A stretch of DNA of 64,000 bases, from positions 1-64,000 of the forward strand of contig JAPOYV010000087.1 of the NCBI GenBank assembly GCA_026706385.1. The letters run 5' to 3'. The DNA comes from Gammaproteobacteria bacterium (GTDB lineage: Bacteria; Pseudomonadota; Gammaproteobacteria; Pseudomonadales; Azotimanducaceae). A model generated the notes under the pieces. That model made no database searches, was not told the DNA's origin, and saw only the letters and a list, made by a program, of their open reading frames with translations. Position 1 is the first letter of the stretch. Each line of letters begins with the position of its first letter. A program made the position numbers and the translations under genes. This document shows, one piece after another, positions 1-64,000 of this stretch.

Positions 1-71
1 CCCTCGCGCTCCCCGGCTGAAGGCTCTTTCTTGCGAGGGGCAGGCCCCTCGCGCTCCCCGGCTGAAGGCTC
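1..71. repeat. Palindromic GC-rich element, one full and one partial copy
   Basis: A 26-base unit at 1-26 (CCCTCGCGCTCCCCGGCTGA followed by AGGCTC) is repeated exactly at 46-71. The second copy is preceded by GCGAGGGG (33-40), which is the reverse complement of CCCCTCGC (45-52), giving a perfect 8-bp stem with a CAGG loop. The full element is therefore stem, loop, stem and a tail of about 19 bases (33-71). The first copy is cut by the window edge. It lies just beyond the stop codon of the DUF2066 gene, where it could act as an mRNA-end hairpin. A further copy with one mismatch sits inside a coding gene at 42941-42978, so this is a dispersed family rather than a chance repeat. Confidence 0.8.
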
Positions 72-76
72 CGTAG

Positions 77-1183
77 TCACCTGTCACCCGCCCATGCGAA
101 TTCGAGTGACCCGGCAGGTTGTCGCGGGTCCGTAATGGGCACCGCAGCGAGCGGACTGCCCATCGACAGCAGTTCCTCGAGTTGCGCGACGCTCGATCGG
201 GAATGCAGATGCAACGTCAGCACGTCGCGGGCCACGGCCTTGACCTCCATGCGCTCGATGTATTCGCGTGATCGCAGGTAGTCAAGCACCGACGCATAGG
301 CCGCGATGGTCGACGCCCCGCGTATGGTGACCGTGATGGCGTCCAATCGGCCACCGACCGCAAAGCGGTCGGCAAGAGCATCCGCGACGGCATCGACGCC
401 CGCGGCGACCGCCTGCGGTGCAGCCGCCGCGCGGTCTTGGGCTCGGTCGGCGACACCAGCCGACCGCGCTTCCCAGTCCGAGACCCAAGACCCGTCGGCG
501 CGCTGGGCCACGCGACCAACCACGATCAGATCCGGATTGTATCGCGCCGAAGCGCTCTCGATGGCTTCCCAGAACCGTCCCCAGACGGCCGTCGGCGTTA
601 CGGCATGGTCGGCGAGGTCCATGACCGGCAACGACACCGCCAGTCCGCGTTGCCGTGCACGATTTCGCACCGCGCCGAACAGTTCGTCGGCGCTGCTCGC
701 GGAGACGATCCGTCGCGCGCCGTCCTGCTCCACTGCAACCCAGACCAGCACGGTCGGCCGGTCCGCGCCCCAAACCGGCAGGGCGGCACGGCGTAAAAGC
801 GCCAACACCGTCGCCGGCTCGTAGTGCAAGGCCACGACCATCTGCTCCGGCGTATCGCCGTCCATATCCCCGTGCGCCGGCGAGCGCCGCGGCTGCGCGC
901 GCATGGAGAACTCGAACCGGCCATAGTATTTCTCCGGCTCGCGAAGGGCCGCTTGGATCTCCGGATTGGCGGGCAACTCCGCCATGCCGGTGATCCGGAC
1001 GAGCAATTCACGAAGTCCGGTCCGCGCGGCGCGCTGCCGTTCCGCTTGCGACGCCACCGGTACCTCGACGTCGTAGAGCCACGGCACCACGGCCGCATCC
1101 ACGCCCAGGGCCGATGTGGCAAGCAGCCAGGCTAGCGGGGCTACGCCCCATCGAGAATGCGGACGTGGACGTCCGCGCACCAT
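77..1183 (-). CDS. DUF2066 domain-containing exported protein
   Basis: The protein has 368 residues. The N-terminus (residues 1-30) looks like a Sec signal peptide: a basic RGRPRPHSR stretch, then a hydrophobic run ending LGVDA-A. The mature part starts VPWLYDVEVPV and contains RELLVRITGM, typical of DUF2066 proteins, whose function is unknown. The family commonly lies next to purM in gammaproteobacteria, and here purM is divergent, 144 bases away. I place the start at the ATG at 1183. The same frame is open on the minus strand back to 2338, but that extension is antisense to purM and low in credibility. The family assignment is from recognition of sequence and context; no catalytic motif is evident. 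Confidence 0.75.
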   Translation of the reverse strand: MVRGRPRPHSRWGVAPLAWLLATSALGVDAAVVPWLYDVEVPVASQAERQRAARTGLRELLVRITGMAELPANPEIQAALREPEKYYGRFEFSMRAQPRRSPAHGDMDGDTPEQMVVALHYEPATVLALLRRAALPVWGADRPTVLVWVAVEQDGARRIVSASSADELFGAVRNRARQRGLAVSLPVMDLADHAVTPTAVWGRFWEAIESASARYNPDLIVVGRVAQRADGSWVSDWEARSAGVADRAQDRAAAAPQAVAAGVDAVADALADRFAVGGRLDAITVTIRGASTIAAYASVLDYLRSREYIERMEVKAVARDVLTLHLHSRSSVAQLEELLSMGSPLAAVPITDPRQPAGSLEFAWAGDR

Positions 1184-1327
1184 GCTCACGAACGCTAGGA
1201 GGGTGCGGGCGAAAGACTTCACCGGAATACTAAGGTCCGCAGCTACCGAGCCTATTCTAAGGGAACTGTAAACGCGGACCGCCGTCACGCAAACTAGCGT
1301 GGCCCAACAAGCCGAGCGGGAGTGTCC

Positions 1328-2359
1328 ATGGGTCGCCTGACCTACCGCGATGCGGGCGTCGACATCGACGCCGGCAACGAACTCGTCAGACGCATCAAGC
1401 CGCACGTCGCGCGCACGCATCGACCCGAGCTCTTGACGGGTCTCGGCGGGTTCGCGGCGGCAAGCGCGCTGCCGGCCGGATACCGGGACCCGGTGCTGAT
1501 CACGGGTACGGATGGCGTCGGCACCAAGCTGCGCCTCGCCATCCACTACGATCGCCACGACGATGTCGGCCAGGACCTCGTCGCCATGTGCGCCAACGAC
1601 GTGCTGGTAGTCGGCGCGCAACCGTTCCTGTTCCTCGACTACTACGCAACCGGCGCGCTGGACGTCGACGTGGCGGAACGCGTGATCGCCGGGATCGCGC
1701 GCGGCTGCGAGATCGCGGGCTGCGCGCTCGTCGGCGGCGAAACGGCGGAAATGCCGGGCTTCTACCAGGCGGGCGACTACGACCTGGCGGGCTTCTGCGT
1801 CGGTCTCGTCGAGCGGGACAAGCTGGTCACCGGCGAGTCCATCGCCGTCGGCGACGTCCTGATCGGGCTGCCCTCGAGCGGGCCCCACGCGAATGGCTAC
1901 TCGTTGATCCGACGCATTCTCGCCGACCAAGGCACGGCCACGACGGCTTATATCGAGCAGTTGCTGGCCCCGACGCGCATTTATGTGAGCGCTGTAGCGC
2001 CGGTGCTCGAGCACTGCAAAGGCATGTGCCACATCACCGGCGGCGGTTTCGTCGACAACCTGCCGCGCATGTTCGCACCGGGGTTCGCCGCAGATGTCGA
2101 CCTCGACGCCTGGTCGCGACCGGCGGTGTTCGACTTCCTGCAGCAAGCCGGCAACGTCGACGACATCGAGATGCTGCGCACGTTCAACGTTGGCATCGGG
2201 TATGTGCTTTGCGTCGCCGAGAGCGACGCGGACGTAGTTCGCGGCGTGCTGGAAGACGCGGGGGAAGCGGCCCTGTTGATCGGGCGGATGGTGGACGAGG
2301 CCGCGCGGCCGGTGAGCGGGCACCTGCGCGTCGGCCACGACGGCGCGTCGATCGGCTAG
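1328..2359 (+). CDS. purM: Phosphoribosylformylglycinamidine cyclo-ligase
   Basis: PurM (AIR synthetase) closes the imidazole ring of purines: FGAM + ATP gives AIR + ADP + Pi, in the cytosol. The 343-residue length matches the family. Diagnostic motifs are LTYRDAGVDIDAG near the N-terminus, GTDGVGTKLRLA around residues 60-71, MCANDVLVVGAQP, GGETAEMPGFYQAGDYDLAGF and the C-terminal ITGGGFVDNLPR region. A GTG at 1322 is in frame, but the ATG at 1328 is preferred because the GCGGGAG at about 1315-1321 is then properly spaced. purM and the DUF2066 gene diverge, a gammaproteobacterial arrangement. purN, its usual partner, is not next to it. Confidence 0.96.
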   Translation: MGRLTYRDAGVDIDAGNELVRRIKPHVARTHRPELLTGLGGFAAASALPAGYRDPVLITGTDGVGTKLRLAIHYDRHDDVGQDLVAMCANDVLVVGAQPFLFLDYYATGALDVDVAERVIAGIARGCEIAGCALVGGETAEMPGFYQAGDYDLAGFCVGLVERDKLVTGESIAVGDVLIGLPSSGPHANGYSLIRRILADQGTATTAYIEQLLAPTRIYVSAVAPVLEHCKGMCHITGGGFVDNLPRMFAPGFAADVDLDAWSRPAVFDFLQQAGNVDDIEMLRTFNVGIGYVLCVAESDADVVRGVLEDAGEAALLIGRMVDEAARPVSGHLRVGHDGASIG

Positions 2360-2440
2360 CGGCGTCCGCCGTGGACTCGTCGCCCGATCCGAGCAGCGTT
2401 ATGCTTGGACAACGACAAGGCGACAAAGGACGAGGGGAGC

Positions 2441-3262
2441 ATGTCCGCAGCGCTCAAACAGATTGAAGCGACGTCACTCGACGCCGAGCTGATGACGGGC
2501 CGTACGGGCGTGCGCATCACCGGCGTGGCCATACCGGAAATGACCGACGAGCAGGTGGAGGAAGTGCGCTGGCTGGTCGGTGAGTACTGCGTCGGCGTCT
2601 TCCCAGGGCAACACCTCGAGCCGACGCAGCAGCGCGACTTCATCGCCCGCTTAGGCAAGGTGACGGTCACACCCGGCGTGAACATGCGCACGGAATACGA
2701 CATGGTCCACAAGGTCGCCGACCGCGGCGACCCGGACAGGCCCGTGTCAGGCGGCTTCCACACCGATACGTGCTTCGTGGAGAAACCGCCTTCATTCTCG
2801 TCGCTCAACGCGATCGAGGTGCCGCGTCACGGCGGCGATACGATGTTCTGCAATCAGTACATGGCTTACGAGTCGCTATCCGACGTGATGAAGGAATGGC
2901 TCACGGGCCTGCGCCTGAAGCACGTGGTCAGCGGCACGGACCGGCCGGAGGAGTGCCCGGACCCGGTCTGGCACCCCGCCGTTCGGACGCACCCGGTGAC
3001 GGGCCGCAAGTCCCTCTACGTCACCTTTGCCGACCGCTGCATCGAAGCCGAGGGAATGACCCCGGCGGAAGGACGGAACCTGATCGACTTCCTGTACAGG
3101 CACTCGCTCAAGGACCACGCGATGTACCGTCACCGCTGGCAGGTCGGCGACTTCGCCATGTGGGACAACCGCTGCGCCCTGCACGCCGCCGTCTACGACC
3201 ATGGCGAGCAGCCCCGCGTGCTCTATCGCGTCATGTGCGAGGGCGAGAAGCCATTTGAATGA
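2441..3262 (+). CDS. TauD/TfdA-family 2-oxoglutarate dioxygenase
   Basis: A 273-residue Fe(II)/2-oxoglutarate-dependent dioxygenase. The iron facial triad is visible as H107-x-D109 (GGFHTDTCF) and H248 (CALHAAVYDH), with the 2OG-binding arginine in RVLYRVM near the C-terminus. The family hydroxylates taurine, 2,4-D, carnitine precursors and related small acids; the substrate here cannot be told from sequence. A strong ribosome binding site (GAGGGGAG, 2432-2439) fixes the ATG at 2441 rather than the upstream in-frame TTG at 2405. It stands alone on the plus strand and converges on dcd, so it is probably a monocistronic catabolic gene. Confidence 0.88.
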   Translation: MSAALKQIEATSLDAELMTGRTGVRITGVAIPEMTDEQVEEVRWLVGEYCVGVFPGQHLEPTQQRDFIARLGKVTVTPGVNMRTEYDMVHKVADRGDPDRPVSGGFHTDTCFVEKPPSFSSLNAIEVPRHGGDTMFCNQYMAYESLSDVMKEWLTGLRLKHVVSGTDRPEECPDPVWHPAVRTHPVTGRKSLYVTFADRCIEAEGMTPAEGRNLIDFLYRHSLKDHAMYRHRWQVGDFAMWDNRCALHAAVYDHGEQPRVLYRVMCEGEKPFE

Positions 3263-3269
3263 GCGCGGT

Positions 3270-3833
3270 CTAGGTGCGCGGTAGTTGCACCCCGCGTTGC
3301 CCCTGGTACTTGCCGCCGCGGTCGCGATAGGAGGTCTCGCAGACCTCGTCGCTTTGCAGGAAGAGGAGCTGCGCGACGCCCTCGTTGGCGTAGATCTTAG
3401 CCGGCAGGTTGGTCGTGTTGGAAAACTCCAGGGTGACGTGACCCTCCCACTCGGGCTCTAGCGGGGTGACGTTGACGATGATGCCGCAGCGCGCGTAGGT
3501 CGACTTGCCGACGCAGAGCGTGAGCACGTCCCGGGGGATGCGGAAGTACTCGACGGTGCGCGCAAGCGCAAAGGCATTCGGCGGAATGATGCAGGAGTCG
3601 CCGCGCACGTCCACGAAACTGCGCGCATCGAAATTCTTGGGGTCGACGGTGGCGGAGTTGATGTTCGTGAACACCTTGAAATCCGGAGCGCAACGGACGT
3701 CGTAGCCGTAGCTCGACGTGCCGAACGAGATCACACGCTGACCCGCGACATGTCGGACCTGGTCGGCCTCGAACGGCTCGATCATGCCCGCCGCCGCCAT
3801 GTCCCGGATCCAGCGGTCGGACTTGATGGTCAT
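3270..3833 (-). CDS. dcd: dCTP deaminase
   Basis: Deaminates dCTP to dUTP and supplies the dUMP precursor for thymidylate synthesis. At 187 residues it is the expected length. Family motifs include [13 protein letters not shown] at the N-terminus, [13 protein letters not shown], the active-site stretch [20 protein letters not shown], then [12 protein letters not shown] and QLLFLQSDE, with a [11 protein letters not shown]-terminus. The ATG at 3833 overlaps the stop of apbC (ATGA), so the two are translationally coupled; apbC-dcd adjacency is common in gammaproteobacteria. The frame is open further upstream but is antisense-like there, and the ATG start gives a normal N-terminus. Confidence 0.95.
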
Positions 3834-4867
3834 TGGTCGTCCATCACGATGGTGGGTGCCGGGGCGATGTTCGCCGCGTTGCGCCAGAGTTCGGCCGCGG
3901 CACGGCGCGCGCAGTCCACGTAGAGCGCCGCAACGCGCCCCGCCGGATCCGCCACCACGGTCGGCGTGCCGCCATCGGTGGACTCCCGGATTCGCGGATC
4001 CAGCGGAAACTCGCCCAGCACCGGTACGCCGTACTCGCCGGCCACCCGGGCACCACCACCGTGGCCAAAGAGATCGTGCCGCTGGCCGCAGCCGCCGCAC
4101 TCGAACCAGCTCATGTTCTCGACGATGCCGAGGATGGGGATGTCCACCTTGCGGAACATCTCGATGCCCTTGCGCGCGTCCAAGAGAGCGATGTCCTGGG
4201 GCGTAGTGACGATGACGGCCCCGCTCACCTTGGCTTGCTGGGACAACGTGAGCTGGATATCCCCCGTACCGGGCGGCATGTCCACGACCAGGTAGTCCAA
4301 CCCGCCCCAAGCGGTCTGCCCGATCAACTGCTGCAAGGCCCCGGAGGCCATCGGGCCGCGCCAGACCATGGGCGTGCGCTCATCGGTCAGCATGCTCATG
4401 GAGATCGCCTCGATGCCATGCACGCGCAAAGGCACGAACTGGCGTTCATCGCGGATCTCCGGACGCTTGCCGTCGGGTACGCCGAGCATCATGCCCTGGC
4501 TCGGCCCGTAGATGTCGGCATCGAGGATCCCGGTCTTGGCACCGGCACGGTCCATGGCCAAGGCCAGGTTGACAGCGGTGGTGGATTTGCCGACACCGCC
4601 TTTGCCCGAAGCGACCGCGATGATGTGGCTGACCCCGGGGGTTCCACTGCCTTGCGGGGGCGTAAAGGTCAGGTCGAGGACGACAGCATCGTTCAACTGC
4701 TCCTCGAGTGCCCGGGTGTACGGTTCGACGAGCCCTTCGACCGGATAGCCGACGATCGCATCCACGTGCCAGCGACCGTCCAGCCGCGCTGCCCGGCGGA
4801 CGGCGCCGAGTTCTCCCCAAGGCACGTTGAGCACCGGGTCGAGGAAGGCATCCAAGGGGTTCGGCAT
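3830..4867 (-). CDS. apbC: Mrp/ApbC-family iron-sulfur cluster carrier ATPase
   Basis: A P-loop NTPase that carries and transfers Fe-S clusters to apoproteins. The 345-residue protein has an N-terminal MIP18-like domain (about 1-75), a deviant Walker A motif GKGGVGKS at 88-95, a switch region DADIYGPSQ at 116-124, and a C-x2-C pair (C257, C260 in ECGGCGQ) that would bind the cluster at a dimer interface. The VDMPPGTGD signature is intact. It is the first gene of the two-gene apbC-dcd unit. The start at 4867 gives a typical N-terminus beginning [11 protein letters not shown]. Confidence 0.93.
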
Positions 4868-4917
4868 CGGTCGTTCGCCTTAGGCGGGGCAGACGACGGA
4901 TTATAGACGTAGCACCT

Positions 4918-5727
4918 TTACTGACCGCGCCAACGGTCGTGCGACCACAGCCAATCGGCGGGCGCGCGGTCGATGTCGGCCTGCACGCATGCGGCGTAGC
5001 GCTCGGTCACCGACCCATCCGGGCCAAACGGCGCCTCGGCGATCTGCTCGATGCGACAGTGGTAGCGGGCCGGCGCGAGACGCTCGCACGACAGGTAGAA
5101 GACCGGCCAGTTGAACGCCCGCGCGATGCGCTCCGGGCCACCGAAAAAGGCCGTCTCCCGTCCACACAGACGCACCATGCGCCGGTCGCGCCCCGGTCGT
5201 TGATCGGCCACCAGCGTCCAGATCCGACTCTGTTGCCGCTCGGCGAACAACCGACGCCGAAGATCTTTCACCGGGACGGGCGTGACGCCGAAACGCTCGG
5301 CGATCCCCACCAGGAGATCGCGCATCAGTGACAAATGCGGCGTCTTGTAGACCACGGAAACCGGCAGCGAGACCTCGCCCGCCAAGGCGATGAGCGACCA
5401 GACGAGATTGCCGTGGTGCGCCATCAGCAAAAGGGCGGGCCCGTCGTCCAGCCCCGCGGCGCCCTCGAAGGTCACGCGGCCGCGCAACTCCTCCGGTGTC
5501 ATCGATTTCCCCCGGAGGACCTCCATGCAGACTTCTGAAAACGCCGTGTAGAAACCATCTACCAACGGCGCAGGATCAATGTCCGGGAACGCATAGGCCA
5601 GGTTCTTGGCGACGATACGCCGCCGGTACGCCACGCGCATCAGTGGGCGCAGGTCGTGACCGAACTGGTGCAGGCGATCCACCGGCATGCGGCTCGCCGT
5701 CCCGATCAGGTAGGGGAGCGCGCTCAA
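4918..5727 (-). CDS. LpxL/HtrB-family acyltransferase homologue with altered catalytic motif
   Basis: 269 residues of the lipid A late acyltransferase (LPLAT) family, which acylates Kdo2-lipid A at the inner membrane. Family landmarks are RRIVAKNLAYAFPD (about 37-49), LLLMAHHGNLVW (100-110), VVYKTPHLSL and WTLVADQRPGRD. The catalytic H-x4-D/E motif is not intact: H104 is followed five residues later by V109 and H105 by W110, so the acidic partner is missing. It is also shorter at the N-terminus than most members and lacks the usual membrane helix. The start is a TTG at 5727, chosen because the next gene diverges from about 5799; a start further upstream is possible. It may be an inactive or divergent acyltransferase. 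Confidence 0.72.
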   Translation of the reverse strand: MSALPYLIGTASRMPVDRLHQFGHDLRPLMRVAYRRRIVAKNLAYAFPDIDPAPLVDGFYTAFSEVCMEVLRGKSMTPEELRGRVTFEGAAGLDDGPALLLMAHHGNLVWSLIALAGEVSLPVSVVYKTPHLSLMRDLLVGIAERFGVTPVPVKDLRRRLFAERQQSRIWTLVADQRPGRDRRMVRLCGRETAFFGGPERIARAFNWPVFYLSCERLAPARYHCRIEQIAEAPFGPDGSVTERYAACVQADIDRAPADWLWSHDRWRGQ

Positions 5728-5798
5728 GGCGTCACCACGAAGGCAAGCGGCCCGCTTGGAGCCGTTACCATACGCGGACCGAACCGCAAGGACCGAGC

Positions 5799-6794
5799 AT
5801 GGCAGACATCCGATTTGGAACCCTCGGGGCCGCGAATATCACGCCCAACGCGCTGACGCAACCGGCAAGCCGGAACGCCGACGTGGCCGTGGTCGCCATC
5901 GCCGCCCGCGACCGTGCCCGCGCCGAAGCGATGGCGGAGAAGGAAGGCGTCCTGCACGTGGTGGACGACTACCAGGCGGTCATCGACCACCCGGACGTCA
6001 ACGTCGTGTACAACCCGCTGCCGATCAGCCATCACCACGAGTGGACATTGAAGGCGCTGGCTGCCGGCAAGCCCGTCCTCTGCGAGAAGTCGTTCGCGAT
6101 GAACGAACGCGAGGCCATCGAGATGGCGGAGGCCGCCGACAAGGCCGGACTGCTGCTCATCGAGGCGTTCCACTACCGCTACCACCCCGTCTTCCTGCGC
6201 GCACTCGAGATCTACCACGCCGGGTCCATCGGCGAACTCGTTCGGCTCACCGGTCGGTTCCACGTCGGGCTTGGGGACCGCGACATGCCCAGCGACAGCA
6301 TCCGCATGATCTACGAGACCGGCGGCGGCGCCACCATGGACATGGGCTGCTACCCCCTGTCGTGGATGCGCCACTTCACCGGCGAAGAACCCGAGGTGGT
6401 TTCCGCCGAGGCGGTTGAAGGCCCTCCCAACGTCGATCTGCGGCTGGTCACGGAACTGCGCTTTTCAAGCGGTGCCACCGGCTCGGCCTCCGGTTCGATG
6501 ATGCGGGGCGACCGGTTTCAAACCGACCTCGTCGCCGAGGGTACGAAGGGCACGCTCACGGTGAACAACCCGCTGGTGCCGCACATGGGCCACGAGATCA
6601 GGCTCGAGGTGGGCGGCGAGACCAGCACCGAGACGCTGACCAAAAGGACGACCTACGACTATCAGCTTGACGCTTTCGTCCGGGCGCTCAACACCAGCGA
6701 GAAGCTCGCGACGGACGCCGAGGATGCCGTCAAGCAGATGCGCCTGATCGACAACGCTTATCGGGCGGCCGGAATGAAGGTTCGGGGCACTTGA
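5799..6794 (+). CDS. Gfo/Idh/MocA-family oxidoreductase
   Basis: 331 residues. The N-terminal Rossmann domain opens ADIRFGTLGAANI and includes VVYNPLPISHHHEW and the EKSFAMNEREAIEM segment, where the lysine of the E-K dipeptide is the usual catalytic or cofactor-linked residue. The C-terminal alpha/beta domain follows with EAFHYRYHPVF and GGGATMDMGCYPLSWMRHFTG. The family oxidises or epimerises sugars, inositols and related polyols with NAD(P); the substrate is not predictable. The chosen ATG at 5799 gives the normal Rossmann start, and the longer open frame upstream is antisense to the acyltransferase. It stands alone, divergent from the acyltransferase. Confidence 0.9.
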   Translation: MADIRFGTLGAANITPNALTQPASRNADVAVVAIAARDRARAEAMAEKEGVLHVVDDYQAVIDHPDVNVVYNPLPISHHHEWTLKALAAGKPVLCEKSFAMNEREAIEMAEAADKAGLLLIEAFHYRYHPVFLRALEIYHAGSIGELVRLTGRFHVGLGDRDMPSDSIRMIYETGGGATMDMGCYPLSWMRHFTGEEPEVVSAEAVEGPPNVDLRLVTELRFSSGATGSASGSMMRGDRFQTDLVAEGTKGTLTVNNPLVPHMGHEIRLEVGGETSTETLTKRTTYDYQLDAFVRALNTSEKLATDAEDAVKQMRLIDNAYRAAGMKVRGT

Positions 6795-6836
6795 ACAAGA
6801 TCCCGCAGGCAGGTCGGGACTCGGCGTAGCACCACA

Positions 6837-7247
6837 CTAGAAGCGAGGCAGACCGTCCCAAATCCGCCCCGGCCAACCGGGCGTCCGCCGCAGCTCGTCG
6901 AACTCCTCGTCCTTGGACACCAGCGGGCACCCGACCTCGATCGCAGTCGCCGCAATCAGCCGGTCGAACGGATCACGATGCGCCCAATCGAGCAATCCGG
7001 CGCGCGCGGCAATCTCGCGGCTGAACGGCGCGGAGACAGCCTGCTCATCGGCGACCAAGGAGCCGATGTGCGGCGTGATTTCAGGCCATCGGCCCAAGCG
7101 CACTTTTTGCGTCACTTCATGGACGCTGATGGGGCTCACGTATACGAGGTCGCTCTGTTGGATTGTCGCTCGGGCCGATTCGCCAAACCGGCGGGAGTCC
7201 ATATGGCCCCAAACCCAGGCATGCGTGTCCAGCAGGACGGCACTCAA
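6837..7247 (-). CDS. PIN-domain ribonuclease toxin (VapC-like)
   Basis: 136 residues with a PIN fold: D7 in LLDTHAW, E44 in SVHEVTQ, the acidic pair around D92/D95 in [10 protein letters not shown], and D113 in SKDEEFDEL, which form the Mg2+-binding acidic cluster of a type II toxin RNase. The likely start is the TTG at 7247, which overlaps the stop of the preceding antitoxin remnant in a TTGA arrangement; a TTG at 7262 is an alternative. The partner antitoxin upstream has lost its N-terminus, so the toxin may no longer be co-expressed or properly controlled. The catalytic residues themselves look intact. Confidence 0.85.
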
Positions 7248-7435
7248 AGCCCCCGCTCCCAAAGCGCCAGTTCCTCCTCAGACATCTTGTCGTCGAAGTC
7301 TGGGACTGTAGAGACCAAGTGCTTGAGCGTATCGAACTGAAATCCGGCGCGGCGCACGGGTACGAGCCGCACGGTCGGTTTGCCCTTGCGCGCGATCACG
7401 ACCTCCTCCCCGGCTTCCGCCGCCGCGATCGTGAT
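7244..7435 (-). pseudogene. Phd/YefM-type antitoxin, N-terminally truncated
   Basis: Minus-strand translation gives 63 residues starting [18 protein letters not shown] and ending ALWERGL, with a stop overlapping the PIN toxin start. The segment [21 protein letters not shown] is the conserved middle of Phd/YefM antitoxins. The usual N-terminal part (roughly 15-20 residues that carry much of the DNA-binding region) is absent: a TAA stop at 7436-7438 lies in frame just upstream, and no ATG, GTG or TTG codon precedes the conserved block. An ATC or ATT start is formally possible but unlikely. The break falls about 75 bases before dapD and next to a small GCCCC-TAC-GGGGC hairpin (7443-7455). Confidence 0.72.
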
Positions 7436-7510
7436 TTACAACGCCCCTACGGGGCTATCCCCGCCCCATCACAGCCTCTAATATCCACGCCTTTCGCGAC
7501 GGCTGACCCC

Positions 7511-8347
7511 ATGACTGACCCAGAGACCACCATCGACGACGCGTGGGAACGCCGCGACGAACTCTCCTTCGAGACCCAAGGGCCGGTCCGCGACGCCGTA
7601 ACCCAAGCACTCGACGCCCTCGACAACGGGACCGCGCGGGTGGCCGAGAAGGTGGGCGGCGAATGGGTCGTCAACCAGTGGCTGAAGAAGGCCGTTCTCT
7701 TGAGTTTCGTACTCAACGACATGGAAACCGTCCCGGGCGGTCCGGGCGGCAGCCCTTGGTGGGACAAGGTGCCCTCGAAATTCGCCGGCTGGGATGCGGC
7801 GCGCTTTCGGGAAGCGGGTTTTCGCGCCGTGCCTTCGGCGGTGGTGCGCCACTCCGCCTACATCGCACCATCGGTCGTGCTCATGCCCAGTTTCGTCAAC
7901 ATCGGCGCCTACGTCGACAGCGGCACCATGGTCGACACCTGGGCGACCGTCGGCTCGTGCGCGCAGATCGGCAAGAATTGCCATATCTCCGGCGGCGCCG
8001 GCATCGGCGGCGTCCTCGAACCGTTGCAGGCGGAGCCGGTGATCGTCGAGGACGACTGTTTCATCGGCGCGCGCTCCGAGGTCGTCGAGGGGGTCATCGT
8101 CGAGGAGGGCGCCGTGCTCGCCATGGGCGTGTTCATCGGCCAGTCCACGAAGATCGTCGACCGGGCCACCGGCGCAATCACCACAGGTCGCGTGCCCGCG
8201 TACTCGGTCGTGGTCCCCGGCTCGCTACCCGGGGGGAATGCCAGCGACGGTGTGCCGCGGCCCAACCTCTACTGCGCCGTGATCATCAAGCGCGTCGACG
8301 CGAGCACGCGGTCGAAGACGTCCATCAACGAACTGCTACGGGATTGA
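7511..8347 (+). CDS. dapD: 2,3,4,5-tetrahydropyridine-2,6-dicarboxylate N-succinyltransferase
   Basis: Transfers succinyl from succinyl-CoA to tetrahydrodipicolinate in the succinylase branch of lysine and meso-diaminopimelate synthesis. The 278-residue length fits the family. It has the N-terminal helical domain ([15 protein letters not shown]) and the left-handed beta-helix made of hexapeptide repeats, for example [40 protein letters not shown] and [26 protein letters not shown], followed by the C-terminal [15 protein letters not shown]. The ATG at 7511 gives the standard N-terminus. The gene is 3 bases from the downstream epoxide hydrolase, so they are probably co-transcribed, although a functional link is not obvious. 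Confidence 0.95.
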
Positions 8348-8350
8348 CAC

Positions 8351-9514
8351 ATGAGCGAAATCCGCAACTTCCGCATCGACGTCGGCGACGACGAACTGGC
8401 CGACCTGCGCACGCGCCTAGCCGAGACGCGATGGCCGGACGCCGAAACCCCGGACGACTGGAGCCAGGGACTGCCGCTGGCCTACGCCCACGAACTGCGC
8501 GACTACTGGTTGAACGACTACGACTGGCGTGCCCGCGAGGCGCACTTCAACAGTTTTCCGCAGTACATCACGACCATCGACGGGCTCGACGTCCACTTCA
8601 TTCACCGCAAGAGCGACAACCCGGGCGCCCCGCCGCTTCTCATCACCCACGGGTGGCCGGGATCGGTCGTGGAGTTTCACAAGATCATCGAGCCGCTCGC
8701 CGACCCGACGGCCCACGGTGGCGATGCGGCCGACGCGTTCAACGTCATCTGCCCCTCCCTGCCCGGCTACGGGTTCTCGGGCAAGCCCGAGGCGACCGGC
8801 TGGGGCGTCGGCAAGATCGCCTCGGTGTGGGACACCCTCATGCAGCGCATCGGCTACGACCGGTACTACGCCCAGGGCGGCGACTGGGGCGCCGCCGTCA
8901 CCACGGCGATTGCGATGCAGGACAAGGGCGCTTGCACGGGCATCCACGTCAACATGCCAAGCGCCGGTCCGACCCAGGAAGCGCGGGACAACCCGACCGA
9001 GCGCGACAAGCAGGCCTTCGAGGGCGGGCGCTACTACAACGCTTGGGGTTCCGGCTACTCGAAGCAGCAGAGCACGCGTCCCCAAACGCTGGGCTACGGT
9101 CTGGTCGACTCGCCAATGGGGCAGGCCACGTGGATCATCGAGAAGTTCCTCGAATGGACGGACTGCGAGGACGCCGACGGCAACAAGCACCCCGAGAACG
9201 TACTGAGCCGCGACGAACTCCTCGACAACGTCATGTTCTATTGGCTGACCGCAACCGGCGCCTCATCCGGGAGGCTGTACTGGGAGAGCTTCAACCGCAC
9301 GTTCGGTGGCGGGAACCAGGACAAAGTCATGCTGCCCACCGGTTGCAGCATCTTCCCCAAGGAGATCGTGCCCACGCCTCGAAGCTGGGCCGAGCAACGC
9401 TACGGCAACATCGTCTACTGGAACGAACTCGACAAGGGCGGCCACTTCGCGGCCTTCGAGCAGCCGGAACTCTTTGTCGATGAACTCCGCGAGTGCTTCC
9501 GGCTGATGCGTTAA
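8351..9514 (+). CDS. Epoxide hydrolase-like alpha/beta hydrolase
   Basis: 387 residues. The N-terminal epoxide-hydrolase (EHN) domain opens IRNFRIDVGDDELADLRTRL, as in microsomal-type enzymes. The alpha/beta-hydrolase core has the oxyanion-hole loop HGWPGS (100-105), the nucleophile elbow GGDWG with D178, and the C-terminal catalytic histidine in GGHFAAFE around residue 367. An aspartate nucleophile fits epoxide hydrolysis to diols rather than ester cleavage. The length and the YGFSGKP segment match bacterial members. It follows dapD by 3 bases. Juvenile-hormone or fatty-epoxide type substrates are known in the family; the natural substrate here is unknown. Confidence 0.9.
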   Translation: MSEIRNFRIDVGDDELADLRTRLAETRWPDAETPDDWSQGLPLAYAHELRDYWLNDYDWRAREAHFNSFPQYITTIDGLDVHFIHRKSDNPGAPPLLITHGWPGSVVEFHKIIEPLADPTAHGGDAADAFNVICPSLPGYGFSGKPEATGWGVGKIASVWDTLMQRIGYDRYYAQGGDWGAAVTTAIAMQDKGACTGIHVNMPSAGPTQEARDNPTERDKQAFEGGRYYNAWGSGYSKQQSTRPQTLGYGLVDSPMGQATWIIEKFLEWTDCEDADGNKHPENVLSRDELLDNVMFYWLTATGASSGRLYWESFNRTFGGGNQDKVMLPTGCSIFPKEIVPTPRSWAEQRYGNIVYWNELDKGGHFAAFEQPELFVDELRECFRLMR

Positions 9515-9556
9515 GCTCGAAGACGCAACTCAAGCTACTAGGCGAGGAGGGGAACG

Positions 9557-9907
9557 ATGGGCATTTCCGTCGACCACGGCTATTTCACCGAGCAGAGCGA
9601 AGCCCGCGCCGAGATGGAGGCAGCCGGGCTCCATATCCATGAAGTCGATGCACCGCCGAGCGGGGGCACGCCGATCCATTGGCACGACGTCGGCATACAC
9701 TTCTACGTCGAAGAGGGCGTGTTCCGATTCCAGGATCCGGCGGACGGCACGCTCCACGAGTGCGGGCCTGGCAGCCGATTCATCATTCCGGAACGCACAC
9801 TGCATATCGAGGAGGAGCACCACGGCTACAAGGGCGTCGTCGGCATGACGAAGGACCCGGTGCCGCAACCGTTCGTGAGACCGCCGGAGGAACTCAAGGC
9901 GGCATGA
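9557..9907 (+). CDS. Small cupin-domain protein
   Basis: 116 residues forming one cupin barrel. The metal-binding stretch is PIHWHDVGIHFYVEEGVFRF (two histidines, a further histidine and a glutamate), with the second motif around GPGSRFIIPERTLHIEEEHHG. The function cannot be named; small cupins act as isomerases, dioxygenases or sensors. A GGAGG-like sequence precedes the ATG at 9557. Its stop overlaps the start of the next gene (ATGA at 9904-9907), so it is translationally coupled to a Gfo/Idh/MocA oxidoreductase. This suggests both act on the same small sugar-like or acid metabolite. Confidence 0.8.
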   Translation: MGISVDHGYFTEQSEARAEMEAAGLHIHEVDAPPSGGTPIHWHDVGIHFYVEEGVFRFQDPADGTLHECGPGSRFIIPERTLHIEEEHHGYKGVVGMTKDPVPQPFVRPPEELKAA

Positions 9908-10959
9908 CCCGGAAGGACAAGAAGCTCCGCTACGGCTTCATCGGCGCGGGCGGGATCGCCGGCGCGCACCTGACCGAACTCGTCAAGCGCGACGACGTGG
10001 AACTCGTCGCGATGGCCGACGTCGCCGAGGCGCCCATGCTGCGCCATCGCGATCGCTTCGGCATCGAAGGCATGTACGCCGACTGGACGGAGATGCTCGC
10101 CAAGGAAGACCTCGACGCGGTCTCGGTGTGTACGCCGAACAAGCTGCACGAACAGCCCACCATCGACGCGTTGAACGCCGGCTGCCACGTTCTGTGCGAA
10201 AAGCCGTTGGCGCACACCGCGGCCGCCGGCGAGCGCATGCTGCAGACGGCCAACGACACGGGCCGGAAGCTCGTGATCGGCTTCCAGTATCGCTACCACC
10301 CGCGCACCCAGTTCCTGCGTCGCGCCTTCGACGACGGTCAGTTCGGCAACATCCTGTTCGGTCGGGTCAAGGCCTTGCGCCGCCGCGGCATCCCCAACTG
10401 GGGCGTATTCGGCCGCAAGGACTTACAAGGCGGCGGACCGCTCATCGACATCGGCGTGCACGTCCTGGAGATGACCCACTACGCCATGGGGACGCCTAGG
10501 CCGGTGAGCGCATCGGCGGACATGTTCACCTACATCGGCGACAAGCCATCGGACGAGATCGAGTCCATGTGGAAGGGCTGGGACCACGAGACCTACACGG
10601 TGGAGGATCTCGCCGTCGGCCGCATCCGTTTCGAGACCGGGGCCGTGATCCACATCGAGGCCTGTTTCGCCGCCCACATCGAAAAGAACGAATGGAATTT
10701 CGAACTCATGGGCGACGAAGGCGGCGGTAGCTGGGATCCGCCGGGCATCTTCCGCGACGAGCACGGCCACATGGTCAACAAGGCGCCCGGCTGGCTTGGC
10801 CAGGGCGACATCTTCCGGCGCAAGATGCACAACTTCGTCGACCACTGCCTCTATGACAAGCCAAGCCTGGCGCCGGGCGAGGACGGGCTCGCCGTGCAGC
10901 GGATGCTCGATGCGCTCTACCGCTCCGCGGAGAGCGGCGGCGGCGAGGTCGACGTGTAG
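9904..10959 (+). CDS. Gfo/Idh/MocA-family oxidoreductase (cupin-coupled)
   Basis: 351 residues. The Rossmann motif GFIGAGGIAGAHL is at about 11-23, CTPNKLHEQ and the CEKPLAH segment with the conserved lysine follow, and the C-terminal domain has IGFQYRYHPRTQFLRRA and GGGPLIDIGVHVLEMTHYAMG. It is an NAD(P)-dependent oxidoreductase of unknown substrate, probably a sugar or polyol derivative. The ATG at 9904 overlaps the stop of the cupin gene by 4 bases, so the two form a unit. It is the second Gfo/Idh/MocA protein here and clearly a different subfamily from the one at 5799. Confidence 0.9.
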   Translation: MTRKDKKLRYGFIGAGGIAGAHLTELVKRDDVELVAMADVAEAPMLRHRDRFGIEGMYADWTEMLAKEDLDAVSVCTPNKLHEQPTIDALNAGCHVLCEKPLAHTAAAGERMLQTANDTGRKLVIGFQYRYHPRTQFLRRAFDDGQFGNILFGRVKALRRRGIPNWGVFGRKDLQGGGPLIDIGVHVLEMTHYAMGTPRPVSASADMFTYIGDKPSDEIESMWKGWDHETYTVEDLAVGRIRFETGAVIHIEACFAAHIEKNEWNFELMGDEGGGSWDPPGIFRDEHGHMVNKAPGWLGQGDIFRRKMHNFVDHCLYDKPSLAPGEDGLAVQRMLDALYRSAESGGGEVDV

Positions 10960-11026
10960 GAGCTACTTCATGCCTGGGCCGGCCGCCTCCGACGAGACCA
11001 CGTAACCCCCTCGCGGCTCGCGAATC

Positions 11027-11137
11027 TCAAGGTCGCCGGTGATCCCCTCGGCCGCCCGCAGCATAGGCGGTCGATTTGCCTGACCCGTTCGGGCCGCCGA
11101 AGATGGTGAAGCGTGGGCTAGGGGCAGCGGGCTTCAT
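11027..11137 (-). pseudogene. Truncated zeta-type toxin (P-loop fragment)
   Basis: The minus-strand translation from the ATG at 11137 reads MKPAAPSPRFTIFGGPNGSG then KSTAYA, the N-terminal beta strand and Walker A motif of zeta-toxin/UDP-GlcNAc kinase-like proteins. It then runs into unrelated sequence and stops at 11027, after about 36 residues instead of roughly 190 or more. Beyond this point the other frame (11064 down to 10963) encodes a 33-residue tail, MLRAAEGITGDLEIREPRGG and onward, that I do not recognise. It may be the end of a different gene joined by a deletion. The start overlaps the preceding 83-residue gene by 20 bases, typical of antitoxin-toxin pairs. Confidence 0.65.
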
Positions 11138-11369
11138 CGGACGCCACCTTGTAGCGCCGGAAGAGCGCCTCCATGGCGGCACGGTCGCTCGGCAACGGCG
11201 TGTGCATCCCATCCGGGTGGTAGAGGACGGGCTTGCCGTCGATCTCGATCACCCGGGAGATCCCCAGGCGATCACATTCCTCGTTGAACTTGCGCCCGCC
11301 TTCATCCAGAACGGCCATGAACTCAACGGGATCCAAGTCCTCGAGTTTCCGTTTGCGGGTTGTTTGCAT
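11118..11369 (-). CDS. Small protein, probable antitoxin partner of a lost zeta-type toxin
   Basis: 83 residues beginning MQTTRKRKLEDLDPVEFMAV and containing RLGISRVIEIDGKPVLYHPD. It is charged, has no signal peptide or membrane segment, and I do not recognise a named domain. Its role is inferred only from position: it is immediately upstream of, and overlaps by 20 bases, the start of a zeta-toxin-like P-loop fragment on the same strand. If that pair was a toxin-antitoxin module, this would be the surviving antitoxin half. It could instead be an independent small regulator. Confidence 0.55.
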   Translation of the reverse strand: MQTTRKRKLEDLDPVEFMAVLDEGGRKFNEECDRLGISRVIEIDGKPVLYHPDGMHTPLPSDRAAMEALFRRYKVASDEARCP

Positions 11370-11392
11370 ATCGCGCCTTCGACCGCCGGGCG

Positions 11393-12187
11393 TCAGAGAA
11401 TGCAGACCGCCCGGAACTCCACGCTCCGTCGTCCCGGATGGTTCTCGCCGACCGCGGGGTCGTAGAACGCGGTGTGCGGGCAGACCTTGGGCATGCCCGG
11501 CCGGGAGTCGTACTGCTTGAACACGATCGCTTCGCCCGGGCGCATGTTAGCGATGTAGTAGAAGCGGTGGTTCTCATTCCAGGTCGGAATGGCCGCGAAA
11601 CCGCCTTCCGCGCGCGGCGTGAAGTAGTACTCCTGGAAGTCGTCGTCGGTGAGCGTCGAGGCATCGATGACGGTCAGTTGGTTCTGTTCGGCCGGTCGGT
11701 CGATCGGCGCCCAGATGTTGAACCAGAGGTAGTCGAGCCTGTCGACATCCACATTGTCGCGACCGTGCGCCTTCAACAGGTTCGAAACCCGCTCCGCGTT
11801 CGGGGCCATGGGATAGTCGCAATGCACGTAGCGGGAGTAGGCGCCGAGGAAGGTCTTGGGGTCTTCGGTCCGGGTCTGGTGGTTCTGCACGTAGACCTCG
11901 CGCGCACCGGTCAGCTCGCGCAGCAACGGCGCGATGGCCGTCTCGTAGCTGGACTTCACCGCATCGCCGTCGGTGTAGTCCGTGACGTGCGGCTCGTAGG
12001 CCGAATAGGTGAAGCCGTTGCGCTCGATGTCGATGGAGGCGTCGGCCACGAGCGGCCGCGCGTCGGTGATCGTCACGTCGCGTTTCGTCGTGTTCTGATG
12101 CCGCGTCTCCTTCGAGTAGATGAAGGCCCTGTCAGGACGCGTTTTCCACTCGTCGCTGAGATAGCGGACTGCCGCTCGCAGTGTCAT
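11393..12187 (-). CDS. CmcJ/NvfI-family (GA4 desaturase/AsaB-like) oxidoreductase
   Basis: 264 residues. The C-terminal block EAIVFKQYDSRPGMPKVCPH, then TAFYDP and RRSVEFRAVCIL, is the hallmark of the CmcJ/AsaB/GA4-desaturase-like family, which includes hydroxylases or methylation-linked oxidoreductases of secondary metabolism with a 2OG-oxygenase-like fold. The conserved VQNHQTR, YVHCDYP and YLWFNIWAPI segments also fit. The ATG at 12187 was chosen because it gives a normal N-terminus (MTLRAAVRYL); the open frame upstream is low-complexity antisense. There is no biosynthetic cluster around it, so its substrate is unknown. Confidence 0.78.
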   Translation of the reverse strand: MTLRAAVRYLSDEWKTRPDRAFIYSKETRHQNTTKRDVTITDARPLVADASIDIERNGFTYSAYEPHVTDYTDGDAVKSSYETAIAPLLRELTGAREVYVQNHQTRTEDPKTFLGAYSRYVHCDYPMAPNAERVSNLLKAHGRDNVDVDRLDYLWFNIWAPIDRPAEQNQLTVIDASTLTDDDFQEYYFTPRAEGGFAAIPTWNENHRFYYIANMRPGEAIVFKQYDSRPGMPKVCPHTAFYDPAVGENHPGRRSVEFRAVCIL

Positions 12188-12261
12188 CTGCCGCCCCCCG
12201 TAGAGAACGGAGGATTCTACGCGCGTCGTTGGCGCGACGCGATGCAGCGTGCTCTGCTTCC

Positions 12262-13053
12262 CTAGAACTCCCAGACGAGCAGCGCCTGGACGGCGTTCTC
12301 GTCCGTCGAGTCGTCGCCGAGCTTGTTCATCCAGAACTGGTACTCGACGCCGATCGCGATCGCCTCGTTCAGATGCCACTGCAACTGCGGCTGCGCGAGG
12401 ATCCAGGCATCGACCTCGCCGCCGAGTTCGTTGGTCCGTTCGCCGACGAATTCGACGTGCCCCTCGATGCTGAAGTCCGTTCCGCCGATCTGGAACGGTC
12501 GCGCGAAGTTGAAGTCGACGAGAACGGTGTCGTCCTCCGAGGGTGCCCCGCCGGATGCGATGCCTTCGCTGCGGTCCATGAGCGCCATCACGTCGAGGTT
12601 CGCGAACGCAAAGCCATCAAGGCCGAGCGCCAAGCGGAAGCCGGCAGCGTACTTGCGCACATTCGCGTCGGCGGACCAGTTGCCACCGCCGATCAAGCCG
12701 ACGTCTGAAACCGGGCCGAAGGCCATCGCCCAGCCGGTCATCTTACCCAGGCTCAGGTTCGCATACGCTTCACCGTAGGCATCGAAATCCTGGAAGGCGC
12801 TTTCCCGCGAATCCAGCACGTCGACGAAGGCGAACGTGTCGCCGTACTTCCAGCCGCTCGCGTGCTGCAACGTATAGATGACGTGGGTCGCCGTCCCACC
12901 GCCGGCGAAAGCCGGAACGTCCAAACGGCCAAACTGAAGGTGCAACTCGGTGTTGCTCCACTCGGCCGCATCCACCGCCATGCTCCACAGAAGCGCGGCA
13001 AACGCATTCCCGCACCGGGCTAGACAACGGTGGTTCGGCTTCGAGTCAGTCAA
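12262..13053 (-). CDS. Tsx-like outer membrane channel protein
   Basis: 263 residues with an N-terminal export signal (RCGNAFAALLWSMAVDA then AEWSN) and a mature part rich in alternating polar/hydrophobic strands. It ends in an aromatic residue (LLVWEF), as expected for outer membrane beta-barrels. THVIYTLQHASGWKYGDTF, FVDVLDS and ANLSLGKMTG resemble the nucleoside-specific channel family (Tsx/OmpK). The start is a TTG at 13053, overlapping the end of the PHP-domain gene by 8 bases, so both are likely translated from one message. A role in nucleoside or small-solute uptake is inferred from the family. Confidence 0.65.
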   Translation of the reverse strand: MTDSKPNHRCLARCGNAFAALLWSMAVDAAEWSNTELHLQFGRLDVPAFAGGGTATHVIYTLQHASGWKYGDTFAFVDVLDSRESAFQDFDAYGEAYANLSLGKMTGWAMAFGPVSDVGLIGGGNWSADANVRKYAAGFRLALGLDGFAFANLDVMALMDRSEGIASGGAPSEDDTVLVDFNFARPFQIGGTDFSIEGHVEFVGERTNELGGEVDAWILAQPQLQWHLNEAIAIGVEYQFWMNKLGDDSTDENAVQALLVWEF

Positions 13054-14671
13054 ATCGCAGGCTTTCCACGAGTCGGGCGATGTGCGCCATTTGCCGTTGC
13101 GGATGGGCGGCCACCCAGACCACCTTGCCGTCTTCCACCGCGGAAACGATCTGCGTCTTCAGCTCCAGGCTTGACGGGGTGTAGAACCATGCCACCTCCG
13201 ACCGGTAGGCCGGCGTACCGTCGGCAAGCGTGATCGGTCGGTTCTCGGTGACGTCGAAATCCGACCCCAAGTGCGCCACCGTTTCCATGAACAGCGCAGC
13301 CACCGCATCCAGCGCGACGACCTCGTCGACGAAGACCCCGAACGTCACGCCGTCCGGCGTCTGTGCGGCGAAGACCTCGCCCAGCTCGGCCGGCGCGTCG
13401 ATATTCGTACCCGGCGGAAACTCGATCGTGAACGACGGGTCGCCGTCGTAGGTGTACGACTTCGGCAGCGACATGCCCTCCACCGGGCGGCGCAACGTCA
13501 CCTCGGCGTGCGTATTGGGGGTGGTCAGCGCATTCAGGACTTCGAAGGTCAGCACGACTTCGTCGCTCGCAGTCGCCGGCTTTACAAGTAGCTCGGCGAC
13601 GCCCTGGGGTGGCACGTCCACCAGGTCGGCCCGGCGGTGCAGCGACTGCGCGTCAGTCGACAGATGACGGAGTCGAAGCGGCGCATCCATGGTGTTGCGC
13701 AACGTCACGCCGACGACCCCTACGCCTTCGCGCACTGCCCGTTCCATGGTGAGGCCAGCCTTCAGGAGCGCGTCCAATGGTGCGTCGCGCCCAATCAGGA
13801 GGTCATTGAACCAGATGACGGTGCGTTGCGCGAAGAGCGCCTCCTTGATCGCATCCGCAGAACGCTCGGATGCGAGGACCAGGGTGACCGGCCGGTGACC
13901 GCCGCCCGCGATGTCGTAGTCCCAATCGACGAGGTTGTGAACATCCGACGTGCCGATGAACGTCAGGTCGTGCTCGACGGCGATGCGGTGCGCCTCCTCG
14001 TTGTAGGTCTGGCCGTTGACGATCTCGATGCCGTGCAATTGGCCTTGATCGATCAAAGCGCGATGCACGTCGGCCAACTCGGTGCGCAAGCCGGGAGTCG
14101 CCGTGAACGCCCACGGGTGGTTCCAGAACACGAACGCGCCTTGCGCATTGGCCTCGGCAACCGCCTTCTCCGGCGTCCACTCCGAACGGAAGGCGGACAG
14201 CTCTGGGCCAGAACGGTCACCGACCGGCCACAGCGCATTGGCGTCGGTAATGAACACGGCATTCATGTGTCCATGCGGCGCATCGCGCGTGATCTCGGAG
14301 CCCGCCACCACGAGCAGGCCGGTGCCGGCGGCTGACTGCAACGCCTCCCCGACCGCGTCGTTGCGATCGCGGTTCGGTATGAACAGACGATGCGGCTGGT
14401 ACTCGAGGTGCTCCGTGATCGCCAGCACATCCAGGCCGTCGCGGAGCCCCTCGGCGACACGGACGTTCGGCCAAACGTGACCGTCGGAGAAGACCGAATG
14501 CGTGTGCAGGTCCGTGACCAGCGTGACGTAGTCATCGGTGTCTGGGAAATCGATCGTACGCGCCTCGTCATCGTCCGCGCCGACCGTACCGTGGGCATGG
14601 AGACCACCCGTGGTCGCAATCGCGACGACACCGACGGCGACCTTCAGCAGACGCCTTGTACTCTTCAACAT
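13046..14671 (-). CDS. Secreted PHP-domain phosphoesterase-like protein
   Basis: 541 residues with an N-terminal signal peptide (KSTRRLLKVAVGVVAIATTG, cleavage near LHAHG). The PHP metal-binding motifs are complete: D54-L-H56-T-H58 with D63 (DLHTHSVFSDGH), E87-H88 (AITEHLEY), E126 with H133/H135 (GSEITRDAPHGHM), H185 (WNHPWAF) and D243-V-H245 (GTSDVHN). This predicts a trinuclear metal phosphoesterase acting outside the cytoplasm. The C-terminal 250 residues are a separate domain I do not recognise. An AGGGGG ribosome site precedes the ATG at 14671. It is co-directional and overlapping with the Tsx-like porin, suggesting a nucleotide or phosphoester scavenging pair. Confidence 0.82.
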   Translation of the reverse strand: MLKSTRRLLKVAVGVVAIATTGGLHAHGTVGADDDEARTIDFPDTDDYVTLVTDLHTHSVFSDGHVWPNVRVAEGLRDGLDVLAITEHLEYQPHRLFIPNRDRNDAVGEALQSAAGTGLLVVAGSEITRDAPHGHMNAVFITDANALWPVGDRSGPELSAFRSEWTPEKAVAEANAQGAFVFWNHPWAFTATPGLRTELADVHRALIDQGQLHGIEIVNGQTYNEEAHRIAVEHDLTFIGTSDVHNLVDWDYDIAGGGHRPVTLVLASERSADAIKEALFAQRTVIWFNDLLIGRDAPLDALLKAGLTMERAVREGVGVVGVTLRNTMDAPLRLRHLSTDAQSLHRRADLVDVPPQGVAELLVKPATASDEVVLTFEVLNALTTPNTHAEVTLRRPVEGMSLPKSYTYDGDPSFTIEFPPGTNIDAPAELGEVFAAQTPDGVTFGVFVDEVVALDAVAALFMETVAHLGSDFDVTENRPITLADGTPAYRSEVAWFYTPSSLELKTQIVSAVEDGKVVWVAAHPQRQMAHIARLVESLRFD

Positions 14672-14784
14672 GACAGCCCCCTAAATGAAGAAAAAACAGC
14701 ACCTTCGCGGTGCCGCAACCGTGTCAAACTACGCGGCCCCACGATGGCACCCAGGCCACGAGGTCCGAATGTGGAGGTACGACG

Positions 14785-15561
14785 TTGAGCTACCGTGAAA
14801 TCCGCTATGGCGTCGAAGGACCCATGGCGCTTGTCACCATCAACCGGCCCGAGAAGCATAACGCGATCTCGCTCGACACGTTGCGGGAGTTGCAGGAGGC
14901 CGTTGCGGAAGCGGCCGCGGACGACGCGGTCAAAGTGATCACGGTGACCGGCGCGGGTGGTCGCGCCTTCGCCTCCGGTTCAGACCTTTCCGAGGTGACT
15001 GAACGGGACTTCAGGAAGGCGCTGGAGCCGATCGTCCAAGGATTGGCTGAGCAGCTCGAGCGGACACCGAAGCCGACAATCGCTGCGATCGACGGCATCT
15101 GCATGGGCGGGGGTCTCGAAGTCGCCCTCGGCTGCGATCTCCGCATCGCCACGCCGACCTCCCGTTTCGCCACGCCCGAGGGCAAGCTCGGCATCATCCC
15201 CGGCGGCGGTGCCACCGCCCGCCTACCGCGGATCGTGGGCCGCGGTTGGGCGATGGAGATGATGCTCATGGGCGAACCCATCGACGCCGAGCGGGCCCTG
15301 TCGATCGGCCTCGTGACACGAATCGTCCCCAAGGAGGAACTGCTCTCCGAGGCACGCCGCATGGCCGACCACCTGGCGACCTTCGCACCGTTCGTGCCGC
15401 GCACCATGAAGGCCATGGTGCACTTCGGCATGGAGGCGAGCCTTGCCGGGGCGCTCATGCTGGAGAAGTACGCGCAAGGGGCCCTAGTGCAGACCGAAGA
15501 CAAGAAGGAAGGCATTGCCGCGTTCCTCGAGAAGCGCAAACCCGAGTTCAAGGGTCACTAG
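14785..15561 (+). CDS. Enoyl-CoA hydratase/isomerase (crotonase) family protein
   Basis: 258 residues with the crotonase fold. The first oxyanion-hole segment is AFASGSDL (61-68), and the second is CMGGGLEVALGCDLRIA (106-122) with E112, one of the usual catalytic glutamate positions; ATPEGKLGIIPGGG (129-142) supplies E132. This predicts CoA-ester hydration, isomerisation or a related reaction. The start is a TTG at 14785: a clear GGAGG at 14773-14777 sits 7 bases in front, and the residues translated further upstream are not protein-like. It reads away from the PHP gene and precedes two MaoC-like genes on the same strand. Confidence 0.9.
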   Translation: MSYREIRYGVEGPMALVTINRPEKHNAISLDTLRELQEAVAEAAADDAVKVITVTGAGGRAFASGSDLSEVTERDFRKALEPIVQGLAEQLERTPKPTIAAIDGICMGGGLEVALGCDLRIATPTSRFATPEGKLGIIPGGGATARLPRIVGRGWAMEMMLMGEPIDAERALSIGLVTRIVPKEELLSEARRMADHLATFAPFVPRTMKAMVHFGMEASLAGALMLEKYAQGALVQTEDKKEGIAAFLEKRKPEFKGH

Positions 15562-15664
15562 GCTGCGCGAACCAGCGTATCCCGAGCCGCGCCACTTTTG
15601 CTAAGTTACGCCGCTGCGGCGCGGCTGCCGCATCAGTCACTCATACGCAAGCGAAGGGAGGAAC

Positions 15665-16174
15665 ATGGCTGTAGAGAAATTCACGGTGGAGGCGAGCCAC
15701 ATCATGATGTTTGCGCGCTCCGTCGGCGACGACAACCAGGTCTACTACGACGAGGACTACGCCAAGGGCACGGAACCGGGCAGCATCATCGCGCCGCCGA
15801 CGTTCGCCCAAGCCAGCGCGCAGTTCGATCCCAACTACGGCCTGCGCCCGAGCATCGACGGCGACGGCTGGTTCGGTTCCGGCGGCAAGCCGAGCGGCGC
15901 GAAACCCCGCGAAGGTGGCGGCGGCGGGGGTGGTGGCGGCGGAGGTGGCGGCCTCCATGCCGAGCAGCGTTTCATCTACCACCGCCACATGAAGCCGGGC
16001 GACGTGTTGTCGGCGACCACCAGGCCGGGCGAGACCTGGGAGAAGCAGGGCCGCCGTTCGGGCAAGCTGGTTTTCAGCGAATCCGTCACCGAGTACCGGG
16101 ACCAGAACGGCGACCTCGTCGTCACCGCCATCGGCGTGGGCGTGCGTACCGAACGCCCTGTTGACCAAGGCTAA
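15665..16174 (+). CDS. MaoC-type N-terminal dehydratase-like protein with a 13-glycine run
   Basis: 169 residues resembling the FAS1-type/MaoC_dehydrat_N hot-dog domain: FTVEASHIMMFARSVGDDNQ and IIAPPTFAQASAQFDP near the start and FIYHRHMKPGDVLSATTRPG in the second half. Residues 84-96 are an uninterrupted run of 13 glycines (15914-15952) encoded by mixed GGN codons, inserted between the two halves. It is 12 bases upstream of a complete MaoC protein. In this family the two half-size hot-dog proteins usually pair to form an (R)-hydratase, so they probably form one heteromeric enzyme. Confidence 0.78.
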   Translation: MAVEKFTVEASHIMMFARSVGDDNQVYYDEDYAKGTEPGSIIAPPTFAQASAQFDPNYGLRPSIDGDGWFGSGGKPSGAKPREGGGGGGGGGGGGGLHAEQRFIYHRHMKPGDVLSATTRPGETWEKQGRRSGKLVFSESVTEYRDQNGDLVVTAIGVGVRTERPVDQG

Positions 16175-16186
16175 GGGGGATCAGCG

Positions 16187-16597
16187 ATGGCACTGCAAGC
16201 AAGCGACTTGAACGTCGGCGACACCTACACGGAACGGCTCGTCGAGGACCTGAAACGCACCCAGATCGTCATGTACGCGGGCGCATCGGGAGACTACAAC
16301 CCCGTGCACACCGACGAGGTCTTCACCAAGGAGGTGGCCGGCTATCCGAGCGTGTTCGCGCACGGCATGCTGACCATGGGCATGACCGGCAAGATGGTCA
16401 CCAACTACGTCGGCGACGGTCGACTGACCGAGTACGGCGTGCGCTTCACCAGCCAGGTGTTTCCGGGCGATACGCTCGATGCGACGGCCACCGTGGTCGG
16501 TGTGACGAACGGGATCGTGGATCTCGACATCTCGACCGTGAACCAGGACGGCGTCGAGGTCTTGAAGGGATCGGCAAAGGCCCGGGTCGACGACTGA
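16187..16597 (+). CDS. MaoC-like (R)-specific enoyl-CoA hydratase/dehydratase
   Basis: 136 residues, a single hot-dog fold. The hydratase-2 catalytic motif is clear: YAGASGDYNPVHTDEVF with D36 and H41, followed by VFAHGMLTMGMTGKMV. It hydrates trans-2-enoyl-CoA or dehydrates 3-hydroxyacyl-CoA. An AAGGGGGATCAG leader precedes the ATG. It follows the glycine-tract MaoC partner by 12 bases and an enoyl-CoA hydratase further upstream, so this stretch looks like a small CoA-thioester catabolic unit. The acyl chain specificity is unknown. Confidence 0.9.
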   Translation: MALQASDLNVGDTYTERLVEDLKRTQIVMYAGASGDYNPVHTDEVFTKEVAGYPSVFAHGMLTMGMTGKMVTNYVGDGRLTEYGVRFTSQVFPGDTLDATATVVGVTNGIVDLDISTVNQDGVEVLKGSAKARVDD

Positions 16598-16612
16598 TCG
16601 GATTCCAGAACG

Positions 16613-17335
16613 CTACCAGCGTTCCCGCGACGTCCTGACATCGACCTCGAACGACCACGCGGTCGGGGGCTGCAGGCTAAGGAACTCGAAGGCATCGACG
16701 ATGCCTTCGAGGCTGATCATGCCGCCTTCCCCTAGGCGCTTGGCGTAGTCGGGCGCACGGCTCTTGATCTTCTCGCCGCCGATCGGCCCGTCCACCACGA
16801 CGTGGCCGACGTGGATGCCGGCCTCGTTCGCCTCCTTGGCCAGCGCCTGGGCGAAGTTCCGCAGCGCGCCCTTGGCGGCATTGAACGCGCCGAAGTTGGC
16901 GCGGCCACGCAACGAGGCGCTGGCACCGGTGAACAGGACGCTGCCCCCGGTCATTCGCTGGACCGCCTCGCGCCCGAAGAGGAAGCCGCCGAAGCAGCAA
17001 ACCCGCCAGGCCGACTCGAAGTAGTCCGCCTCCATGCCGGCCACGCGACCGGGGAAGCTGTTGCCGGCGTTGTAGATCGCCAGTTGCACCTCTCCAGCCG
17101 CACAGGCGGCGTCGAACAGTGTCTTGATGTCGGACTCGCTCGTGGCGTCCGCCGGATGCGCCGTGGCCTCACCACCCGCGGCGGCGATCACGTCGACCAA
17201 GGCCTCGAGTTTCGAGCGTGTCCGGCCAGCCACGAAAACGTGCATGCCGCGTGCAGCAAAACGCTTGCACAAGCTCCCGCCCAGGCCGTCCTCCGGCCCT
17301 ACGCCGATGACGACGGCAACGCCCGTCTGGTTCAC
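16613..17335 (-). CDS. Atypical short-chain dehydrogenase (Phe in place of catalytic Tyr)
   Basis: 240 residues with the SDR fold: nucleotide-binding segment VIGVGPEDGLGGS (an incomplete TGxxxGxG), YNAGN as the NNAG equivalent, and the active-site region NFGAFNAAKGAL. The YxxxK motif is replaced by F151-x3-K155, while serine residues remain upstream (FTGASAS). This combination matches a classical SDR subgroup known to lack the catalytic tyrosine (SDR_c10 type). Start: a GTG at 17335 forms a GTGA overlap with the stop of the preceding esterase gene; a longer TTG start at 17362 is less likely. It is the last gene of the five-gene nitrile hydratase-like operon. Confidence 0.82.
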   Translation of the reverse strand: MNQTGVAVVIGVGPEDGLGGSLCKRFAARGMHVFVAGRTRSKLEALVDVIAAAGGEATAHPADATSESDIKTLFDAACAAGEVQLAIYNAGNSFPGRVAGMEADYFESAWRVCCFGGFLFGREAVQRMTGGSVLFTGASASLRGRANFGAFNAAKGALRNFAQALAKEANEAGIHVGHVVVDGPIGGEKIKSRAPDYAKRLGEGGMISLEGIVDAFEFLSLQPPTAWSFEVDVRTSRERW

Positions 17336-18249
17336 GACAACGCCGCCTTGAGCAGCTTGCACGCCCGGCCCATCGGCTCGACGGCCGCCTGGACCGTTCT
17401 CGTTTGACCGAAAAAGCCGTGGATCAGGCCGTCGCAGCGGATCAGTTTCACGTCGACGCCCGCGTCGGCGAGCTTTGCGGCGTAGGCTTCGCCCTCGTCG
17501 CGCAGGGGATCGTACTCGGCCGTCATCACGAGCGCCGCCGGGAGGCCGCTGAGGTCCTCCGCCAGGAGCGGCGACGCATAGGGGTTGCGGCGATCCTCCA
17601 CATTCGGCGTGTAGTGGTTCCAGAACCAGTGCATGGAATCGGCCGTAAGCATGTAGTCCTGGCCGTTCTCGTGGTACGAGGGCGTGTCGAAGTTGACGCC
17701 GTCGGTGACCGGGTAGACGAGCAGTTGATACGACACCGCCGGCCCACCCTTGTCACGGATCATTTGGGAGACGACCGCGGCCAGATTGCCACCGGCGCTG
17801 TCCCCGGCCAGTGCTAGGCGCCCCGGGTCGCCACGGAGTCGTTGAGCGTTTTGGGCAGCCCACAGCGTCGCCGCGTAGCAATCGTCGGCCGCCGCGGGAA
17901 ACGGATGCTCCGGCGCAAGCCGGTAATCGACCGAAATCACCACCGCCTCTACCTGCCGGCAGACTTCGCGGCTCTGCCCGTCGGCCGTGGTGAGGTCGCC
18001 GATCACCCAGCCGCCGCCGTGGAACATCATCACCACGGGGAACGGGCCCTCGCCGACGGGTTGATAGACGCGAACCGGCACGCCGTCGGCATCGGTGTCG
18101 AGCACCGCGCCCACCTCGATCTCCGGCGCCTCCGGCTGCATGGTGCGGTACATCTGGCGGCCGACGTCGACCGGCAGATCGACCAATGGCGGGCCTTCGA
18201 GTTGCGCCATCTGCTCCAGCAGGGCCTGGTATTCGGGGTTCAGGGGCAC
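17332..18249 (-). CDS. HSL-family alpha/beta hydrolase (acetyl-esterase type)
   Basis: 305 residues. The hormone-sensitive lipase family signature HGGGW is at 77-81, the nucleophile S151 lies in GDSAGG, and the triad is completed by D247 (EYDPLRDE) and H277 (GLIHGFFG). It hydrolyses short-chain esters of secondary alcohols or related compounds. It starts 18 bases after the nitrile hydratase alpha-like gene and overlaps the following SDR gene by 4 bases, so it belongs to the same operon. Whether it acts on an amide or ester generated by that pathway is inference. Confidence 0.92.
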   Translation of the reverse strand: MPLNPEYQALLEQMAQLEGPPLVDLPVDVGRQMYRTMQPEAPEIEVGAVLDTDADGVPVRVYQPVGEGPFPVVMMFHGGGWVIGDLTTADGQSREVCRQVEAVVISVDYRLAPEHPFPAAADDCYAATLWAAQNAQRLRGDPGRLALAGDSAGGNLAAVVSQMIRDKGGPAVSYQLLVYPVTDGVNFDTPSYHENGQDYMLTADSMHWFWNHYTPNVEDRRNPYASPLLAEDLSGLPAALVMTAEYDPLRDEGEAYAAKLADAGVDVKLIRCDGLIHGFFGQTRTVQAAVEPMGRACKLLKAALS

Positions 18250-18267
18250 ATCAAACTCCTTGTTGTC

Positions 18268-18882
18268 CTAGCGTGGCAGCCGTGCTGCGGCGACGCCGAT
18301 CATACTGTCTCGCGTCACCAGTTCGGCGAGAGCATCCTCCGCCATGTTTTCGGTCCCCGACGGGCGACGGGGCAACACGAGGTAGCGCACATCCGCCGTG
18401 CTGTCGACGACCGCCACGCGCACGCGGCCCGCCAACGCCAGCCCGAACTCGCGGAGCACCGCGCGCGGTTCGACCACGGCGCGCTGGCGGTAGGCGAAGC
18501 TCTTGTACCAGTCGGGAGGCGGACCGAGAAGCGACGTGGGATAGCACGAGCACAGCGTGCAGACCACCAGATGGTGGACGTCGGCCGTGTTCTCAACCAC
18601 CGCGAGTTCCGCATCGTGCGACAGCCGGTAACCCAACTCCGCCACGGCGCTGCGGGCGTTGGTCAACAGCCGCGCCTTGTACGCGTCGTCCACCCACGCA
18701 CGCGCAACGACCTTGGCGCCATCGGCCGGCGTCCGCTCCCGCGCGCGCTCGATGATGTCATCGACCTCGGCGACCGTGATCACGCCCTTGTCGGTCAACA
18801 AGCGCCGAATCGCGAGAATGCGGGTGGCGCGCAGGCCGCGTTCGACGTGTTCCAGTGGCGGGTGTTCGTCCGCCACGCTCAA
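18268..18882 (-). CDS. Nitrile hydratase alpha / thiocyanate hydrolase gamma-type subunit
   Basis: 204 residues. The metal site is unmistakable: C108-T-L-C111-S-C113-Y, the CTLCSCY claw whose cysteines are oxidised in mature enzyme; threonine and tyrosine in this motif indicate the cobalt rather than the iron type. It is followed by LLGPPPDWYKSFAYRQRAVV, as in nitrile hydratase alpha and thiocyanate hydrolase gamma subunits. The likely start is a TTG at 18882 overlapping the stop of the beta-C gene (TTGA), giving MSVADEHPPLEHV. It is the third of three subunit genes in the order beta-N, beta-C, alpha. It would hydrate nitriles to amides or hydrolyse thiocyanate; sequence alone does not settle which. 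Confidence 0.9.
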   Translation of the reverse strand: MSVADEHPPLEHVERGLRATRILAIRRLLTDKGVITVAEVDDIIERARERTPADGAKVVARAWVDDAYKARLLTNARSAVAELGYRLSHDAELAVVENTADVHHLVVCTLCSCYPTSLLGPPPDWYKSFAYRQRAVVEPRAVLREFGLALAGRVRVAVVDSTADVRYLVLPRRPSGTENMAEDALAELVTRDSMIGVAAARLPR

Positions 18883-19166
18883 CCGCGCTCGAGCCAATGC
18901 TCGAACATGTCGACCAGGACCACGTCGGCATCGGCGCCACGATAGCGCTTCCCCCAAACGTCGGTCTGACGGAACTCCACCTGGCAGAGCCGGCGTTTCG
19001 GCAAACCGTCGCCGCCATGCGCACGCGACTCCGGGTTGGGGAACGCGCCGTGCACCAGGCGAACCGTACCGGCCTTGCCCTTGACGAACCACGGCGTGCG
19101 ATGGTGGTGGCCGACGTCCGCAGTCCGCACGATGACCATGTCCCCGGCGCGCAGCGCTACCCCCAT
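18879..19166 (-). CDS. Nitrile hydratase beta C-terminal-domain subunit (ScnA-like)
   Basis: 95 residues corresponding to the SH3-like C-terminal half of nitrile hydratase beta: GDMVIVRTADVGHHHRTPWF, VKGKAGTVRLVHGAFPNPE and QVEFRQTDVWG, ending VVLVDMFEHWLE. In ordinary nitrile hydratases this is fused to the N-terminal beta domain; here it is a separate gene, as in thiocyanate hydrolase (alpha subunit, ScnA) and the toyocamycin enzyme. It overlaps the upstream beta-N gene by 10 bases and the downstream alpha gene by 4, so the three products are made in a coupled way. Confidence 0.88.
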   Translation of the reverse strand: MGVALRAGDMVIVRTADVGHHHRTPWFVKGKAGTVRLVHGAFPNPESRAHGGDGLPKRRLCQVEFRQTDVWGKRYRGADADVVLVDMFEHWLERG

Positions 19167-19459
19167 CGCGCATCCAGCATCGCGGCCGCGGCATCGATCT
19201 CCGCTTGGCTCAGGATGCCCTTCTCCACGAGGAGGGTCTCGATGGACGCCGACCAGCGTTCATAGTAGCTGGCGGACTCGTATTCCGCGGGCGCCATCGC
19301 CTCGATGCCGCGCCTGAGTTCGTCGACGTTGATGAGCCCATGCCGACGCAGCACGCCGACGAGCGCATTGGTCACATGCTCCCAGTCCGCCCATTCGTGT
19401 TCCGCGCGGTCGATCGGCTCGTCGCAGGGCAATCCGCCACGATCGTGAACGGCTGGCAT
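19157..19459 (-). CDS. Nitrile hydratase beta N-terminal-domain subunit (ScnB-like)
   Basis: 100 residues, helical, matching the N-terminal domain of nitrile hydratase beta and the related activator proteins: WEHVTNALVGVLRRHGLINV, DELRRGIEAMAPAEYESASY and YERWSASIETLLVEKGILSQ. It is the first gene of the operon; AGAGGA sits 4 bases in front of the ATG at 19459. The domain caps the alpha subunit and can help metal insertion. A separate cobalt-insertion chaperone gene is not present nearby, so this protein may combine both jobs. Confidence 0.85.
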   Translation of the reverse strand: MPAVHDRGGLPCDEPIDRAEHEWADWEHVTNALVGVLRRHGLINVDELRRGIEAMAPAEYESASYYERWSASIETLLVEKGILSQAEIDAAAAMLDARWG

Positions 19460-19547
19460 CGGTCCTCTTGAGGTGGGTACTTTGAGATTCCTGCCAGCTT
19501 ATCAATTCCGCTAAGATGGCGCGCTTTGCTTGATCGCGAGGCTCCCC

Positions 19548-20159
19548 ATGCGCGACGCCACGGGTTCCGACGCCCCGGATGGCGAGAAGGAAGCGGCCGA
19601 GGCCGCGAAACAGGCCGTTCTCGTCGATAGCACGCTGTTCAAGAACCGCACGCTTACGATTTTCGGCGAGATCGACAAGGACGTGGCGCGACGAACCGCG
19701 GAGAAACTCCTCGCCCTGTCCTTCCAAAGCGACGATCCCATCACCCTCTACATCGGCTCGCCGGGCGGCCACGTCGAATCCGGCGATACCATCTTCGACA
19801 TGATCCGCTTCATCAAGCCGACGGTGCGTATCGTGGGCACCGGCTGGGTGGGCAGCATCGCGACCCACATCTACCTCGCCACCGAGCGCGAGAACCGCTA
19901 CGCGCTACCGAATACGCGCTTCCTGATCCACCAACCGGCTGGCGGCTTCGGCGGCGACGCGTCCGACATCGAGATCGCCGCCCGCGAGATCCTGAAGACC
20001 CGCGAGCGCATCAACCAGATCATCGCCGAGCAGACGGGACAACCGCTCGACCGCGTTGCCAAGGACACCGACCGCGACTACTGGATGAGCGTCGAAGAGT
20101 CCGTCGAATACGGACTCGTCGGTACCGTGATTGACTCGTCCGCCGACCTGCCCGACTGA
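19548..20159 (+). CDS. ClpP-family serine protease paralogue
   Basis: 203 residues. The Ser-His-Asp triad can be traced: S103 in GTGWVGSIATHIYL, H128 in LIHQPAGGFGGDASDIEIA (25 residues later, the canonical spacing) and an aspartate in DTDRDYWMSVEE. The handle region EILKTRERINQIIAEQTGQP is canonical. The residues around the serine (WVGSIA instead of the usual AASMGA) differ, so this is probably a second, specialised ClpP. No clpX or clpA lies beside it. The ATG at 19548 is preferred over a TTG at 19530 because a GAGG precedes it at suitable spacing. It overlaps the next gene by 1 base. Confidence 0.85.
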   Translation: MRDATGSDAPDGEKEAAEAAKQAVLVDSTLFKNRTLTIFGEIDKDVARRTAEKLLALSFQSDDPITLYIGSPGGHVESGDTIFDMIRFIKPTVRIVGTGWVGSIATHIYLATERENRYALPNTRFLIHQPAGGFGGDASDIEIAAREILKTRERINQIIAEQTGQPLDRVAKDTDRDYWMSVEESVEYGLVGTVIDSSADLPD

Positions 20160-20809
20160 TGGACGAACTGCACATCGACGTCGGCGAGAAGCGGGTCAGC
20201 GCCCTGCTCCGGCCCGCGGATGGCGAACACCGCGCGACGCTCACCCTTGGCCACGGCGCTGGCGCCGGCATGCTCCACGGCAGCATGGCGGGGATCGCGG
20301 AAGCCTTCGCCGAGGTCGGGATCGCAACGTTGCGCTACAACTTCCCGTTCATGGAGGAACGTCGGTCACGCGTCGATGCGCAAGCGGTATCGACCGCGAC
20401 GGTGGCAGCCGCTTTCACGTGCGCCAAGGCGAACGCCGACGGCCCCTATCTCCTCGGCGGGCACAGCTTCGGCGGGCGCATGGCGTCGCACGCCGTGGTC
20501 GACCACGGCCTGGACCCGGCCGGGCTCATCTTCTGCTCGTTCCCGTTGCACATGCCGAAAAAGCCCGCGACCAAACGGGCGGACCATCTCGACGAAGTCG
20601 GCGCGCCCATGCTGTTCCTGTCCGGCACGCGCGACGGCATGGCCGATGCCGACCTCTTGAACGAAGTGGCCGCGCGCATCGGCGCAACGGTGAACTGGCT
20701 CGAGACCGCGGACCACGGCTACAAGGTCCTGAAACGCACGCGCCAACGAACGGATACCGTGTTCGAGGAAATGGCCGGCCACGCCGAGGCGTGGCTGGCG
20801 ACGATCTAA
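20159..20809 (+). CDS. KANL3/Tex30-type alpha/beta hydrolase
   Basis: 216 residues, a small dienelactone-hydrolase-like alpha/beta protein. GHGAGAGMLHGSM (31-43) is the family's oxyanion loop, the nucleophile is S103 in GGHSFGGRMAS, the acidic residue is in FLSGTRDGMAD, and the histidine is in ADHGYKVLKR. The natural substrate of this family is unknown. Its ATG shares one base with the stop of the ClpP-like gene (TGATG), so the two are translationally coupled. This could mean it acts on products of the protease or simply rides on its message. Confidence 0.85.
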   Translation: MDELHIDVGEKRVSALLRPADGEHRATLTLGHGAGAGMLHGSMAGIAEAFAEVGIATLRYNFPFMEERRSRVDAQAVSTATVAAAFTCAKANADGPYLLGGHSFGGRMASHAVVDHGLDPAGLIFCSFPLHMPKKPATKRADHLDEVGAPMLFLSGTRDGMADADLLNEVAARIGATVNWLETADHGYKVLKRTRQRTDTVFEEMAGHAEAWLATI

Positions 20810-20819
20810 GGGGGTACCC

Positions 20820-21704
20820 ATGAAGCTCTGCACGTTCACGCATGGACAACGCACGCGCATCGGCGTCGTCGTCGGCGAACTGGTCATCGACCTGCCCGCC
20901 GTGGTCCCGGAACTGCCGTCGGACATGATCGCGTTCCTTCAAGCCGGCGACGAGGCCATGGCCCTCGCCGAGGAAGCGCAGACCAACCCCGACGTCTCAT
21001 TTCCAGTGGCCGACGTCGTCCTTGAAGCGCCCGTGCCGAGACCTGGCAAGATCCTCGCGATCGGCCTCAACTACGCCGACCACGTTGCGGAAACGGGCGG
21101 CACCGCGCCGAGCGTTCAAATGTGGTTCAACAAGCAGACCACGGCGACCAACCGGCCCTACGGATCGATCAACAAGCCGGCGGTGTCGGATACGCTCGAC
21201 TACGAGGGCGAACTGACCTTCGTGATCGGCAAGCGCGCAAAGCACGTACCCAAGGACCGTGCCCACGAGGTGATCGCCGGCTACTGCTGCGGCAACGATG
21301 TGAGCGTTCGCGACTGGCAGGCGGCGTCCCGCACCATGCAGATCGGCAAGTCCTTCGATACCCACGCCCCGTTCGGACCATGGATCGTGACGGCCGACGA
21401 GGTCGAGGATCCACACAACCTCGGAATCCGTACCGTCGTGAACGACGAGGTGCGCCAGAACTCGAACACCGAGCACCTGATCTTCAACTGTTTCCAGCAG
21501 GTGGAGCACCTGACCAAATCGTTCACGCTGGAGCCGGGCGACGTGATCTTCACTGGCACCTCGTCCGGCGTCGCCGCCGCCATGAGGCCGCCGCCGTGGC
21601 TCAAGGTGGGCGACGAGGTGCGCATCGAGATCGAGAAGGTCGGCTACATCGAGCACACGGTCGTCGAGGAAGACGCGCAGACCGTGATCGGCGACCCAGG
21701 TTAG
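20820..21704 (+). CDS. Fumarylacetoacetate hydrolase (FAH) family protein
   Basis: 294 residues. The N-terminal portion (MKLCTFTHGQRTRIGVVVGE) and the FAH catalytic domain are present: PGKILAIGLNYADHVAET, DYEGELTFVIGKRAKHV with the metal-binding glutamates, GYCCGNDVSVRDWQ, GKSFDTHAPFGPW and EPGDVIFTGTSSGVAA. The family cleaves or decarboxylates oxo-acids such as acylpyruvates and 2-oxohept-3-enedioate. A GGGGG precedes the ATG, 10 bases after the upstream hydrolase gene. The substrate is not determinable from sequence. Confidence 0.92.
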   Translation: MKLCTFTHGQRTRIGVVVGELVIDLPAVVPELPSDMIAFLQAGDEAMALAEEAQTNPDVSFPVADVVLEAPVPRPGKILAIGLNYADHVAETGGTAPSVQMWFNKQTTATNRPYGSINKPAVSDTLDYEGELTFVIGKRAKHVPKDRAHEVIAGYCCGNDVSVRDWQAASRTMQIGKSFDTHAPFGPWIVTADEVEDPHNLGIRTVVNDEVRQNSNTEHLIFNCFQQVEHLTKSFTLEPGDVIFTGTSSGVAAAMRPPPWLKVGDEVRIEIEKVGYIEHTVVEEDAQTVIGDPG

Positions 21705-21734
21705 GCCGCCGAACAGGCTTAAGTCACCAACGGC

Positions 21735-22757
21735 TTACGCTGCCGTGCGCCGGGCGCGGGCTCCGTGGATCACCGCGAGCGCCATGCGTTCGGCGATCTC
21801 ATGGGTCGGCTCACCCGTCGCCGCGGACTCGCGGAAGATCGTATCGAGGCGCGTGCCAATGGCGTCGATCTTGATCTCCGCACCCAGCCAACCGAGATAC
21901 TCGTAGCCGGCGCTGATGATACCGCCGGCGTTGATCACGTAGTCGGGGGCGTAGCGGATGCCGCGTTCGTGCAGGATGCGTCCGGCCTCGTCGCTCGCGA
22001 GTTGGTTGTTGGCCGAACCAGCGACGTTCCGTGCCCTCAGGCCCCGTGCCACCTCCGGTGTCAGGATCTGTCCGAGAGCACAGGGCGCGACCACGTCGAC
22101 ATCGCTTAGCAGCACGTCCTCCAAGGCACAGCGTTCGGCACCGAGGCGTTCGGCGACCTCGACCCGGCCGGCATCGAGATCCGAGACGACCAACCGCGCG
22201 CCAGCGGTGGCCAGCATTTCCACCAGGGCCATACCGACCGCGCCGAGCCCCTGAACGGCCACCCGGGCACCGTTCACCGAACCGCCGAGGGCGACCTCAA
22301 TGCCCCGGAAGACGCCGCGCGCGGTCTTCGGTCCGGGGTGGCCGCCCAAGCCTCGGTCGCCGATGCCGGTGACGAAGCGCGTTTCCTTGCGCACCTCGAC
22401 CATGTGCTCGACGCGCATGCCGACGTCCTCGGCCGAGATGTACTCGCCACCGAGCTCGTCGATCCAGCGGCCGAAGACGTGGAGCTGCGCCTTGGTCACC
22501 GGTGCGCCGTCGCTCATGATCACCGCCTTGCCGCCACCGAACGGCAGTCCGGCCAGGGCGTTCTTGCGGGTCATGCCGCGCGCCAAGCGCATGGCGTCCA
22601 CGACCGCATCGTCCTCGGTGGCGTAGTGCCAGCGGCGCACACCGCCGGTCGCCGGACCGAGCGTCAGGTCGTGCAGGGCAAAGACCGCACGCAGTCCCGT
22701 GCGCCGGTCCGCGCGCGACTCGATGCGATGGAATTCGCTGAAATCCGATTCCGTCAT
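21735..22757 (-). CDS. Leu/Phe/Val-type amino acid dehydrogenase
   Basis: 340 residues of the Glu/Leu/Phe/Val dehydrogenase superfamily. The active site is visible as GMTRKNALAGLPFGGGKAV with K65 and K77, and the NAD-binding domain as VAVQGLGAVGMAL around residue 167. The length and GPATGGVRRW point to the leucine/phenylalanine branch, not glutamate dehydrogenase. It reversibly deaminates the amino acid to a 2-oxo acid with NAD. It is divergent from an Lrp-family regulator 141 bases away, so substrate-dependent control by that regulator is likely. Confidence 0.9.
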   Translation of the reverse strand: MTESDFSEFHRIESRADRRTGLRAVFALHDLTLGPATGGVRRWHYATEDDAVVDAMRLARGMTRKNALAGLPFGGGKAVIMSDGAPVTKAQLHVFGRWIDELGGEYISAEDVGMRVEHMVEVRKETRFVTGIGDRGLGGHPGPKTARGVFRGIEVALGGSVNGARVAVQGLGAVGMALVEMLATAGARLVVSDLDAGRVEVAERLGAERCALEDVLLSDVDVVAPCALGQILTPEVARGLRARNVAGSANNQLASDEAGRILHERGIRYAPDYVINAGGIISAGYEYLGWLGAEIKIDAIGTRLDTIFRESAATGEPTHEIAERMALAVIHGARARRTAA

Positions 22758-22811
22758 CGTTCAATACCTCGTCATAGACTTACAGACATCGATGAGGGCA
22801 TCGTATTCTGC

Positions 22812-22871
22812 ATTCAATGAATCTGGATTGCTTTTTCTCGCACTCGCACTCGAATAACGAATGTCTTATTC
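22812..22871. promoter_or_regulatory. Two AT-rich dyads, probable Lrp-family operators
   Basis: In the 141-base divergent intergenic region, ATTCA-A-TGAAT (22812-22822) is a perfect dyad. GAATAA (22852-22857) and TTATTC (22866-22871) form a second with an 8-base spacer. The region is AT-rich in an otherwise GC-rich sequence. Lrp/AsnC proteins bind imperfect AT-rich palindromes, often several per promoter, so autoregulation and control of the dehydrogenase are reasonable inferences. Confidence 0.5.
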
Positions 22872-22898
22872 TCCAAATGCTGTAAGTGGAGGTAAATC

Positions 22899-23378
22899 AT
22901 GTCCATTGACGCCATGGACGTCAGGATCCTCGACCTGCTGCAGAGCGATGCGTCGCTCACCGCCGCCGAGATCGGCGAGCGGATCGGCCTTTCCCAGTCC
23001 CCGTGCTGGCGACGCATCAACCGGCTGCAGGCGGACGGTTACATCAAACGCCGCGTCGCGCTCCTCGACCGGCACAAGCTCGGGCTGGACGTGCTCGTGT
23101 TCGCCATGGTCAAGCTCGACGCCAATGGTCGGCGCTCCGTGCCCCGCTTCGCCGACGCCATCCGCGAGTATCCCGAGGTGCAGGCCTGCCATACGCTGAT
23201 GGGGGAGATGGACTTCCTCGTGCAGATCGTGGCCGAGGACGTGCCGGCCTACGAACGGTTCTTCTTCGACCACCTGTCGCAGATTCCCGGCGTGCAGGAG
23301 GTGCACTCGAACATCGCGATGTCGGAAATCAAGGCCACCACGGCCTATGGCATCCCGCCCGCGGCTCGGGGCCGATAG
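22899..23378 (+). CDS. Lrp/AsnC-family transcriptional regulator
   Basis: 159 residues. The N-terminal winged helix-turn-helix is clear (DVRILDLLQSDASLTAAEIG then ERIGLSQSPCWRRINRL), as is the C-terminal RAM/ligand-binding domain (VQACHTLMGEMDFLVQIVAE and onward). These regulators sense amino acids and form dimers to octamers. GGAGG at 22888-22892 sits 6 bases before the ATG at 22899. It is divergent from the amino acid dehydrogenase, which it most likely controls. It ends one base before the convergent ChaC stop. Confidence 0.93.
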   Translation: MSIDAMDVRILDLLQSDASLTAAEIGERIGLSQSPCWRRINRLQADGYIKRRVALLDRHKLGLDVLVFAMVKLDANGRRSVPRFADAIREYPEVQACHTLMGEMDFLVQIVAEDVPAYERFFFDHLSQIPGVQEVHSNIAMSEIKATTAYGIPPAARGR

Positions 23379-23879
23379 CTAGCCCCGCGCCAACTCCACC
23401 AGCGATCGAACGTGGGGCTCGGTCACGCCGAGCGTCGCCAGTGCCGAATCGAGTTCCAGGAGGTAGTCGATGTTGTGGCCGCTCGGGCCTTGCGAGCGGA
23501 TGATCTGCGCGGCGATGTCCGCAAGCGGCGCAGGGCCCAGGTAGGCGAAGTTGCCTTCGGCACCGATGTAAGTGACGCCAGGAACGTCCCGGCCAGCCAG
23601 CCTAATGTGGACGTCGACCCGCTCGTAGCCGTTCTTCTCGCGGTGGTCGAGGTGCTCGAAGACATCCTCGTCGACTAGGTAGGCCATGCCGACGCATCGT
23701 GCGTCATGTTCTGGAATCAGCGTCAATACGCGGCCGGGCGCGTCCGGCGTGCCGCGATGGTCGTGGGAGCCTTGCCAGAAGCGCCGCGACCAGCCGACGA
23801 TGGCGGCCTTCTCACGCTCGTGGTAGGGAAAGTCGACGCGCCAGATGAGCGAGCCGTAGCCGAAGATCCAGTGCTGCAA
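23379..23879 (-). CDS. ChaC-like glutathione-specific gamma-glutamylcyclotransferase
   Basis: 166 residues. WIFGYGSLIWRVDFPY near the N-terminus is the substrate-binding loop, and EHLDHREKNGYERVDV carries the catalytic glutamate. The family cleaves glutathione to 5-oxoproline and Cys-Gly in the cytosol and can regulate glutathione pools under stress. The ATG at 23879 gives the normal MQHWIFGYGSL start. It is convergent with the Lrp gene and divergent from the following membrane-protein gene. Confidence 0.88.
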   Translation of the reverse strand: MQHWIFGYGSLIWRVDFPYHEREKAAIVGWSRRFWQGSHDHRGTPDAPGRVLTLIPEHDARCVGMAYLVDEDVFEHLDHREKNGYERVDVHIRLAGRDVPGVTYIGAEGNFAYLGPAPLADIAAQIIRSQGPSGHNIDYLLELDSALATLGVTEPHVRSLVELARG

Positions 23880-23967
23880 GGCCGGTCAACCGTCTGGTTT
23901 CTTGGAACTATCGCACAACGGCGTTCTTGCGGTGCCAAGCGCCCGCCACCGGTAAACTCTTGACGCC

Positions 23968-24630
23968 GTGGACCTTCGTCACGTCGCCCTCATCATCTGG
24001 CCCCTGAGTTGGGCCGGCGTCATCGGTGCCTACGTGGCCTCGGCGGCCGGCGGCTATCTGCCGGACTGCGTGCCGCACCTGACCGGCTGCACCAGCGTCA
24101 GCGCCAGCGGCCGCTACGGGGCCGGGTTCTTCATCTTCAAGGCGACGATCATCCCCGTCGCCGTGTTGCTCATGCTCTACTGGTTCCTGTGCGAGCGTTG
24201 GTTGCTCGCCCTGGGCGACGCCCCCGGCAAATGGCGCAACGGGATGCTAGCGATCGGAGTCGTCGGCGCCGTGGCCCTCATTCTCTATGCGACGTTCCTC
24301 GGCTCGGAAGGCGATTTCGAGCGCGCGATGCGCCGATACGGGACGGTCGTGTACTTCGGCTTCACGTATCTCGCCCAACTGCTGCTCCTCTACCGCGCCC
24401 GGGCGGTACTCGGCATGACCCCGCTCGTCCGGATCAAGCTGATCCTCTGCCTCGCCATGCTCGTCGAAGGGCTGGCCCTCGAAGCGTTCACTTACTTCAT
24501 CCCGGACGATGCGTGGCTCGAGAACCTCACCGAGTGGCACGTCGCCTCGGCCTTGACCCTCTATCCCACGTTGACCTGGCTGTTATGGCGCCGAGCTGGC
24601 TTCACGATCGACTTCCGCGTCCACAGATAG
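23968..24630 (+). CDS. Multi-pass membrane protein, possibly Frag1/DRAM/Sfk1-like
   Basis: 220 residues with about six predicted transmembrane segments, beginning LIIWPLSWAGVIGAYVASAA and ending with ALTLYPTLTWLLW. A cysteine-containing extracytoplasmic loop (PDCVPHLTGCTSVSASGRYG) follows the first helix. The layout resembles Frag1/DRAM/Sfk1-type membrane proteins, whose bacterial function is unknown, and I give that only as a resemblance. The start is a GTG at 23968. It is followed 10 bases later by a DapA-family gene. Confidence 0.7.
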   Translation: MDLRHVALIIWPLSWAGVIGAYVASAAGGYLPDCVPHLTGCTSVSASGRYGAGFFIFKATIIPVAVLLMLYWFLCERWLLALGDAPGKWRNGMLAIGVVGAVALILYATFLGSEGDFERAMRRYGTVVYFGFTYLAQLLLLYRARAVLGMTPLVRIKLILCLAMLVEGLALEAFTYFIPDDAWLENLTEWHVASALTLYPTLTWLLWRRAGFTIDFRVHR

Positions 24631-24640
24631 GACCGAATGC

Positions 24641-25651
24641 ATGACGGATTTTCGCGGTGTCTTCCCGATCCTGCCGACGCCTTTCCTGCCCGACGAATCC
24701 ATCGACGTCCGCAGTTTCCAGCACATGATCGAGCGAATGGTCTGCTTAGGTGTGGATGGCGTGACGATCCTCGGCGTCCTCGGCGAAGCCAGCCGGTTGA
24801 CGGACGGGGAACGCACAGATCTGGTCGATGCCGCCGTTCAGACCACCGCTGGCCGCATTCCCGTTGTCGTGGGCACCAGTCACAGCGGAACACGTGCCGC
24901 CGCCGAGTTGGCGGCGAGCGCCAAGCGGCAAGGCGCGGACGCGGTGATGGTCACGCCGCACAAGGAACCCGTGCCGTCGGAGCGGCGCATCTTCGATCAC
25001 TTCCGAGCCGTCGCCGCGGCCACCGACCTGCCCATCGTGCTCCAGGACCACCCCGGCTCCACGGACGTGCACATGTCCGTGGACCTCGTCCTGGACATGG
25101 TGAAGGACATTCCGACGATCGCGTGTATCAAGCAGGAGGCGGTGCCTTCGCCGCCACGGATCGCCGCGCTCAAGGCATCCCTGGACCGCGATGTGCCGAT
25201 CCTGACGGGCTTGGGCGCGCTCTATGGCGGCTTCGAACTCCTGGCCGGGGCCGACGGGTTCATGACCGGCTTCGCCTTCCCCGAGATCCTCAAGGCGATG
25301 GTGGCGGCGAGCGCCGACGACGCATGGCGGATCTACTCGGAGTACCTACCGCTCATCGTTTTCGAGAACCAGCCGGGCGTGGCCATCCGCAAGGAGATCT
25401 TCCGGCGTCGCGGCCTAATCGCGCATAGCGTCGTGAGAGCCCCCGGCGCCGGCATCTCGCCGCTTGCGGCGCAGCAACTCGACGAGCTGCTCGAGCGGAC
25501 GTTCGGTGCACGAGACCTGAGCGAGCGACAAGCGCCGAGCGAGTTCCTAGCCCGAAGGGCCGCGAAGGCAAAGCCTGGAGACTTGGAGCGCTATGTCAAC
25601 GACGCTCCCGATGTGCCGCCCGTGCCAGGCGATGAACTGCAGCCGGACTGA
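24641..25651 (+). CDS. Dihydrodipicolinate synthase/N-acetylneuraminate lyase family protein
   Basis: 336 residues of a class I aldolase TIM barrel. The Schiff-base lysine is K164 in TIACIKQEA; ITP-like LPTPFLPDES and GTSHSGTRAAAELA are also conserved. The tyrosine normally found in the YNxP motif is replaced: here the strand reads VLQDHPGST (133-141). That and the extra C-terminal 40 residues argue against DapA itself and for an aldolase or dehydratase of sugar acids or similar. It follows the membrane-protein gene by 10 bases. Confidence 0.85.
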   Translation: MTDFRGVFPILPTPFLPDESIDVRSFQHMIERMVCLGVDGVTILGVLGEASRLTDGERTDLVDAAVQTTAGRIPVVVGTSHSGTRAAAELAASAKRQGADAVMVTPHKEPVPSERRIFDHFRAVAAATDLPIVLQDHPGSTDVHMSVDLVLDMVKDIPTIACIKQEAVPSPPRIAALKASLDRDVPILTGLGALYGGFELLAGADGFMTGFAFPEILKAMVAASADDAWRIYSEYLPLIVFENQPGVAIRKEIFRRRGLIAHSVVRAPGAGISPLAAQQLDELLERTFGARDLSERQAPSEFLARRAAKAKPGDLERYVNDAPDVPPVPGDELQPD

Positions 25652-25718
25652 TCCGATGCCTGCGTATCGCGTTCCAATGCGTTGCTGAGGTCGTCCACGG
25701 CACACGTCCGCGCAATCG

Positions 25719-26690
25719 TCACGATACCGGTGGGAAATCCCGTCGCGTCACTCTCCGCAGCGGGTGCAGCTTCCCGCCCTCGCCGATGACGTAGTCCGGG
25801 AACTCCACGTCGCGGTTGCCGAAGCCTCCGGGTTCGACTCTGGTCCGCGTGCCGTATACGCCGCCTAGCGTGCCGTAGGTCCGCATGCCCAGCCGGGCGC
25901 GCAGTTTCGGACTGGCTTCGTCGAGCACTTCCTGCAGGCACGACACGCCCCAGTTCTCCTGCTGGCGCATCCACGGCAGGCAGAAGTAGGTGGTGATGCT
26001 GCGCCTGGGTTCGCCGTTGGTGTTGACGCCGAGTCCGTGCCAGATGCGCCCTTCCCACGCGAACACGCTGCCCGCGGGCACTTCGACCTGCACGGACATC
26101 TCGCGTGGCGGCGGCTTGATCTGGTATTCCGGCCGCCAGCGGTGGCTGCCGGGGACGACGTGCGTGCTGCCGCTGGCGGGCGTGAAGTCGTCGATCAGCC
26201 AGAACAGGTTGCAGGCGGCCGGGAACGTAGCCATCGCCGGGACGTAACCTTGGTCGCGGTGCAACAGCTGCGGCTCGGTGGTCGGTGCGTGGAACATCCC
26301 GCCGGTCATGCTGGAGATCAGGAACGAGCGTCCGAGCATGAAGCCCGCGAGCTCGTCGGTCTCGGGTCGCTCGATGAGATCGAGGAAGACACGGCCCTTG
26401 TTGACCATGTTGGCGACGTGCTGCTTATTGCCGAGCGCCCCGGGCGGCGCCAAGTCGCCCAAGTTCCGCTCCGCTGCCGCCTGCTCGTCAAGCGCGATGC
26501 GCAGGCGCTCGATCTCCCCGGCGCTCAGCACGTCGGGTACGAAACACATCCCATACTCCGACAGGTGCTGCTTGGCGACGTCGAAGTCGCGCGTCAGCGG
26601 TGGCAGGGGAAGCGCATCGGGCGGATCCAGGATCGGCGACGGCACGTAGCCGGTCTGTCGATGCTCGACGGGTTCCGGGCGCAAGGTCAT
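25719..26690 (-). CDS. Phytanoyl-CoA dioxygenase (PhyH) family protein
   Basis: 323 residues of an Fe(II)/2OG dioxygenase. The iron ligands H144-R-D146 (LLHRDQGYVP) and H218 (RIWHGLGVN) and the 2OG arginine R230 (RRSITTYF) are all present. PhyH members hydroxylate a wide range of alkyl-CoA and secondary metabolite substrates. The ATG at 26690 gives a plausible N-terminus (MTLRPEPVEH). It is the distal gene of a minus-strand group with the SDR and acyl-CoA synthetase, which may be one catabolic set. Confidence 0.9.
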   Translation of the reverse strand: MTLRPEPVEHRQTGYVPSPILDPPDALPLPPLTRDFDVAKQHLSEYGMCFVPDVLSAGEIERLRIALDEQAAAERNLGDLAPPGALGNKQHVANMVNKGRVFLDLIERPETDELAGFMLGRSFLISSMTGGMFHAPTTEPQLLHRDQGYVPAMATFPAACNLFWLIDDFTPASGSTHVVPGSHRWRPEYQIKPPPREMSVQVEVPAGSVFAWEGRIWHGLGVNTNGEPRRSITTYFCLPWMRQQENWGVSCLQEVLDEASPKLRARLGMRTYGTLGGVYGTRTRVEPGGFGNRDVEFPDYVIGEGGKLHPLRRVTRRDFPPVS

Positions 26691-26758
26691 GGGTGACGAC
26701 CCCCTCGTCTGTGCTCGCTCTAGCCACCCAACATACCATGCACCGGCATGGTCGACCC

Positions 26759-27589
26759 TTAGTGCTCCATGATCGCGCCGCCATCCTGGTTGATGGACTG
26801 GCCGTGGATCCACGACGCCGCCTCGGTGCACAGGTACGCGACGAAGTCGCCCACCTCGTCGTCGCTGCCCCACCGGCTCACCGGGTCACCCGGGCGTTCG
26901 CGCCTCGGTCGATTGTCGGGGCTCACGTCATCCATGCGCGAGGTCGCGACGGCGCCCGGACAAACGCAATTGACGTTCACCCCGTGAGGCCCGAACTCCC
27001 GTGCCATCGACTGCGTCATGCCGATCATCGCGAAATTGGCGGCGTTGTACGCGAGGGTATTGGGGCTGCCCCGCTTCCCGGCGACCGAGGCGATGTTGAC
27101 GATCTTGCCGCCTTCGCCCTGCGCATAGACGTGGCGGATGACCGCCTGCGTGCAGAGAAACGTGCCGCGAACCTTGACATCCACCACGCGCTGGAAAAGG
27201 TCCGGGTCCAGATCCGGGACGGGCGTCCGGTCGTCGCCCCGGGCGATAGCGGCGTTGTTGATCAGGATGTCGATGCGTCCCAACTCGCTCACGATCCGCT
27301 CGACGGCCGCTTCCGCCTGCTCACGGTCGGCGACGTCGAAGCGCAGTGCCAGCCCGCGACGGCCCTCGGCGCGAATCTGCTCCACGACGCTGTCGACGTC
27401 CCGCCAGCCCACGGCCTTCTCGTCGTCAGGGAACGTCGCCGGATCGCGGCCGGTACCGCTCACCGCAACATCGGCGCCAAGGCGCGCCAGCGCTACGGCG
27501 GCTGCGCGACCGATGCCGCGGAGCCGGCCGGCCCCGGTGACCAGCGCAACCCTGCCTTCAAGTTCCTTCGTTGCCGCCCCATCTGTCAT
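26759..27589 (-). CDS. Short-chain dehydrogenase with Asn in place of the catalytic Lys
   Basis: 276 residues. The nucleotide-binding motif TGAGRLRGIG (18-27) and the structural INNAA motif at 110-114 are intact, as is S168 (NIASVAGKRG). The active-site YxxxK reads Y181-N-A-A-N185 (TLAYNAANFAMIG), so the lysine that lowers the tyrosine pKa and binds the nicotinamide ribose is missing. The AAT codon is clear in the sequence. Otherwise the protein looks complete, with the NVNCVCPGAV and GQSINQDGGAI ends. It lies 68 bases upstream of the PhyH gene on the same strand. It could be inactive, or act by an altered mechanism. Confidence 0.85.
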   Translation of the reverse strand: MTDGAATKELEGRVALVTGAGRLRGIGRAAAVALARLGADVAVSGTGRDPATFPDDEKAVGWRDVDSVVEQIRAEGRRGLALRFDVADREQAEAAVERIVSELGRIDILINNAAIARGDDRTPVPDLDPDLFQRVVDVKVRGTFLCTQAVIRHVYAQGEGGKIVNIASVAGKRGSPNTLAYNAANFAMIGMTQSMAREFGPHGVNVNCVCPGAVATSRMDDVSPDNRPRRERPGDPVSRWGSDDEVGDFVAYLCTEAASWIHGQSINQDGGAIMEH

Positions 27590-27737
27590 TCGTTCGATCT
27601 CCCTCGAATGGTCGAAGCCGAGAATGTTATCTCGACGTGTTGACGCCAGCCTTAACGGGCGGACGTTCTAGACTCCGCCGCCCGGGATTCAAGCGCGTCG
27701 GTGACGGAACCCAACTAGGCGACCGGCTTGGGCCTTA

Positions 27738-29294
27738 TCAGACGATCCGGCTGCCCGTCTTCCCCCAGTACTCGTCCTTCAGCAACCGCTTGTAGAGCTT
27801 GCCTGTCGGCAGCCGGGGTAGTTCGTCGCGGAAGTCCACGGTCTTCGGGCACTTGTAGTGGGCGATGTGCTCGCGCGCATAGGCCACAAGCTCCGCCGCG
27901 AGCGCCTCGTCCGGCGTCACCCCTTCGATCGGTTGCACCACGGCCTTCACCTCCTCCCCCATCTCCGGGTTCGGGACGCCGATCACCGCCACGTCGGCCA
28001 CTTTCGGATGCATCACCATCGCGTCTTCGATCTCCTGCGGGTAGATGTTGACGCCGCCGGAGATGATCATGAACGTGGCGCGGTCGGTGAGGTAGAGGTA
28101 GCCCTCCTCGTCCAGGTAGCCGACGTCGCCCAAGGCCGACCAGTTGGTGTGCTCCGGATGCTGGGCGTCCCGGGTCTTCTCCGGATCCTTGAGGTACTCG
28201 AAGGCGACCATCGGCAGCTCGAAGTAGACGATGCCCGGCTCGCCGGCCGGCAACTCGTTCCCGTCCTCGTCGCAGATGTGGATGACGCCGAGGATCGACT
28301 TCCCCACCGTACCCGGATGCGCGAGCCACTCCTCCGGCCCGCAGTGGGTGAATCCGTTCAACTCGGTGCCGGCGTAGTACTCGTACAGGATCGGCCCCCA
28401 CCAATCGAGCATCTGTCGCTTGACCTCGGGCGGGCACGGCGCCGCGGCATGGATGGCAACCTTGTGCGATGAGAGGTCGAAACCGGAGCGTTCCCCCTCG
28501 GGGAGCTTCAGCATGCGGGTGAACATGGTCGGCACCCACTGGCTGTGGGTCACCTTGTGCTGCTCGATCGCCTCGAGCGCCTGCACGGGGTCGAAGCGGC
28601 GCATCATCACGACGGTCCCGCCGACCGCCTGCATGCCTTGGCAGAAACCCACGGGCGCCGAGTGGTAGAGCGGTGCCGGCGACAGGTAGACGGTGTTCTC
28701 GTCGACGCCCCACAGCGCCCGCAACAGGCCCGCGATGGCCGGATTGTCGTCGGCGATCATCTGACCTTCGACCATCGGACGCAGGATGCCCTTGGGCCGC
28801 CCCGTGGTGCCTGAACTGTAGAGCATGAAAGAGCCGGCGGGTTCCTCGGCCAACGGTTCCGCCGGATGCGCATCCATCGCCGCCTCGAAGTCCTCGAAGC
28901 CGTCGACGGCACCGTCCACCATCAGGTAGGTCGCGCACTGGGGTGCGTGCAGCTTGATCTCGGATGCAACTTCGGCAAGAGCCCGTGACGTGACCAGCAC
29001 CTGCGACTCCGAGTTGTCGACGATGTAACCCGCCTCCTCCCCGGTGAGATAGCGGTTGACCGTCGTCAGGTACAGCCCGGAGCGCATCGCCGCCCACACG
29101 ACGTCGAAGTAAGCGAGGTTGTTCTCCATCAGGATCGAGACGTGGTCGCCGCGGCGCAATCCGCGCGCCCACATCAGTTGCGCGAGCCGGTTGGAACGGT
29201 CATTGAGTTCGCCGTAGGTGCGCACCGCGCCGGTGGCCGCATCGATGACCGCCGGCTTGTCCGGGAATACCGTTGCCCAATGTCCTGGATACAT
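27738..29294 (-). CDS. Acyl-CoA synthetase (AMP-dependent synthetase/ligase)
   Basis: 518 residues. The P-loop-like motif YSSGTTGRPKG is at 159-169; YYAGTELNGFTHCGPEEW is the adenylate-binding core; DVGYLDEEGYLYLTDR and GVNIYPQEIE are the hinge and C-terminal motifs, with K in RLPTGKLYKRLLKDEY as the adenylation lysine. It activates a carboxylic acid to its CoA thioester. Proximity to SDR and PhyH genes suggests fatty or branched-chain acid catabolism. The start at 29294 gives MYPGHWATVF. Confidence 0.92.
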   Translation of the reverse strand: MYPGHWATVFPDKPAVIDAATGAVRTYGELNDRSNRLAQLMWARGLRRGDHVSILMENNLAYFDVVWAAMRSGLYLTTVNRYLTGEEAGYIVDNSESQVLVTSRALAEVASEIKLHAPQCATYLMVDGAVDGFEDFEAAMDAHPAEPLAEEPAGSFMLYSSGTTGRPKGILRPMVEGQMIADDNPAIAGLLRALWGVDENTVYLSPAPLYHSAPVGFCQGMQAVGGTVVMMRRFDPVQALEAIEQHKVTHSQWVPTMFTRMLKLPEGERSGFDLSSHKVAIHAAAPCPPEVKRQMLDWWGPILYEYYAGTELNGFTHCGPEEWLAHPGTVGKSILGVIHICDEDGNELPAGEPGIVYFELPMVAFEYLKDPEKTRDAQHPEHTNWSALGDVGYLDEEGYLYLTDRATFMIISGGVNIYPQEIEDAMVMHPKVADVAVIGVPNPEMGEEVKAVVQPIEGVTPDEALAAELVAYAREHIAHYKCPKTVDFRDELPRLPTGKLYKRLLKDEYWGKTGSRIV

Positions 29295-29402
29295 GCCTGG
29301 CCTCGCTGGTCGGTAGGGCCGCTGACGCTATCGAAAACACGGTGCAAATGCGACAAACTTGGCTCGCAAAGCGCACGAGAATCGACGCGAAGGAGACCTC
29401 GA

Positions 29403-29879
29403 ATGAAAACGGTTGGCGACGTCATGCAGCACAAGGCGCGTCTGCAGCGCGAACGCCTCGAGAGCGAGGGGTTGACTGGCGACGAGGTCTACTCGATCCC
29501 GCCCATCGCGAGCGTTTTCGAAGCCATTCAAATGATGTCCGACCACCATGTCGGCGCGCTGCCGGTGATGATCGAAGGCAAGCTCGTCGGCATCGTTTCC
29601 GAGCGCGACTACGCCCGCAAAGTCATCCTGAAGGACAAGTCGTCGAAGACCACGCGCGTATCCGAAATCATGACCCGCGATGTCATCAGCGTCAGCACGC
29701 AGGACCGCATGTCCGACTGCGTTGACCTGATGACCAGTCACCACATCCGCCACCTAGTCGTCGTCGACCAAGGCGAAGTCTCAGGCATGCTGTCCCTGCG
29801 CGACCTTTTCATGGAGATCATCGACGAGCAGTCGGAGACCATCGACCAGCTCGAGGGCTACATCCGCGGCGGCCACTGA
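29403..29879 (+). CDS. CBS-domain pair protein
   Basis: 158 residues consisting of two CBS domains: VYSIPPIASVFEAIQMMSDH through LVGIVSERDYARKVIL, and MTRDVISVSTQDRMSDCVDL through GMLSLRDLFMEII. Such stand-alone proteins bind adenine nucleotides and regulate partner enzymes or transporters. AGGAG precedes the ATG at 29403. It is separated from the convergent SulP transporter by a short region with two hairpins; a link to transport regulation is only positional. Confidence 0.9.
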   Translation: MKTVGDVMQHKARLQRERLESEGLTGDEVYSIPPIASVFEAIQMMSDHHVGALPVMIEGKLVGIVSERDYARKVILKDKSSKTTRVSEIMTRDVISVSTQDRMSDCVDLMTSHHIRHLVVVDQGEVSGMLSLRDLFMEIIDEQSETIDQLEGYIRGGH

Positions 29880-29880
29880 C

Positions 29881-29941
29881 GCGACCGCTGCGCGACGCGA
29901 CCGCTGCGCGGTCGCCCCGAGAATTCGCGTAGCGAATTCTC
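29881..29941. repeat. Tandem repeat and two perfect hairpins between convergent genes
   Basis: GCGACCGCTGCGC occurs twice as a direct repeat (29881-29893 and 29897-29909). GCGACCGC (29897-29904) pairs with GCGGTCGC (29908-29915) across a TGC loop. Next to it GAGAATTCG (29919-29927) pairs perfectly with CGAATTCTC (29933-29941) across a CGTAG loop. The stems lie between the convergent CBS and SulP genes and could serve as a bidirectional terminator or a repetitive extragenic palindrome-like element. No poly-T tail follows. Confidence 0.65.
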
Positions 29942-29962
29942 CCATTGGAAACCGAAGCCACG

Positions 29963-31741
29963 TCAGGTCAAGGCGTTGAACGCCTCGTCCGTCGTTCCAA
30001 ATACGTCGCCGGTCAACCAGTCCGCGGGCGCGATGTGGGCCAACTGGTCGCGCACCGGCCCTTTCGCTTCGCACAGGTGTAGGGCCACGCCCGCCCTGTC
30101 CAGACGATCATTGAGGCGGTGCAGCATCTCTAGGCCGGTCGTGTCGATGAAGTTCACCGCCGTCATTACCAGCACCAAGTGCTGCGTCTCGGCCCGGCCT
30201 TCCCCGCACAATGCCCATAACCGACCCTCGACCTGGTTCGCATTGGCGAAATAGAGGCTTTCGTCCACTCGCGCGGCTACGAGGTGCGGCCATGTCCGCA
30301 CCTCGTAGCGCTCGACGTTGCGGAAATGGGTGCTGTCGCCGAGCCTGCCGACCACGGCGATGTGCGGTCGGCTTGAGCCGCGCATGAACTGAACCACCGA
30401 GACGGATACGCCGAGCACCAGCCCCGCCTCGACACCAGCCAAGAGCACGCCCGCCAAGGTCGCGAAGTGGGTCACCACGTCGGGCCTGTAGAAGCGCCAA
30501 TGCTCTCGGATTGCGCGGAAGTCGATCAACCCCCACACCGATGCGATCACGATGGCCGCGAGCGCGGCGTGGGGCAGGTGCTCGAATGCCGGCGTCAGCC
30601 AAAGCAGGGTCACGAGGATCACGGCGGCGCATGAGAGAACGCTGACCGGAGTTCGACCGCCCGCCGCGACGTTGACGCTGGAGCGCGTGAAGCTGCCAGC
30701 CACGGGATAGGCGCCCGAGAACGCCGCGCCGATATTGGCCGCACCGAGCGCTACGAGTTCACGGTGGCTGTCGAGCCGTTCCTTCCTGCGCGCCGCCAGG
30801 GTCGTGCCTACCGTGTAGCTCTCGACATAGGCAACGAGGCCGATCAGGAGCGCGTTGGGCGCGAGATCCCACCAGAGCGCGGGATCGACCCAGGGGATGG
30901 TCACAACCGGCAATCCCGCGGGTACGAAGCCAACGGTCTCGACATCCAGGCCCATCACGACCACCGCCGCGGTCGCAACCACAGCGACCAATACGGGACC
31001 CGCTCGCGCGATCGGATGATCCGTGGACTTGGCCCGAACGATGGCGGGCGCATACCGGGCCACGAGGATCAGCACGACCAGACTTGCCAAGCCCAAGGCG
31101 AGGGCGGCACCGTCGAGCGTGCCCAGGGAACCGGCCAGTGCGGCCAATTGGGCAGCCGCGCCATTCTCGGTCGGGACGTCAATGCCGGTGAATGCGCCAA
31201 GCTGGCTCACGATGATGAGAATGGCCGCCGCATTGACGAAGCCCGAGATCACGGGGTGGCTGAGCAGGTTGACGATGCCGCCGAGTTGCATCGCCCGCAG
31301 CACCCAGAGCAGGATGCCGACCTGCAGGCTGAGCACCGTGACGATGGCCAGGTACTGGTCAGAGTAGGCTGCGGCGTGCTCACCCACGGCAGCCGCCACC
31401 ATCAGCGCAGCGATGGCCACCGGTCCGACGACGAGCTGCTTAGACGATCCGAGCGCCGCGTAGATCACCATCGGCGCCAAGCAGGCGTACAGTCCGGCCT
31501 GCGCCGGCAACCCGGCCAGGAAGGCGTAGGCGATCGCTTGCGGGATCGTGACGATGCCGAGCACCAAGCCAGCCACGAGATCGTGCGGGAGGTCTTCACG
31601 CCGGTACGAACCCAACACCCCCACGATGGGAACGTGCCGTGCGGCTAGTTCTAGGAGTCCAGCTTTAGGTTCCGGCAAGCGAAGTGGCTGTGCGGGCAGT
31701 TTGCCGACGGGCGAATCCGCATTGTAGCCTTGCCCGCGCAC
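29963..31741 (-). CDS. SulP-family anion transporter with STAS domain
   Basis: About 592 residues. The N-terminal transmembrane domain opens with the SulP signature DLVAGLVLGIVTIPQAIAYA and GLYACLAPMVIYAALGSSKQ, and has about 12-14 hydrophobic segments. A cytoplasmic STAS domain follows (residues about 460-590: HIAVVGRLGDSTHFRN, NFIDTTGLEMLHRL). SulP proteins carry sulfate, bicarbonate or organic anions. The start is uncertain: a GTG at 31741 is used here, with a TTG at 31774 as an alternative that would overlap the divergent esterase gene. With two sulfatases nearby, sulfate transport is possible but not shown. Confidence 0.9.
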   Translation of the reverse strand: MRGQGYNADSPVGKLPAQPLRLPEPKAGLLELAARHVPIVGVLGSYRREDLPHDLVAGLVLGIVTIPQAIAYAFLAGLPAQAGLYACLAPMVIYAALGSSKQLVVGPVAIAALMVAAAVGEHAAAYSDQYLAIVTVLSLQVGILLWVLRAMQLGGIVNLLSHPVISGFVNAAAILIIVSQLGAFTGIDVPTENGAAAQLAALAGSLGTLDGAALALGLASLVVLILVARYAPAIVRAKSTDHPIARAGPVLVAVVATAAVVVMGLDVETVGFVPAGLPVVTIPWVDPALWWDLAPNALLIGLVAYVESYTVGTTLAARRKERLDSHRELVALGAANIGAAFSGAYPVAGSFTRSSVNVAAGGRTPVSVLSCAAVILVTLLWLTPAFEHLPHAALAAIVIASVWGLIDFRAIREHWRFYRPDVVTHFATLAGVLLAGVEAGLVLGVSVSVVQFMRGSSRPHIAVVGRLGDSTHFRNVERYEVRTWPHLVAARVDESLYFANANQVEGRLWALCGEGRAETQHLVLVMTAVNFIDTTGLEMLHRLNDRLDRAGVALHLCEAKGPVRDQLAHIAPADWLTGDVFGTTDEAFNALT

Positions 31742-31758
31742 ATGCAACGGGTCGTTCA

Positions 31759-32442
31759 ATGAATGCGCAAACAATCGCCGCGGCGGCCCTGCTCGCCGGG
31801 ACTGCCACTTTCGGCGCGGAGTATCCCGACCCCGAACGATTCCGCGGTGCCATCGACGCGTTCCAAGCGGCCGAAGCCGAGTCGATGCCGGCGCGCGGTG
31901 CGGTGGTCGCCACGGGCAGTTCGAGTATGCGCGGCTGGCATGGACGAATCGCGGACGATCTGGCCCCGCTCACGATCATTCCGCGCGGTTTCGGCGGCAG
32001 CAATATGCACGATGTCCGGCACTTCCTCACCGAACTCGTGCTGCGCCACGAACCGCCGGCGGTTCTGCTCTACGAAGGCGACAACGACGTCGCGGCCGGC
32101 CTCACGCCCGAGCAGATCCTTGCCGAGTTCGACGCCATCGACGCCGCAATCGCCGAGCGGCTGCCCGAGACGCGCATCTACATCCTCGCCGTGAAGCCGA
32201 GCATCGCCCGTTGGCAGCTCTGGCCCACCATGGCCGCGACGAACGACCTGCTCAAGGCCCGGGCCGACAACGACCCGCGACTCACCTTCATCGACATCGC
32301 AACGCCGATGCTCGGCGACGACGGTAAGCCGTTGCCCGAGATCTTCGTCGCCGACATGCTGCACATGAACGGCTTGGGTTACGACATCTGGCGCGACGTC
32401 GTGCGAGGTGTGCTTGTCGAAGCCGAACGGGCCTACGAATAA
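31759..32442 (+). CDS. Secreted SGNH/GDSL-type esterase
   Basis: 227 residues with a signal peptide (MNAQTIAAAALLAGTATFGA, cleavage near FGA-EYP). SGNH blocks are visible: VATGSSSMRGW with the nucleophile serine, PRGFGGSNMHD with the glycine, YEGDNDVAAG with the asparagine N109, and ADMLHMNGLG with the Asp-x2-His pair near residues 199-202. It is a periplasmic or secreted esterase/lipase-like hydrolase of unknown substrate. The SulP and esterase starts are almost back to back, so their promoters must overlap the ends of the coding regions. Confidence 0.85.
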   Translation: MNAQTIAAAALLAGTATFGAEYPDPERFRGAIDAFQAAEAESMPARGAVVATGSSSMRGWHGRIADDLAPLTIIPRGFGGSNMHDVRHFLTELVLRHEPPAVLLYEGDNDVAAGLTPEQILAEFDAIDAAIAERLPETRIYILAVKPSIARWQLWPTMAATNDLLKARADNDPRLTFIDIATPMLGDDGKPLPEIFVADMLHMNGLGYDIWRDVVRGVLVEAERAYE

Positions 32443-32458
32443 CGCAAACCGTTCGCGC

Positions 32459-33787
32459 TCAGGGCGGCAACAGCGAACCCGCTTCGCCCACGGAAACCAC
32501 CCGGACGGTGGTGAACGCCGCGGGGTCGAGAAACCGGCGGACGAACGCGTTGACCTCCGCCAAGCCAAGTTCCGACGCGCGGTCCGCCACGCGATCGAAG
32601 AACCCGTCGGGCAGGCCGTCGCGGCGCTCTTGGAGCAGCCAGCCCAGTTCGTCGGCCGGGGTCTGGCGCGCGAATAGTCGCCGCCCCGCCAGATAGCCGA
32701 CCGCGTCGTCGAACTCGGCGTCCGTGATGCCTTCGCGATGCAAGCGCGCTATGACGGTGCGCATCTTCCGCTCGACCTCCGCGGCGTTCGCCGTGCGTGT
32801 GAAGGTCGTGACTCGGAACATGCCGGACACGGGCGAGCCGGGGGCCGTCGCCGAGGCGTCGTAGGTATCCCCTTCGTCGTGGCGCAACGCCGAGGCGAGA
32901 CGGGAGTACGGATGACCTCCCAAGACATGCGCGGTCACCTGGTAAGCCGGGTAGTCCTCGTCGTGGTACGGAATCGAGTGGCGGACCATCGCGAGGTACA
33001 CCTGGGTCAGGCGCGGCATCTCCACAGTCACCGTGCGGCCGTCCGACGCCGTCAACGGCAAGTAGTCCGGAGTTAGCAGCACTTCCGACGCCGGTTCGGC
33101 GGCCGGCACGAGCCCAGCCAAGGCCCGTTCCGCCTCGGTGCGGGCTACGCGACCGGCGATCGCGATGGTCCGCCCCGGCAAGCGCACGATCGCATCGCGC
33201 ACATCGAGTAGGCGCGCCGGATCGGTTACCACCCGGCGAGGCGGCTCGTAGCTGATTCGGCGCGGGTCACCCGTCGCGAACAGGGACCGGAGCCCGGCTT
33301 GGTGGCGCATGAAGGCGGGTTCTCGAGTGGACCGATCCCACTCGAGATTGCTCAAGGTTCGCCATCTTTGGAGTTCGGCCCGGTCGAAGTCGCGATTGGC
33401 CAGCACGGACCGCATCAGGTCGGCAAGGCTCGCGAAGTCTTCCGCGAGCCCCGACCCGTAAATCCGAGCGTTGCGGTTGTACATCTCGACGGTCAGGGCC
33501 ACGCCTAGGGCGTCCGCCCGCCGCCGCAGCGCGCCCGACGGATCGAACAACTGGATCTCGAACGCTTCGCGCGCCGGGTTCTCACGCGCCCACGGCGACC
33601 ACGTGCCAATCGGGAAGTCGACGGCAAGGTAGGCCCACGACGCGCGCCGGTCCTCGACCAGGACGACCCCGGTGCCGTCGTCGAGACGCCACTCCTCGGG
33701 GCTTGTGGCCGCGAGTGCCGGTGCCCATGCCAATCCCGCGGCTGCCAGAATGCCGGCGAGAACGGCACGTCCACGGTACACGCTCAA
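32459..33787 (-). CDS. M16-family peptidase-like protein, inactive-type half
   Basis: 442 residues with a signal peptide (MSVYRGRAVLAGILAAAGLA to WAPALAA). It has the M16 fold (DDGTGVVLVEDRRASWAYLA; later YQVTAHVLGGHPYSRLASAL) but no HXXEH zinc motif, as in the non-catalytic half of two-chain M16 peptidases. Probable start: a TTG at 33787 overlapping the upstream stop as TTGA, with a GTG at 33781 also possible. It follows the catalytic M16 gene and surely forms a heterodimer with it in the periplasm. Substrates of this pair type are unknown. Confidence 0.87.
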   Translation of the reverse strand: MSVYRGRAVLAGILAAAGLAWAPALAATSPEEWRLDDGTGVVLVEDRRASWAYLAVDFPIGTWSPWARENPAREAFEIQLFDPSGALRRRADALGVALTVEMYNRNARIYGSGLAEDFASLADLMRSVLANRDFDRAELQRWRTLSNLEWDRSTREPAFMRHQAGLRSLFATGDPRRISYEPPRRVVTDPARLLDVRDAIVRLPGRTIAIAGRVARTEAERALAGLVPAAEPASEVLLTPDYLPLTASDGRTVTVEMPRLTQVYLAMVRHSIPYHDEDYPAYQVTAHVLGGHPYSRLASALRHDEGDTYDASATAPGSPVSGMFRVTTFTRTANAAEVERKMRTVIARLHREGITDAEFDDAVGYLAGRRLFARQTPADELGWLLQERRDGLPDGFFDRVADRASELGLAEVNAFVRRFLDPAAFTTVRVVSVGEAGSLLPP

Positions 33788-35199
33788 GGTGCGATTCCCA
33801 GTCGGCTGGCGAGTGGATAGAGCCAGCCGAACCACGCGACGTACCACGGAACTCGATCCGGGTAGACGTAGACGCGAACGGGCCTTGCGTCCGCGATGTA
33901 GCGTCGGTAGGCATGCGCCACATCGGCGGTGGTCACGGCCTCGAGCCGTTCCCTCGTGTCGAGGGCCAGACGGCCATCGCCGCGCCACCAGTGCGCCTCG
34001 CCGATGGCTGCGGCCATTTCGCCGGACCGGTACGGGCGCGCCCACTCGCCCAAGAGCCGCTTGCGCTTGGCAGCGGCCAAGTTCTCTTCGCTGAGCCAGG
34101 ACAGCGAAGCGAGATCCTCAAGCGCTTCGTCGATGTAGCGGAACGCTGTTTCCTTGCGTCGGTACGGCAGGGCCGCGGTGGCCAGGAGCACGCCACCGCC
34201 GCGACGCCCCGGCATCACGATGTGTTGCGCGAAGAGCGCCTGGCGCCGCTCACGCACCAGCAGGTCCTCGAAGTCGCCGAAGTCCCGGAGCATGTCGAGC
34301 ATCAGCAGCACCGCGTCGGTGTCCGAGGCCGTTGCAGGCGGCAGGGCGAACGCCAAGGCGGCCGCCTCGGCGGGCGGGATGTCCTCGGTCAGCTCGATCT
34401 CCTCCGGGAAGGTCCAGTCCAACAGAGCCGGCACGTCCTCCGGCTTCTCGCCTCTCGCTGGCAAGGCACCGAACAGTGCTTTCACATCGCCCAGCAGGGG
34501 CTCGGGGTCGACCGGACCAGCGACGATCAGGTGCGCGTTCGGCGGGCCGTAGTAGCGTGCGTAGAAACGCCGGCATTGGTCGAGGGTCGCGCGGGCAATG
34601 TCCTCCCGGGTCCCGGCCGGGGGACTCGCATAGGGATGTCCCGCGAGGCCCGCCGCCATGCCGGCCACCAGTGCGCGGCGCTCCGGGTTGTTTTCCAGCC
34701 GCAGGCGGAGTTCCTCCGTGACGATCTTCTTCTCGTTATCGAGCGCATCCTGCGTGAGTGCGAGGTTGACCATGCGGTCCGCCTCCATCTCGAGGATCCG
34801 ACGGTGGTGTTGCGGCGCAATCCGCGATACGTAGACGGTCTGGTCCCAGTTGACGTAGGCGTTGCGGTAGCCGCCGTTCCGGGTGACGTACCGGGCATAG
34901 TCGCCGCGCGGAAACGTCGGCGTGCCGGCGAACATCAGGTGCTCGAACAGGTGGGCGAAACCGCGGCTGTCCGGGTCTTCGTTGGCCGCGCCAACGTGGT
35001 ACCAGACCTCCGTCGAGACCACGGGCATCCTCGGGTCCGCATAGATCGTCACCAGGAGGCCATTGTCCAGACGCTCCGTGACATATTGCGGTGTCGACTC
35101 GGTCGTCCTCTCAGCAGCAACCGACCAGGCCGCCGCGCCGGCGCAGGCGACCAGAACACCGGCCACGATGGGATGCGAACTACCGATGCGCATACTCAC
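33784..35199 (-). CDS. M16-family zinc peptidase, catalytic half
   Basis: 471 residues with an N-terminal signal (SSHPIVAGVLVACAGAAAWS then VAAE). The inverted zinc motif H83-L-F-E86-H87 (GFAHLFEHLMFAG) is intact, with the third ligand in the NEKKIVTEELRLRLENNP helix about 75 residues on. It is a periplasmic metallopeptidase cleaving small polypeptides or signal peptides. The start is a GTG at 35199: a GGGAG sits 6 bases in front of it, while the ATG at 35193 would be 12 bases away. It is translationally coupled to the non-catalytic partner. Confidence 0.9.
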   Translation of the reverse strand: MSMRIGSSHPIVAGVLVACAGAAAWSVAAERTTESTPQYVTERLDNGLLVTIYADPRMPVVSTEVWYHVGAANEDPDSRGFAHLFEHLMFAGTPTFPRGDYARYVTRNGGYRNAYVNWDQTVYVSRIAPQHHRRILEMEADRMVNLALTQDALDNEKKIVTEELRLRLENNPERRALVAGMAAGLAGHPYASPPAGTREDIARATLDQCRRFYARYYGPPNAHLIVAGPVDPEPLLGDVKALFGALPARGEKPEDVPALLDWTFPEEIELTEDIPPAEAAALAFALPPATASDTDAVLLMLDMLRDFGDFEDLLVRERRQALFAQHIVMPGRRGGGVLLATAALPYRRKETAFRYIDEALEDLASLSWLSEENLAAAKRKRLLGEWARPYRSGEMAAAIGEAHWWRGDGRLALDTRERLEAVTTADVAHAYRRYIADARPVRVYVYPDRVPWYVAWFGWLYPLASRLGIAP

Positions 35200-35394
35200 A
35201 ACAAACTCCCGCAACTGCGCCTGGAAAGTGTCCAGTTCGCGCCAAGACACCGCCGGGCGCCATGCCGCGGACGGAACGTACCACTGCCGCCTGTACCACG
35301 CGAACGGTCACGAGCCGAATCCTGCACCATGCTTGATGCGCCGCGGCGAAGCCCTGTACGCTGATCCCCACGTTCTTCTCGCCATTGGGGTTAA

Positions 35395-36504
<1,110 letters not shown>

Positions 36505-36533
36505 GCGTGGCCGAAACCCCAGGATTCGTACCC

Positions 36534-37532
36534 ATGGACCGAGACGCATGGCTCGCCCAAGTCACCGAGGAGGTGCTCGAGCCGGATCTGCCAATCTGCG
36601 ACCCCCACCACCACCTGTGGGACTACCCGGAGAGCCGCTACCTGCTCGATGAACTGCTGGCCGACATCGGCAGCGGCCACAACGTCACCTCGACCGTTTT
36701 CATGGAGTGCGGATCGATGTACCGCGCCGACGGTCCCGAGGCGCTGAAACCCGTCGGCGAGACCGAGTTCGTGAACGGCATCGCCGCAATGAGCGCCAGC
36801 GGCGGCTACGGCGGCGCGCGGGCGTGCGCGGCAATCGTCGGCTACGCGGACCTGAACCTCGGGCCGGCGGCCGGCCATGTGCTCGATGCGCACGCCGCGG
36901 CCAGTCCCCGGTTTCGCGGCATCCGGCATGCGGCGGGCTGGGATGCCAGCGACGAGGTGCGCAATTCCCACACCGCTCCGGTCCAAGGCATGATGGCGAG
37001 CCCGACGTTTCGCGCAGGCTTCGCGGAACTCGGCAAGCGAGGGATGACGTTCGACGGCTGGTTGTACCACCCGCAGATTCCCGACCTGACCGACTTGGCG
37101 CGCGCGTTTCCGGATCAGCCGATCATCTTCGATCACTTCGGGGGACCGCTTGGCATCGGTCCGTACGCAGGCAAGCGGTCCGAGATCTTCGAGTATTGGA
37201 AGGGAGCGGTCAGCGACCTGGCCAAGTGCACGAACGTCGTCGCCAAGCTCGGCGGTCTGGTCATGGCGATCAACGGCTTTGGGTTCCACAAGCGCGAGCG
37301 ACCGGCCACCTCGGACGAACTCGTCGCCGCCACGCGCGACTACTACCAGCACATGATCGACTGCTTCGGCGTCGACCGCTGCATGTTCGAGAGCAACTTC
37401 CCCGTCGACAAGGTGAGTTGCAGCTACCGCGTGCTGTACAACGCGTTCAAGAAGATCGCCGCGGGGTTCTCGGCGACCGAAAAGGCGGCGGTGTTCCACG
37501 ACACGGCCGTGCGCGCCTATCACGTCGGCTGA
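36534..37532 (+). CDS. Amidohydrolase-2 family metal-dependent hydrolase
   Basis: 332 residues from the ATG at 36534, or slightly longer from a GTG at 36507 just after the adhC stop. The PF04909-type metal motif DPHHHLWDYPESRY opens the TIM barrel. FDHFGGPLGIG and CMFESNFPVDKVS are the conserved later strands. The family contains lactonases and decarboxylases of aromatic or sugar-derived substrates. Its spacing suggests co-transcription with adhC and with the transporter that follows. The function is not specific enough to name. Confidence 0.87.
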   Translation: MDRDAWLAQVTEEVLEPDLPICDPHHHLWDYPESRYLLDELLADIGSGHNVTSTVFMECGSMYRADGPEALKPVGETEFVNGIAAMSASGGYGGARACAAIVGYADLNLGPAAGHVLDAHAAASPRFRGIRHAAGWDASDEVRNSHTAPVQGMMASPTFRAGFAELGKRGMTFDGWLYHPQIPDLTDLARAFPDQPIIFDHFGGPLGIGPYAGKRSEIFEYWKGAVSDLAKCTNVVAKLGGLVMAINGFGFHKRERPATSDELVAATRDYYQHMIDCFGVDRCMFESNFPVDKVSCSYRVLYNAFKKIAAGFSATEKAAVFHDTAVRAYHVG

Positions 37533-37569
37533 TACGCAGGCCAGCGAGGCGCCATCGTTCGTCGCGCTA

Positions 37570-38892
37570 TTGCGCGCACTAAGCGACCGGCGGCTGCGGC
37601 GGATCTTCCTGCTCGGAACCGCAAGCGGCTTCCCCTGGCTGTTGATCGGCTCGGCCATGACGGCCTGGCTCACGGACGTCGGCCTGTCCCGCACCGGCGT
37701 CGGCCTTTTCGGGGCCGTCTTCGTCCTTTACACCATCAACTTCCTGTGGGCACCCCTTGTCGACCACGTTCGCTTGCCGGTACTCGGACATCTGGGGCAG
37801 CGCCGCTCATGGATCATAGGATGCCAAGGTCTCCTGATCGTCTTCGCCGTGCTGCTGGCGGTCACCGGGCCCGCGGTCAGCCTGACCGCGACCGCGCTCA
37901 TCGCGATCGGCATCGCGGCCGCGTCAGCGACGCAAGACTTGGCGATCGACGCCTACCGGATCACGGTCATCGGCGAAGACGAACCCGAGCTACTCGGGCT
38001 CGCCGCGGCGATGGCCACCTGCGGCTGGTGGACGGGACTCAGCCTCCCGGGCGCCGTTGCGTTCTGGCTGGCTGATCCGATCGGTTGGCCGAACGTCTAC
38101 CTCGGCATGGCGGTGCTCGTGGTACCGGTCACGGTGATTGTCTGGCGGGTGTTCCAGGAACCGCCCCGCCCCGGCCCCATGCACTTCGACTCGGCCCGCC
38201 TGGACCGTTGGGTGCGGGACGCGTATGTCGACGCCGTTGCCGAGTTCTTCCGCCGCAACGGCGTGCAATTGGCGCTGGGCCTGTTGGCATTCATCTTCCT
38301 GTTCAAGATCGGCGAGGCCTTCCTAGGCCGCATGGTGATCCGCTTCTACATCGAAGTCGGCTTCAGTCATGCGGACATCGGCACGTATTCGAAAGGCCTC
38401 GGCTGGCTCGTCACCATGGTCTGCGCGGTGGCCGCCGGGCTTTTGACCGGCCGTTTCGGCGTCATCCGGGGATTGCTCCTGGCGGGCATCGGCATGGCCA
38501 CCACCAACCTGCTGTTTGCCTGGATTGCGATCGTGGGGCCGGACACCCGCGTGCTAGCTTTCGCCGTCGTCGCCGACGGCATCACGTCCGCCTTCTCGAC
38601 CGTCGCATTCGTGGCATTCATCTCCTACTACACCAGCCGCCTGCACGCGGCCGCCCAATACGGGGCGCTGGCATCCCTCGGCAATTCCGGCCGCGTCATG
38701 GTGGCCTCGGCCAGCGGCGTCGTGGTCGACCACGTACTGGGCGGATCCTGGGCGTCGTTCTTCGTCATCACCGCGTTGATGGTGACGCCGTCGCTCGGCA
38801 TCCTGGTATGGATTGGCCGCTGGATCGCGGTCAAGGACACGGCCGAGGACGCTCAAATGAACCAACCAAGGAAATCTCATGGCATCAACTGA
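37570..38892 (+). CDS. AmpG-like MFS transporter
   Basis: About 440 residues and 12 transmembrane segments of the PAT/AmpG branch of the major facilitator superfamily: LLGTASGFPWLLIGSAMTAW, NFLWAPLVDHVRLPVLGHLG, ASATQDLAIDAYRI and SYYTSRLHAAAQYGALAS. The family includes muropeptide permeases and acetyl-CoA transporter-like proteins. The true start is uncertain: the TTG at 37570 is the first standard start in this frame after the upstream stop, but plausible coding sequence (EAPSFVALLRALSD) extends in front of it. Its last 14 bases overlap the following SDR gene. Confidence 0.85.
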   Translation: MRALSDRRLRRIFLLGTASGFPWLLIGSAMTAWLTDVGLSRTGVGLFGAVFVLYTINFLWAPLVDHVRLPVLGHLGQRRSWIIGCQGLLIVFAVLLAVTGPAVSLTATALIAIGIAAASATQDLAIDAYRITVIGEDEPELLGLAAAMATCGWWTGLSLPGAVAFWLADPIGWPNVYLGMAVLVVPVTVIVWRVFQEPPRPGPMHFDSARLDRWVRDAYVDAVAEFFRRNGVQLALGLLAFIFLFKIGEAFLGRMVIRFYIEVGFSHADIGTYSKGLGWLVTMVCAVAAGLLTGRFGVIRGLLLAGIGMATTNLLFAWIAIVGPDTRVLAFAVVADGITSAFSTVAFVAFISYYTSRLHAAAQYGALASLGNSGRVMVASASGVVVDHVLGGSWASFFVITALMVTPSLGILVWIGRWIAVKDTAEDAQMNQPRKSHGIN

Positions 38893-39649
38893 ATCGACCA
38901 AGAACGTCGCCTTGATCGTCGGCGGCGGTCCAGGCATCAGCGCAAGCTGTGCGCGGCTGTTCTGCGGCAACGGCATGCGCGTCGCCATCGCCGCGCGGAC
39001 GCCCGACAAGCCCGCGCTCGTGGAACTCGCAGCCGAATACGACGTCACCAATTACGGCTGCGACGCCGCTGATCCGGACGCGGTGAGTGCGCTTTTCGAC
39101 GCGGTCGAGGCCGACCTCGGCAACCCCACGCTCGTCGTTCACAACATCGACGGCCGGATGCGCGACATCTTCCGCAAGGGCGTCGCCGAAGCGGAGCCCA
39201 AGCTGGTTCACGAGGTGCTGATGAACTCGCCCTACAGCGCATTCCTGGTGGCGCAGCAAGCCACGCAGAGGATGCTTGCCGGCCCGGCGGATGCCGCCGG
39301 AGACGGCCATCGCGGCACGATCATCTTCACCAACGCCAGCGCCGCGAAGAAAGGCTACGCGCGCAGCGGGGCATTCGCCATGGCCTGCCAGGCGAAGTCG
39401 GGGCTGGCCGAGAGCATGGCGAGGGAGTTGATGCCGCAAGGCATCCACATCGCCAGCGTGCCGATCGATGCGGCCATCGGTTGGACGCAGCCGGATGGCA
39501 CCCGGGCGCATCGCATGGCCGGTACGTCAGTGGACGACAACATGGCCGATCCCGATCGAATCGCAGACCTCTACCTGCAGTTGCACAAGCAGCACCGGTC
39601 GACCTGGGCGTTCGAGGTCGTCCTGCGGCCGTGGGTGGAGAACTGGTAG
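38879..39649 (+). CDS. Degenerate short-chain dehydrogenase-like protein
   Basis: 256 residues with the overall SDR layout but weak motifs: GGGPGISAS instead of TGxxxGIG, HNIDG instead of NNAG, and FAMACQAKSGLAES at the active site, where K173 is present but the tyrosine position is A169. The serine region is FTNASAAKK. It may have lost redox activity or be an atypical SDR. It overlaps the AmpG-like transporter by 14 bases, so they are one transcription unit. It converges on the molybdenum hydroxylase gene. Confidence 0.78.
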   Translation: MASTESTKNVALIVGGGPGISASCARLFCGNGMRVAIAARTPDKPALVELAAEYDVTNYGCDAADPDAVSALFDAVEADLGNPTLVVHNIDGRMRDIFRKGVAEAEPKLVHEVLMNSPYSAFLVAQQATQRMLAGPADAAGDGHRGTIIFTNASAAKKGYARSGAFAMACQAKSGLAESMARELMPQGIHIASVPIDAAIGWTQPDGTRAHRMAGTSVDDNMADPDRIADLYLQLHKQHRSTWAFEVVLRPWVENW

Positions 39650-39653
39650 AGGC

Positions 39654-41912
39654 CTACTCCCCAAACGCTGCCAACACCTTCGGCGGCGACATGGGCAACT
39701 CCCGCAGGCGTAGACCAACCGCGTCGTGGATGGCGTTGGCCACCGCCGCCATCGGGGGCGCGATCGGCACTTCGCCGACGCCTCTGACACCGTGGGGATG
39801 GGCATCGTTGGGGACCTCGACGACCACCGTGTCGATCATCGGCAGATCGGAAGCGACCGGCATGCGATAGTCCAGGAAGCCCGGATTGTCGAGCCGACCC
39901 GCATCGTCGAAGATGTACTCCTCGTTGAGCGCCCAGCCGATGCCTTGGGCGACCCCGCCCTGCATCTGACCTTCAACGTAGCCCGGGTGGATAGCGCGGC
40001 CGGCATCCTGCACTGCTGTGTAGCGAACCACCTCGACGCGGCCGGTCTCTTCGTCGACCTCGACGTCGCACACGTGGGTTGCGAACGCGGGGGCCGCCCC
40101 TTGGGCGTTCACCGACACCTGCGCGGCGATCGGGCCGCCGGTCTGTGCCGCCTTTGCGGCGAGATCCGCGAGCGACAGCGGCTCGAAATCCCCGGCGTTC
40201 GCGCCCGCCGGATGGGCATGGCCGTTTTTCCAGTCGACCGCCTCCGGGTCGATGTCCCATAACATCGCGGCTCGGTCGCGCAACTGCCTGACCACCCGTT
40301 CCGTAGCCTCCGACACTGCAGTACCCGCGGAGAAGGTGACCCGGCTGCCGCCCGTCGTGGCGCTGAAACCGATCGTGTTCGTGTCGCCCACCTGGGCGCT
40401 GACATTGCGGTAATGGATGCCGAGGGTCTCGGCCACGATGTTCACCATGGACGCGCGCGAGCCGCCGATGTCCGGGTGCCCGGTTGTCACCGCCACTGTC
40501 CCGTCCTCGTTGACGTTGACATGGGCACTCGACTCGCCGCCCACGTTGAACCAGAAGCCGCAGGCCACGCCGCGTCCCTGACCGTTCTTCCGCGACGCGT
40601 AGTGCGGATGGGCCTGGGCGGCCTTGAGCGTTTCCTCAAAGCCAATCCGGCGGAACGTCGGCCCGTACGCGGCACGCGTGCCTTCCCGCGCGGCGTTCCT
40701 GAGGCGGAATTCGATGGGGTCGATGTCGAGTTCCCGCGCCAACTCGTCGATCACCGATTCCACCCCGAACGCCGCGATCGGCGAGCCGGGTGCCCGGTAC
40801 GCGTTGCACTTGGGCCGGTTCGCGACCACGTCGTAGCCGACCACCTTGACGTTGTCGATGGCGTAGGGCGCAAACGAGCAATTGCACGCCGCGCGCACCG
40901 GCGAACCGGGGAAGGCCCCGGCCTGAAAACGGAACGTGGCCTCGGCAGCGACGATGCGTCCGTCGCGCCGGGCGCCGATCTTGATCGTGTTCGAGGATCC
41001 CGCGGTCGGCCCGGTCGCGCGGAACACCTCCTCGCGGGTCATCACCATCTTCACCGGGGCGCCCGATTTGCGCGACAGCGTATAGGCCAGCGGTTCCAGG
41101 TAGACGATGGTCTTGCCGCCGAATCCGCCGCCGATCTCCGCTGGAATCGCGCGGATGTCGGACAGTCTCGCGCCGGTCATCTTGGCGGTGGCGTTGCGGA
41201 CCATGAACTGCCCCTGGCTCGAGCTCCAGATCGTCGCGCGTCCGTCCGCCGCCACGCTGACCAGGCACGCATGCGGCTCGATGTAGCCCTGGTGGACGGG
41301 CCTCGTCTTGAAGTGCCGCTCGATGACGACATCGGCCGCAGCGAAGCCATCGTCCACGTCGCCGAGCGTGAAGGCCATACGGCTCGCCACGTTGGTCGGC
41401 GCGTCCGGCGCCGAGTCGTCGCCGTCCGTGCGCAGGAAGTCGTGCAGCACCGGTGCGTCGGAGCCCATCGCGTCGTCGACGTCGATGACCCACGGCAGCG
41501 GCTCGTAGTCGACCTCGACCAGGTCCAGAGCCGCTTCGGCCGCTTGCGCCGTGGTCGCCGCCACCGCCGCAACAGCGTGGCCCGCGTAAAGAGCCTTGTC
41601 GCGCGCCATGACATTGCGGCTGACGAAGCGCATGTCGGCAGGGCCGACCATCACGGGTTCATCGAGCGGGAAGTCGACCAGGTCGGCTCCCGACATCACG
41701 GCTTTCACGCCGCGTGCGGCGGCTGCCCGGTCCAGGTTGATCGATCGGATGCGCGCGTGCGGAAGCGGGCTGCGCAGCACCTTGCCCCAGAGCATGCCCG
41801 CCTGCGTGAAGTCCGCGCCGAATGCCGCCCGGCCGGTGACCTTGTCCTCGCCGTCAGGACGGATCGTCCGCTTGCCGATCCACTGGTTGCCGGACTCGTC
41901 GTCCACGATCAT
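39654..41912 (-). CDS. Xanthine dehydrogenase/aldehyde oxidase-family molybdopterin-binding subunit
   Basis: 752 residues, large (Moco-binding) subunit of the molybdenum hydroxylase family. It starts WIGKRTIRPDGEDKVTGRAA; the Moco-binding segments include EIGGGFGGKT, YRAPGSP (a CYRAPG-like loop with AYRAPG here) and the C-terminal GVRGVGEVPIAPPMAAVANA carrying the catalytic glutamate. It would hydroxylate an aldehyde, purine or N-heterocycle. The small 2Fe-2S subunit and the FAD subunit that normally accompany it are absent on both sides, so it may work with partners encoded elsewhere. Confidence 0.92.
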   Translation of the reverse strand: MIVDDESGNQWIGKRTIRPDGEDKVTGRAAFGADFTQAGMLWGKVLRSPLPHARIRSINLDRAAAARGVKAVMSGADLVDFPLDEPVMVGPADMRFVSRNVMARDKALYAGHAVAAVAATTAQAAEAALDLVEVDYEPLPWVIDVDDAMGSDAPVLHDFLRTDGDDSAPDAPTNVASRMAFTLGDVDDGFAAADVVIERHFKTRPVHQGYIEPHACLVSVAADGRATIWSSSQGQFMVRNATAKMTGARLSDIRAIPAEIGGGFGGKTIVYLEPLAYTLSRKSGAPVKMVMTREEVFRATGPTAGSSNTIKIGARRDGRIVAAEATFRFQAGAFPGSPVRAACNCSFAPYAIDNVKVVGYDVVANRPKCNAYRAPGSPIAAFGVESVIDELARELDIDPIEFRLRNAAREGTRAAYGPTFRRIGFEETLKAAQAHPHYASRKNGQGRGVACGFWFNVGGESSAHVNVNEDGTVAVTTGHPDIGGSRASMVNIVAETLGIHYRNVSAQVGDTNTIGFSATTGGSRVTFSAGTAVSEATERVVRQLRDRAAMLWDIDPEAVDWKNGHAHPAGANAGDFEPLSLADLAAKAAQTGGPIAAQVSVNAQGAAPAFATHVCDVEVDEETGRVEVVRYTAVQDAGRAIHPGYVEGQMQGGVAQGIGWALNEEYIFDDAGRLDNPGFLDYRMPVASDLPMIDTVVVEVPNDAHPHGVRGVGEVPIAPPMAAVANAIHDAVGLRLRELPMSPPKVLAAFGE

Positions 41913-41934
41913 CCCTACCTCGCCAGGCTGCGCA

Positions 41935-43065
41935 TCAGCCTTCCTTGATTTCGAACTTGATCAGGTTGCGGACGCCTGGGGAGGCAACCGCTTCACCGTC
42001 GACGAATCTCGGCGCGTAGCGGAATCCACGCACGGCTTCCAGCGCCGCGGTTTCGAAGCCGACGCCCCCGTCAGATTCGACGACCTTCGCGTCTCGCACG
42101 AAGCCACTCTCGTCGACATCGAACTCCATCTGTACCCAGCCTTCGATGCGCTGCCGCCACGCGCTGGCCGGGTACGTCGGCGCCTGCTTGTATAGCGCCT
42201 GGAGGCCTGACGTGCCGCCAGAAGATGTCAAACGGCCAATCGCCAGGCAGTGTTTCGTTGCCTCGTCGCGCAAACCGGATTCCTCAAGCACCGTCACCAG
42301 GCTCCTATGCGCCATCAGCACCAGCGACCGCACGGCCGGCCGGTCCGCCTCTCCCCGACGCGCATGCGCGAGCGTGGCCTCGAAATGCCCGGCCGCATCG
42401 CCCCACCCGTGTTTGGCGCGGATCTTGCCAAGCCAGTAGTTCCCGAGCGCCAAGCCATCGGCGTCATCGAGCCCCTCGAACGCGGTTGTCGCCTCCTCGA
42501 GCAGCCTGAGACCTTGGCGGCCACCGATCCGCATCCCGACCATCAATTGGGCGTGGGCGATGGACGCACTCTCGTCCAAGTCGTGCAGGCGGGCAATCCT
42601 CTCCGCCCGGCGGAGGTGCTTGCGGACGGCGGACAAGGGCGCCGCTGTCACCAGCGCAATCTCCACTTGAGCGAGTTCCGGGGCATCTTCGCCGTGGGCG
42701 TCGCGCATCAACTTGCGCGCATCTTTGAGAACGTCGTAGGCATCGCCGTACCGGCTCGCCTTGCTGAGCGCATGGCCGTGGTTGTATGCGAGCGTCGCAA
42801 GGCGGCGTCCATCCCCGGCGAAAAGCGTCTCGCCAAGCCGTCTGACCTGTTCCGCATGGGTGGCCGCCTCGCCATGGCGGCCGTCCGAGGAGGCGGCAAG
42901 GTACGCCTCGTAAGCTGCGCGGAAGTCGTGGCTCCTTGCAGCGAGGGGTTCCCCCTCGCGCTCCCCGGCTGAGGGCTCTCCCGCCGCGAACGACGCAACT
43001 GTTGCGGCAGCGATCCCGAGGCAAGCAAGCCTGGGAAGGAAGCGGCGCTTGGTGGAACTGGTCAT
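41935..43065 (-). CDS. Secreted TPR-like protein with C-terminal TonB domain
   Basis: 376 residues. A signal peptide (KRRFLPRLACLGIAAATVAS then FAA-G) is followed by 13 residues, 30-42, encoded by a palindromic repeat element (42941-42978). After that comes a helical TPR-like region (AATHAEQVRRLGETLFAGDG, TLAYNHGHALSKASRYGDAY and further repeats), and residues 300-376 form a TonB C-terminal fold: VQMEFDVDESGFVRDAKVVE, FETAALEAVRGFRYAPRFVD. There is no transmembrane energy-transduction helix beyond the signal, so it is probably periplasmic rather than a true TonB. The ATG at 43065 gives a normal signal peptide. Confidence 0.8.
   Translation of the reverse strand: MTSSTKRRFLPRLACLGIAAATVASFAAGEPSAGEREGEPLAARSHDFRAAYEAYLAASSDGRHGEAATHAEQVRRLGETLFAGDGRRLATLAYNHGHALSKASRYGDAYDVLKDARKLMRDAHGEDAPELAQVEIALVTAAPLSAVRKHLRRAERIARLHDLDESASIAHAQLMVGMRIGGRQGLRLLEEATTAFEGLDDADGLALGNYWLGKIRAKHGWGDAAGHFEATLAHARRGEADRPAVRSLVLMAHRSLVTVLEESGLRDEATKHCLAIGRLTSSGGTSGLQALYKQAPTYPASAWRQRIEGWVQMEFDVDESGFVRDAKVVESDGGVGFETAALEAVRGFRYAPRFVDGEAVASPGVRNLIKFEIKEG
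42941..42978. repeat. Palindromic element copy inside a coding sequence
   Basis: GCGAGGGG (42941-42948) pairs with CCCCTCGC (42952-42959) across a TTC loop, and the tail to 42978 matches the left-edge element with one difference (GAGGGCTC versus GAAGGCTC). On the minus strand it is read in frame as EPSAGEREGEPLA, directly after the signal peptide of the TPR/TonB protein. The insertion adds a charged, flexible linker without breaking the gene. Confidence 0.8.
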
Positions 43066-43159
43066 GGCTGGGAACTGTCGATGAATAAGGAGTCCAAAGC
43101 GAACGGGCACCCTAAAGGACCCCCCGGAAACCGTCAACGATCCGAGCAGAGTAACCTCC

Positions 43160-45259
43160 ATGGGCCAACTCGCAGACAGTCGCAGGATGAAGCGCGTACT
43201 CGTATGTCCACCCACCGACTTCGGCGTGGAATACGTCATCAATCCATGGATGGCGGGCAACGTCGGCGCCGTCTCGTCGGCCGTCGCCTGCCGTCAATGG
43301 GATGCGCTGATCGAGATCCTTGACGCGCGCGCGGAAGTGACTGCCATCGAGCCGGTCCCGGGGCTTCCGGACATGTGCTTCGCAGCCAACGGTGGCCTTG
43401 TCCTCGACGGAACCTTCGTGCCGTCCACGTTCAGCGTTGCGCAACGCGAGCCGGAGCGGCCCCTGTACACGCGCTGGGCCACTGAGGCGGGCTTCGAGAT
43501 CGCCGATGTCGATCCCGAGCTCGCGTTCGAAGGTGAAGGCGATGCGCTCTGGTGGCCGCAAGGCGGCTCGGAGCCGCTACTCTGGGCCGGCTACGGCGTA
43601 CGCACCAGCCTGGAGTCCCATCGGGCACTTGCCGAACATCTTCGCGTGCGCGTGGTCTCGCTACGGTTGGTCGATCCTCGGTTCTACCACTTGGACACCT
43701 GCTTCGTACCGCTGCCGGGCGGGCGCGTCATCTACTACGCGCCGGCTTTCGATCCCCAGTCTCAACGCCTGATCCAATCCCAGGTGCCGCCCGAGTCCCG
43801 CATCGAGGTGGAAGACGAAGACGCCTTCGGCTTCGCCTGCAACGCCGTGCGCCTGGGCAACACGCTGGTCACGAGCCACGCAAGCACCGGACTGCGGCGC
43901 CGCCTGGAAGCATGGGGGTTCGCAGTCGTCACCACACCGCTGTCCGAGTTCATCAAGGCAGGGGGCGCCGCCAAGTGTCTCACCTTGCTCCTCGACCAGG
44001 ACGAGCCGGCCGGCTTCGCGAAGCGCCCGACCGTCCCCTCCCCAATCCGCTCGCAGACGGTGGAGATGGAGGGCCACTTGCTGGACGAGGGCGTGATGAC
44101 CAACGCCTTCGAGGCCGTCAACCGCTCCGGCGGCAGTTTCCGTCTTGAGCGGTTCCACGCGGGCGAACGCGGCGACCAGCCCAGCCGTGTCCGGTTCACG
44201 GTCAGTGCCCCGACCCAGCGGCGCCTTGACCGGACGCTCGACCTCCTGCGACCTTTCGGCGCTGTGCCGGCCAGCGAGCAGGACCCGGCGACGCTAGTCG
44301 ACGTCGAACGCGACGGCGTCGCACCGGACGACTTCTGCTGCTCGACGATCTATCCGACGGATGTCCGTGTCGGCAAAGACTGGATCCGCGTGGCCCACCA
44401 GCGGATGGATGCCGCGATCGTGGTCGACGACGACGCTGCCCGGTGCACCCTGATGCGCGACTTACTCCGCGGCGACAAGGTCGTCTGCGGAGAGACCGGC
44501 GTGCGCGTGCACGTGCCCGACCCGCGCCGCGCCCAGGACGGCTTCGCCTTCATGTCCTCCCAAGTCACCACCGAACGGCGCGCCGAGGTCCAGATCGAGG
44601 AGTTGGCCTTCGAGATGAAGAGAATCCATGCCCGAGGCGGACGCATCGTCGTGGTCGCCGGGCCCGTCGTCATCCACACCGGCGGTGGCCCGCACCTCGC
44701 GGCGCTCATTCGCGCGGGCTACGTGCAAGCGCTCCTGACCGGCAACGCACTCCCTGTGCATGACCTCGAGACGAACCTTTTCGGCACGTCGCTCGGTGTC
44801 GATCTCAACCGCGGTACGGGCGTGCAGGGCGGTCACCGGCACCACCTCAAGACCATCAATCGCATCCGTGCTGCGGGCTCCATAGCCCAGGCCGTCGCCG
44901 ACGGGGTCGTCACGGGCGGCATCATGTACGAGTGCGTGAAGGCCAACGTGCCCTATGCCCTCGCCGGCTCGATCCGCGACGACGGGCCGCTCCCGGACAC
45001 CTTCATGGACCTCGTCGCCGCGCAGGCGGCCTACGCCCGGCTAATCGACGGCGCCGATCTGATCCTTATGCTGTCGACGATGCTGCACGCCATCGGCACC
45101 GGCAATATGACGCCCGCCGGGGTGCGGCTCGTGTGCGTGGACATCAACCCCGCCGTAGCGACCAAGCTCGCCGACCGTGGCAGCATCGAGTCGACGGGCA
45201 TCGTCACCGATGTGGGCTTGTTCCTGAATCTACTGGCGCGGGACTTAGGCGCGGATTAG
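43160..45259 (+). CDS. agrE: Bifunctional arginine dihydrolase / ornithine cyclodeaminase (AgrE/ArgZ type)
   Basis: 699 residues, the same size as cyanobacterial AgrE/ArgZ. The N-terminal guanidine-modifying domain (about 1-280) has VLVCPPTDFGVEYVINPWM, the asparagine N77 in CFAANGG (the residue associated with dihydrolase rather than deiminase outcome), an acidic loop FEGEGDALWW, H177 in FYHLDTCFVPL and the catalytic C273 in GGAAKCLTLLL. The central and C-terminal parts (about 295-699: SQTVEMEGHLLDEG, VVVAGPVVIHTGGG, LGVDLNRGTGVQGG, VCVDINPAVATKLADRG) are the LOR/SDH-type ornithine cyclodeaminase domain. Predicted: arginine to ornithine + CO2 + 2 NH3, then ornithine to proline + NH3. A four-base convergent overlap joins its end to the ankyrin gene. 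Confidence 0.9.
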   Translation: MGQLADSRRMKRVLVCPPTDFGVEYVINPWMAGNVGAVSSAVACRQWDALIEILDARAEVTAIEPVPGLPDMCFAANGGLVLDGTFVPSTFSVAQREPERPLYTRWATEAGFEIADVDPELAFEGEGDALWWPQGGSEPLLWAGYGVRTSLESHRALAEHLRVRVVSLRLVDPRFYHLDTCFVPLPGGRVIYYAPAFDPQSQRLIQSQVPPESRIEVEDEDAFGFACNAVRLGNTLVTSHASTGLRRRLEAWGFAVVTTPLSEFIKAGGAAKCLTLLLDQDEPAGFAKRPTVPSPIRSQTVEMEGHLLDEGVMTNAFEAVNRSGGSFRLERFHAGERGDQPSRVRFTVSAPTQRRLDRTLDLLRPFGAVPASEQDPATLVDVERDGVAPDDFCCSTIYPTDVRVGKDWIRVAHQRMDAAIVVDDDAARCTLMRDLLRGDKVVCGETGVRVHVPDPRRAQDGFAFMSSQVTTERRAEVQIEELAFEMKRIHARGGRIVVVAGPVVIHTGGGPHLAALIRAGYVQALLTGNALPVHDLETNLFGTSLGVDLNRGTGVQGGHRHHLKTINRIRAAGSIAQAVADGVVTGGIMYECVKANVPYALAGSIRDDGPLPDTFMDLVAAQAAYARLIDGADLILMLSTMLHAIGTGNMTPAGVRLVCVDINPAVATKLADRGSIESTGIVTDVGLFLNLLARDLGAD

Positions 45260-46338
45260 CCCTCCGCCACCTTGGCGAGTTCGTCCGCCAGCTCCGGGTG
45301 CCCATGGAATCGCGCCCAACCGGCCGGCGTGCCGTTGTACAGGTCGTCGGTCGCACGGGGGTCTGCGCCCGCCCGCCGCAACCGTTCGATGATCTCCACG
45401 AGACCATCCGCAGCCGCGAGGTGGAATGCCGTGACGCCCTTCGCGTGACCGCCGAGCCACCCCGTACCGTTCGGGTCGGCGCCTTGATCTAGCAGCCAGT
45501 CGACCATTTCGATGCGATTGCGGAACGTGGCCCGAAGCAGAGGCGTCGCTTCGTAGGCACGGCCGTCGATTTCGGCGCCTCGCGCGACCAGCGCCTTGGC
45601 GGCTTCGAGGTGACCATTGGTCGCGGCGAGAACCAGGGCCTCGTCAAGCACCTCCTGGTCGTCGTCGCTCGACGCCCAGGGGAACCAGCCATAGTTCGGA
45701 CGGTAATACGCGCGGGACGCCCTAGCCGCGGCGGTCAGCGTCCCCGCCGCGTCGAAGGCATCATCGATCCCATCGACGTCGTTCAACCCCGCCGCCACGC
45801 GCAGGTTGCCGGGGGCGCGGTGTCGGGCCGCGATGACGCGGGCCACATCCGGCCAGCCCCAGATGATCGCGTGCATGAGCGCCGTCCCGCCCCGCAGCAT
45901 GGTCTCGATGCGCGGATCGGCGCCCCGCTCCAACAGCAATTCGGCCATCGCCGCCGTGCCGACGCTGTGCAGTGCCGACTTCTGGGTTGACGCCACGGCA
46001 TTGACGAGTTCCGGTTCGGCGTCCAGGTGAGCGCCGACCGCGGCCAAATCGCCTGCTTCGACCTTGTGGAAGAAGTCGATGGAGCGTTCGTCGACCTTCC
46101 CCGATTGGATCGCGCGCAAGCGCAGTTCCATTTCGCGCCAACCGGCGAAGCCGTGCTCGGCGGCGCTCACTTCGAGGGCTTCGATGAGCGTCGCGCGCAC
46201 CGGATCGAGCGCCTCAAAGCGGGGTATGCGGGAAAACCGCTCACGGGCTTCCGCAAAACCGTCGGCGGCCTCCCGGGCCAGCATCGCCAGGTACGGCGTG
46301 TGGAAAGCGATCTCGTGGCTGTAAAGGCGGAGCGGCAT
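45256..46338 (-). CDS. Ankyrin-repeat protein
   Basis: 360 residues without signal peptide. Ankyrin repeats can be seen in ALHSVGTAAMAELLLERGAD, LVLAATNGHLEAAKALVARG, TPLLRATFRNRIEMVDWLLD and AFHLAAADGLVEIIERLRRA, covering most of residues 120-350. The N-terminal 90 residues (MPLRLYSHEIAFHTPYLAML) are helical and unrecognised. Ankyrin proteins mediate protein contacts, and in host-associated bacteria some act on the host, but there is no secretion signal here. The start is the ATG at 46338; a longer frame exists upstream but is not convincing. Confidence 0.88.
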   Translation of the reverse strand: MPLRLYSHEIAFHTPYLAMLAREAADGFAEARERFSRIPRFEALDPVRATLIEALEVSAAEHGFAGWREMELRLRAIQSGKVDERSIDFFHKVEAGDLAAVGAHLDAEPELVNAVASTQKSALHSVGTAAMAELLLERGADPRIETMLRGGTALMHAIIWGWPDVARVIAARHRAPGNLRVAAGLNDVDGIDDAFDAAGTLTAAARASRAYYRPNYGWFPWASSDDDQEVLDEALVLAATNGHLEAAKALVARGAEIDGRAYEATPLLRATFRNRIEMVDWLLDQGADPNGTGWLGGHAKGVTAFHLAAADGLVEIIERLRRAGADPRATDDLYNGTPAGWARFHGHPELADELAKVAEG

Positions 46339-46527
46339 CGTCCCGCAACATACCATCCCCCGTGCCGGAAGTGGCTGTCTGCCCGGCTTGCGCCACAATC
46401 CAACCACGAAGTGAAGTTCTCTTACGCCCCTGCGGGTCGATGTCCACTTCCTAAAGGGCTACGAGGCCAGACACCATGTCCGCGACGCAGGAAGCTCGGT
46501 GCGACGTGGCTGTGGTACGGTGCTTGG

Positions 46528-47235
46528 ATGAATCGAGAGCTGTGGGACAACGGTGCGCCGCGAAGGCTCGTCGCCGCGGATGGCACCCCGCGACTACCCA
46601 ACGTCGCCTATGACGACGACGGCTACCCCTTCGCGGACGATCAGCCGTTGGCCCAGAACAGTCCACAGGCGGACCAGCTCTTCTACGCCTTCCCCGCGCT
46701 CAAGAGCTGGCTCCGACGACGCTTCCCGGACGCGTTCGCGGCTTCCGACATGCTCGTGTACCCGCGACAGGGCGACCTCAAGGCCTCCGTGGCGCCGGAC
46801 GTTTTCGTTGCCTTCGGGGCCGGCGACCACCCACGAAACTCCTACAAGCTCTGGGAGGGTGAGCCGGTGCCGGCGTTCGTCCTCGAAGTGCTCTCAGGGA
46901 CCACGGCGGACAACGACCTCGGCGAGAAGCGCGACAAGTACGCCGCAATGGGTATCACCGAGTTCTGGGTGTTCGACCCCTTCGGAGACCACATCGCGGG
47001 CCACATCTCGGGCTCCTCGCTGCGCGAAGGCGTATACGAGCCCGTCGCGCCGCTACCCGGTACCGCCATCTACCCGTCCGACGTACTTGGCCTCGAGTTT
47101 CGAACCGAAGGCGGCGATCTTCGCATCCACGATCCAATCGCCCACGAGGATCTGATGAGCCTTGACGAGGAGCGAGCCGGACGACTGGCCGCCGAGGCCG
47201 AACTCGCGCGACTCCGACGCATGACCCAGTTGTAG
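46528..47235 (+). CDS. Uma2-family (DUF820) PD-(D/E)XK nuclease-like protein
   Basis: 235 residues. The family core reads SVAPDVFVAFGAG, then FVLEVLSGTTADNDLGEKRD with the E-V-L-S and lysine positions of the PD-(D/E)XK site, followed by KYAAMGITEFWVFDPFGDHI. A C-terminal helix rich in Glu, Ala and Arg (DEERAGRLAAEAELARLRRM) is typical. Members are abundant in cyanobacteria and other bacteria and are annotated as endonuclease-like with unknown targets. The ATG at 46528 was chosen as the first start consistent with this N-terminus. Confidence 0.85.
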   Translation: MNRELWDNGAPRRLVAADGTPRLPNVAYDDDGYPFADDQPLAQNSPQADQLFYAFPALKSWLRRRFPDAFAASDMLVYPRQGDLKASVAPDVFVAFGAGDHPRNSYKLWEGEPVPAFVLEVLSGTTADNDLGEKRDKYAAMGITEFWVFDPFGDHIAGHISGSSLREGVYEPVAPLPGTAIYPSDVLGLEFRTEGGDLRIHDPIAHEDLMSLDEERAGRLAAEAELARLRRMTQL

Positions 47236-47250
47236 CCGCGGTTCGAGCCG

Positions 47251-48606
47251 TTGCCGCGCAACATCCTGTTCATCACCGCCGACCAATGGCGCGCTGACTG
47301 CCTCTCCGGACTCGGCCACCTGGTCCAGACCCCGAACCTCGACGCGCTCGCCCAGGACGGCGTTCTGTTCACCAACCATTTCGCCAACTCGGCACCGTGC
47401 GGGCCCTCGCGAGCCAGCATCCACACCGGCATGCGCCAGCATCGTCACGGGGTGACCGCCAACGGCGTGCCGCTCAAATCGAGATACACGAACTGGGCCC
47501 TGGAGGTCCGGAAACTCGGCTACGAGCCAGCGCTCTTCGGCTACACGGACACCACGCCCGAAGGCGCCGACCCGGCTGATGCGGCGAGGAACATCTCGGA
47601 CGGCGTCCTGCCGGGGCTCGACACCATCGTTCTCCACGGCAAGTCGATCTGGCGACCAACGGCGTGGGCAGCATGGCTACGCGAGGCGGGCTATCCGGTT
47701 CCTGACAAGGCGATGGAGCTTTTCACCGCGACGAGCGACATGAACGACGACAAGCGCCCTGCCCCGCTTCGTGTCCCGGCCGAGTTGCACGACACGCGGT
47801 TTCTGGTCGACCAGACAATCGAATACATCGAACAGCGTTCACAGTGGTGCGTGCACCTGTCGATCTTCCGGCCCCATCCCCCCTGGGTCGCACCGGCCCC
47901 ATACCACGCGCTCTACCCGCCCGACGACCTGCCCCCGTTCAATCGCTCCCCGAGCGCCGAGGCAGAAGGCAGGCTGCATCCGTGGCTGGCCCACGCACTC
48001 GAGCAGAAGTTTGGGCCAGCACCCAACGACGAGGCGGTTGTACGCCGCTGGCAAGCCAGCTACTTCGGGCTGATCACCGAGGTCGACCACAACCTCGGTC
48101 GCTTGTTCGACGCCATGAAAGCCGTCGGTGCTTGGCAGGACACGCTGATCGTCTTCACCTCCGACCACGGTGAACAGATGGGCGATCACTGGCTCATCGG
48201 CAAGCTCGGCTTCTTCGACGAGTCCTACGCCGTGCCGCTCATCATCCGCAACCCAGACGAAGCTGCTGCCCGAGGCGCTCGGGTGGACGCATTCACCGAG
48301 AGCATCGATCTCATGCCGACGCTGCTCGACTGGCTCGGCGCGCCGGTCCCAGGGCAGCAGTGCGATGGCGCGTCGCTACTGCCCGCGACGCTTTATGGGT
48401 CGTTGGGAGACGGCTGGCGAGAGACGGCGTCCTGGGAGTACCACTTCGCTCACGCCGCGCAAACGCTGGGCCTTCCACCGGACCAGTGTCGACTTCACGT
48501 GACGCGAGGGGCCGATTTCAAGGAGGTCACGTTTCCCGGATTCCCGAGTCTGCAGTTCGACCTGCGGGAAGAGCCCGGCGAGAGACGCGCTACCGCCGTG
48601 CCGTGA
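47251..48606 (+). CDS. Cys-type sulfatase, C-terminus possibly shortened
   Basis: 451 residues of the type I sulfatase family. NILFITADQWRADCL supplies metal-binding aspartates; the formylglycine site is C50-G-P52-S-R54 (APCGPSRASIHTG), so maturation needs a sulfatase-modifying enzyme. FTSDHGEQMGDHWLIGKLGF is the second metal motif. It ends at FDLREEPGERRATAVP, where relatives usually continue with an N-L-x-D-x-P-A-Y tail; a neighbouring frame after the stop reads DNPAYQKSNG, hinting at a frameshift and loss of the last part. The start is a TTG at 47251, 16 bases after the Uma2 gene. Confidence 0.87.
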   Translation: MPRNILFITADQWRADCLSGLGHLVQTPNLDALAQDGVLFTNHFANSAPCGPSRASIHTGMRQHRHGVTANGVPLKSRYTNWALEVRKLGYEPALFGYTDTTPEGADPADAARNISDGVLPGLDTIVLHGKSIWRPTAWAAWLREAGYPVPDKAMELFTATSDMNDDKRPAPLRVPAELHDTRFLVDQTIEYIEQRSQWCVHLSIFRPHPPWVAPAPYHALYPPDDLPPFNRSPSAEAEGRLHPWLAHALEQKFGPAPNDEAVVRRWQASYFGLITEVDHNLGRLFDAMKAVGAWQDTLIVFTSDHGEQMGDHWLIGKLGFFDESYAVPLIIRNPDEAAARGARVDAFTESIDLMPTLLDWLGAPVPGQQCDGASLLPATLYGSLGDGWRETASWEYHFAHAAQTLGLPPDQCRLHVTRGADFKEVTFPGFPSLQFDLREEPGERRATAVP

Positions 48607-48634
48607 ACGGGCGACGTCGGGACAATCCGGCGTA

Positions 48635-49396
48635 TCAGAAATCCAACGGAAGGTCGCGCTCGGCAAGGATCCGGTCGCGGTGCTCAACCAGGATGGGGTC
48701 CACCTCCCCCAACGCTTGCGCAGCCGCTTCGTAGACGCGCCGCATCCCGGGTGGCGTTTCGCAAACCGCTTCCGGGAACGTCCTCACGGCTTGAGAGAAG
48801 TACACCCAGTAGATGTCCGCCGCGCTGAGCGCCTCCCCCACGATGTAGCGACGGCCGACCTCTCGCTGCGCGAGGAGTTGGGCGGTCAGCCGATCCGCCA
48901 CCACCCTGGCGCGGTCGACGGCCGAGCGCGCCGCCTCTTCACTGTACCCGTATTGGTCGTACATCGGGTTCCGGAGACGCTCTCGGGCCGCCCGCTCCGG
49001 GCCACCGAACCCGAGCATGATGAGCCGAAGCGCCCAGATGAAACTGTTCTCGCCGATCAGTTCGTTCGAGAGACCCACCATCAAGACGCGATCGTTGATG
49101 TCGGACGGAAAGAGGCTAGGTCCGGAACCGAGCCGTTCTGCGAGATTCAGGATCTCGAGCCAGCCCACGCGCGGCGCCTCGTCGTTGTAAATCGCCACGG
49201 GAGCGTTGCGGTGTCCGGTCCACGCCACGAGGTCCTCGTTCTCGCCGGCCACGACCTGCCGCACGGGGACGTAGGCCACGCCGTGGTGGTCGAGGATCGC
49301 GCGGGCCGACATGCCGTAGGGTGCCGGCACGTGCGCGCTCAACGCGAGGCGCAGGCCGTCCATCTGTCGCGCCACGGCCGGCTCGATGTAGTCCAT
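48635..49396 (-). CDS. Glutathione S-transferase-family protein
   Basis: 253 residues with a thioredoxin-like N-terminal domain (ALSAHVPAPYGMSARAILDH, HRNAPVAIYNDEAPRVGW; the A-P-V cis-proline region) and an all-helical C-terminal domain (SSAVDRARVVADRL-like helix, GEALSAADIYWVYFSQAVRT). No cysteine is evident at the usual GST-omega position. The ATG directly follows the TAG of the selenoperoxiredoxin gene (TAGATG), so the pair must be co-translated. A glutathione-linked role in recycling or supplementing the peroxidase is a reasonable inference. Confidence 0.85.
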   Translation of the reverse strand: MDYIEPAVARQMDGLRLALSAHVPAPYGMSARAILDHHGVAYVPVRQVVAGENEDLVAWTGHRNAPVAIYNDEAPRVGWLEILNLAERLGSGPSLFPSDINDRVLMVGLSNELIGENSFIWALRLIMLGFGGPERAARERLRNPMYDQYGYSEEAARSAVDRARVVADRLTAQLLAQREVGRRYIVGEALSAADIYWVYFSQAVRTFPEAVCETPPGMRRVYEAAAQALGEVDPILVEHRDRILAERDLPLDF

Positions 49397-49921
49397 CTAA
49401 GGCGCCCGCGGCACTCCCAGTGCTTCGAGATTCGCGACCAACTGCTCTCCGGCCTCGGCGGGACTCACTTCCTTGTCGATCTTGCGGATGACGCCCTCCG
49501 GATCGATGTAGAAGGTCCACCGCCGTGCGTACCCCCTCTCGGACAACACGCCATACGCCTGGCTGAGCGTCTTCTCCGGATCCGCGAGGATGGGGAACGT
49601 CGCCGCGTTCTGCTCCGCGAACGCCGTGTTGTCCTCCAACGTGTCGGTACTGGCCATGAAGTAGGCCACGTCGTAGTCCCTGATTTCTTGGTCACTGTCA
49701 CGCAGCGCCTTGCACTCCATCGTTCACCCGCCGGTGAACGCCTTGGGGAAGAAGGCGATCACCACGGACTGCTTGCCGCGGAACTGCTCAAGCGTATAGG
49801 TCGCGCCGTCCGATGCCGATAGCTCGAACTCGGGGGCCGGCTCGCCTTCCTGCGGCGCCGCCCAGGCGGTCCCACAGGCGACCAGGAACGCGGCCGCCAT
49901 GCTCGTTGTGCGAATCCGCAT
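49397..49921 (-). CDS. Exported peroxiredoxin with predicted selenocysteine at the peroxidatic site
   Basis: The frame holds 174 residues if the TGA at 49726-49724 is read as Sec66. Before it: a signal peptide (TSMAAAFLVACGTAWA-AP), then GEPAPEFELSASDG and VIAFFPKAFTGG. After it: TMECKALRDSDQEIRDYDVA, TFPILADPEKTLSQAYGVL, RRWTFYIDPEGVIRKIDKEV. This is a complete AhpC/TSA (Prx) fold in which the stop falls exactly on the peroxidatic cysteine of TxxC. Both halves are in the same frame, with nothing else damaged, so recoding is far more likely than decay. The protein would reduce peroxides in the periplasm. It is co-transcribed with a GST gene that starts at the next base. Confidence 0.85.
49700..49726 (-). 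promoter_or_regulatory. UGA codon and SECIS-like hairpin
   Basis: Just after the UGA (49726-49724) the mRNA can form GUGCA/UGCGU (49715-49711 with 49704-49700, two G-U pairs) around a six-base AGGCGC loop. A short stem-loop with G near the start of the loop is what bacterial SECIS elements share. The loop begins 13 bases after UGA, slightly closer than usual, and the stem is weak, so this is a candidate only. Confidence 0.4.
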
Positions 49922-50081
49922 CGGGTCTCTCCTTGAATGCTCGATCGGGCGAAGGATTCTTTCAGATCAAGGGCGGCGGCGTAAATACGTCATTGCCGGT
50001 AAGAGCCTAGTTCCGATGCTTCTTGGGCGTTACCAACCCGGATATGCTGTGCCGCACCTTGGCCACGACAAGGCGACCACA

Positions 50082-51221
50082 ATGAGCAAAATCGACCGAA
50101 TCACTATTCGGACCTATGAGTACGCGCTCGACAACCGGCCGGGCAGCAACCGGAAACTGACCCGGTTCCTTGTCACCATCGACACGGACGATGGGCTGTC
50201 GGGCTGCTACGCGCCGCATTTCGGGGGCACACCCCATGCCCAGGCACAGGTCCAGGAGATGGCTCGGGATCTCATCGGCATGGATCCGGAGCAACGCGAA
50301 CGTGTTTTCGAACGCTTGAAGCTCAGCCACCGTCACTACGACAAGTCCGGGATCGCTGTCATCGACACCGCGCTGTGGGATCTCGCGGGCAAGAAGTACG
50401 GTGCCCCGATCGCGCAACTGCTCGGTGGATTCCGTGAACGGCTACCCGTCTACGCGAGCACCGCATCGGGACAGCTCGGAAGCAACGGGCTCGGCAGCGT
50501 GGAGAGTTACGCCGACTTTGCCGAGTCATGCCAGGCGGCGGGGATCCCAGGTTTCAAGATCCACAGTTTCTTCGACGCCAATCCCAAGACCGAGATCGCC
50601 ATCATGTCCGCGGTACGCGACCGGGTCGGCGCGGACATGAAGCTCATGAACGACCCCGCGTCCTCGCTCAAGTCGTTCATGGATGCCGTGGAAGTGGGCC
50701 GAGCCTGCGACGACCTCGGCTTCTTCTGGTACGAGGATCCCTACCGCGATGCTTCATCAAGCGCGGTCGCCCACAAGCGCCTGCGCGACTTCATTCGCAC
50801 ACCGATGCTCATCGCGGAGCACATTCGCGGTTTCGAGCAGAAGGCGGACTTCGTACTCGCCGGCGGCACGGACATCATGCACATCGATCCAGAGCTGGAC
50901 GGTGGCATCACCGGCACCATGAAGCTCGCACACTTCTGCGACGCGATCGGCATGGAGGTCCAGCTACACACGGCCGGACCCATGCACCGTCACTGCATGG
51001 CCGCGATCCCCAATACGCATTTCTATGAACTCGGCCTCGTCCGGCCGGACATCCCCACCAACAGCCTGCAGCCACCGATCTACGCCGACGACTACGGCGA
51101 CGAGGTCGGCAACGTGGGGGCGGACGGCTGCGTCCCGGTGCCCACCGGTCCTGGGCTGGGGGTGACCTACGACATGGACCGCATCAATAGCGGCGAGGTT
51201 GGTCGGTTGGAGATTCGCTAA
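50082..51221 (+). CDS. Mandelate racemase/muconate lactonising enzyme-family protein
   Basis: 379 residues of the enolase superfamily. The capping domain opens KIDRITIRTYEYALDNRPGS. In the barrel, GFKIHSFFDANPKTE holds the K-x-H catalytic pair position, LMNDPASSLKS and YEDPYRDAS and LIAEHIRGF carry the Mg2+-binding D, E, E series, and VQLHTAGPMHRH supplies the catalytic histidine. The family abstracts the alpha-proton of carboxylate substrates, such as sugar acids. The ATG at 50082 was chosen for its normal N-terminus, with a long open frame upstream not protein-like. It reads away from the selenoperoxiredoxin gene. Confidence 0.92.
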   Translation: MSKIDRITIRTYEYALDNRPGSNRKLTRFLVTIDTDDGLSGCYAPHFGGTPHAQAQVQEMARDLIGMDPEQRERVFERLKLSHRHYDKSGIAVIDTALWDLAGKKYGAPIAQLLGGFRERLPVYASTASGQLGSNGLGSVESYADFAESCQAAGIPGFKIHSFFDANPKTEIAIMSAVRDRVGADMKLMNDPASSLKSFMDAVEVGRACDDLGFFWYEDPYRDASSSAVAHKRLRDFIRTPMLIAEHIRGFEQKADFVLAGGTDIMHIDPELDGGITGTMKLAHFCDAIGMEVQLHTAGPMHRHCMAAIPNTHFYELGLVRPDIPTNSLQPPIYADDYGDEVGNVGADGCVPVPTGPGLGVTYDMDRINSGEVGRLEIR

Positions 51222-51229
51222 GGGCCAGC

Positions 51230-51772
51230 CTATTCGTTCGCACGACGCCGCACACCGTCAATGAGCCGCCGAGACAGACGATAGCCAACGCCGTTCAAGT
51301 CCGCGAGCACAGGACTCACGGTAGGCAGCAGACCTTTTGACTTCGCCACGAGCAAAACCCCGGCAACCCCTACCAAGGGTATACCCACACGTCGGGCTAC
51401 CTTCCTGCCCTTCTCGTCGTCGATCAGTAGGAACCGCGTCGGCTGTTGGAGGCACAACGCCATCGCTTCGGCTTCGCCGTCGTCCACGATGCGGAGGAGA
51501 TCCGCTAGGCGACCATCCTCCAGCACCGGCGCGACCCGCAACCATCCCGCCGACAGCGCTTGGCCAATCCGATTGGCCCCGGGCCGACCCGATTCCGTTC
51601 TACATTCCCGGTGGACGGCCGGCGGATTGAGGCCGTTTACGAATAGGCGGCGAAGCAGTAGCAGCCTCTCCACCCTGGCAAGTGCAATCAACGGCCCCGC
51701 GTCGGCGACGAAAGGTGGCGGGGTGTCCTGACCAGGTTCGCCGCGTTCAGGAGGCTGCGCTGCGCTCATCAT
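51230..51772 (-). CDS. DUF3368 PIN-like toxin
   Basis: 180 residues. FVADAGPLIALARVERLLLL, VDDGEAEAMALCLQQPTRFL and LIDDEKGRKVARRVGIPLVG are the three conserved acidic blocks of DUF3368, a PIN-superfamily family of predicted RNase toxins. An unusual 18-residue N-terminal extension (AAQPPERGEPGQDTPPP) precedes it. The start (ATG at 51772) overlaps the antitoxin gene by 26 bases. It is paired with the fused antitoxin upstream. Confidence 0.85.
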   Translation of the reverse strand: MMSAAQPPERGEPGQDTPPPFVADAGPLIALARVERLLLLRRLFVNGLNPPAVHRECRTESGRPGANRIGQALSAGWLRVAPVLEDGRLADLLRIVDDGEAEAMALCLQQPTRFLLIDDEKGRKVARRVGIPLVGVAGVLLVAKSKGLLPTVSPVLADLNGVGYRLSRRLIDGVRRRANE

Positions 51773-52079
51773 CGAGTTCCGACGGTTCGTAGTCCACCGC
51801 GGCCACGCCTGTCTTGCCGAGTAGGTCCATGAAATCCTCCACGCCCAGATCGGCCACTTTGGCTGCTTGCGCCAGTGTCAAGTGCCGTTGCTCGAAGAGC
51901 TGCAGCGCGAGCGCACGATGTACGCCTACGTCGAGCAGGCGATCATCGAAAGGGATGGCCAGGATCATCGGTCGCCCATGCTTCGTGACGATTGCGATGC
52001 GACCGTCCTCTGCGTTTCGGAGCAGTTCGGCGGAACGTTGCCTCAGGTCGCGCACGCTGAAGGAAGTGGGTTGACTCAC
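51747..52079 (-). CDS. Phd-like/UPF0175 fusion antitoxin
   Basis: 110 residues. The N-terminal half (SFSVRDLRQRSAELLRNAED, RIAIVTKHGRPMILAIPFDD) is a Phd/YefM-type DNA-binding fold. The C-terminal half (HRALALQLFEQRHLTLAQAA, KVADLGVEDFMDLLGKTGV) is a UPF0175 helix-turn-helix segment, the usual partner of DUF3368. So one chain carries two antitoxin types. GTG start at 52079 with GAGG upstream. A perfect dyad lies 20 bases before the start, and it overlaps the toxin gene by 26 bases, typical of an autoregulated module. Confidence 0.85.
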   Translation of the reverse strand: MSQPTSFSVRDLRQRSAELLRNAEDGRIAIVTKHGRPMILAIPFDDRLLDVGVHRALALQLFEQRHLTLAQAAKVADLGVEDFMDLLGKTGVAAVDYEPSELDDERSAAS

Positions 52080-52098
52080 GGGATCGCCCTCATCTTTG

Positions 52099-52118
52099 TG
52101 TACTCAAATCGTAGTACA
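52099..52118. promoter_or_regulatory. Perfect dyad, probable autoregulatory operator
   Basis: TGTACT (52099-52104) and AGTACA (52113-52118) form a perfect inverted repeat with an 8-base spacer, in an AT-rich stretch 20 bases upstream of the antitoxin start. Antitoxins with Phd or helix-turn-helix domains usually bind such palindromes over their own promoter. The following 108 bases (to 52226) contain no gene, only T-rich runs. Confidence 0.6.
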
Positions 52119-52226
52119 ACCAAAGGTTCGTAATCCGAAAAGAGGTTTTTTGACGCGATCAAGAGGCGCGAACGAGGGCTTTTTTTGGCAATCACATCAC
52201 ACCGACCCTCAACCCTGAGGTCCCGT

Positions 52227-53344
52227 CTACTTCAGGTAGCCCTCCATGTAGAGCATCAGTTCCCGCACACGGCCGAGTAGCTCTTGGGGCGATGCGCCCG
52301 GGAAGTTCGTGAGCACAAGCTCCTTGACGGCCGCGCGATGTAACGCAGTTGCGACGCCCGCGACTGCGAGGCGTAGACGAAGTCGCGGTGACCGCTGTTT
52401 ATGACGATCAACTCCTGGTCCACGTCGTAGCGCGAACGCCACAACTGGCCTGGTTCGTTCTCGTACGTGTACCCGGGCAACCCCTGCCGCGCTGGTGCGC
52501 CGTCGCGATCCGCGACCAGCGAGTCCGTGACGGTGACCAGCGCCTTGGCCTCGCAGACGACGTCGCGGTAGGTGGCGACGAGTTTGAGCGTGACCAGACC
52601 GGGCTCGCCGGGGGCTTCGAAGTCGACGATCTCGGCGTGCGGATCGCCAAGCGAGCCATCTCCGCCGGCCAAGGTCCACGCGAAGATCACCCCCTCGTCC
52701 ACTTGCCTGCCGGAACGGTCCCGGCAAACGGCACGGAACGCCCGGCTTGTGCCCACCTTAACGACCGACGACGCCGGCGAGATACGGACGCTGTGCAAAG
52801 GACCGGCGATCTCGAAGAACGCTTGGGGCGGGGCCTGCTGCTCGCCTGGGTCTGCCACGGGTTCCCGCGATGCAGCGTCGGGCGAAGGCGGTTGCGGCTC
52901 CAGGGCTGGTCCGGTGGCTGCTCCCGGCCGCCGACCGGGTACGTCTCGATGCACCTCGAACCAATCGTATTCCTCGGCTGGCAAAGCGAGCAGGGCCTCG
53001 CGGAATGCCCGCCGGATCGACTTCAAGGTCCGCTCGCTGGCCCGTTCCTCCTCGGCCCGTCTCAAGTCGCCGATCAACGCCTCGAGTTTGATCTCGCCGA
53101 AGCTCGTCACGGGATTGCTGAGCTCGTGAATCAGCCGCCCGTCGAACTCTCGCGGCGCGACGTTGTAGCTCTTACGAGCCGTGCGGTCGCTGATTCGCAC
53201 CTGAACGCCGGTATGCCGGATGCGATCGCGCAGCTCGGATGCAAGTACCAGTTGAGCTTCTCGCCGCTGAACTGGCGAACGCCCGGCAGCAGGGGCGGAT
53301 GTCGAGCGTGGTGCCCGGTCCTGGCTCGACGGCCAAGTACGCAA
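52227..53344 (-). pseudogene. Frameshifted, N-terminally truncated protein of unknown function
   Basis: From about 53270 downward the minus strand encodes protein-like sequence (QLVLASELRDRIRHTGVQVR, IHELSNPVTSFGEIKLEALI, YENEPGQLWRSRYDVDQELI and VINSGHRDFVYASQS), then at about 52340 the frame fails. The other frame continues the same protein: AVKELVLTNFPGASPQELLG, RVRELMLYMEGYLK, ending at 52227. A single-base loss near 52340 explains it. The start is not credible (the first about 25 residues from 53344 look random), suggesting the N-terminal part was lost. The central FFEIAGPLHSVRISPASSVV segment may be an immunoglobulin-like domain. I do not recognise the family with certainty. Confidence 0.65.
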
Positions 53345-53430
53345 TCGCTCAAGACCAGCGAACGCAACGCGGGTCTTCTGCAGGGAAACACCCCGTTTGT
53401 CCTGCCCGGCCTAAGGTCCCTTCTCGTCGC

Positions 53431-53856
53431 TCAAGGAATGGTTGCCCACGGATCCACGAGTTCAATCCCTAAGGCCTCGAAGTCCGCAATGTTCCGGGTG
53501 GCTACCGCCATGCCGCGTGACCGGGCGATCGCCGCTATCTGGCCGTCGGCCAAAGCGAGGGGACGACCGGTCGCCCTGCGAACCGAGTACATCTCCGCGT
53601 AGACGCGAGCTGCCGGACTGTCGAAGGGAAGTACGCGGCCCGCGAACAGGTCTGCGAACATGCGCTCCACGGCGTCGGCCAGAGCTCGTCGCCGGGCGCC
53701 CGGCGGAAGGACCGCCACGCCAGCGCGAATCTCCGCTTCCGTCACGCTGCTTACAAAAAGACCCCTCGTCCGCTGGCCGTCTACCCACCCACGCACTTCG
53801 TCACGAGGATTGCCGCGCATCAATTCTGAAACGACGTTCGTGTCGAGCACCACCAT
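53431..53856 (-). CDS. PIN-domain toxin (FitB/VapC family)
   Basis: 141 residues. The PIN acidic residues are complete: D5 (VVLDTNVVSELMRG), E42 (TEAEIRAGVAVLP), D104 (LALADGQIAAIA) and D125 (TRNIADFEALGIELVDPW). LPFDSPAARVYAEM and RPLALADGQIAAIAR are typical of the FitB branch. The ATG at 53856 lies 15 bases after the antitoxin stop. This is an intact, standard type II toxin. Confidence 0.9.
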   Translation of the reverse strand: MVVLDTNVVSELMRGNPRDEVRGWVDGQRTRGLFVSSVTEAEIRAGVAVLPPGARRRALADAVERMFADLFAGRVLPFDSPAARVYAEMYSVRRATGRPLALADGQIAAIARSRGMAVATRNIADFEALGIELVDPWATIP

Positions 53857-53871
53857 CCTACCGGCACGCCT

Positions 53872-54117
53872 CTAGTCGAAACGGGGCGGCTCGCGCGTCC
53901 TCTCGCGCGGCGGCAGGTCCAGTTCTGCCCCACCGATTGGCACGAACAACTCGTGGATCGCCGTGCCCAATCCCCTCGTCGGTGCAGCCTCCCGTTCAAC
54001 AGCTTCCGCCAAGATCACGCGGACCTCTTCCTCCATGGAGCGTCCATGCCCGGCCGCCCGTCGGCGCAGCCGCGTCTTCACGTCGTCTTCAAGATTACGG
54101 ATCGTGATGCTGGCCAC
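53872..54117 (-). CDS. FitA-like ribbon-helix-helix antitoxin
   Basis: 81 residues. The N-terminal ribbon-helix-helix (MASITIRNLEDDVKTRLRRR, AAGHGRSMEEEVRVILAEAV) binds DNA as a dimer and is the FitA/VapB pattern. The C-terminal tail (GTAIHELFVPIGGAELDLPP) would clamp the PIN toxin. Start: a GTG at 54117 gives the classic M-A-S-I-T-I-R-N-L, preferred over an ATG at 54168; GAGAGG precedes it. It is upstream of and co-directional with the toxin gene. Confidence 0.88.
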   Translation of the reverse strand: MASITIRNLEDDVKTRLRRRAAGHGRSMEEEVRVILAEAVEREAAPTRGLGTAIHELFVPIGGAELDLPPRERTREPPRFD

Positions 54118-54217
54118 TTTCCTCTCCAGCGTCTCGTCACGCCACCTTACGATGTGATTGCGTTGCAATCAAGAGGATCTGGGTGGTCAATCTCAATAAC
54201 CCGCGACCGTCAACCCT

Positions 54218-55904
54218 CTACTGCACCGCCAGCTCGGAATACGGCAGGACGCTGGCGTCGCCCGGCCAATCGCCCTCGTTGACCGCTCGACGCCAATTGA
54301 AGCCGAGGACTCCCAGAGGGCGGACGGCGTGTCGCCAGTCCGGTACTTCGACGACGCGCACTGGCCCCGGCAGGTCATCCGCAAACCCGCCAAGCCGAGT
54401 CCGCGCCCGTGCCGCCATAGCACCCAAGGCTAAGGCGTGGGAAGGATGGTAGTAGATCTCGACCGGGGTGCCACCGATGTCGTCGTACGCGACGGCGAAG
54501 CGCCCGGAGTGGAACGTCACCACTGGCCGGATCCGCACCTATCGTCCTGTACTCGAAGAACCGGGCCCCGTTCTCTTTCCATTCGCGTTCAAGCGCGCCC
54601 GGCGCCACGGCGATCTGATCCAGCGATGTAGCCAACCGGACACCGAATGCCGCCGGCGGCGCTCGCGCGAAGAACGTCGCCCGATCCATGCCGCCCAGGG
54701 CCGGCAAGACATTCCAGATCCGCAGGATCGTGCCGTTGGCGACTACTCCGTCGGCCCTTGCACCTTCTTGACTCTGGAAGTCGAATGTCACCTTCAGCGT
54801 TTCGCGGGGTTCCAACGGGCGGTTCAGGCGGAAACCCACGACGGCACTCTCAGCAGCATCGGCAAGCTGTTCGCCGGTCAGCGAGAGGGAGTCAACAGCG
54901 AGGCCGGGCGGCACGGTGAAATGGATGTCCGGGATCGCAACATCGTGGCTGTTGACGACAACGGCCGAGCCCCGGGAGCGCAGCCAGCCGTCCGCAGGCT
55001 GCATCTCGACCTGGAGATCGATGCGCGAATACACCGGCTGCGGGATGTCGGGCAGCGACGGGGGCACCTCCGCCATGGCCACCGGCCTGAACGCAATCCA
55101 ACAACCGCTAGCGATCCCGATAACCAGCCCGCCCCAGCCCCATGCCACGGCGGTCGAGGTCAGCCGGCGGCCCGCGGGCGCATTCACGAGATGCACGCCG
55201 ACCAAGAGCGCCGCGCAAAGCCCGGTCCAATAGATGCCGAGCGCCAGGTGGGGTGCGAAGCGAATCCCGTAACCGCCGATATCGGAGAAGGGATCGATCG
55301 GTGCGCCGAACCGCGCGAGTTCCGTATCGAGCGCCAGGTTGACCGTGGCGTATGCCGCGACGGTCACCGCCGCAGCCAGCCAGCGGCGACCGATCACGGC
55401 GTGGAAGACGATCGCGAGGAGCGCCAGGTGCGCGGCATTCCAACCCAGGTTGAAAAACAGACCGTGAGCGTAGACGTCCCATTCGATCCCGTGACCGCGC
55501 AGCCACTGGTAGGCAGCGCCGACCAAGCCGGCGAGCAGAAACGCGATCAACGTCGCCACTACGACGGCCGCGGCCCTTGCCGCCAAGTGCCAACCATGGC
55601 GACCGGGCACTTCGCCGCTGGCGGCAATCGACAACGCCCAAGCCGCCATCGCGAAATTGGCGTAGATCAGATCCACGACAACGCGCGTCGTCGGAACGAT
55701 CTGGCCAAGGCCGAAAACGAGGCCGCCGGCGAGGTTGACGAGGCCCGCCCCCAGGAGGAGCTGACACAGCCGAGATGCGCCTAGGCGGCGGAGCGCCGCC
55801 CAGATGAGCGTCAGGAATCGAGCCGCGTCCGCAAGGACCGGCTCGGCGACCGGGATCGCGTCAGTGGGCGCCTGGCATGGGCCCGCGGGCCGGATAGGGA
55901 TCAT
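54218..55904 (-). pseudogene. Remnant of a membrane M1-type aminopeptidase-like protein
   Basis: The minus strand encodes about six transmembrane helices (LCQLLLGAGLVNLAGGLVFG onward), then a periplasmic beta-rich region (LEPRETLKVTFDFQSQEGAR, ALGGMDRATFFARAPPAAFG, ARFFEYRTIG). At about 54535 the frame breaks and the sequence continues in another frame: RIRPVVTFHSGRFAVAYDDI, GGTPVEIYYHPSHALALGAM, ending VLPYSELAVQ at 54218. These segments match the region ahead of the HEXXH zinc site in M1-type permease-peptidase proteins, which are about 1,100-1,200 residues. So it is frameshifted and cut before the catalytic domain. The N-terminus overlaps the oxidase subunit IV gene by 44 bases. Confidence 0.75.
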
Positions 55905-56214
55905 CGCCGAAGTACACGACGCGCGTCAGCCACGTGTAGTCCGCTTCCGTCGCCATCAGGTACACCAGGATCAGGATCACCAGCGGCGGCAGCAGCAGCG
56001 CGTAGATGAGGGCCCAGCGTTCGTACTTGAGGTGCATGAAGATGGCGACGATATAGCCCGCCTTGATCAGCATGAAGGCGAGGATCAGGAACCAGCGCAG
56101 GTATCCGGCTTCCATGTAGTCCGTGGCATAGGACGCCGCGCTGACGACGAACAGCAGCCCCCAGATCCAGAAATACAGGGTGAGCGGATGTTGTTGGCCT
56201 ACTTCGGATGCCAC
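55861..56214 (-). CDS. ctaF: Cytochrome c oxidase subunit IV
   Basis: 117 residues with three transmembrane helices (LYFWIWGLLFVVSAASYATD, WFLILAFMLIKAGYIVAIFM, YALLLPPLVILILVYLMATE). The MHLKYERW segment between helices 2 and 3 is diagnostic for prokaryotic cytochrome c/quinol oxidase subunit IV. It is the last gene of the minus-strand operon, starting 16 bases after subunit III. It helps assembly and stability of the caa3 complex in the inner membrane. Confidence 0.88.
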   Translation of the reverse strand: MASEVGQQHPLTLYFWIWGLLFVVSAASYATDYMEAGYLRWFLILAFMLIKAGYIVAIFMHLKYERWALIYALLLPPLVILILVYLMATEADYTWLTRVVYFGDDPYPARGPMPGAH

Positions 56215-56230
56215 GTTGTACGTCCCTCCG

Positions 56231-56890
56231 TCACCACAGGTAGAAGAAAGCGAAAATGAAGACCCAAACGAGGTCCACGAAGTGCCAGTAGAGGCCGACG
56301 ATCTCGACGATCTCGAAGTTCGTCTTGTCGTAGACGCCCTTGTGCAGGCGATACGCGATGATGAGCAGGTAGACCACGCCGGCCGATACGTGCAGGCCGT
56401 GGAAGCCCGTGATCATGAAGAAGCAGGATCCGAACTGCGCGGCACCCCACGGGTTGCCCCAGGGTCGGACACCCTCCGATATGAGCTTGTACCACTCGAA
56501 CATCTGCATGCCGACGAAGACGGCACCGAAGAACGCCGTGGCGCAGATGAAGAAGATCGCCTTGCGCTTATCGCGCCGATAGCCGTAGTTCACCGCGAGC
56601 GCCATGGTGCCGCTCGACGTGATCAGGTCGAAGGTCATGATGGCGATCAGGAGCAGCGGCACCGAGTGTCCGAACGCCATCAGCGAGAACACCTCGGAGG
56701 CATTCGGCCACGGCTCGGCCGTGGTCGCCCGCACGGTCATGTAGCTCGTCAGGAAGATCGAGAAGATGAACGTGTCCGAGAGCAGGAAGATCCACATCAT
56801 GGCCTTCCCCCACGGCACGCCCTTGAACGTGGTGACGTCCGAGGCCCAGTCCTGGATGATCGTGGCGTGGCCCGCCGATGCTTCCGCCAT
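56231..56890 (-). CDS. ctaE: Cytochrome c oxidase subunit III
   Basis: 219 residues with five transmembrane helices: WGKAMMWIFLLSDTFIFSIF, SVPLLLIAIMTFDLITSSGT, and later GSCFFMITGFHGLHVSAGVV, where G-F-H-G-L-H is the family signature, ending EIVGLYWHFVDLVWVFIFAF with W-H-F-V-D. The five-helix form fits the caa3/quinol type. It follows subunit I by 31 bases. Subunit III stabilises the core and influences oxygen delivery. Confidence 0.95.
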   Translation of the reverse strand: MAEASAGHATIIQDWASDVTTFKGVPWGKAMMWIFLLSDTFIFSIFLTSYMTVRATTAEPWPNASEVFSLMAFGHSVPLLLIAIMTFDLITSSGTMALAVNYGYRRDKRKAIFFICATAFFGAVFVGMQMFEWYKLISEGVRPWGNPWGAAQFGSCFFMITGFHGLHVSAGVVYLLIIAYRLHKGVYDKTNFEIVEIVGLYWHFVDLVWVFIFAFFYLW

Positions 56891-56921
56891 CAGGTGGTTT
56901 CCTTAATCGAATGTGCCTAGG

Positions 56922-58676
56922 TCATGCCTGGCGCGGCACGTCCTGCGGGATGAAGTCCTCTTTCTCGCCCGGCACACTGAAGTCGTAGGCCCAGCGGTGC
57001 ACCGTCGGAAGCTGGTCGCCCCAGTTGCCGTGGATCGGCGGCGTCTGTGGCGTGCGCCACTCCAGCGACGTCGCACCCCACGGATTGGGGCCCGCCTCCC
57101 TGCCGCGCCAATAGCTCACGACGAGGTTGTAGATGAACAGGAACTGGAACGCGCCGACGACGAAGGCGGTAATCGAAATGCCAGCGTTCAGGAGCGCCGC
57201 GCTTTCCGGATAGAAGGCCGACTCGCCGCCCGAAGCGAGGACGTTGTCGTAGTAGCGACGCGGTGTGCCCACGAAGCCCAAGTAGTGCATCGGGAAGTAG
57301 ATCAGGTACGTGCCGATGGCCGTGACCCAGAAATGCCACTTGCCGATCGTGTCGTTCAGCATGCGGCCAGTGATCTTCGGATACCAGTGGTAGATGCCCC
57401 CGAAGATCACCAGGATCGGCGAGACGCCCATCACCATGTGGAAGTGTGCCACCACGAAGTAGGTGTCCGAGAGCGGCACGTCGACGATCACGTTGCCAAG
57501 GAAGAGCCCGGTGAGACCACCCACCACGAAGGTGATGACGAAGGAGATGGCGAACAGCATCGGGACCGTGAACTTGATGTTCGCCCGCCACAGGGTGATG
57601 GTCCAGTTGTAGACCTTGATCGCTGTCGGCACGGCGATGATCAGCGTCGTGGTGGCGAAGAAGAAGCCGAAGTACGGGTGCATGCCCGCCACGTACATGT
57701 GGTGCGCCCAGACGATGAACGACAACACGCCGATGGCGACGATGGCCCAGACCATCATCCGGTAGCCGAAGATGTTCTTGCGCGCGTGCACCGAGAGGAG
57801 GTCGGAGACGACGCCGAACGCGGGCAGCGCGACGATGTACACCTCGGGGTGGCCGAAGAACCAGAACAGGTGCTGGAACAGGAGCGGGCTGCCGCCGTCG
57901 TACTGAGTTGCCGCGGCGTCGAAAGCCGAGGCGATGGCCGGCATGAAGAAGCTCGTGTGGATGAGCTTGTCGAGCAGCATCATGACCGCGCTGACGAAGA
58001 GCGCCGGGAACGCCAGGAGGCCGAGCACGGTGGCCGCGAAGATGCCCCACACCGACAGCGGCATGCGCATCAGCGTCATCCCTCGCGTGCGCGCCTGGAG
58101 AATCGTCGTGACGTAGTTCAGGCCGCCCATGGTGAACGCGACGATGAAGATCGCGAGCGACCCGAGCATCGTGATGATCCCCCAGTCGACACCCGGCGTG
58201 CCGGAGAGGATCGCTTGGGGCGGGTACAAGGTCCATCCCGCGCCGGTTGGACCGCCGGGTAGGACGTATCCCAAGAGCAGCACGATCACCGACAGCAGGT
58301 AGACGTGGTAGCTGATCATGTTGACGAACGGGAACACCATGTCCCGCGCACCCAACATCAAGGGAATCAGGTAGTTGCCGAAGCTGCCGAGCAGGAACGC
58401 CGTCAGCAGGTAGATCACCATGATCATGCCGTGCATGGTGATGGACTGGTAGTAGATGTCCGGCGTGATGCCCCAGGCGGCACCGGTTTCCGGGAACCCG
58501 ATCTGCATGCGCATGATCCACGACAGGACGAGCGCCACGAGACCGACCGCCATCGCCGTGATGCCGTACTGAATGGCGATGACCTTGTGGTCCTGGCTGT
58601 ACCAGTACTTCGTCACCCAGCTATGCGGGTGGTGAAGCTCCATCGACTCCTGATACGGGATTTCAGCCTGTGCCAT
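56922..58676 (-). CDS. ctaD: Cytochrome c oxidase subunit I
   Basis: 584 residues, about 12-14 transmembrane helices. ITMHGMIMVIYLLTAFLLGS holds a heme-a ligand histidine. FWFFGHPEVYIVALPAFGVV holds the CuB histidine and the cross-linked tyrosine of the D/K-pathway type A enzymes. IVWAHHMYVAGMHP holds the two further CuB histidines. VVAHFHMVMGVSP holds the heme a3 and heme a ligands. It reduces O2 to water and pumps protons. The C-terminal part (QFLFIYNLVVSYWRGREAGP, NPWGATSLEWRTPQTPPIHG) is also conserved. Confidence 0.97.
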   Translation of the reverse strand: MAQAEIPYQESMELHHPHSWVTKYWYSQDHKVIAIQYGITAMAVGLVALVLSWIMRMQIGFPETGAAWGITPDIYYQSITMHGMIMVIYLLTAFLLGSFGNYLIPLMLGARDMVFPFVNMISYHVYLLSVIVLLLGYVLPGGPTGAGWTLYPPQAILSGTPGVDWGIITMLGSLAIFIVAFTMGGLNYVTTILQARTRGMTLMRMPLSVWGIFAATVLGLLAFPALFVSAVMMLLDKLIHTSFFMPAIASAFDAAATQYDGGSPLLFQHLFWFFGHPEVYIVALPAFGVVSDLLSVHARKNIFGYRMMVWAIVAIGVLSFIVWAHHMYVAGMHPYFGFFFATTTLIIAVPTAIKVYNWTITLWRANIKFTVPMLFAISFVITFVVGGLTGLFLGNVIVDVPLSDTYFVVAHFHMVMGVSPILVIFGGIYHWYPKITGRMLNDTIGKWHFWVTAIGTYLIYFPMHYLGFVGTPRRYYDNVLASGGESAFYPESAALLNAGISITAFVVGAFQFLFIYNLVVSYWRGREAGPNPWGATSLEWRTPQTPPIHGNWGDQLPTVHRWAYDFSVPGEKEDFIPQDVPRQA

Positions 58677-58739
58677 GAAAGAATTCCCTCGCGTCCGGGT
58701 CCGTAGTGTAAGCGAATAGGTGCGCCCGCTGGCGTCCCA

Positions 58740-59873
58740 TCACTCCTCGGCGGCTTCCTCTTCGGGAGACGTTTCCTCTCTCAAATACGCCACCAGCGCC
58801 TCGACGTCGTCGTCCGAAATCAGGTCGGCGCCGTAAGGGATCATCACCGGCGCGAAGCCTTCGACCAACTGCACCGCGGGCTCGCGGATCGACTCGATGA
58901 TGTAGGGCTCGTCGACCGTCACGCTCGAACCGTCGGTCAGTTGCCGCTCACTGCCCCAGAGGCCTTGCCAGGTCGGCCCGACCACCTGGCTGCCGTCCAG
59001 CGAATGGCAAGCGAAGCAACCCTGGGTGTCGGCGACTTCGCGGCCACGGCGCGCCAATGCGCTGTAAACCTTGGGGCTAATGCCCGCCTGCATCTGTTCC
59101 CAGGTCGGCTGTGCGGCGAGCCATGAATCGAAGTCCTCCTGGGTGTCGATGAAGAACTCGCCTCGCATCGTATAGTGGCCGCGGCCACAGAGTTCGGCGC
59201 ACAGAATGTCGTACTTGCCGACCTTGGTCGGTTCGAACCAGAAGTAGGTGATCATCCCCGGCACCGCGTCCATCTTGGCGCGGATCTCCGGCACCCAGAA
59301 GTCGTGCAGCACGTCGTTCGAGCGCAGCAGCGCCTTGAACGGCTGGTTGATGGGCAGATGCACTTCGTTGCGGTTGATCAAGACGTCGTCGGCGCCGTTG
59401 GGGTCGTCCGGGTTCATGCCGAACGGGTTGTCGACATTGATGTTGCGGACATGGACTGTCCCGAACTTGCCGTCTTCGCCGGGGAAGCGGAAGGCCCAGG
59501 TCCACTGCTTGGCGAGCACCTCGAACTCCTGCGCGTCGTCCGGGACGTTCACGTAGTCCTCCCAGACGATCAGGCCGGGTGCCAGCATCAGCGCCACGCC
59601 GATCGTGGTAACGATGGTGAGTGCCCATTCCAGCCGCGAGTTCTCGGGCTCGTACTCCGCCCGGGAATCCTCCTGGTGGCGAAACTTCCACGTCGAGTAC
59701 GCCATGAACAGACCGACGGCCACGAAGACCACGCCGCAGACCCAGAACGTGATCAGAACCGTCGTGTCGATGGTGCCCCAGTTGGAGGCGATGTCCGTGA
59801 ACCACCACGGGCTCACGAAGGTGAACACCACCGATCCGACCACGAGGACCAGAAGGAAGATCGCTACCGCCAT
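58740..59873 (-). CDS. ctaC: Cytochrome c oxidase subunit II with fused heme c domain (caa3 type)
   Basis: 377 residues. Two transmembrane helices precede a cupredoxin domain with H190 and the CuA site C225-x-E-x-C229-x3-H233-x2-M236 (CAELCGRGHYTM). A C-terminal cytochrome c domain follows, with CFACH (C286-x2-C289-H290) and a methionine axial ligand in APVMIPYGAD. This fused arrangement defines caa3 oxidases, which take electrons directly from a membrane or soluble cytochrome c. It is the first gene of the operon (II, I, III, IV). The 216 bases upstream to the divergent aquaporin gene hold only control sequence. Confidence 0.96.
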   Translation of the reverse strand: MAVAIFLLVLVVGSVVFTFVSPWWFTDIASNWGTIDTTVLITFWVCGVVFVAVGLFMAYSTWKFRHQEDSRAEYEPENSRLEWALTIVTTIGVALMLAPGLIVWEDYVNVPDDAQEFEVLAKQWTWAFRFPGEDGKFGTVHVRNINVDNPFGMNPDDPNGADDVLINRNEVHLPINQPFKALLRSNDVLHDFWVPEIRAKMDAVPGMITYFWFEPTKVGKYDILCAELCGRGHYTMRGEFFIDTQEDFDSWLAAQPTWEQMQAGISPKVYSALARRGREVADTQGCFACHSLDGSQVVGPTWQGLWGSERQLTDGSSVTVDEPYIIESIREPAVQLVEGFAPVMIPYGADLISDDDVEALVAYLREETSPEEEAAEE

Positions 59874-60089
59874 GCGTTTACCGTCTCTTTAACCTGTACT
59901 CGGCTGCCAAGGGTGCCGCACAAGAACAACCCGCCGATGAAGGATCGACGTGGTCTATTGGCACCGTGGTGGGAATCCTTCCCCCCGGCCTACTCCCGTT
60001 AACCAGAAGGGATCGGGAAAGACGGCGCGGATTGTCTGACAAAGCCGAGGCGCGTTTCAAGCGCGATTTCGCGCAGTACACTCACGAGG

Positions 60090-60764
60090 TTGTGTGCCCG
60101 ACGTAGCCTGATCTTGCTGAGGAAACTCGCCGCCGAGGCGCTCGGCACGCTATTCCTGCTCGCCACCGTGGTCGGCTCCGGGATCATGGCCGAGAATCTC
60201 GCCGGCGGAAACGACGCCGTGGCGCTGATCGGCAACACGTTGGCGACCGGCGCCATCCTCGCCGTGCTGATCACCATGCTCGCGCCCATTTCCGGGGCTC
60301 ACTTCAACCCCGCGGTCACGCTCGCCTTCCTGCTACGTCGCGAGATCTCCCCAGGCGCAGCCAGCGCGTACGTCGCCGTCCAGGTCGTCGCCGGGCTCGC
60401 CGGCGTCGCGTTGGCGCACCTCATGTTCGACCTCGACGTCCTGCAAGCGTCCACCAAGGCGCGAACCGGCACCGGGCAATGGCTGGCCGAGGGCGTGGCC
60501 ACCTTTGGACTCGTGGCAACCATCCTCGCAACGCTGAAGGCCCGGCCGAGCGCCGTGGCAGCCATGGTCGGCCTCTACATCAGCGCCGGCTACTGGTTCA
60601 CCGCCTCGACGTCGTTCGCCAATCCCGCCGTCACCGTCGCCCGCGCGTTCACCGACACGTTCTCCGGGATCGCTCCCGCGCACATGCCGGCGTTCATCGC
60701 CGCGCAGTTGGTCGGCGCGGTGCTCGCCACCGGTTTGTTTGCGTGGCTGTTGCGGGAAGAGTAG
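60090..60764 (+). CDS. MIP/aquaporin-family channel
   Basis: 224 residues with six transmembrane helices and two half-helices. The NPA boxes are GAHFNPAVTLAFLLRREIS and STSFANPAVTVARAFTDTFS, with an arginine after the second (selectivity filter). The start is uncertain: a TTG at 60090 gives MCARRSLILL, and a TTG at 60114 would also leave the first helix intact. It is a water or small neutral solute channel in the inner membrane. It is divergent from the oxidase operon and stands alone. Confidence 0.93.
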   Translation: MCARRSLILLRKLAAEALGTLFLLATVVGSGIMAENLAGGNDAVALIGNTLATGAILAVLITMLAPISGAHFNPAVTLAFLLRREISPGAASAYVAVQVVAGLAGVALAHLMFDLDVLQASTKARTGTGQWLAEGVATFGLVATILATLKARPSAVAAMVGLYISAGYWFTASTSFANPAVTVARAFTDTFSGIAPAHMPAFIAAQLVGAVLATGLFAWLLREE

Positions 60765-60842
60765 GTCCCGGCCCGCGCCGACTTACCCGCATAGCCTGCT
60801 AGCATCACCGCCAAGTCCGCACAGGCAGCTAAGGAGCGCAGC

Positions 60843-62297
60843 ATGAAGGCCATCACGGTCATGTACGACTCGCTGAACCGGCACATGCTGCCGAATTACG
60901 GCTGCGACTGGACGTTGGCGCCGAACTTCCGGCGCTTGGGCGAACGGGCGGTCACCTTCGACAACCACTACGTGGGGTCCATGCCGTGCATGCCCGCCCG
61001 TCGCGAACTGCACACCGGACGGCACAACTTCCTGCACAGGTCCTGGGGTCCGTTCGAACCGTTCGACGACTCGACGTTCACGATCCTGAAGGAGAACGGC
61101 GTCTACACGCACCTCGTGTCCGACCACTACCACTACTGGGAAGACGGCGGCGCGACCTACCACCATCGCTACTCGAGCTGGGTCAACGTGCGCGGCCAGG
61201 AGGGTGACGCCTGGAAGGGCGAAGTCGCCGACCCGGAGATTCCCGAACACCTCGGCCGCGTCGTCCGGCAGGACTGGGTGAACCGCAAGTACATGCAGGA
61301 GGAGCGCCTGACGCCGCAGGCGCAGACCTTCGCGGCCGGGCTCGAATTCCTCAAGACCAACCGCGAGCAGGACAACTGGTACCTGCAGATCGAGACCTTC
61401 GATCCGCACGAGCCGTTCTTCACGCTGAAGCAGTGGAAGGATCGCTACAACTACGACTGGGACGGGCCGCATTTCGACTGGCCGAAGTATGAACGGGTCA
61501 CTGAAGACCCCGATGCCGCCGAGTACCTGCGCTACCAGTACGCCGCCCTCCTGACGCAATGCGACCACTACCTCGGCACGGTGATCGACTTCATGGACCG
61601 TCACGACATGTGGAAGGACACCATGCTGATCGTCTGCACCGACCACGGCTTCCTGCTCGGCGAGCACGACTGGTGGGGCAAGGCGCGGATGCCCTGGTAC
61701 AACGAGACCGCCCACATTCCGTTCTTCGCCTGGGATCCACGCACCGGCGTCGCCGACCAGCGCCGACGCAGCCTGACCACGACCATCGACATCGGCCCGA
61801 CGATCCTCGACTACTTCGGCATGGATCGACCGCCCGACATGGACGGCCGCGCGTTGCGCGAGACGATCGAGAACGACACGCCGGTCCGGGAGGCTGCGAT
61901 CTACGGCATGTTCGGTGCCCACGTGAACATCACCGACGGGCGCTACGTCTACATGCGCGGGCCCGTCGGCGACAACGCGCCGCTCAACCACTACACGCTG
62001 ATGCCGACCCATATGCGCAGCCCGTTCTCAACCCGCGAGTTGGCGCATATGCAGTGGAACGAGCCACTGGCCTTCACCAAGGGCTGCCCGGTGATGCGCA
62101 TCCCCTCCACCGGGATGGGGCGGTTCGCCGAGGCGTTCCAGACCCAGTTGTTCGACCTCGCGACGGACCCCGGACAGGTCAACCCGATCGATGACGCCAC
62201 GGCCGAAGCGGCGATGGTCGCCCGCCTCGAGACGGCACTCGCCGCGCACCTGGCACCCTCGGAACAGTACGAGCGGCTCGGCCTCGCCCGCCCTTAA
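60843..62297 (+). CDS. Cys-type sulfatase
   Basis: 484 residues. The formylglycine motif is C49-M-P51-A-R53 (GSMPCMPARRELHTGR), fitting C-x-P-x-R. Metal ligands lie in KAITVMYDSLNRHMLP and VCTDHGFLLGEHDWWGKAR. It has no signal peptide, so it acts in the cytoplasm unless exported otherwise. GGAG precedes the ATG at 60843. A maturase (FGE or anSME) gene was not seen nearby. It is followed 9 bases later by a lactonase, so desulfation and sugar-acid processing may be linked. Confidence 0.93.
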   Translation: MKAITVMYDSLNRHMLPNYGCDWTLAPNFRRLGERAVTFDNHYVGSMPCMPARRELHTGRHNFLHRSWGPFEPFDDSTFTILKENGVYTHLVSDHYHYWEDGGATYHHRYSSWVNVRGQEGDAWKGEVADPEIPEHLGRVVRQDWVNRKYMQEERLTPQAQTFAAGLEFLKTNREQDNWYLQIETFDPHEPFFTLKQWKDRYNYDWDGPHFDWPKYERVTEDPDAAEYLRYQYAALLTQCDHYLGTVIDFMDRHDMWKDTMLIVCTDHGFLLGEHDWWGKARMPWYNETAHIPFFAWDPRTGVADQRRRSLTTTIDIGPTILDYFGMDRPPDMDGRALRETIENDTPVREAAIYGMFGAHVNITDGRYVYMRGPVGDNAPLNHYTLMPTHMRSPFSTRELAHMQWNEPLAFTKGCPVMRIPSTGMGRFAEAFQTQLFDLATDPGQVNPIDDATAEAAMVARLETALAAHLAPSEQYERLGLARP

Positions 62298-62306
62298 GGC
62301 GCAAAG

Positions 62307-63302
62307 ATGTGGCGCGACGTCCTGATCGGCACGTACACGTGGCGGGACGCGGAAGGCGTCTACCGCGGGCGCTTCGACGACGAGACCGGCGCATTCGAGA
62401 CGCTTGAGCTGGCCGTCGCCGCTGACAATCCAGCGTTCCTCGCGGCACGCGGCGACATGCTCTACGCCGTCAACGAACAGCGGGAAGGCGGCGTCTCGGC
62501 GTTTCACCGCGACGGTGTCGACCTCGAGTTCGTCAACGCCCAGCCGAGCGGTGGCTCGCTGCCGTGCCACTTGAGCGGCGGGCCGGATTGGGTCGCGGTG
62601 GCCAACTACGGCTCCGGCACTGTGGCGCTGTTTCCGACGGCAGCCGAGGACGGCAGGCTGTTGCCGATCGCGGACTCGCGACAGCATCGCGGCAACGGCC
62701 CGAACGCCGACCGCCAGGAAAGCGCCCATGCGCACGAGGTGTACGTGCTCGGATCAACGCTGGTCGTCCCCGACCTAGGGACGGACAAGATCCATCGCTA
62801 CAGTGTCGACAACCACCGGCTTCACGATGACGGTCTCGCGATCCTGCAGGCGGGCTCCGGCCCGCGCCATGTCGAGATGCACGCGTCGCTACCGCGTCTT
62901 TACGTGCTGAACGAACTGGGCAACACCGTCGATGTCCTGTCGTGGCCGGACCTCGCAGGCGTCCAACAGGTCAACACCTTGCCAAGGGACTTCGCCGCCT
63001 CCAGCACGACCGCAGAAATCCAGATCGCCCAGAACGGCCGGTGGTTGTACGCCTCCAACCGGGGCCACGACAGCATCGTGTCCTTCGCCATCGACTCCGG
63101 CGGTCGCCTGCACAGCCCGGAGTGGGTGCCGACGCGGGGCGAGCACCCCCGCTACTTCTGCCACGATCCGTCGAACAACTGGCTTATCGTCCTGAACCAG
63201 GATTCCGACAACGTCGTGGTCTACCGACTCAATGCGGGCCGACCCACGGATATCGCCTGCGAAAGCGCGGCACCAACGCCGGTCTGTTTGCTGTTCGCAT
63301 AA
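62307..63302 (+). CDS. Beta-propeller lactonase (6-phosphogluconolactonase-like)
   Basis: 331 residues of the YbhE/lactonase 7-bladed propeller family: LIGTYTWRDAEGVYRGRFDD, NPAFLAARGDMLYAVNEQ, CHLSGGPDWVAVANYGSGTV, AHAHEVYVLGSTLVVPDLGT (with the conserved histidines and D-L-G-x-D), GPRHVEMHASLPRLYVLNEL and LYASNRGHDSIVSF. It hydrolyses sugar lactones, and in the classic enzyme 6-phosphogluconolactone. It starts 9 bases after the sulfatase stop, so both are probably one transcript. Confidence 0.92.
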   Translation: MWRDVLIGTYTWRDAEGVYRGRFDDETGAFETLELAVAADNPAFLAARGDMLYAVNEQREGGVSAFHRDGVDLEFVNAQPSGGSLPCHLSGGPDWVAVANYGSGTVALFPTAAEDGRLLPIADSRQHRGNGPNADRQESAHAHEVYVLGSTLVVPDLGTDKIHRYSVDNHRLHDDGLAILQAGSGPRHVEMHASLPRLYVLNELGNTVDVLSWPDLAGVQQVNTLPRDFAASSTTAEIQIAQNGRWLYASNRGHDSIVSFAIDSGGRLHSPEWVPTRGEHPRYFCHDPSNNWLIVLNQDSDNVVVYRLNAGRPTDIACESAAPTPVCLLFA

Positions 63303-63326
63303 GTCGTCCGAACGTCCTTTGCCCGT

Positions 63327-64000
63327 TCAGCCGCCGACCGACACGCCGATGCGCGTACTCAGGAACTCCCGGAAGCTGCGGTTGAATGCCATTGTGGTGG
63401 CTACGCCCGCCACGGCGACGGCGGCGACGATGAACAGCACCGGAACGTTCTGATCCACCGCGTCCGCGGCGATGCCCGCGAGCCCCATGGCCAGCGGCAT
63501 CGTGCCCCCCATGACGGTCATCATGACGCTCGACACCCGTCCGCGCAGGGCGTCCGGCGTCGTGGCCTGCATCAGGGTCGGGAACGTGATCATCATCACG
63601 CCGTTGAACATGCCGCTGACGGCGTTGGCCGCGAGGAAGAAGATCGGGTTGGTGGCCACTCCCAGCACCAGCGTCGACGCGCCGATGCCCAGCAGGGTGG
63701 CGATGCCGAACACGAAGCGCGACGGACCGTCGATGCGCATCGCGCCCGCCAAACCCATGCCCACGAGATTCCCGGCCGCCATCGCGGCCATCAGGTAGCC
63801 GTACCAGTCCGACGTCAGTCCGCGGTGGACGTCGAGCAGAATGGGCAGCAGCACGGCGAGGGGTGCGGTGACGAAGTTCAGAACGGCGAACGCGATGACC
63901 ATGTTGCGCAGACCCGCACGCTGCCAGACGTAACGCAACCCGACGACGATGTCGCCACCGAAGGCGCGGACCAGCGAACGCAGCGTCGGCGATGCTTCGG
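63327..64000 (-). CDS. MFS transporter, C-terminal part (gene continues beyond window)
   Basis: The frame is open from the window end to the stop at 63327, about 223 codons, with no plausible start required inside. Six transmembrane helices (MVIAFAVLNFVTAPLAVLLP, GYLMAAMAAGNLVGMGLAGA, and so on) and the PDALRGRVSSVMMTVMGG loop identify the MFS drug/multidrug exporter-like branch (MFS_3/enterobactin exporter type). The first half is outside the window. It converges on the lactonase gene. Confidence 0.85.
   Translation of the reverse strand, partial: EASPTLRSLVRAFGGDIVVGLRYVWQRAGLRNMVIAFAVLNFVTAPLAVLLPILLDVHRGLTSDWYGYLMAAMAAGNLVGMGLAGAMRIDGPSRFVFGIATLLGIGASTLVLGVATNPIFFLAANAVSGMFNGVMMITFPTLMQATTPDALRGRVSSVMMTVMGGTMPLAMGLAGIAADAVDQNVPVLFIVAAVAVAGVATTMAFNRSFREFLSTRIGVSVGG

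Follow-up and report, generated by a model that had tools for sequence, protein, structure and literature searches.

In genome annotation a selenoprotein gene is easily split into two fragments or taken for a pseudogene. Among peroxiredoxins (Prx), whose catalytic residues include a distant arginine, the selenocysteine (Sec) enzyme of Eubacterium acidaminophilum is called PrxU. A family of Sec-containing Prx (pfam00578/COG1225, with the motif TxxU) is listed in the excerpts used here from PMC1088965, PMC2398784, PMC9312934 and PMC13188914, and in the last of these the motif for Sec-Prx is given as PxxxTxxU. The same paper describes the bSECIS as having a loop of 3-9 nt, a stem of 4-16 bp, a G in the first two loop positions, a distance of 16-37 nt from the UGA and an MFE of at most -7.5 kcal/mol. 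For Prx, the excerpt from a 2006 survey (PMC1794560) tallies five Cys-to-Sec and no Sec-to-Cys events. AF(T/S)xxC is given as a feature of AhpE-like proteins in the excerpt from PMC5302317, and it is also present in the protein described here.

The gene that we analysed lies on the minus strand of the window, that is, the whole stretch of 64,000 nucleotides. Its product resembles the Sec-Prx family in its AhpC/TSA domain, in the TxxU motif (here T63-G-G-U66) and in having its predicted Sec at the peroxidatic position. On the sequence evidence we consider it highly probable that this is a Sec-decoded Prx directed by a SECIS element.

Gene structure, predicted fold and export

The original prediction described two open stretches separated by a single TGA at the position of the catalytic Cys, and a reading of the open reading frames agrees with it in coordinates and in codon counts. 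The minus-strand frame from 49921 to 49397 encodes 174 aa and is interrupted only by the TGA at 49726-49724; from the ATG at 49921 it consists of 65 codons, the TGA and 108 codons, followed by a TAG at 49399-49397. With the TGA read as U, U66 stands within FPKAFTGG-U-TMECKALRD. The gene and its surroundings have the following features.

49397-49921, minus strand: encodes an AhpC/TSA (Prx) selenoprotein of 174 aa with U66, probably exported; single in-frame TGA, PF00578 at 108.2 bits
49929-49934, minus strand: Shine-Dalgarno-like AAGGAG 5' of the ATG, read by eye
49856-49921, minus strand: signal-peptide-like N terminus MRIRTTSMAAAFLVACGTAWAA, from the sequence and a hydropathy/charge heuristic; by eye, the likely cleavage site follows AWA or WAA
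49724-49726, minus strand: TGA (UGA) codon of residue 66, predicted to encode Sec where the peroxidatic Cys would stand (TxxU motif); among 96 homologous loci, 50 have TGA here and 46 Cys
49712-49714, minus strand: codon of Cys70, at +4 from Sec, the presumed resolving Cys; present at +4 in all aligned loci
49690-49709, minus strand: candidate SECIS hairpin, with 5' arm 49709-49703, loop CGUGA 49702-49698 and 3' arm 49697-49690; conserved in TGA genes
48635-49396, minus strand: downstream ORF of 253 aa, GST-C-like (GST_C at 19.9 bits, just below the cut-off of 20.7), its ATG abutting the Prx stop
49899-51221, plus strand: enolase-superfamily (MR_MLE) gene, divergent from prx, with Pfam homology from ORF residue 89

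In the Pfam search PF00578 (AhpC-TSA) spans residues 26-147, across the TGA, far above its cut-off of 26 bits. The AlphaFold model has a mean pLDDT of 92.8 and places residues 66 and 70 in the helix 64-75; in the PDB it is matched best by Bcp1 (Foldseek E 7.1e-16) and AhpE, and in the viral structure library only distant matches of Prx/GPx/Trx type were found. The Prx motif P-x3-T-x2-C/U is present as P59, T63 and U66. In an alignment of 78 sequences, taken from 96 extracted homologous loci without near copies, without L024 (which has an extra stop) and without the contig-cut L055 and L070 (L, G and C numbers are our handles for loci, genomes and contigs), P59, U/C66, C70 and R134 are invariant (78/78) and T63 is kept in at least 90%. 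The Cys at +4 was also found in 66/66 aligned loci, and we presume that Cys70 is the resolving residue. The window protein reaches none of the NCBIfam cut-offs (PrxU, NF040737, 48.3 bits vs 270) and has no match to Prx-SUH (NF045827) at E 1e-3; among the other members, Prx-SUH matches are seen in 29 of the 78 sequences, the best at E 2.4e-7 (E-values only).

A simple heuristic of hydropathy and charge, which is not a trained predictor, found signal-peptide-like N termini in 94 of the 96 homologues, the exceptions being L055, which is cut by a contig end, and L113, which has no K/R before its hydrophobic stretch. In the predicted model the pLDDT is 57 over residues 1-20 and at least 94 in the later blocks. 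The original prediction had called the protein exported and periplasmic; for export we rely on the signal-peptide-like N termini given by the heuristic, and the periplasmic location is likewise putative. Its remark that a periplasmic selenoperoxidase would be notable is a fair one, but the Sec-Prx family itself has long been known. The window's genome has a DsbD-type protein, in a frame of 730 codons, which is a plausible electron route to the Prx, and no reductant gene linked to prx was found.

It is possible, with a rather low probability, that Sec is inserted but that the product is a membrane-anchored lipoprotein or a thiol-disulfide oxidoreductase instead of a soluble periplasmic peroxidase. 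Residues 13-16, LVAC, look by eye like a lipobox, but G007 already departs from this motif (LVVC). The U-x3-C spacing is unlike the +5 spacing of the PrxQ relatives, and there is a weak match to the ResA model (35.7 bits vs a cut-off of 170). Against this reading, however, the Prx catalytic residues around U66 are invariant in the case of P59 and R134, the latter presumably the Prx catalytic Arg, and nearly so in the case of T63 (78 sequences), and the predicted model is best matched by Prx structures. We favour a soluble Prx.

The GST-C-like neighbour is perhaps co-transcribed with prx. In a search of 39 loci this ORF was found elsewhere only beside the copy of the nearest relative (90.5% identity), and GST-like and enolase-like neighbours occur only in L050 and L093, both from the G007 contig, so gene-neighbour linkage was rejected as a general explanation. 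The listed start of the MR_MLE ORF overlaps the Prx start; because the Pfam homology begins only at ORF residue 89, the true start probably lies further downstream. Other recurring neighbours were seen in one marine clade (36 loci searched). A promoter scan of 48500-50200 found none, together with one terminator-like site, equal to the number in shuffles, and plasmid records gave no match at E 1e-20.

Elsewhere in the window, the overlapping ORFs 54218-54538 and 54375-55904 (minus strand), which are in different frames, look by eye like one frameshifted protein; the larger, 54375-55904, has no Pfam match. There are also two adjacent pairs of small genes on the minus strand, 51230-51772 with 51747-52079 and 53431-53856 with 53872-54168, and by eye these pairs (51230-52079 and 53431-54168) resemble PIN-type toxin-antitoxin modules.

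The candidate SECIS hairpin

The window hairpin has a stem of five pairs plus two beyond a bulge, the bulge being a single A in the 3' arm, and 21 nt separate the UGA from the loop. It falls within the bSECIS model of PMC13188914, with a loop of 5 nt, G as the second loop nucleotide, the distance of 21 nt and -7.9 kcal/mol; the loop G is followed by U. All five inner pairs and the identical loop CGUGA are present in 38/38 distinct TGA sequences (38 distinct of 50), while the full five-pair inner stem is found in 0/43 distinct Cys sequences (43 distinct of 46), two of which keep the loop. In 33 TGA rows, which are the distinct 48-nt rows from 45 TGA loci, pairing holds in 91.8% of cells, and both partners have changed in three of the pairs. 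One of these is the loop-closing pair, which has switched from G-C to C-G in L083; the same was seen by eye in L097. With shuffles that ignore the relatedness of the sequences, the covariation score of 0.189 was reached by 0/500 (slid registers gave at most 0.085) and the number of doubly changed pairs by 7/500. RNAalifold, to which the structure was not supplied, recovers the five inner pairs of the hairpin in its consensus fold; its own covariation term is small (-0.29).

Codon choice was compared in 35 TGA sequences distinct over 60 nt. The Arg codon at +8 is CGT in 35/35 of the TGA genes, vs 12% of the Arg codons elsewhere in those genes; Ala at +6 is GCG in 29/29 (29% elsewhere), Ser at +10 is AGT in 29/35 (12% elsewhere), and Leu in the hairpin region is CTG in 34/35 (40% elsewhere). 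The synonymous constraint at the hairpin of the TGA genes is strong.

Single-sequence folding after the window TGA was not clearly better than in shuffles (z of -0.47, -0.21, -0.16 and -1.75 in four folding windows), and for this reason the window alone is not decisive and the case for Sec is comparative. The mean folding z against synonymous resampling was -0.76 for 33 TGA and -0.74 for 18 Cys sequences, which is no signal. Four of the 33 folded TGA sequences (L022, L027, L051 and L083) stay above -7.5 kcal/mol, and in 7/33, the window's included, the lowest-energy fold differs from the hairpin. For the window the alternative fold has -8.9 kcal/mol vs -7.9 for the hairpin, and it is not favoured once the first 12 nt are omitted; these would be covered by the ribosome. 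An Rfam gathering scan of the window gave no match.

The TGA might also act as a stop, with re-initiation at the in-frame ATG at 49720, one codon on, to give two products, a piece with the signal peptide and a piece of 107 aa. An ATG does follow directly (TGAACGATG) and opens an ORF of 107 aa. Met is found at +2 in only 16 of the 35 distinct TGA genes, however, the split would fall within the helix that holds residue 66 of the Prx fold, the second piece would be without a signal peptide and the hairpin would be left unexplained. We regard two products as very improbable, and continue with a single protein containing Sec.

Codon 66 in homologues and the Sec machinery

In the 96 extracted loci codon 66 is either TGA (50) or a Cys codon (46; TGC 35, TGT 11), with no other codon seen, and among the 93 distinct proteins 48 are Sec and 45 Cys forms. 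Among the 96 loci are the copy in the window itself (L020) and some repeats: G007, for instance, is there twice, as L021 and L050, and L029 and L074 have identical proteins; G008 (a good match, no locus), the unlocated lower rows of the order-level search and three further phylum matches are absent from them. The Prx protein search in 58 genomes (own included) gave matches in 40 at 1e-15; in 31 of these the top match reached 1.2e-35 or better, and in the others it stood at 1e-19 or worse. A search in named genome contigs gave 36 loci. At 1e-30 there were matches in 5 genomes of the class sample (369 genomes) and 44 of the order sample (293 genomes), both with the own genome included. The phylum sample gave 4/398 at 1e-25, namely the own genome and three without the stop, which lie outside the 96-locus counts. 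The nearest named record is L050 (G007), a Gammaproteobacteria MAG, at 90% identity, and every record of the named relatives is titled as a MAG (metagenome-assembled). By their titles, two of the 36 named loci are Verrucomicrobiales and the others Gammaproteobacteria, Proteobacteria, Pseudomonadales, SAR86 or Pseudohongiella.

Two more distant Prx matches, L091 (G035:C101) and L092 (G029:C6), were flagged with one TGA inside the frame; their TGAs may lie upstream of the start, as in L086, or mark other Sec-Prx genes. A second Prx of the own genome with one TGA (G000:C2:145623-146093) was rejected as an ordinary Bcp TPGCTKEACGFRD, in which the TGA codons lie upstream of the MAIEEG start (chosen by eye).

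We also regard as very improbable a pseudogene or a sequencing error, by which the TGC/TGT of a normal Cys peroxiredoxin would have turned into a nonsense TGA. TGA is one base away from both Cys codons, Cys does stand at codon 66 in 46/96 loci, and the TGA homologue L024 (G035:C145) has an additional in-frame TAA, which may reflect decay or mis-assembly. This is, however, the sole such case among the 66 loci for which inner stops were printed, and the scattered stops in relatives that the original prediction named as a sign of decay are not seen: the TGA is at codon 66 in 50 loci and the other 46 have Cys. Its argument that a random nonsense mutation is improbable gains from the same codon being TGA in 48 of the 93 distinct proteins. 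Between the window's genome (G000) and G007, dN/dS comes to 0.132 for the part that precedes the TGA and 0.163 for the part that follows it, so both parts are under purifying selection in this one species pair, and the hairpin, complete only in TGA genes and with covariation, also speaks against a pseudogene.

The tree of 77 proteins (from the 96 loci, without near copies and L070) requires 4 Sec/Cys changes (4-4 over bootstrap trees), 3 of them forced by well-supported branches, and a quicker tree of 93 proteins also requires 4 changes, 2 of them forced. Four Cys groups stand on a Sec background in these unrooted trees, in which L082, L033 and L097 form long branches. Wherever the root lies, we infer that at least three of the four changes would be from Sec to Cys on the simplest reconstructions. 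Both selA and tRNA-Sec are retained in G025 and G036, two genomes whose Cys forms are nested.

The machinery that the original prediction proposed to look for, selA, selB, selC (tRNA-Sec) and selD, is all found over the family cut-offs in the window's genome (5.1 Mb in 134 contigs and 98% complete), with selA at 536.7 bits, selB at 374.2 bits, tRNA-Sec at 68.8 bits with the anticodon TCA, and selD at 250 bits; selA, selB and tRNA-Sec are adjacent on contig C84. This genome has a second selenoprotein gene, SelW-like, with CTSU and an in-frame TGA (L125, G000:C112:167224-167430). The selD (L018, G000:C3:86502-87407) was seen to lie inside an open frame of 783 codons, possibly an Ndh-SelD fusion of the sort mentioned in the excerpt from PMC2398784. 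Across the 58 genomes (own included) selA has matches in 41, over the cut-off in 39, and tRNA-Sec is found in 38. All of the TGA-form genomes of the 58-genome search (12/12) have tRNA-Sec and selA sequence, G031 having selA only in pieces. In two genomes (L089 of G029, and L082) selA, selB and prx lie head to tail on one strand, and among 99 loci, many with flanks of just 1.5-4 kb, selA/selB are near prx only in L089, L082 and L022 (again G029).

Reading of the TGA as another residue (e.g. Trp, genetic code 4) or general read-through would leave the frame open, but it is the least probable reading of all, with Cys and never Trp in 46/46 non-TGA loci, with TGA making up half (18 of 36) of the other stops counted in the 35 distinct TGA genes and therefore an ordinary stop there, and with the TCA anticodon of the tRNA-Sec. 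Recoding as Sec66, as first predicted, is strongly supported by the machinery, the split between TGA and Cys, the hairpin that is complete only in TGA genes and the selection on the gene. We propose that the UGA at codon 66 would be read as Sec by Sec-tRNA-Sec and SelB, recruited by an intragenic SECIS with the loop CGUGA, 21 nt downstream.

Proposed function and relation to known systems

The protein would be an exported selenoperoxidase of the Prx fold (AhpC/TSA, PrxQ/AhpE-like), carried to the periplasm by its signal peptide, where Sec66 would attack hydroperoxides. Most likely, the selenenic acid would then form a selenenylsulfide with Cys70, which lies one helical turn away, and a periplasmic thiol donor supplied with electrons by DsbD would reduce it. 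The comparison supports the Sec coding, the SECIS, the machinery, the predicted fold and the constraint; periplasmic location, peroxidase activity, the resolving role of Cys70 and DsbD-fed reduction are suggested less surely than a Sec-decoded Prx. We give about even chances to a further proposal, that these proteins form a distinct extracytoplasmic selenoperoxidase subfamily, exported with Sec, using an intra-helical U-x3-C selenenylsulfide and fed by DsbD, in which some lineages have kept the Sec machinery partly for prx (selA-selB-prx) and at least three reversions to Cys were accompanied by decay of the SECIS.

Within the branch, Sec and Cys forms of the same peroxidase can be compared as they occur in nature, the RNA signal being complete only in the Sec forms. 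It also raises the question of how a selenol residue can be carried out of the cytoplasm and stay reduced where the surroundings are oxidising. From the excerpts cited, the Sec-Prx enzyme type is already known and its exported branch seems little described; the open-access literature searched, as far as these excerpts extend, gave no description of an exported Sec-Prx. Parts of the branch may already have been counted in the TxxU Prx set of those publications. What seems new at the level of the branch is the combination of signal-peptide-like N termini, the invariant +4 Cys, the window protein reaching no NCBIfam cut-off, and at least three inferred Sec-to-Cys reversions.

These features also mark its differences from the known systems. 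The Sec-Prx family is unlike this branch with respect to the signal-peptide-like N termini and the invariant Cys at +4, and the score of the window protein with NCBIfam PrxU is below the cut-off. All 38 distinct TGA sequences share one and the same loop, CGUGA, whereas published bSECIS elements are said to vary widely (PMC13188914, excerpt), and the inferred Sec-to-Cys changes, at least three, differ from the Prx tally in the excerpt from PMC1794560, which has none. PrxQ/BCP proteins (Bcp1 3drn, BcpB 5epf) are among the best structural and profile matches and have, as here, two redox residues close in sequence, but the solved sequences 5epf and 2ywn carry their second Cys at +5, whereas here it is at +4, with Sec predicted in place of the first Cys and with a signal-peptide-like N terminus. 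AhpE (Mycobacterium tuberculosis Rv2238c) gives the best single-sequence matches and shares the active-site segment FTG-x-C...LRD; it is titled a 1-Cys peroxiredoxin and has neither a Cys at +4 or +5 nor Sec, whereas the protein described here has the Cys at +4 and, as we predict, Sec.
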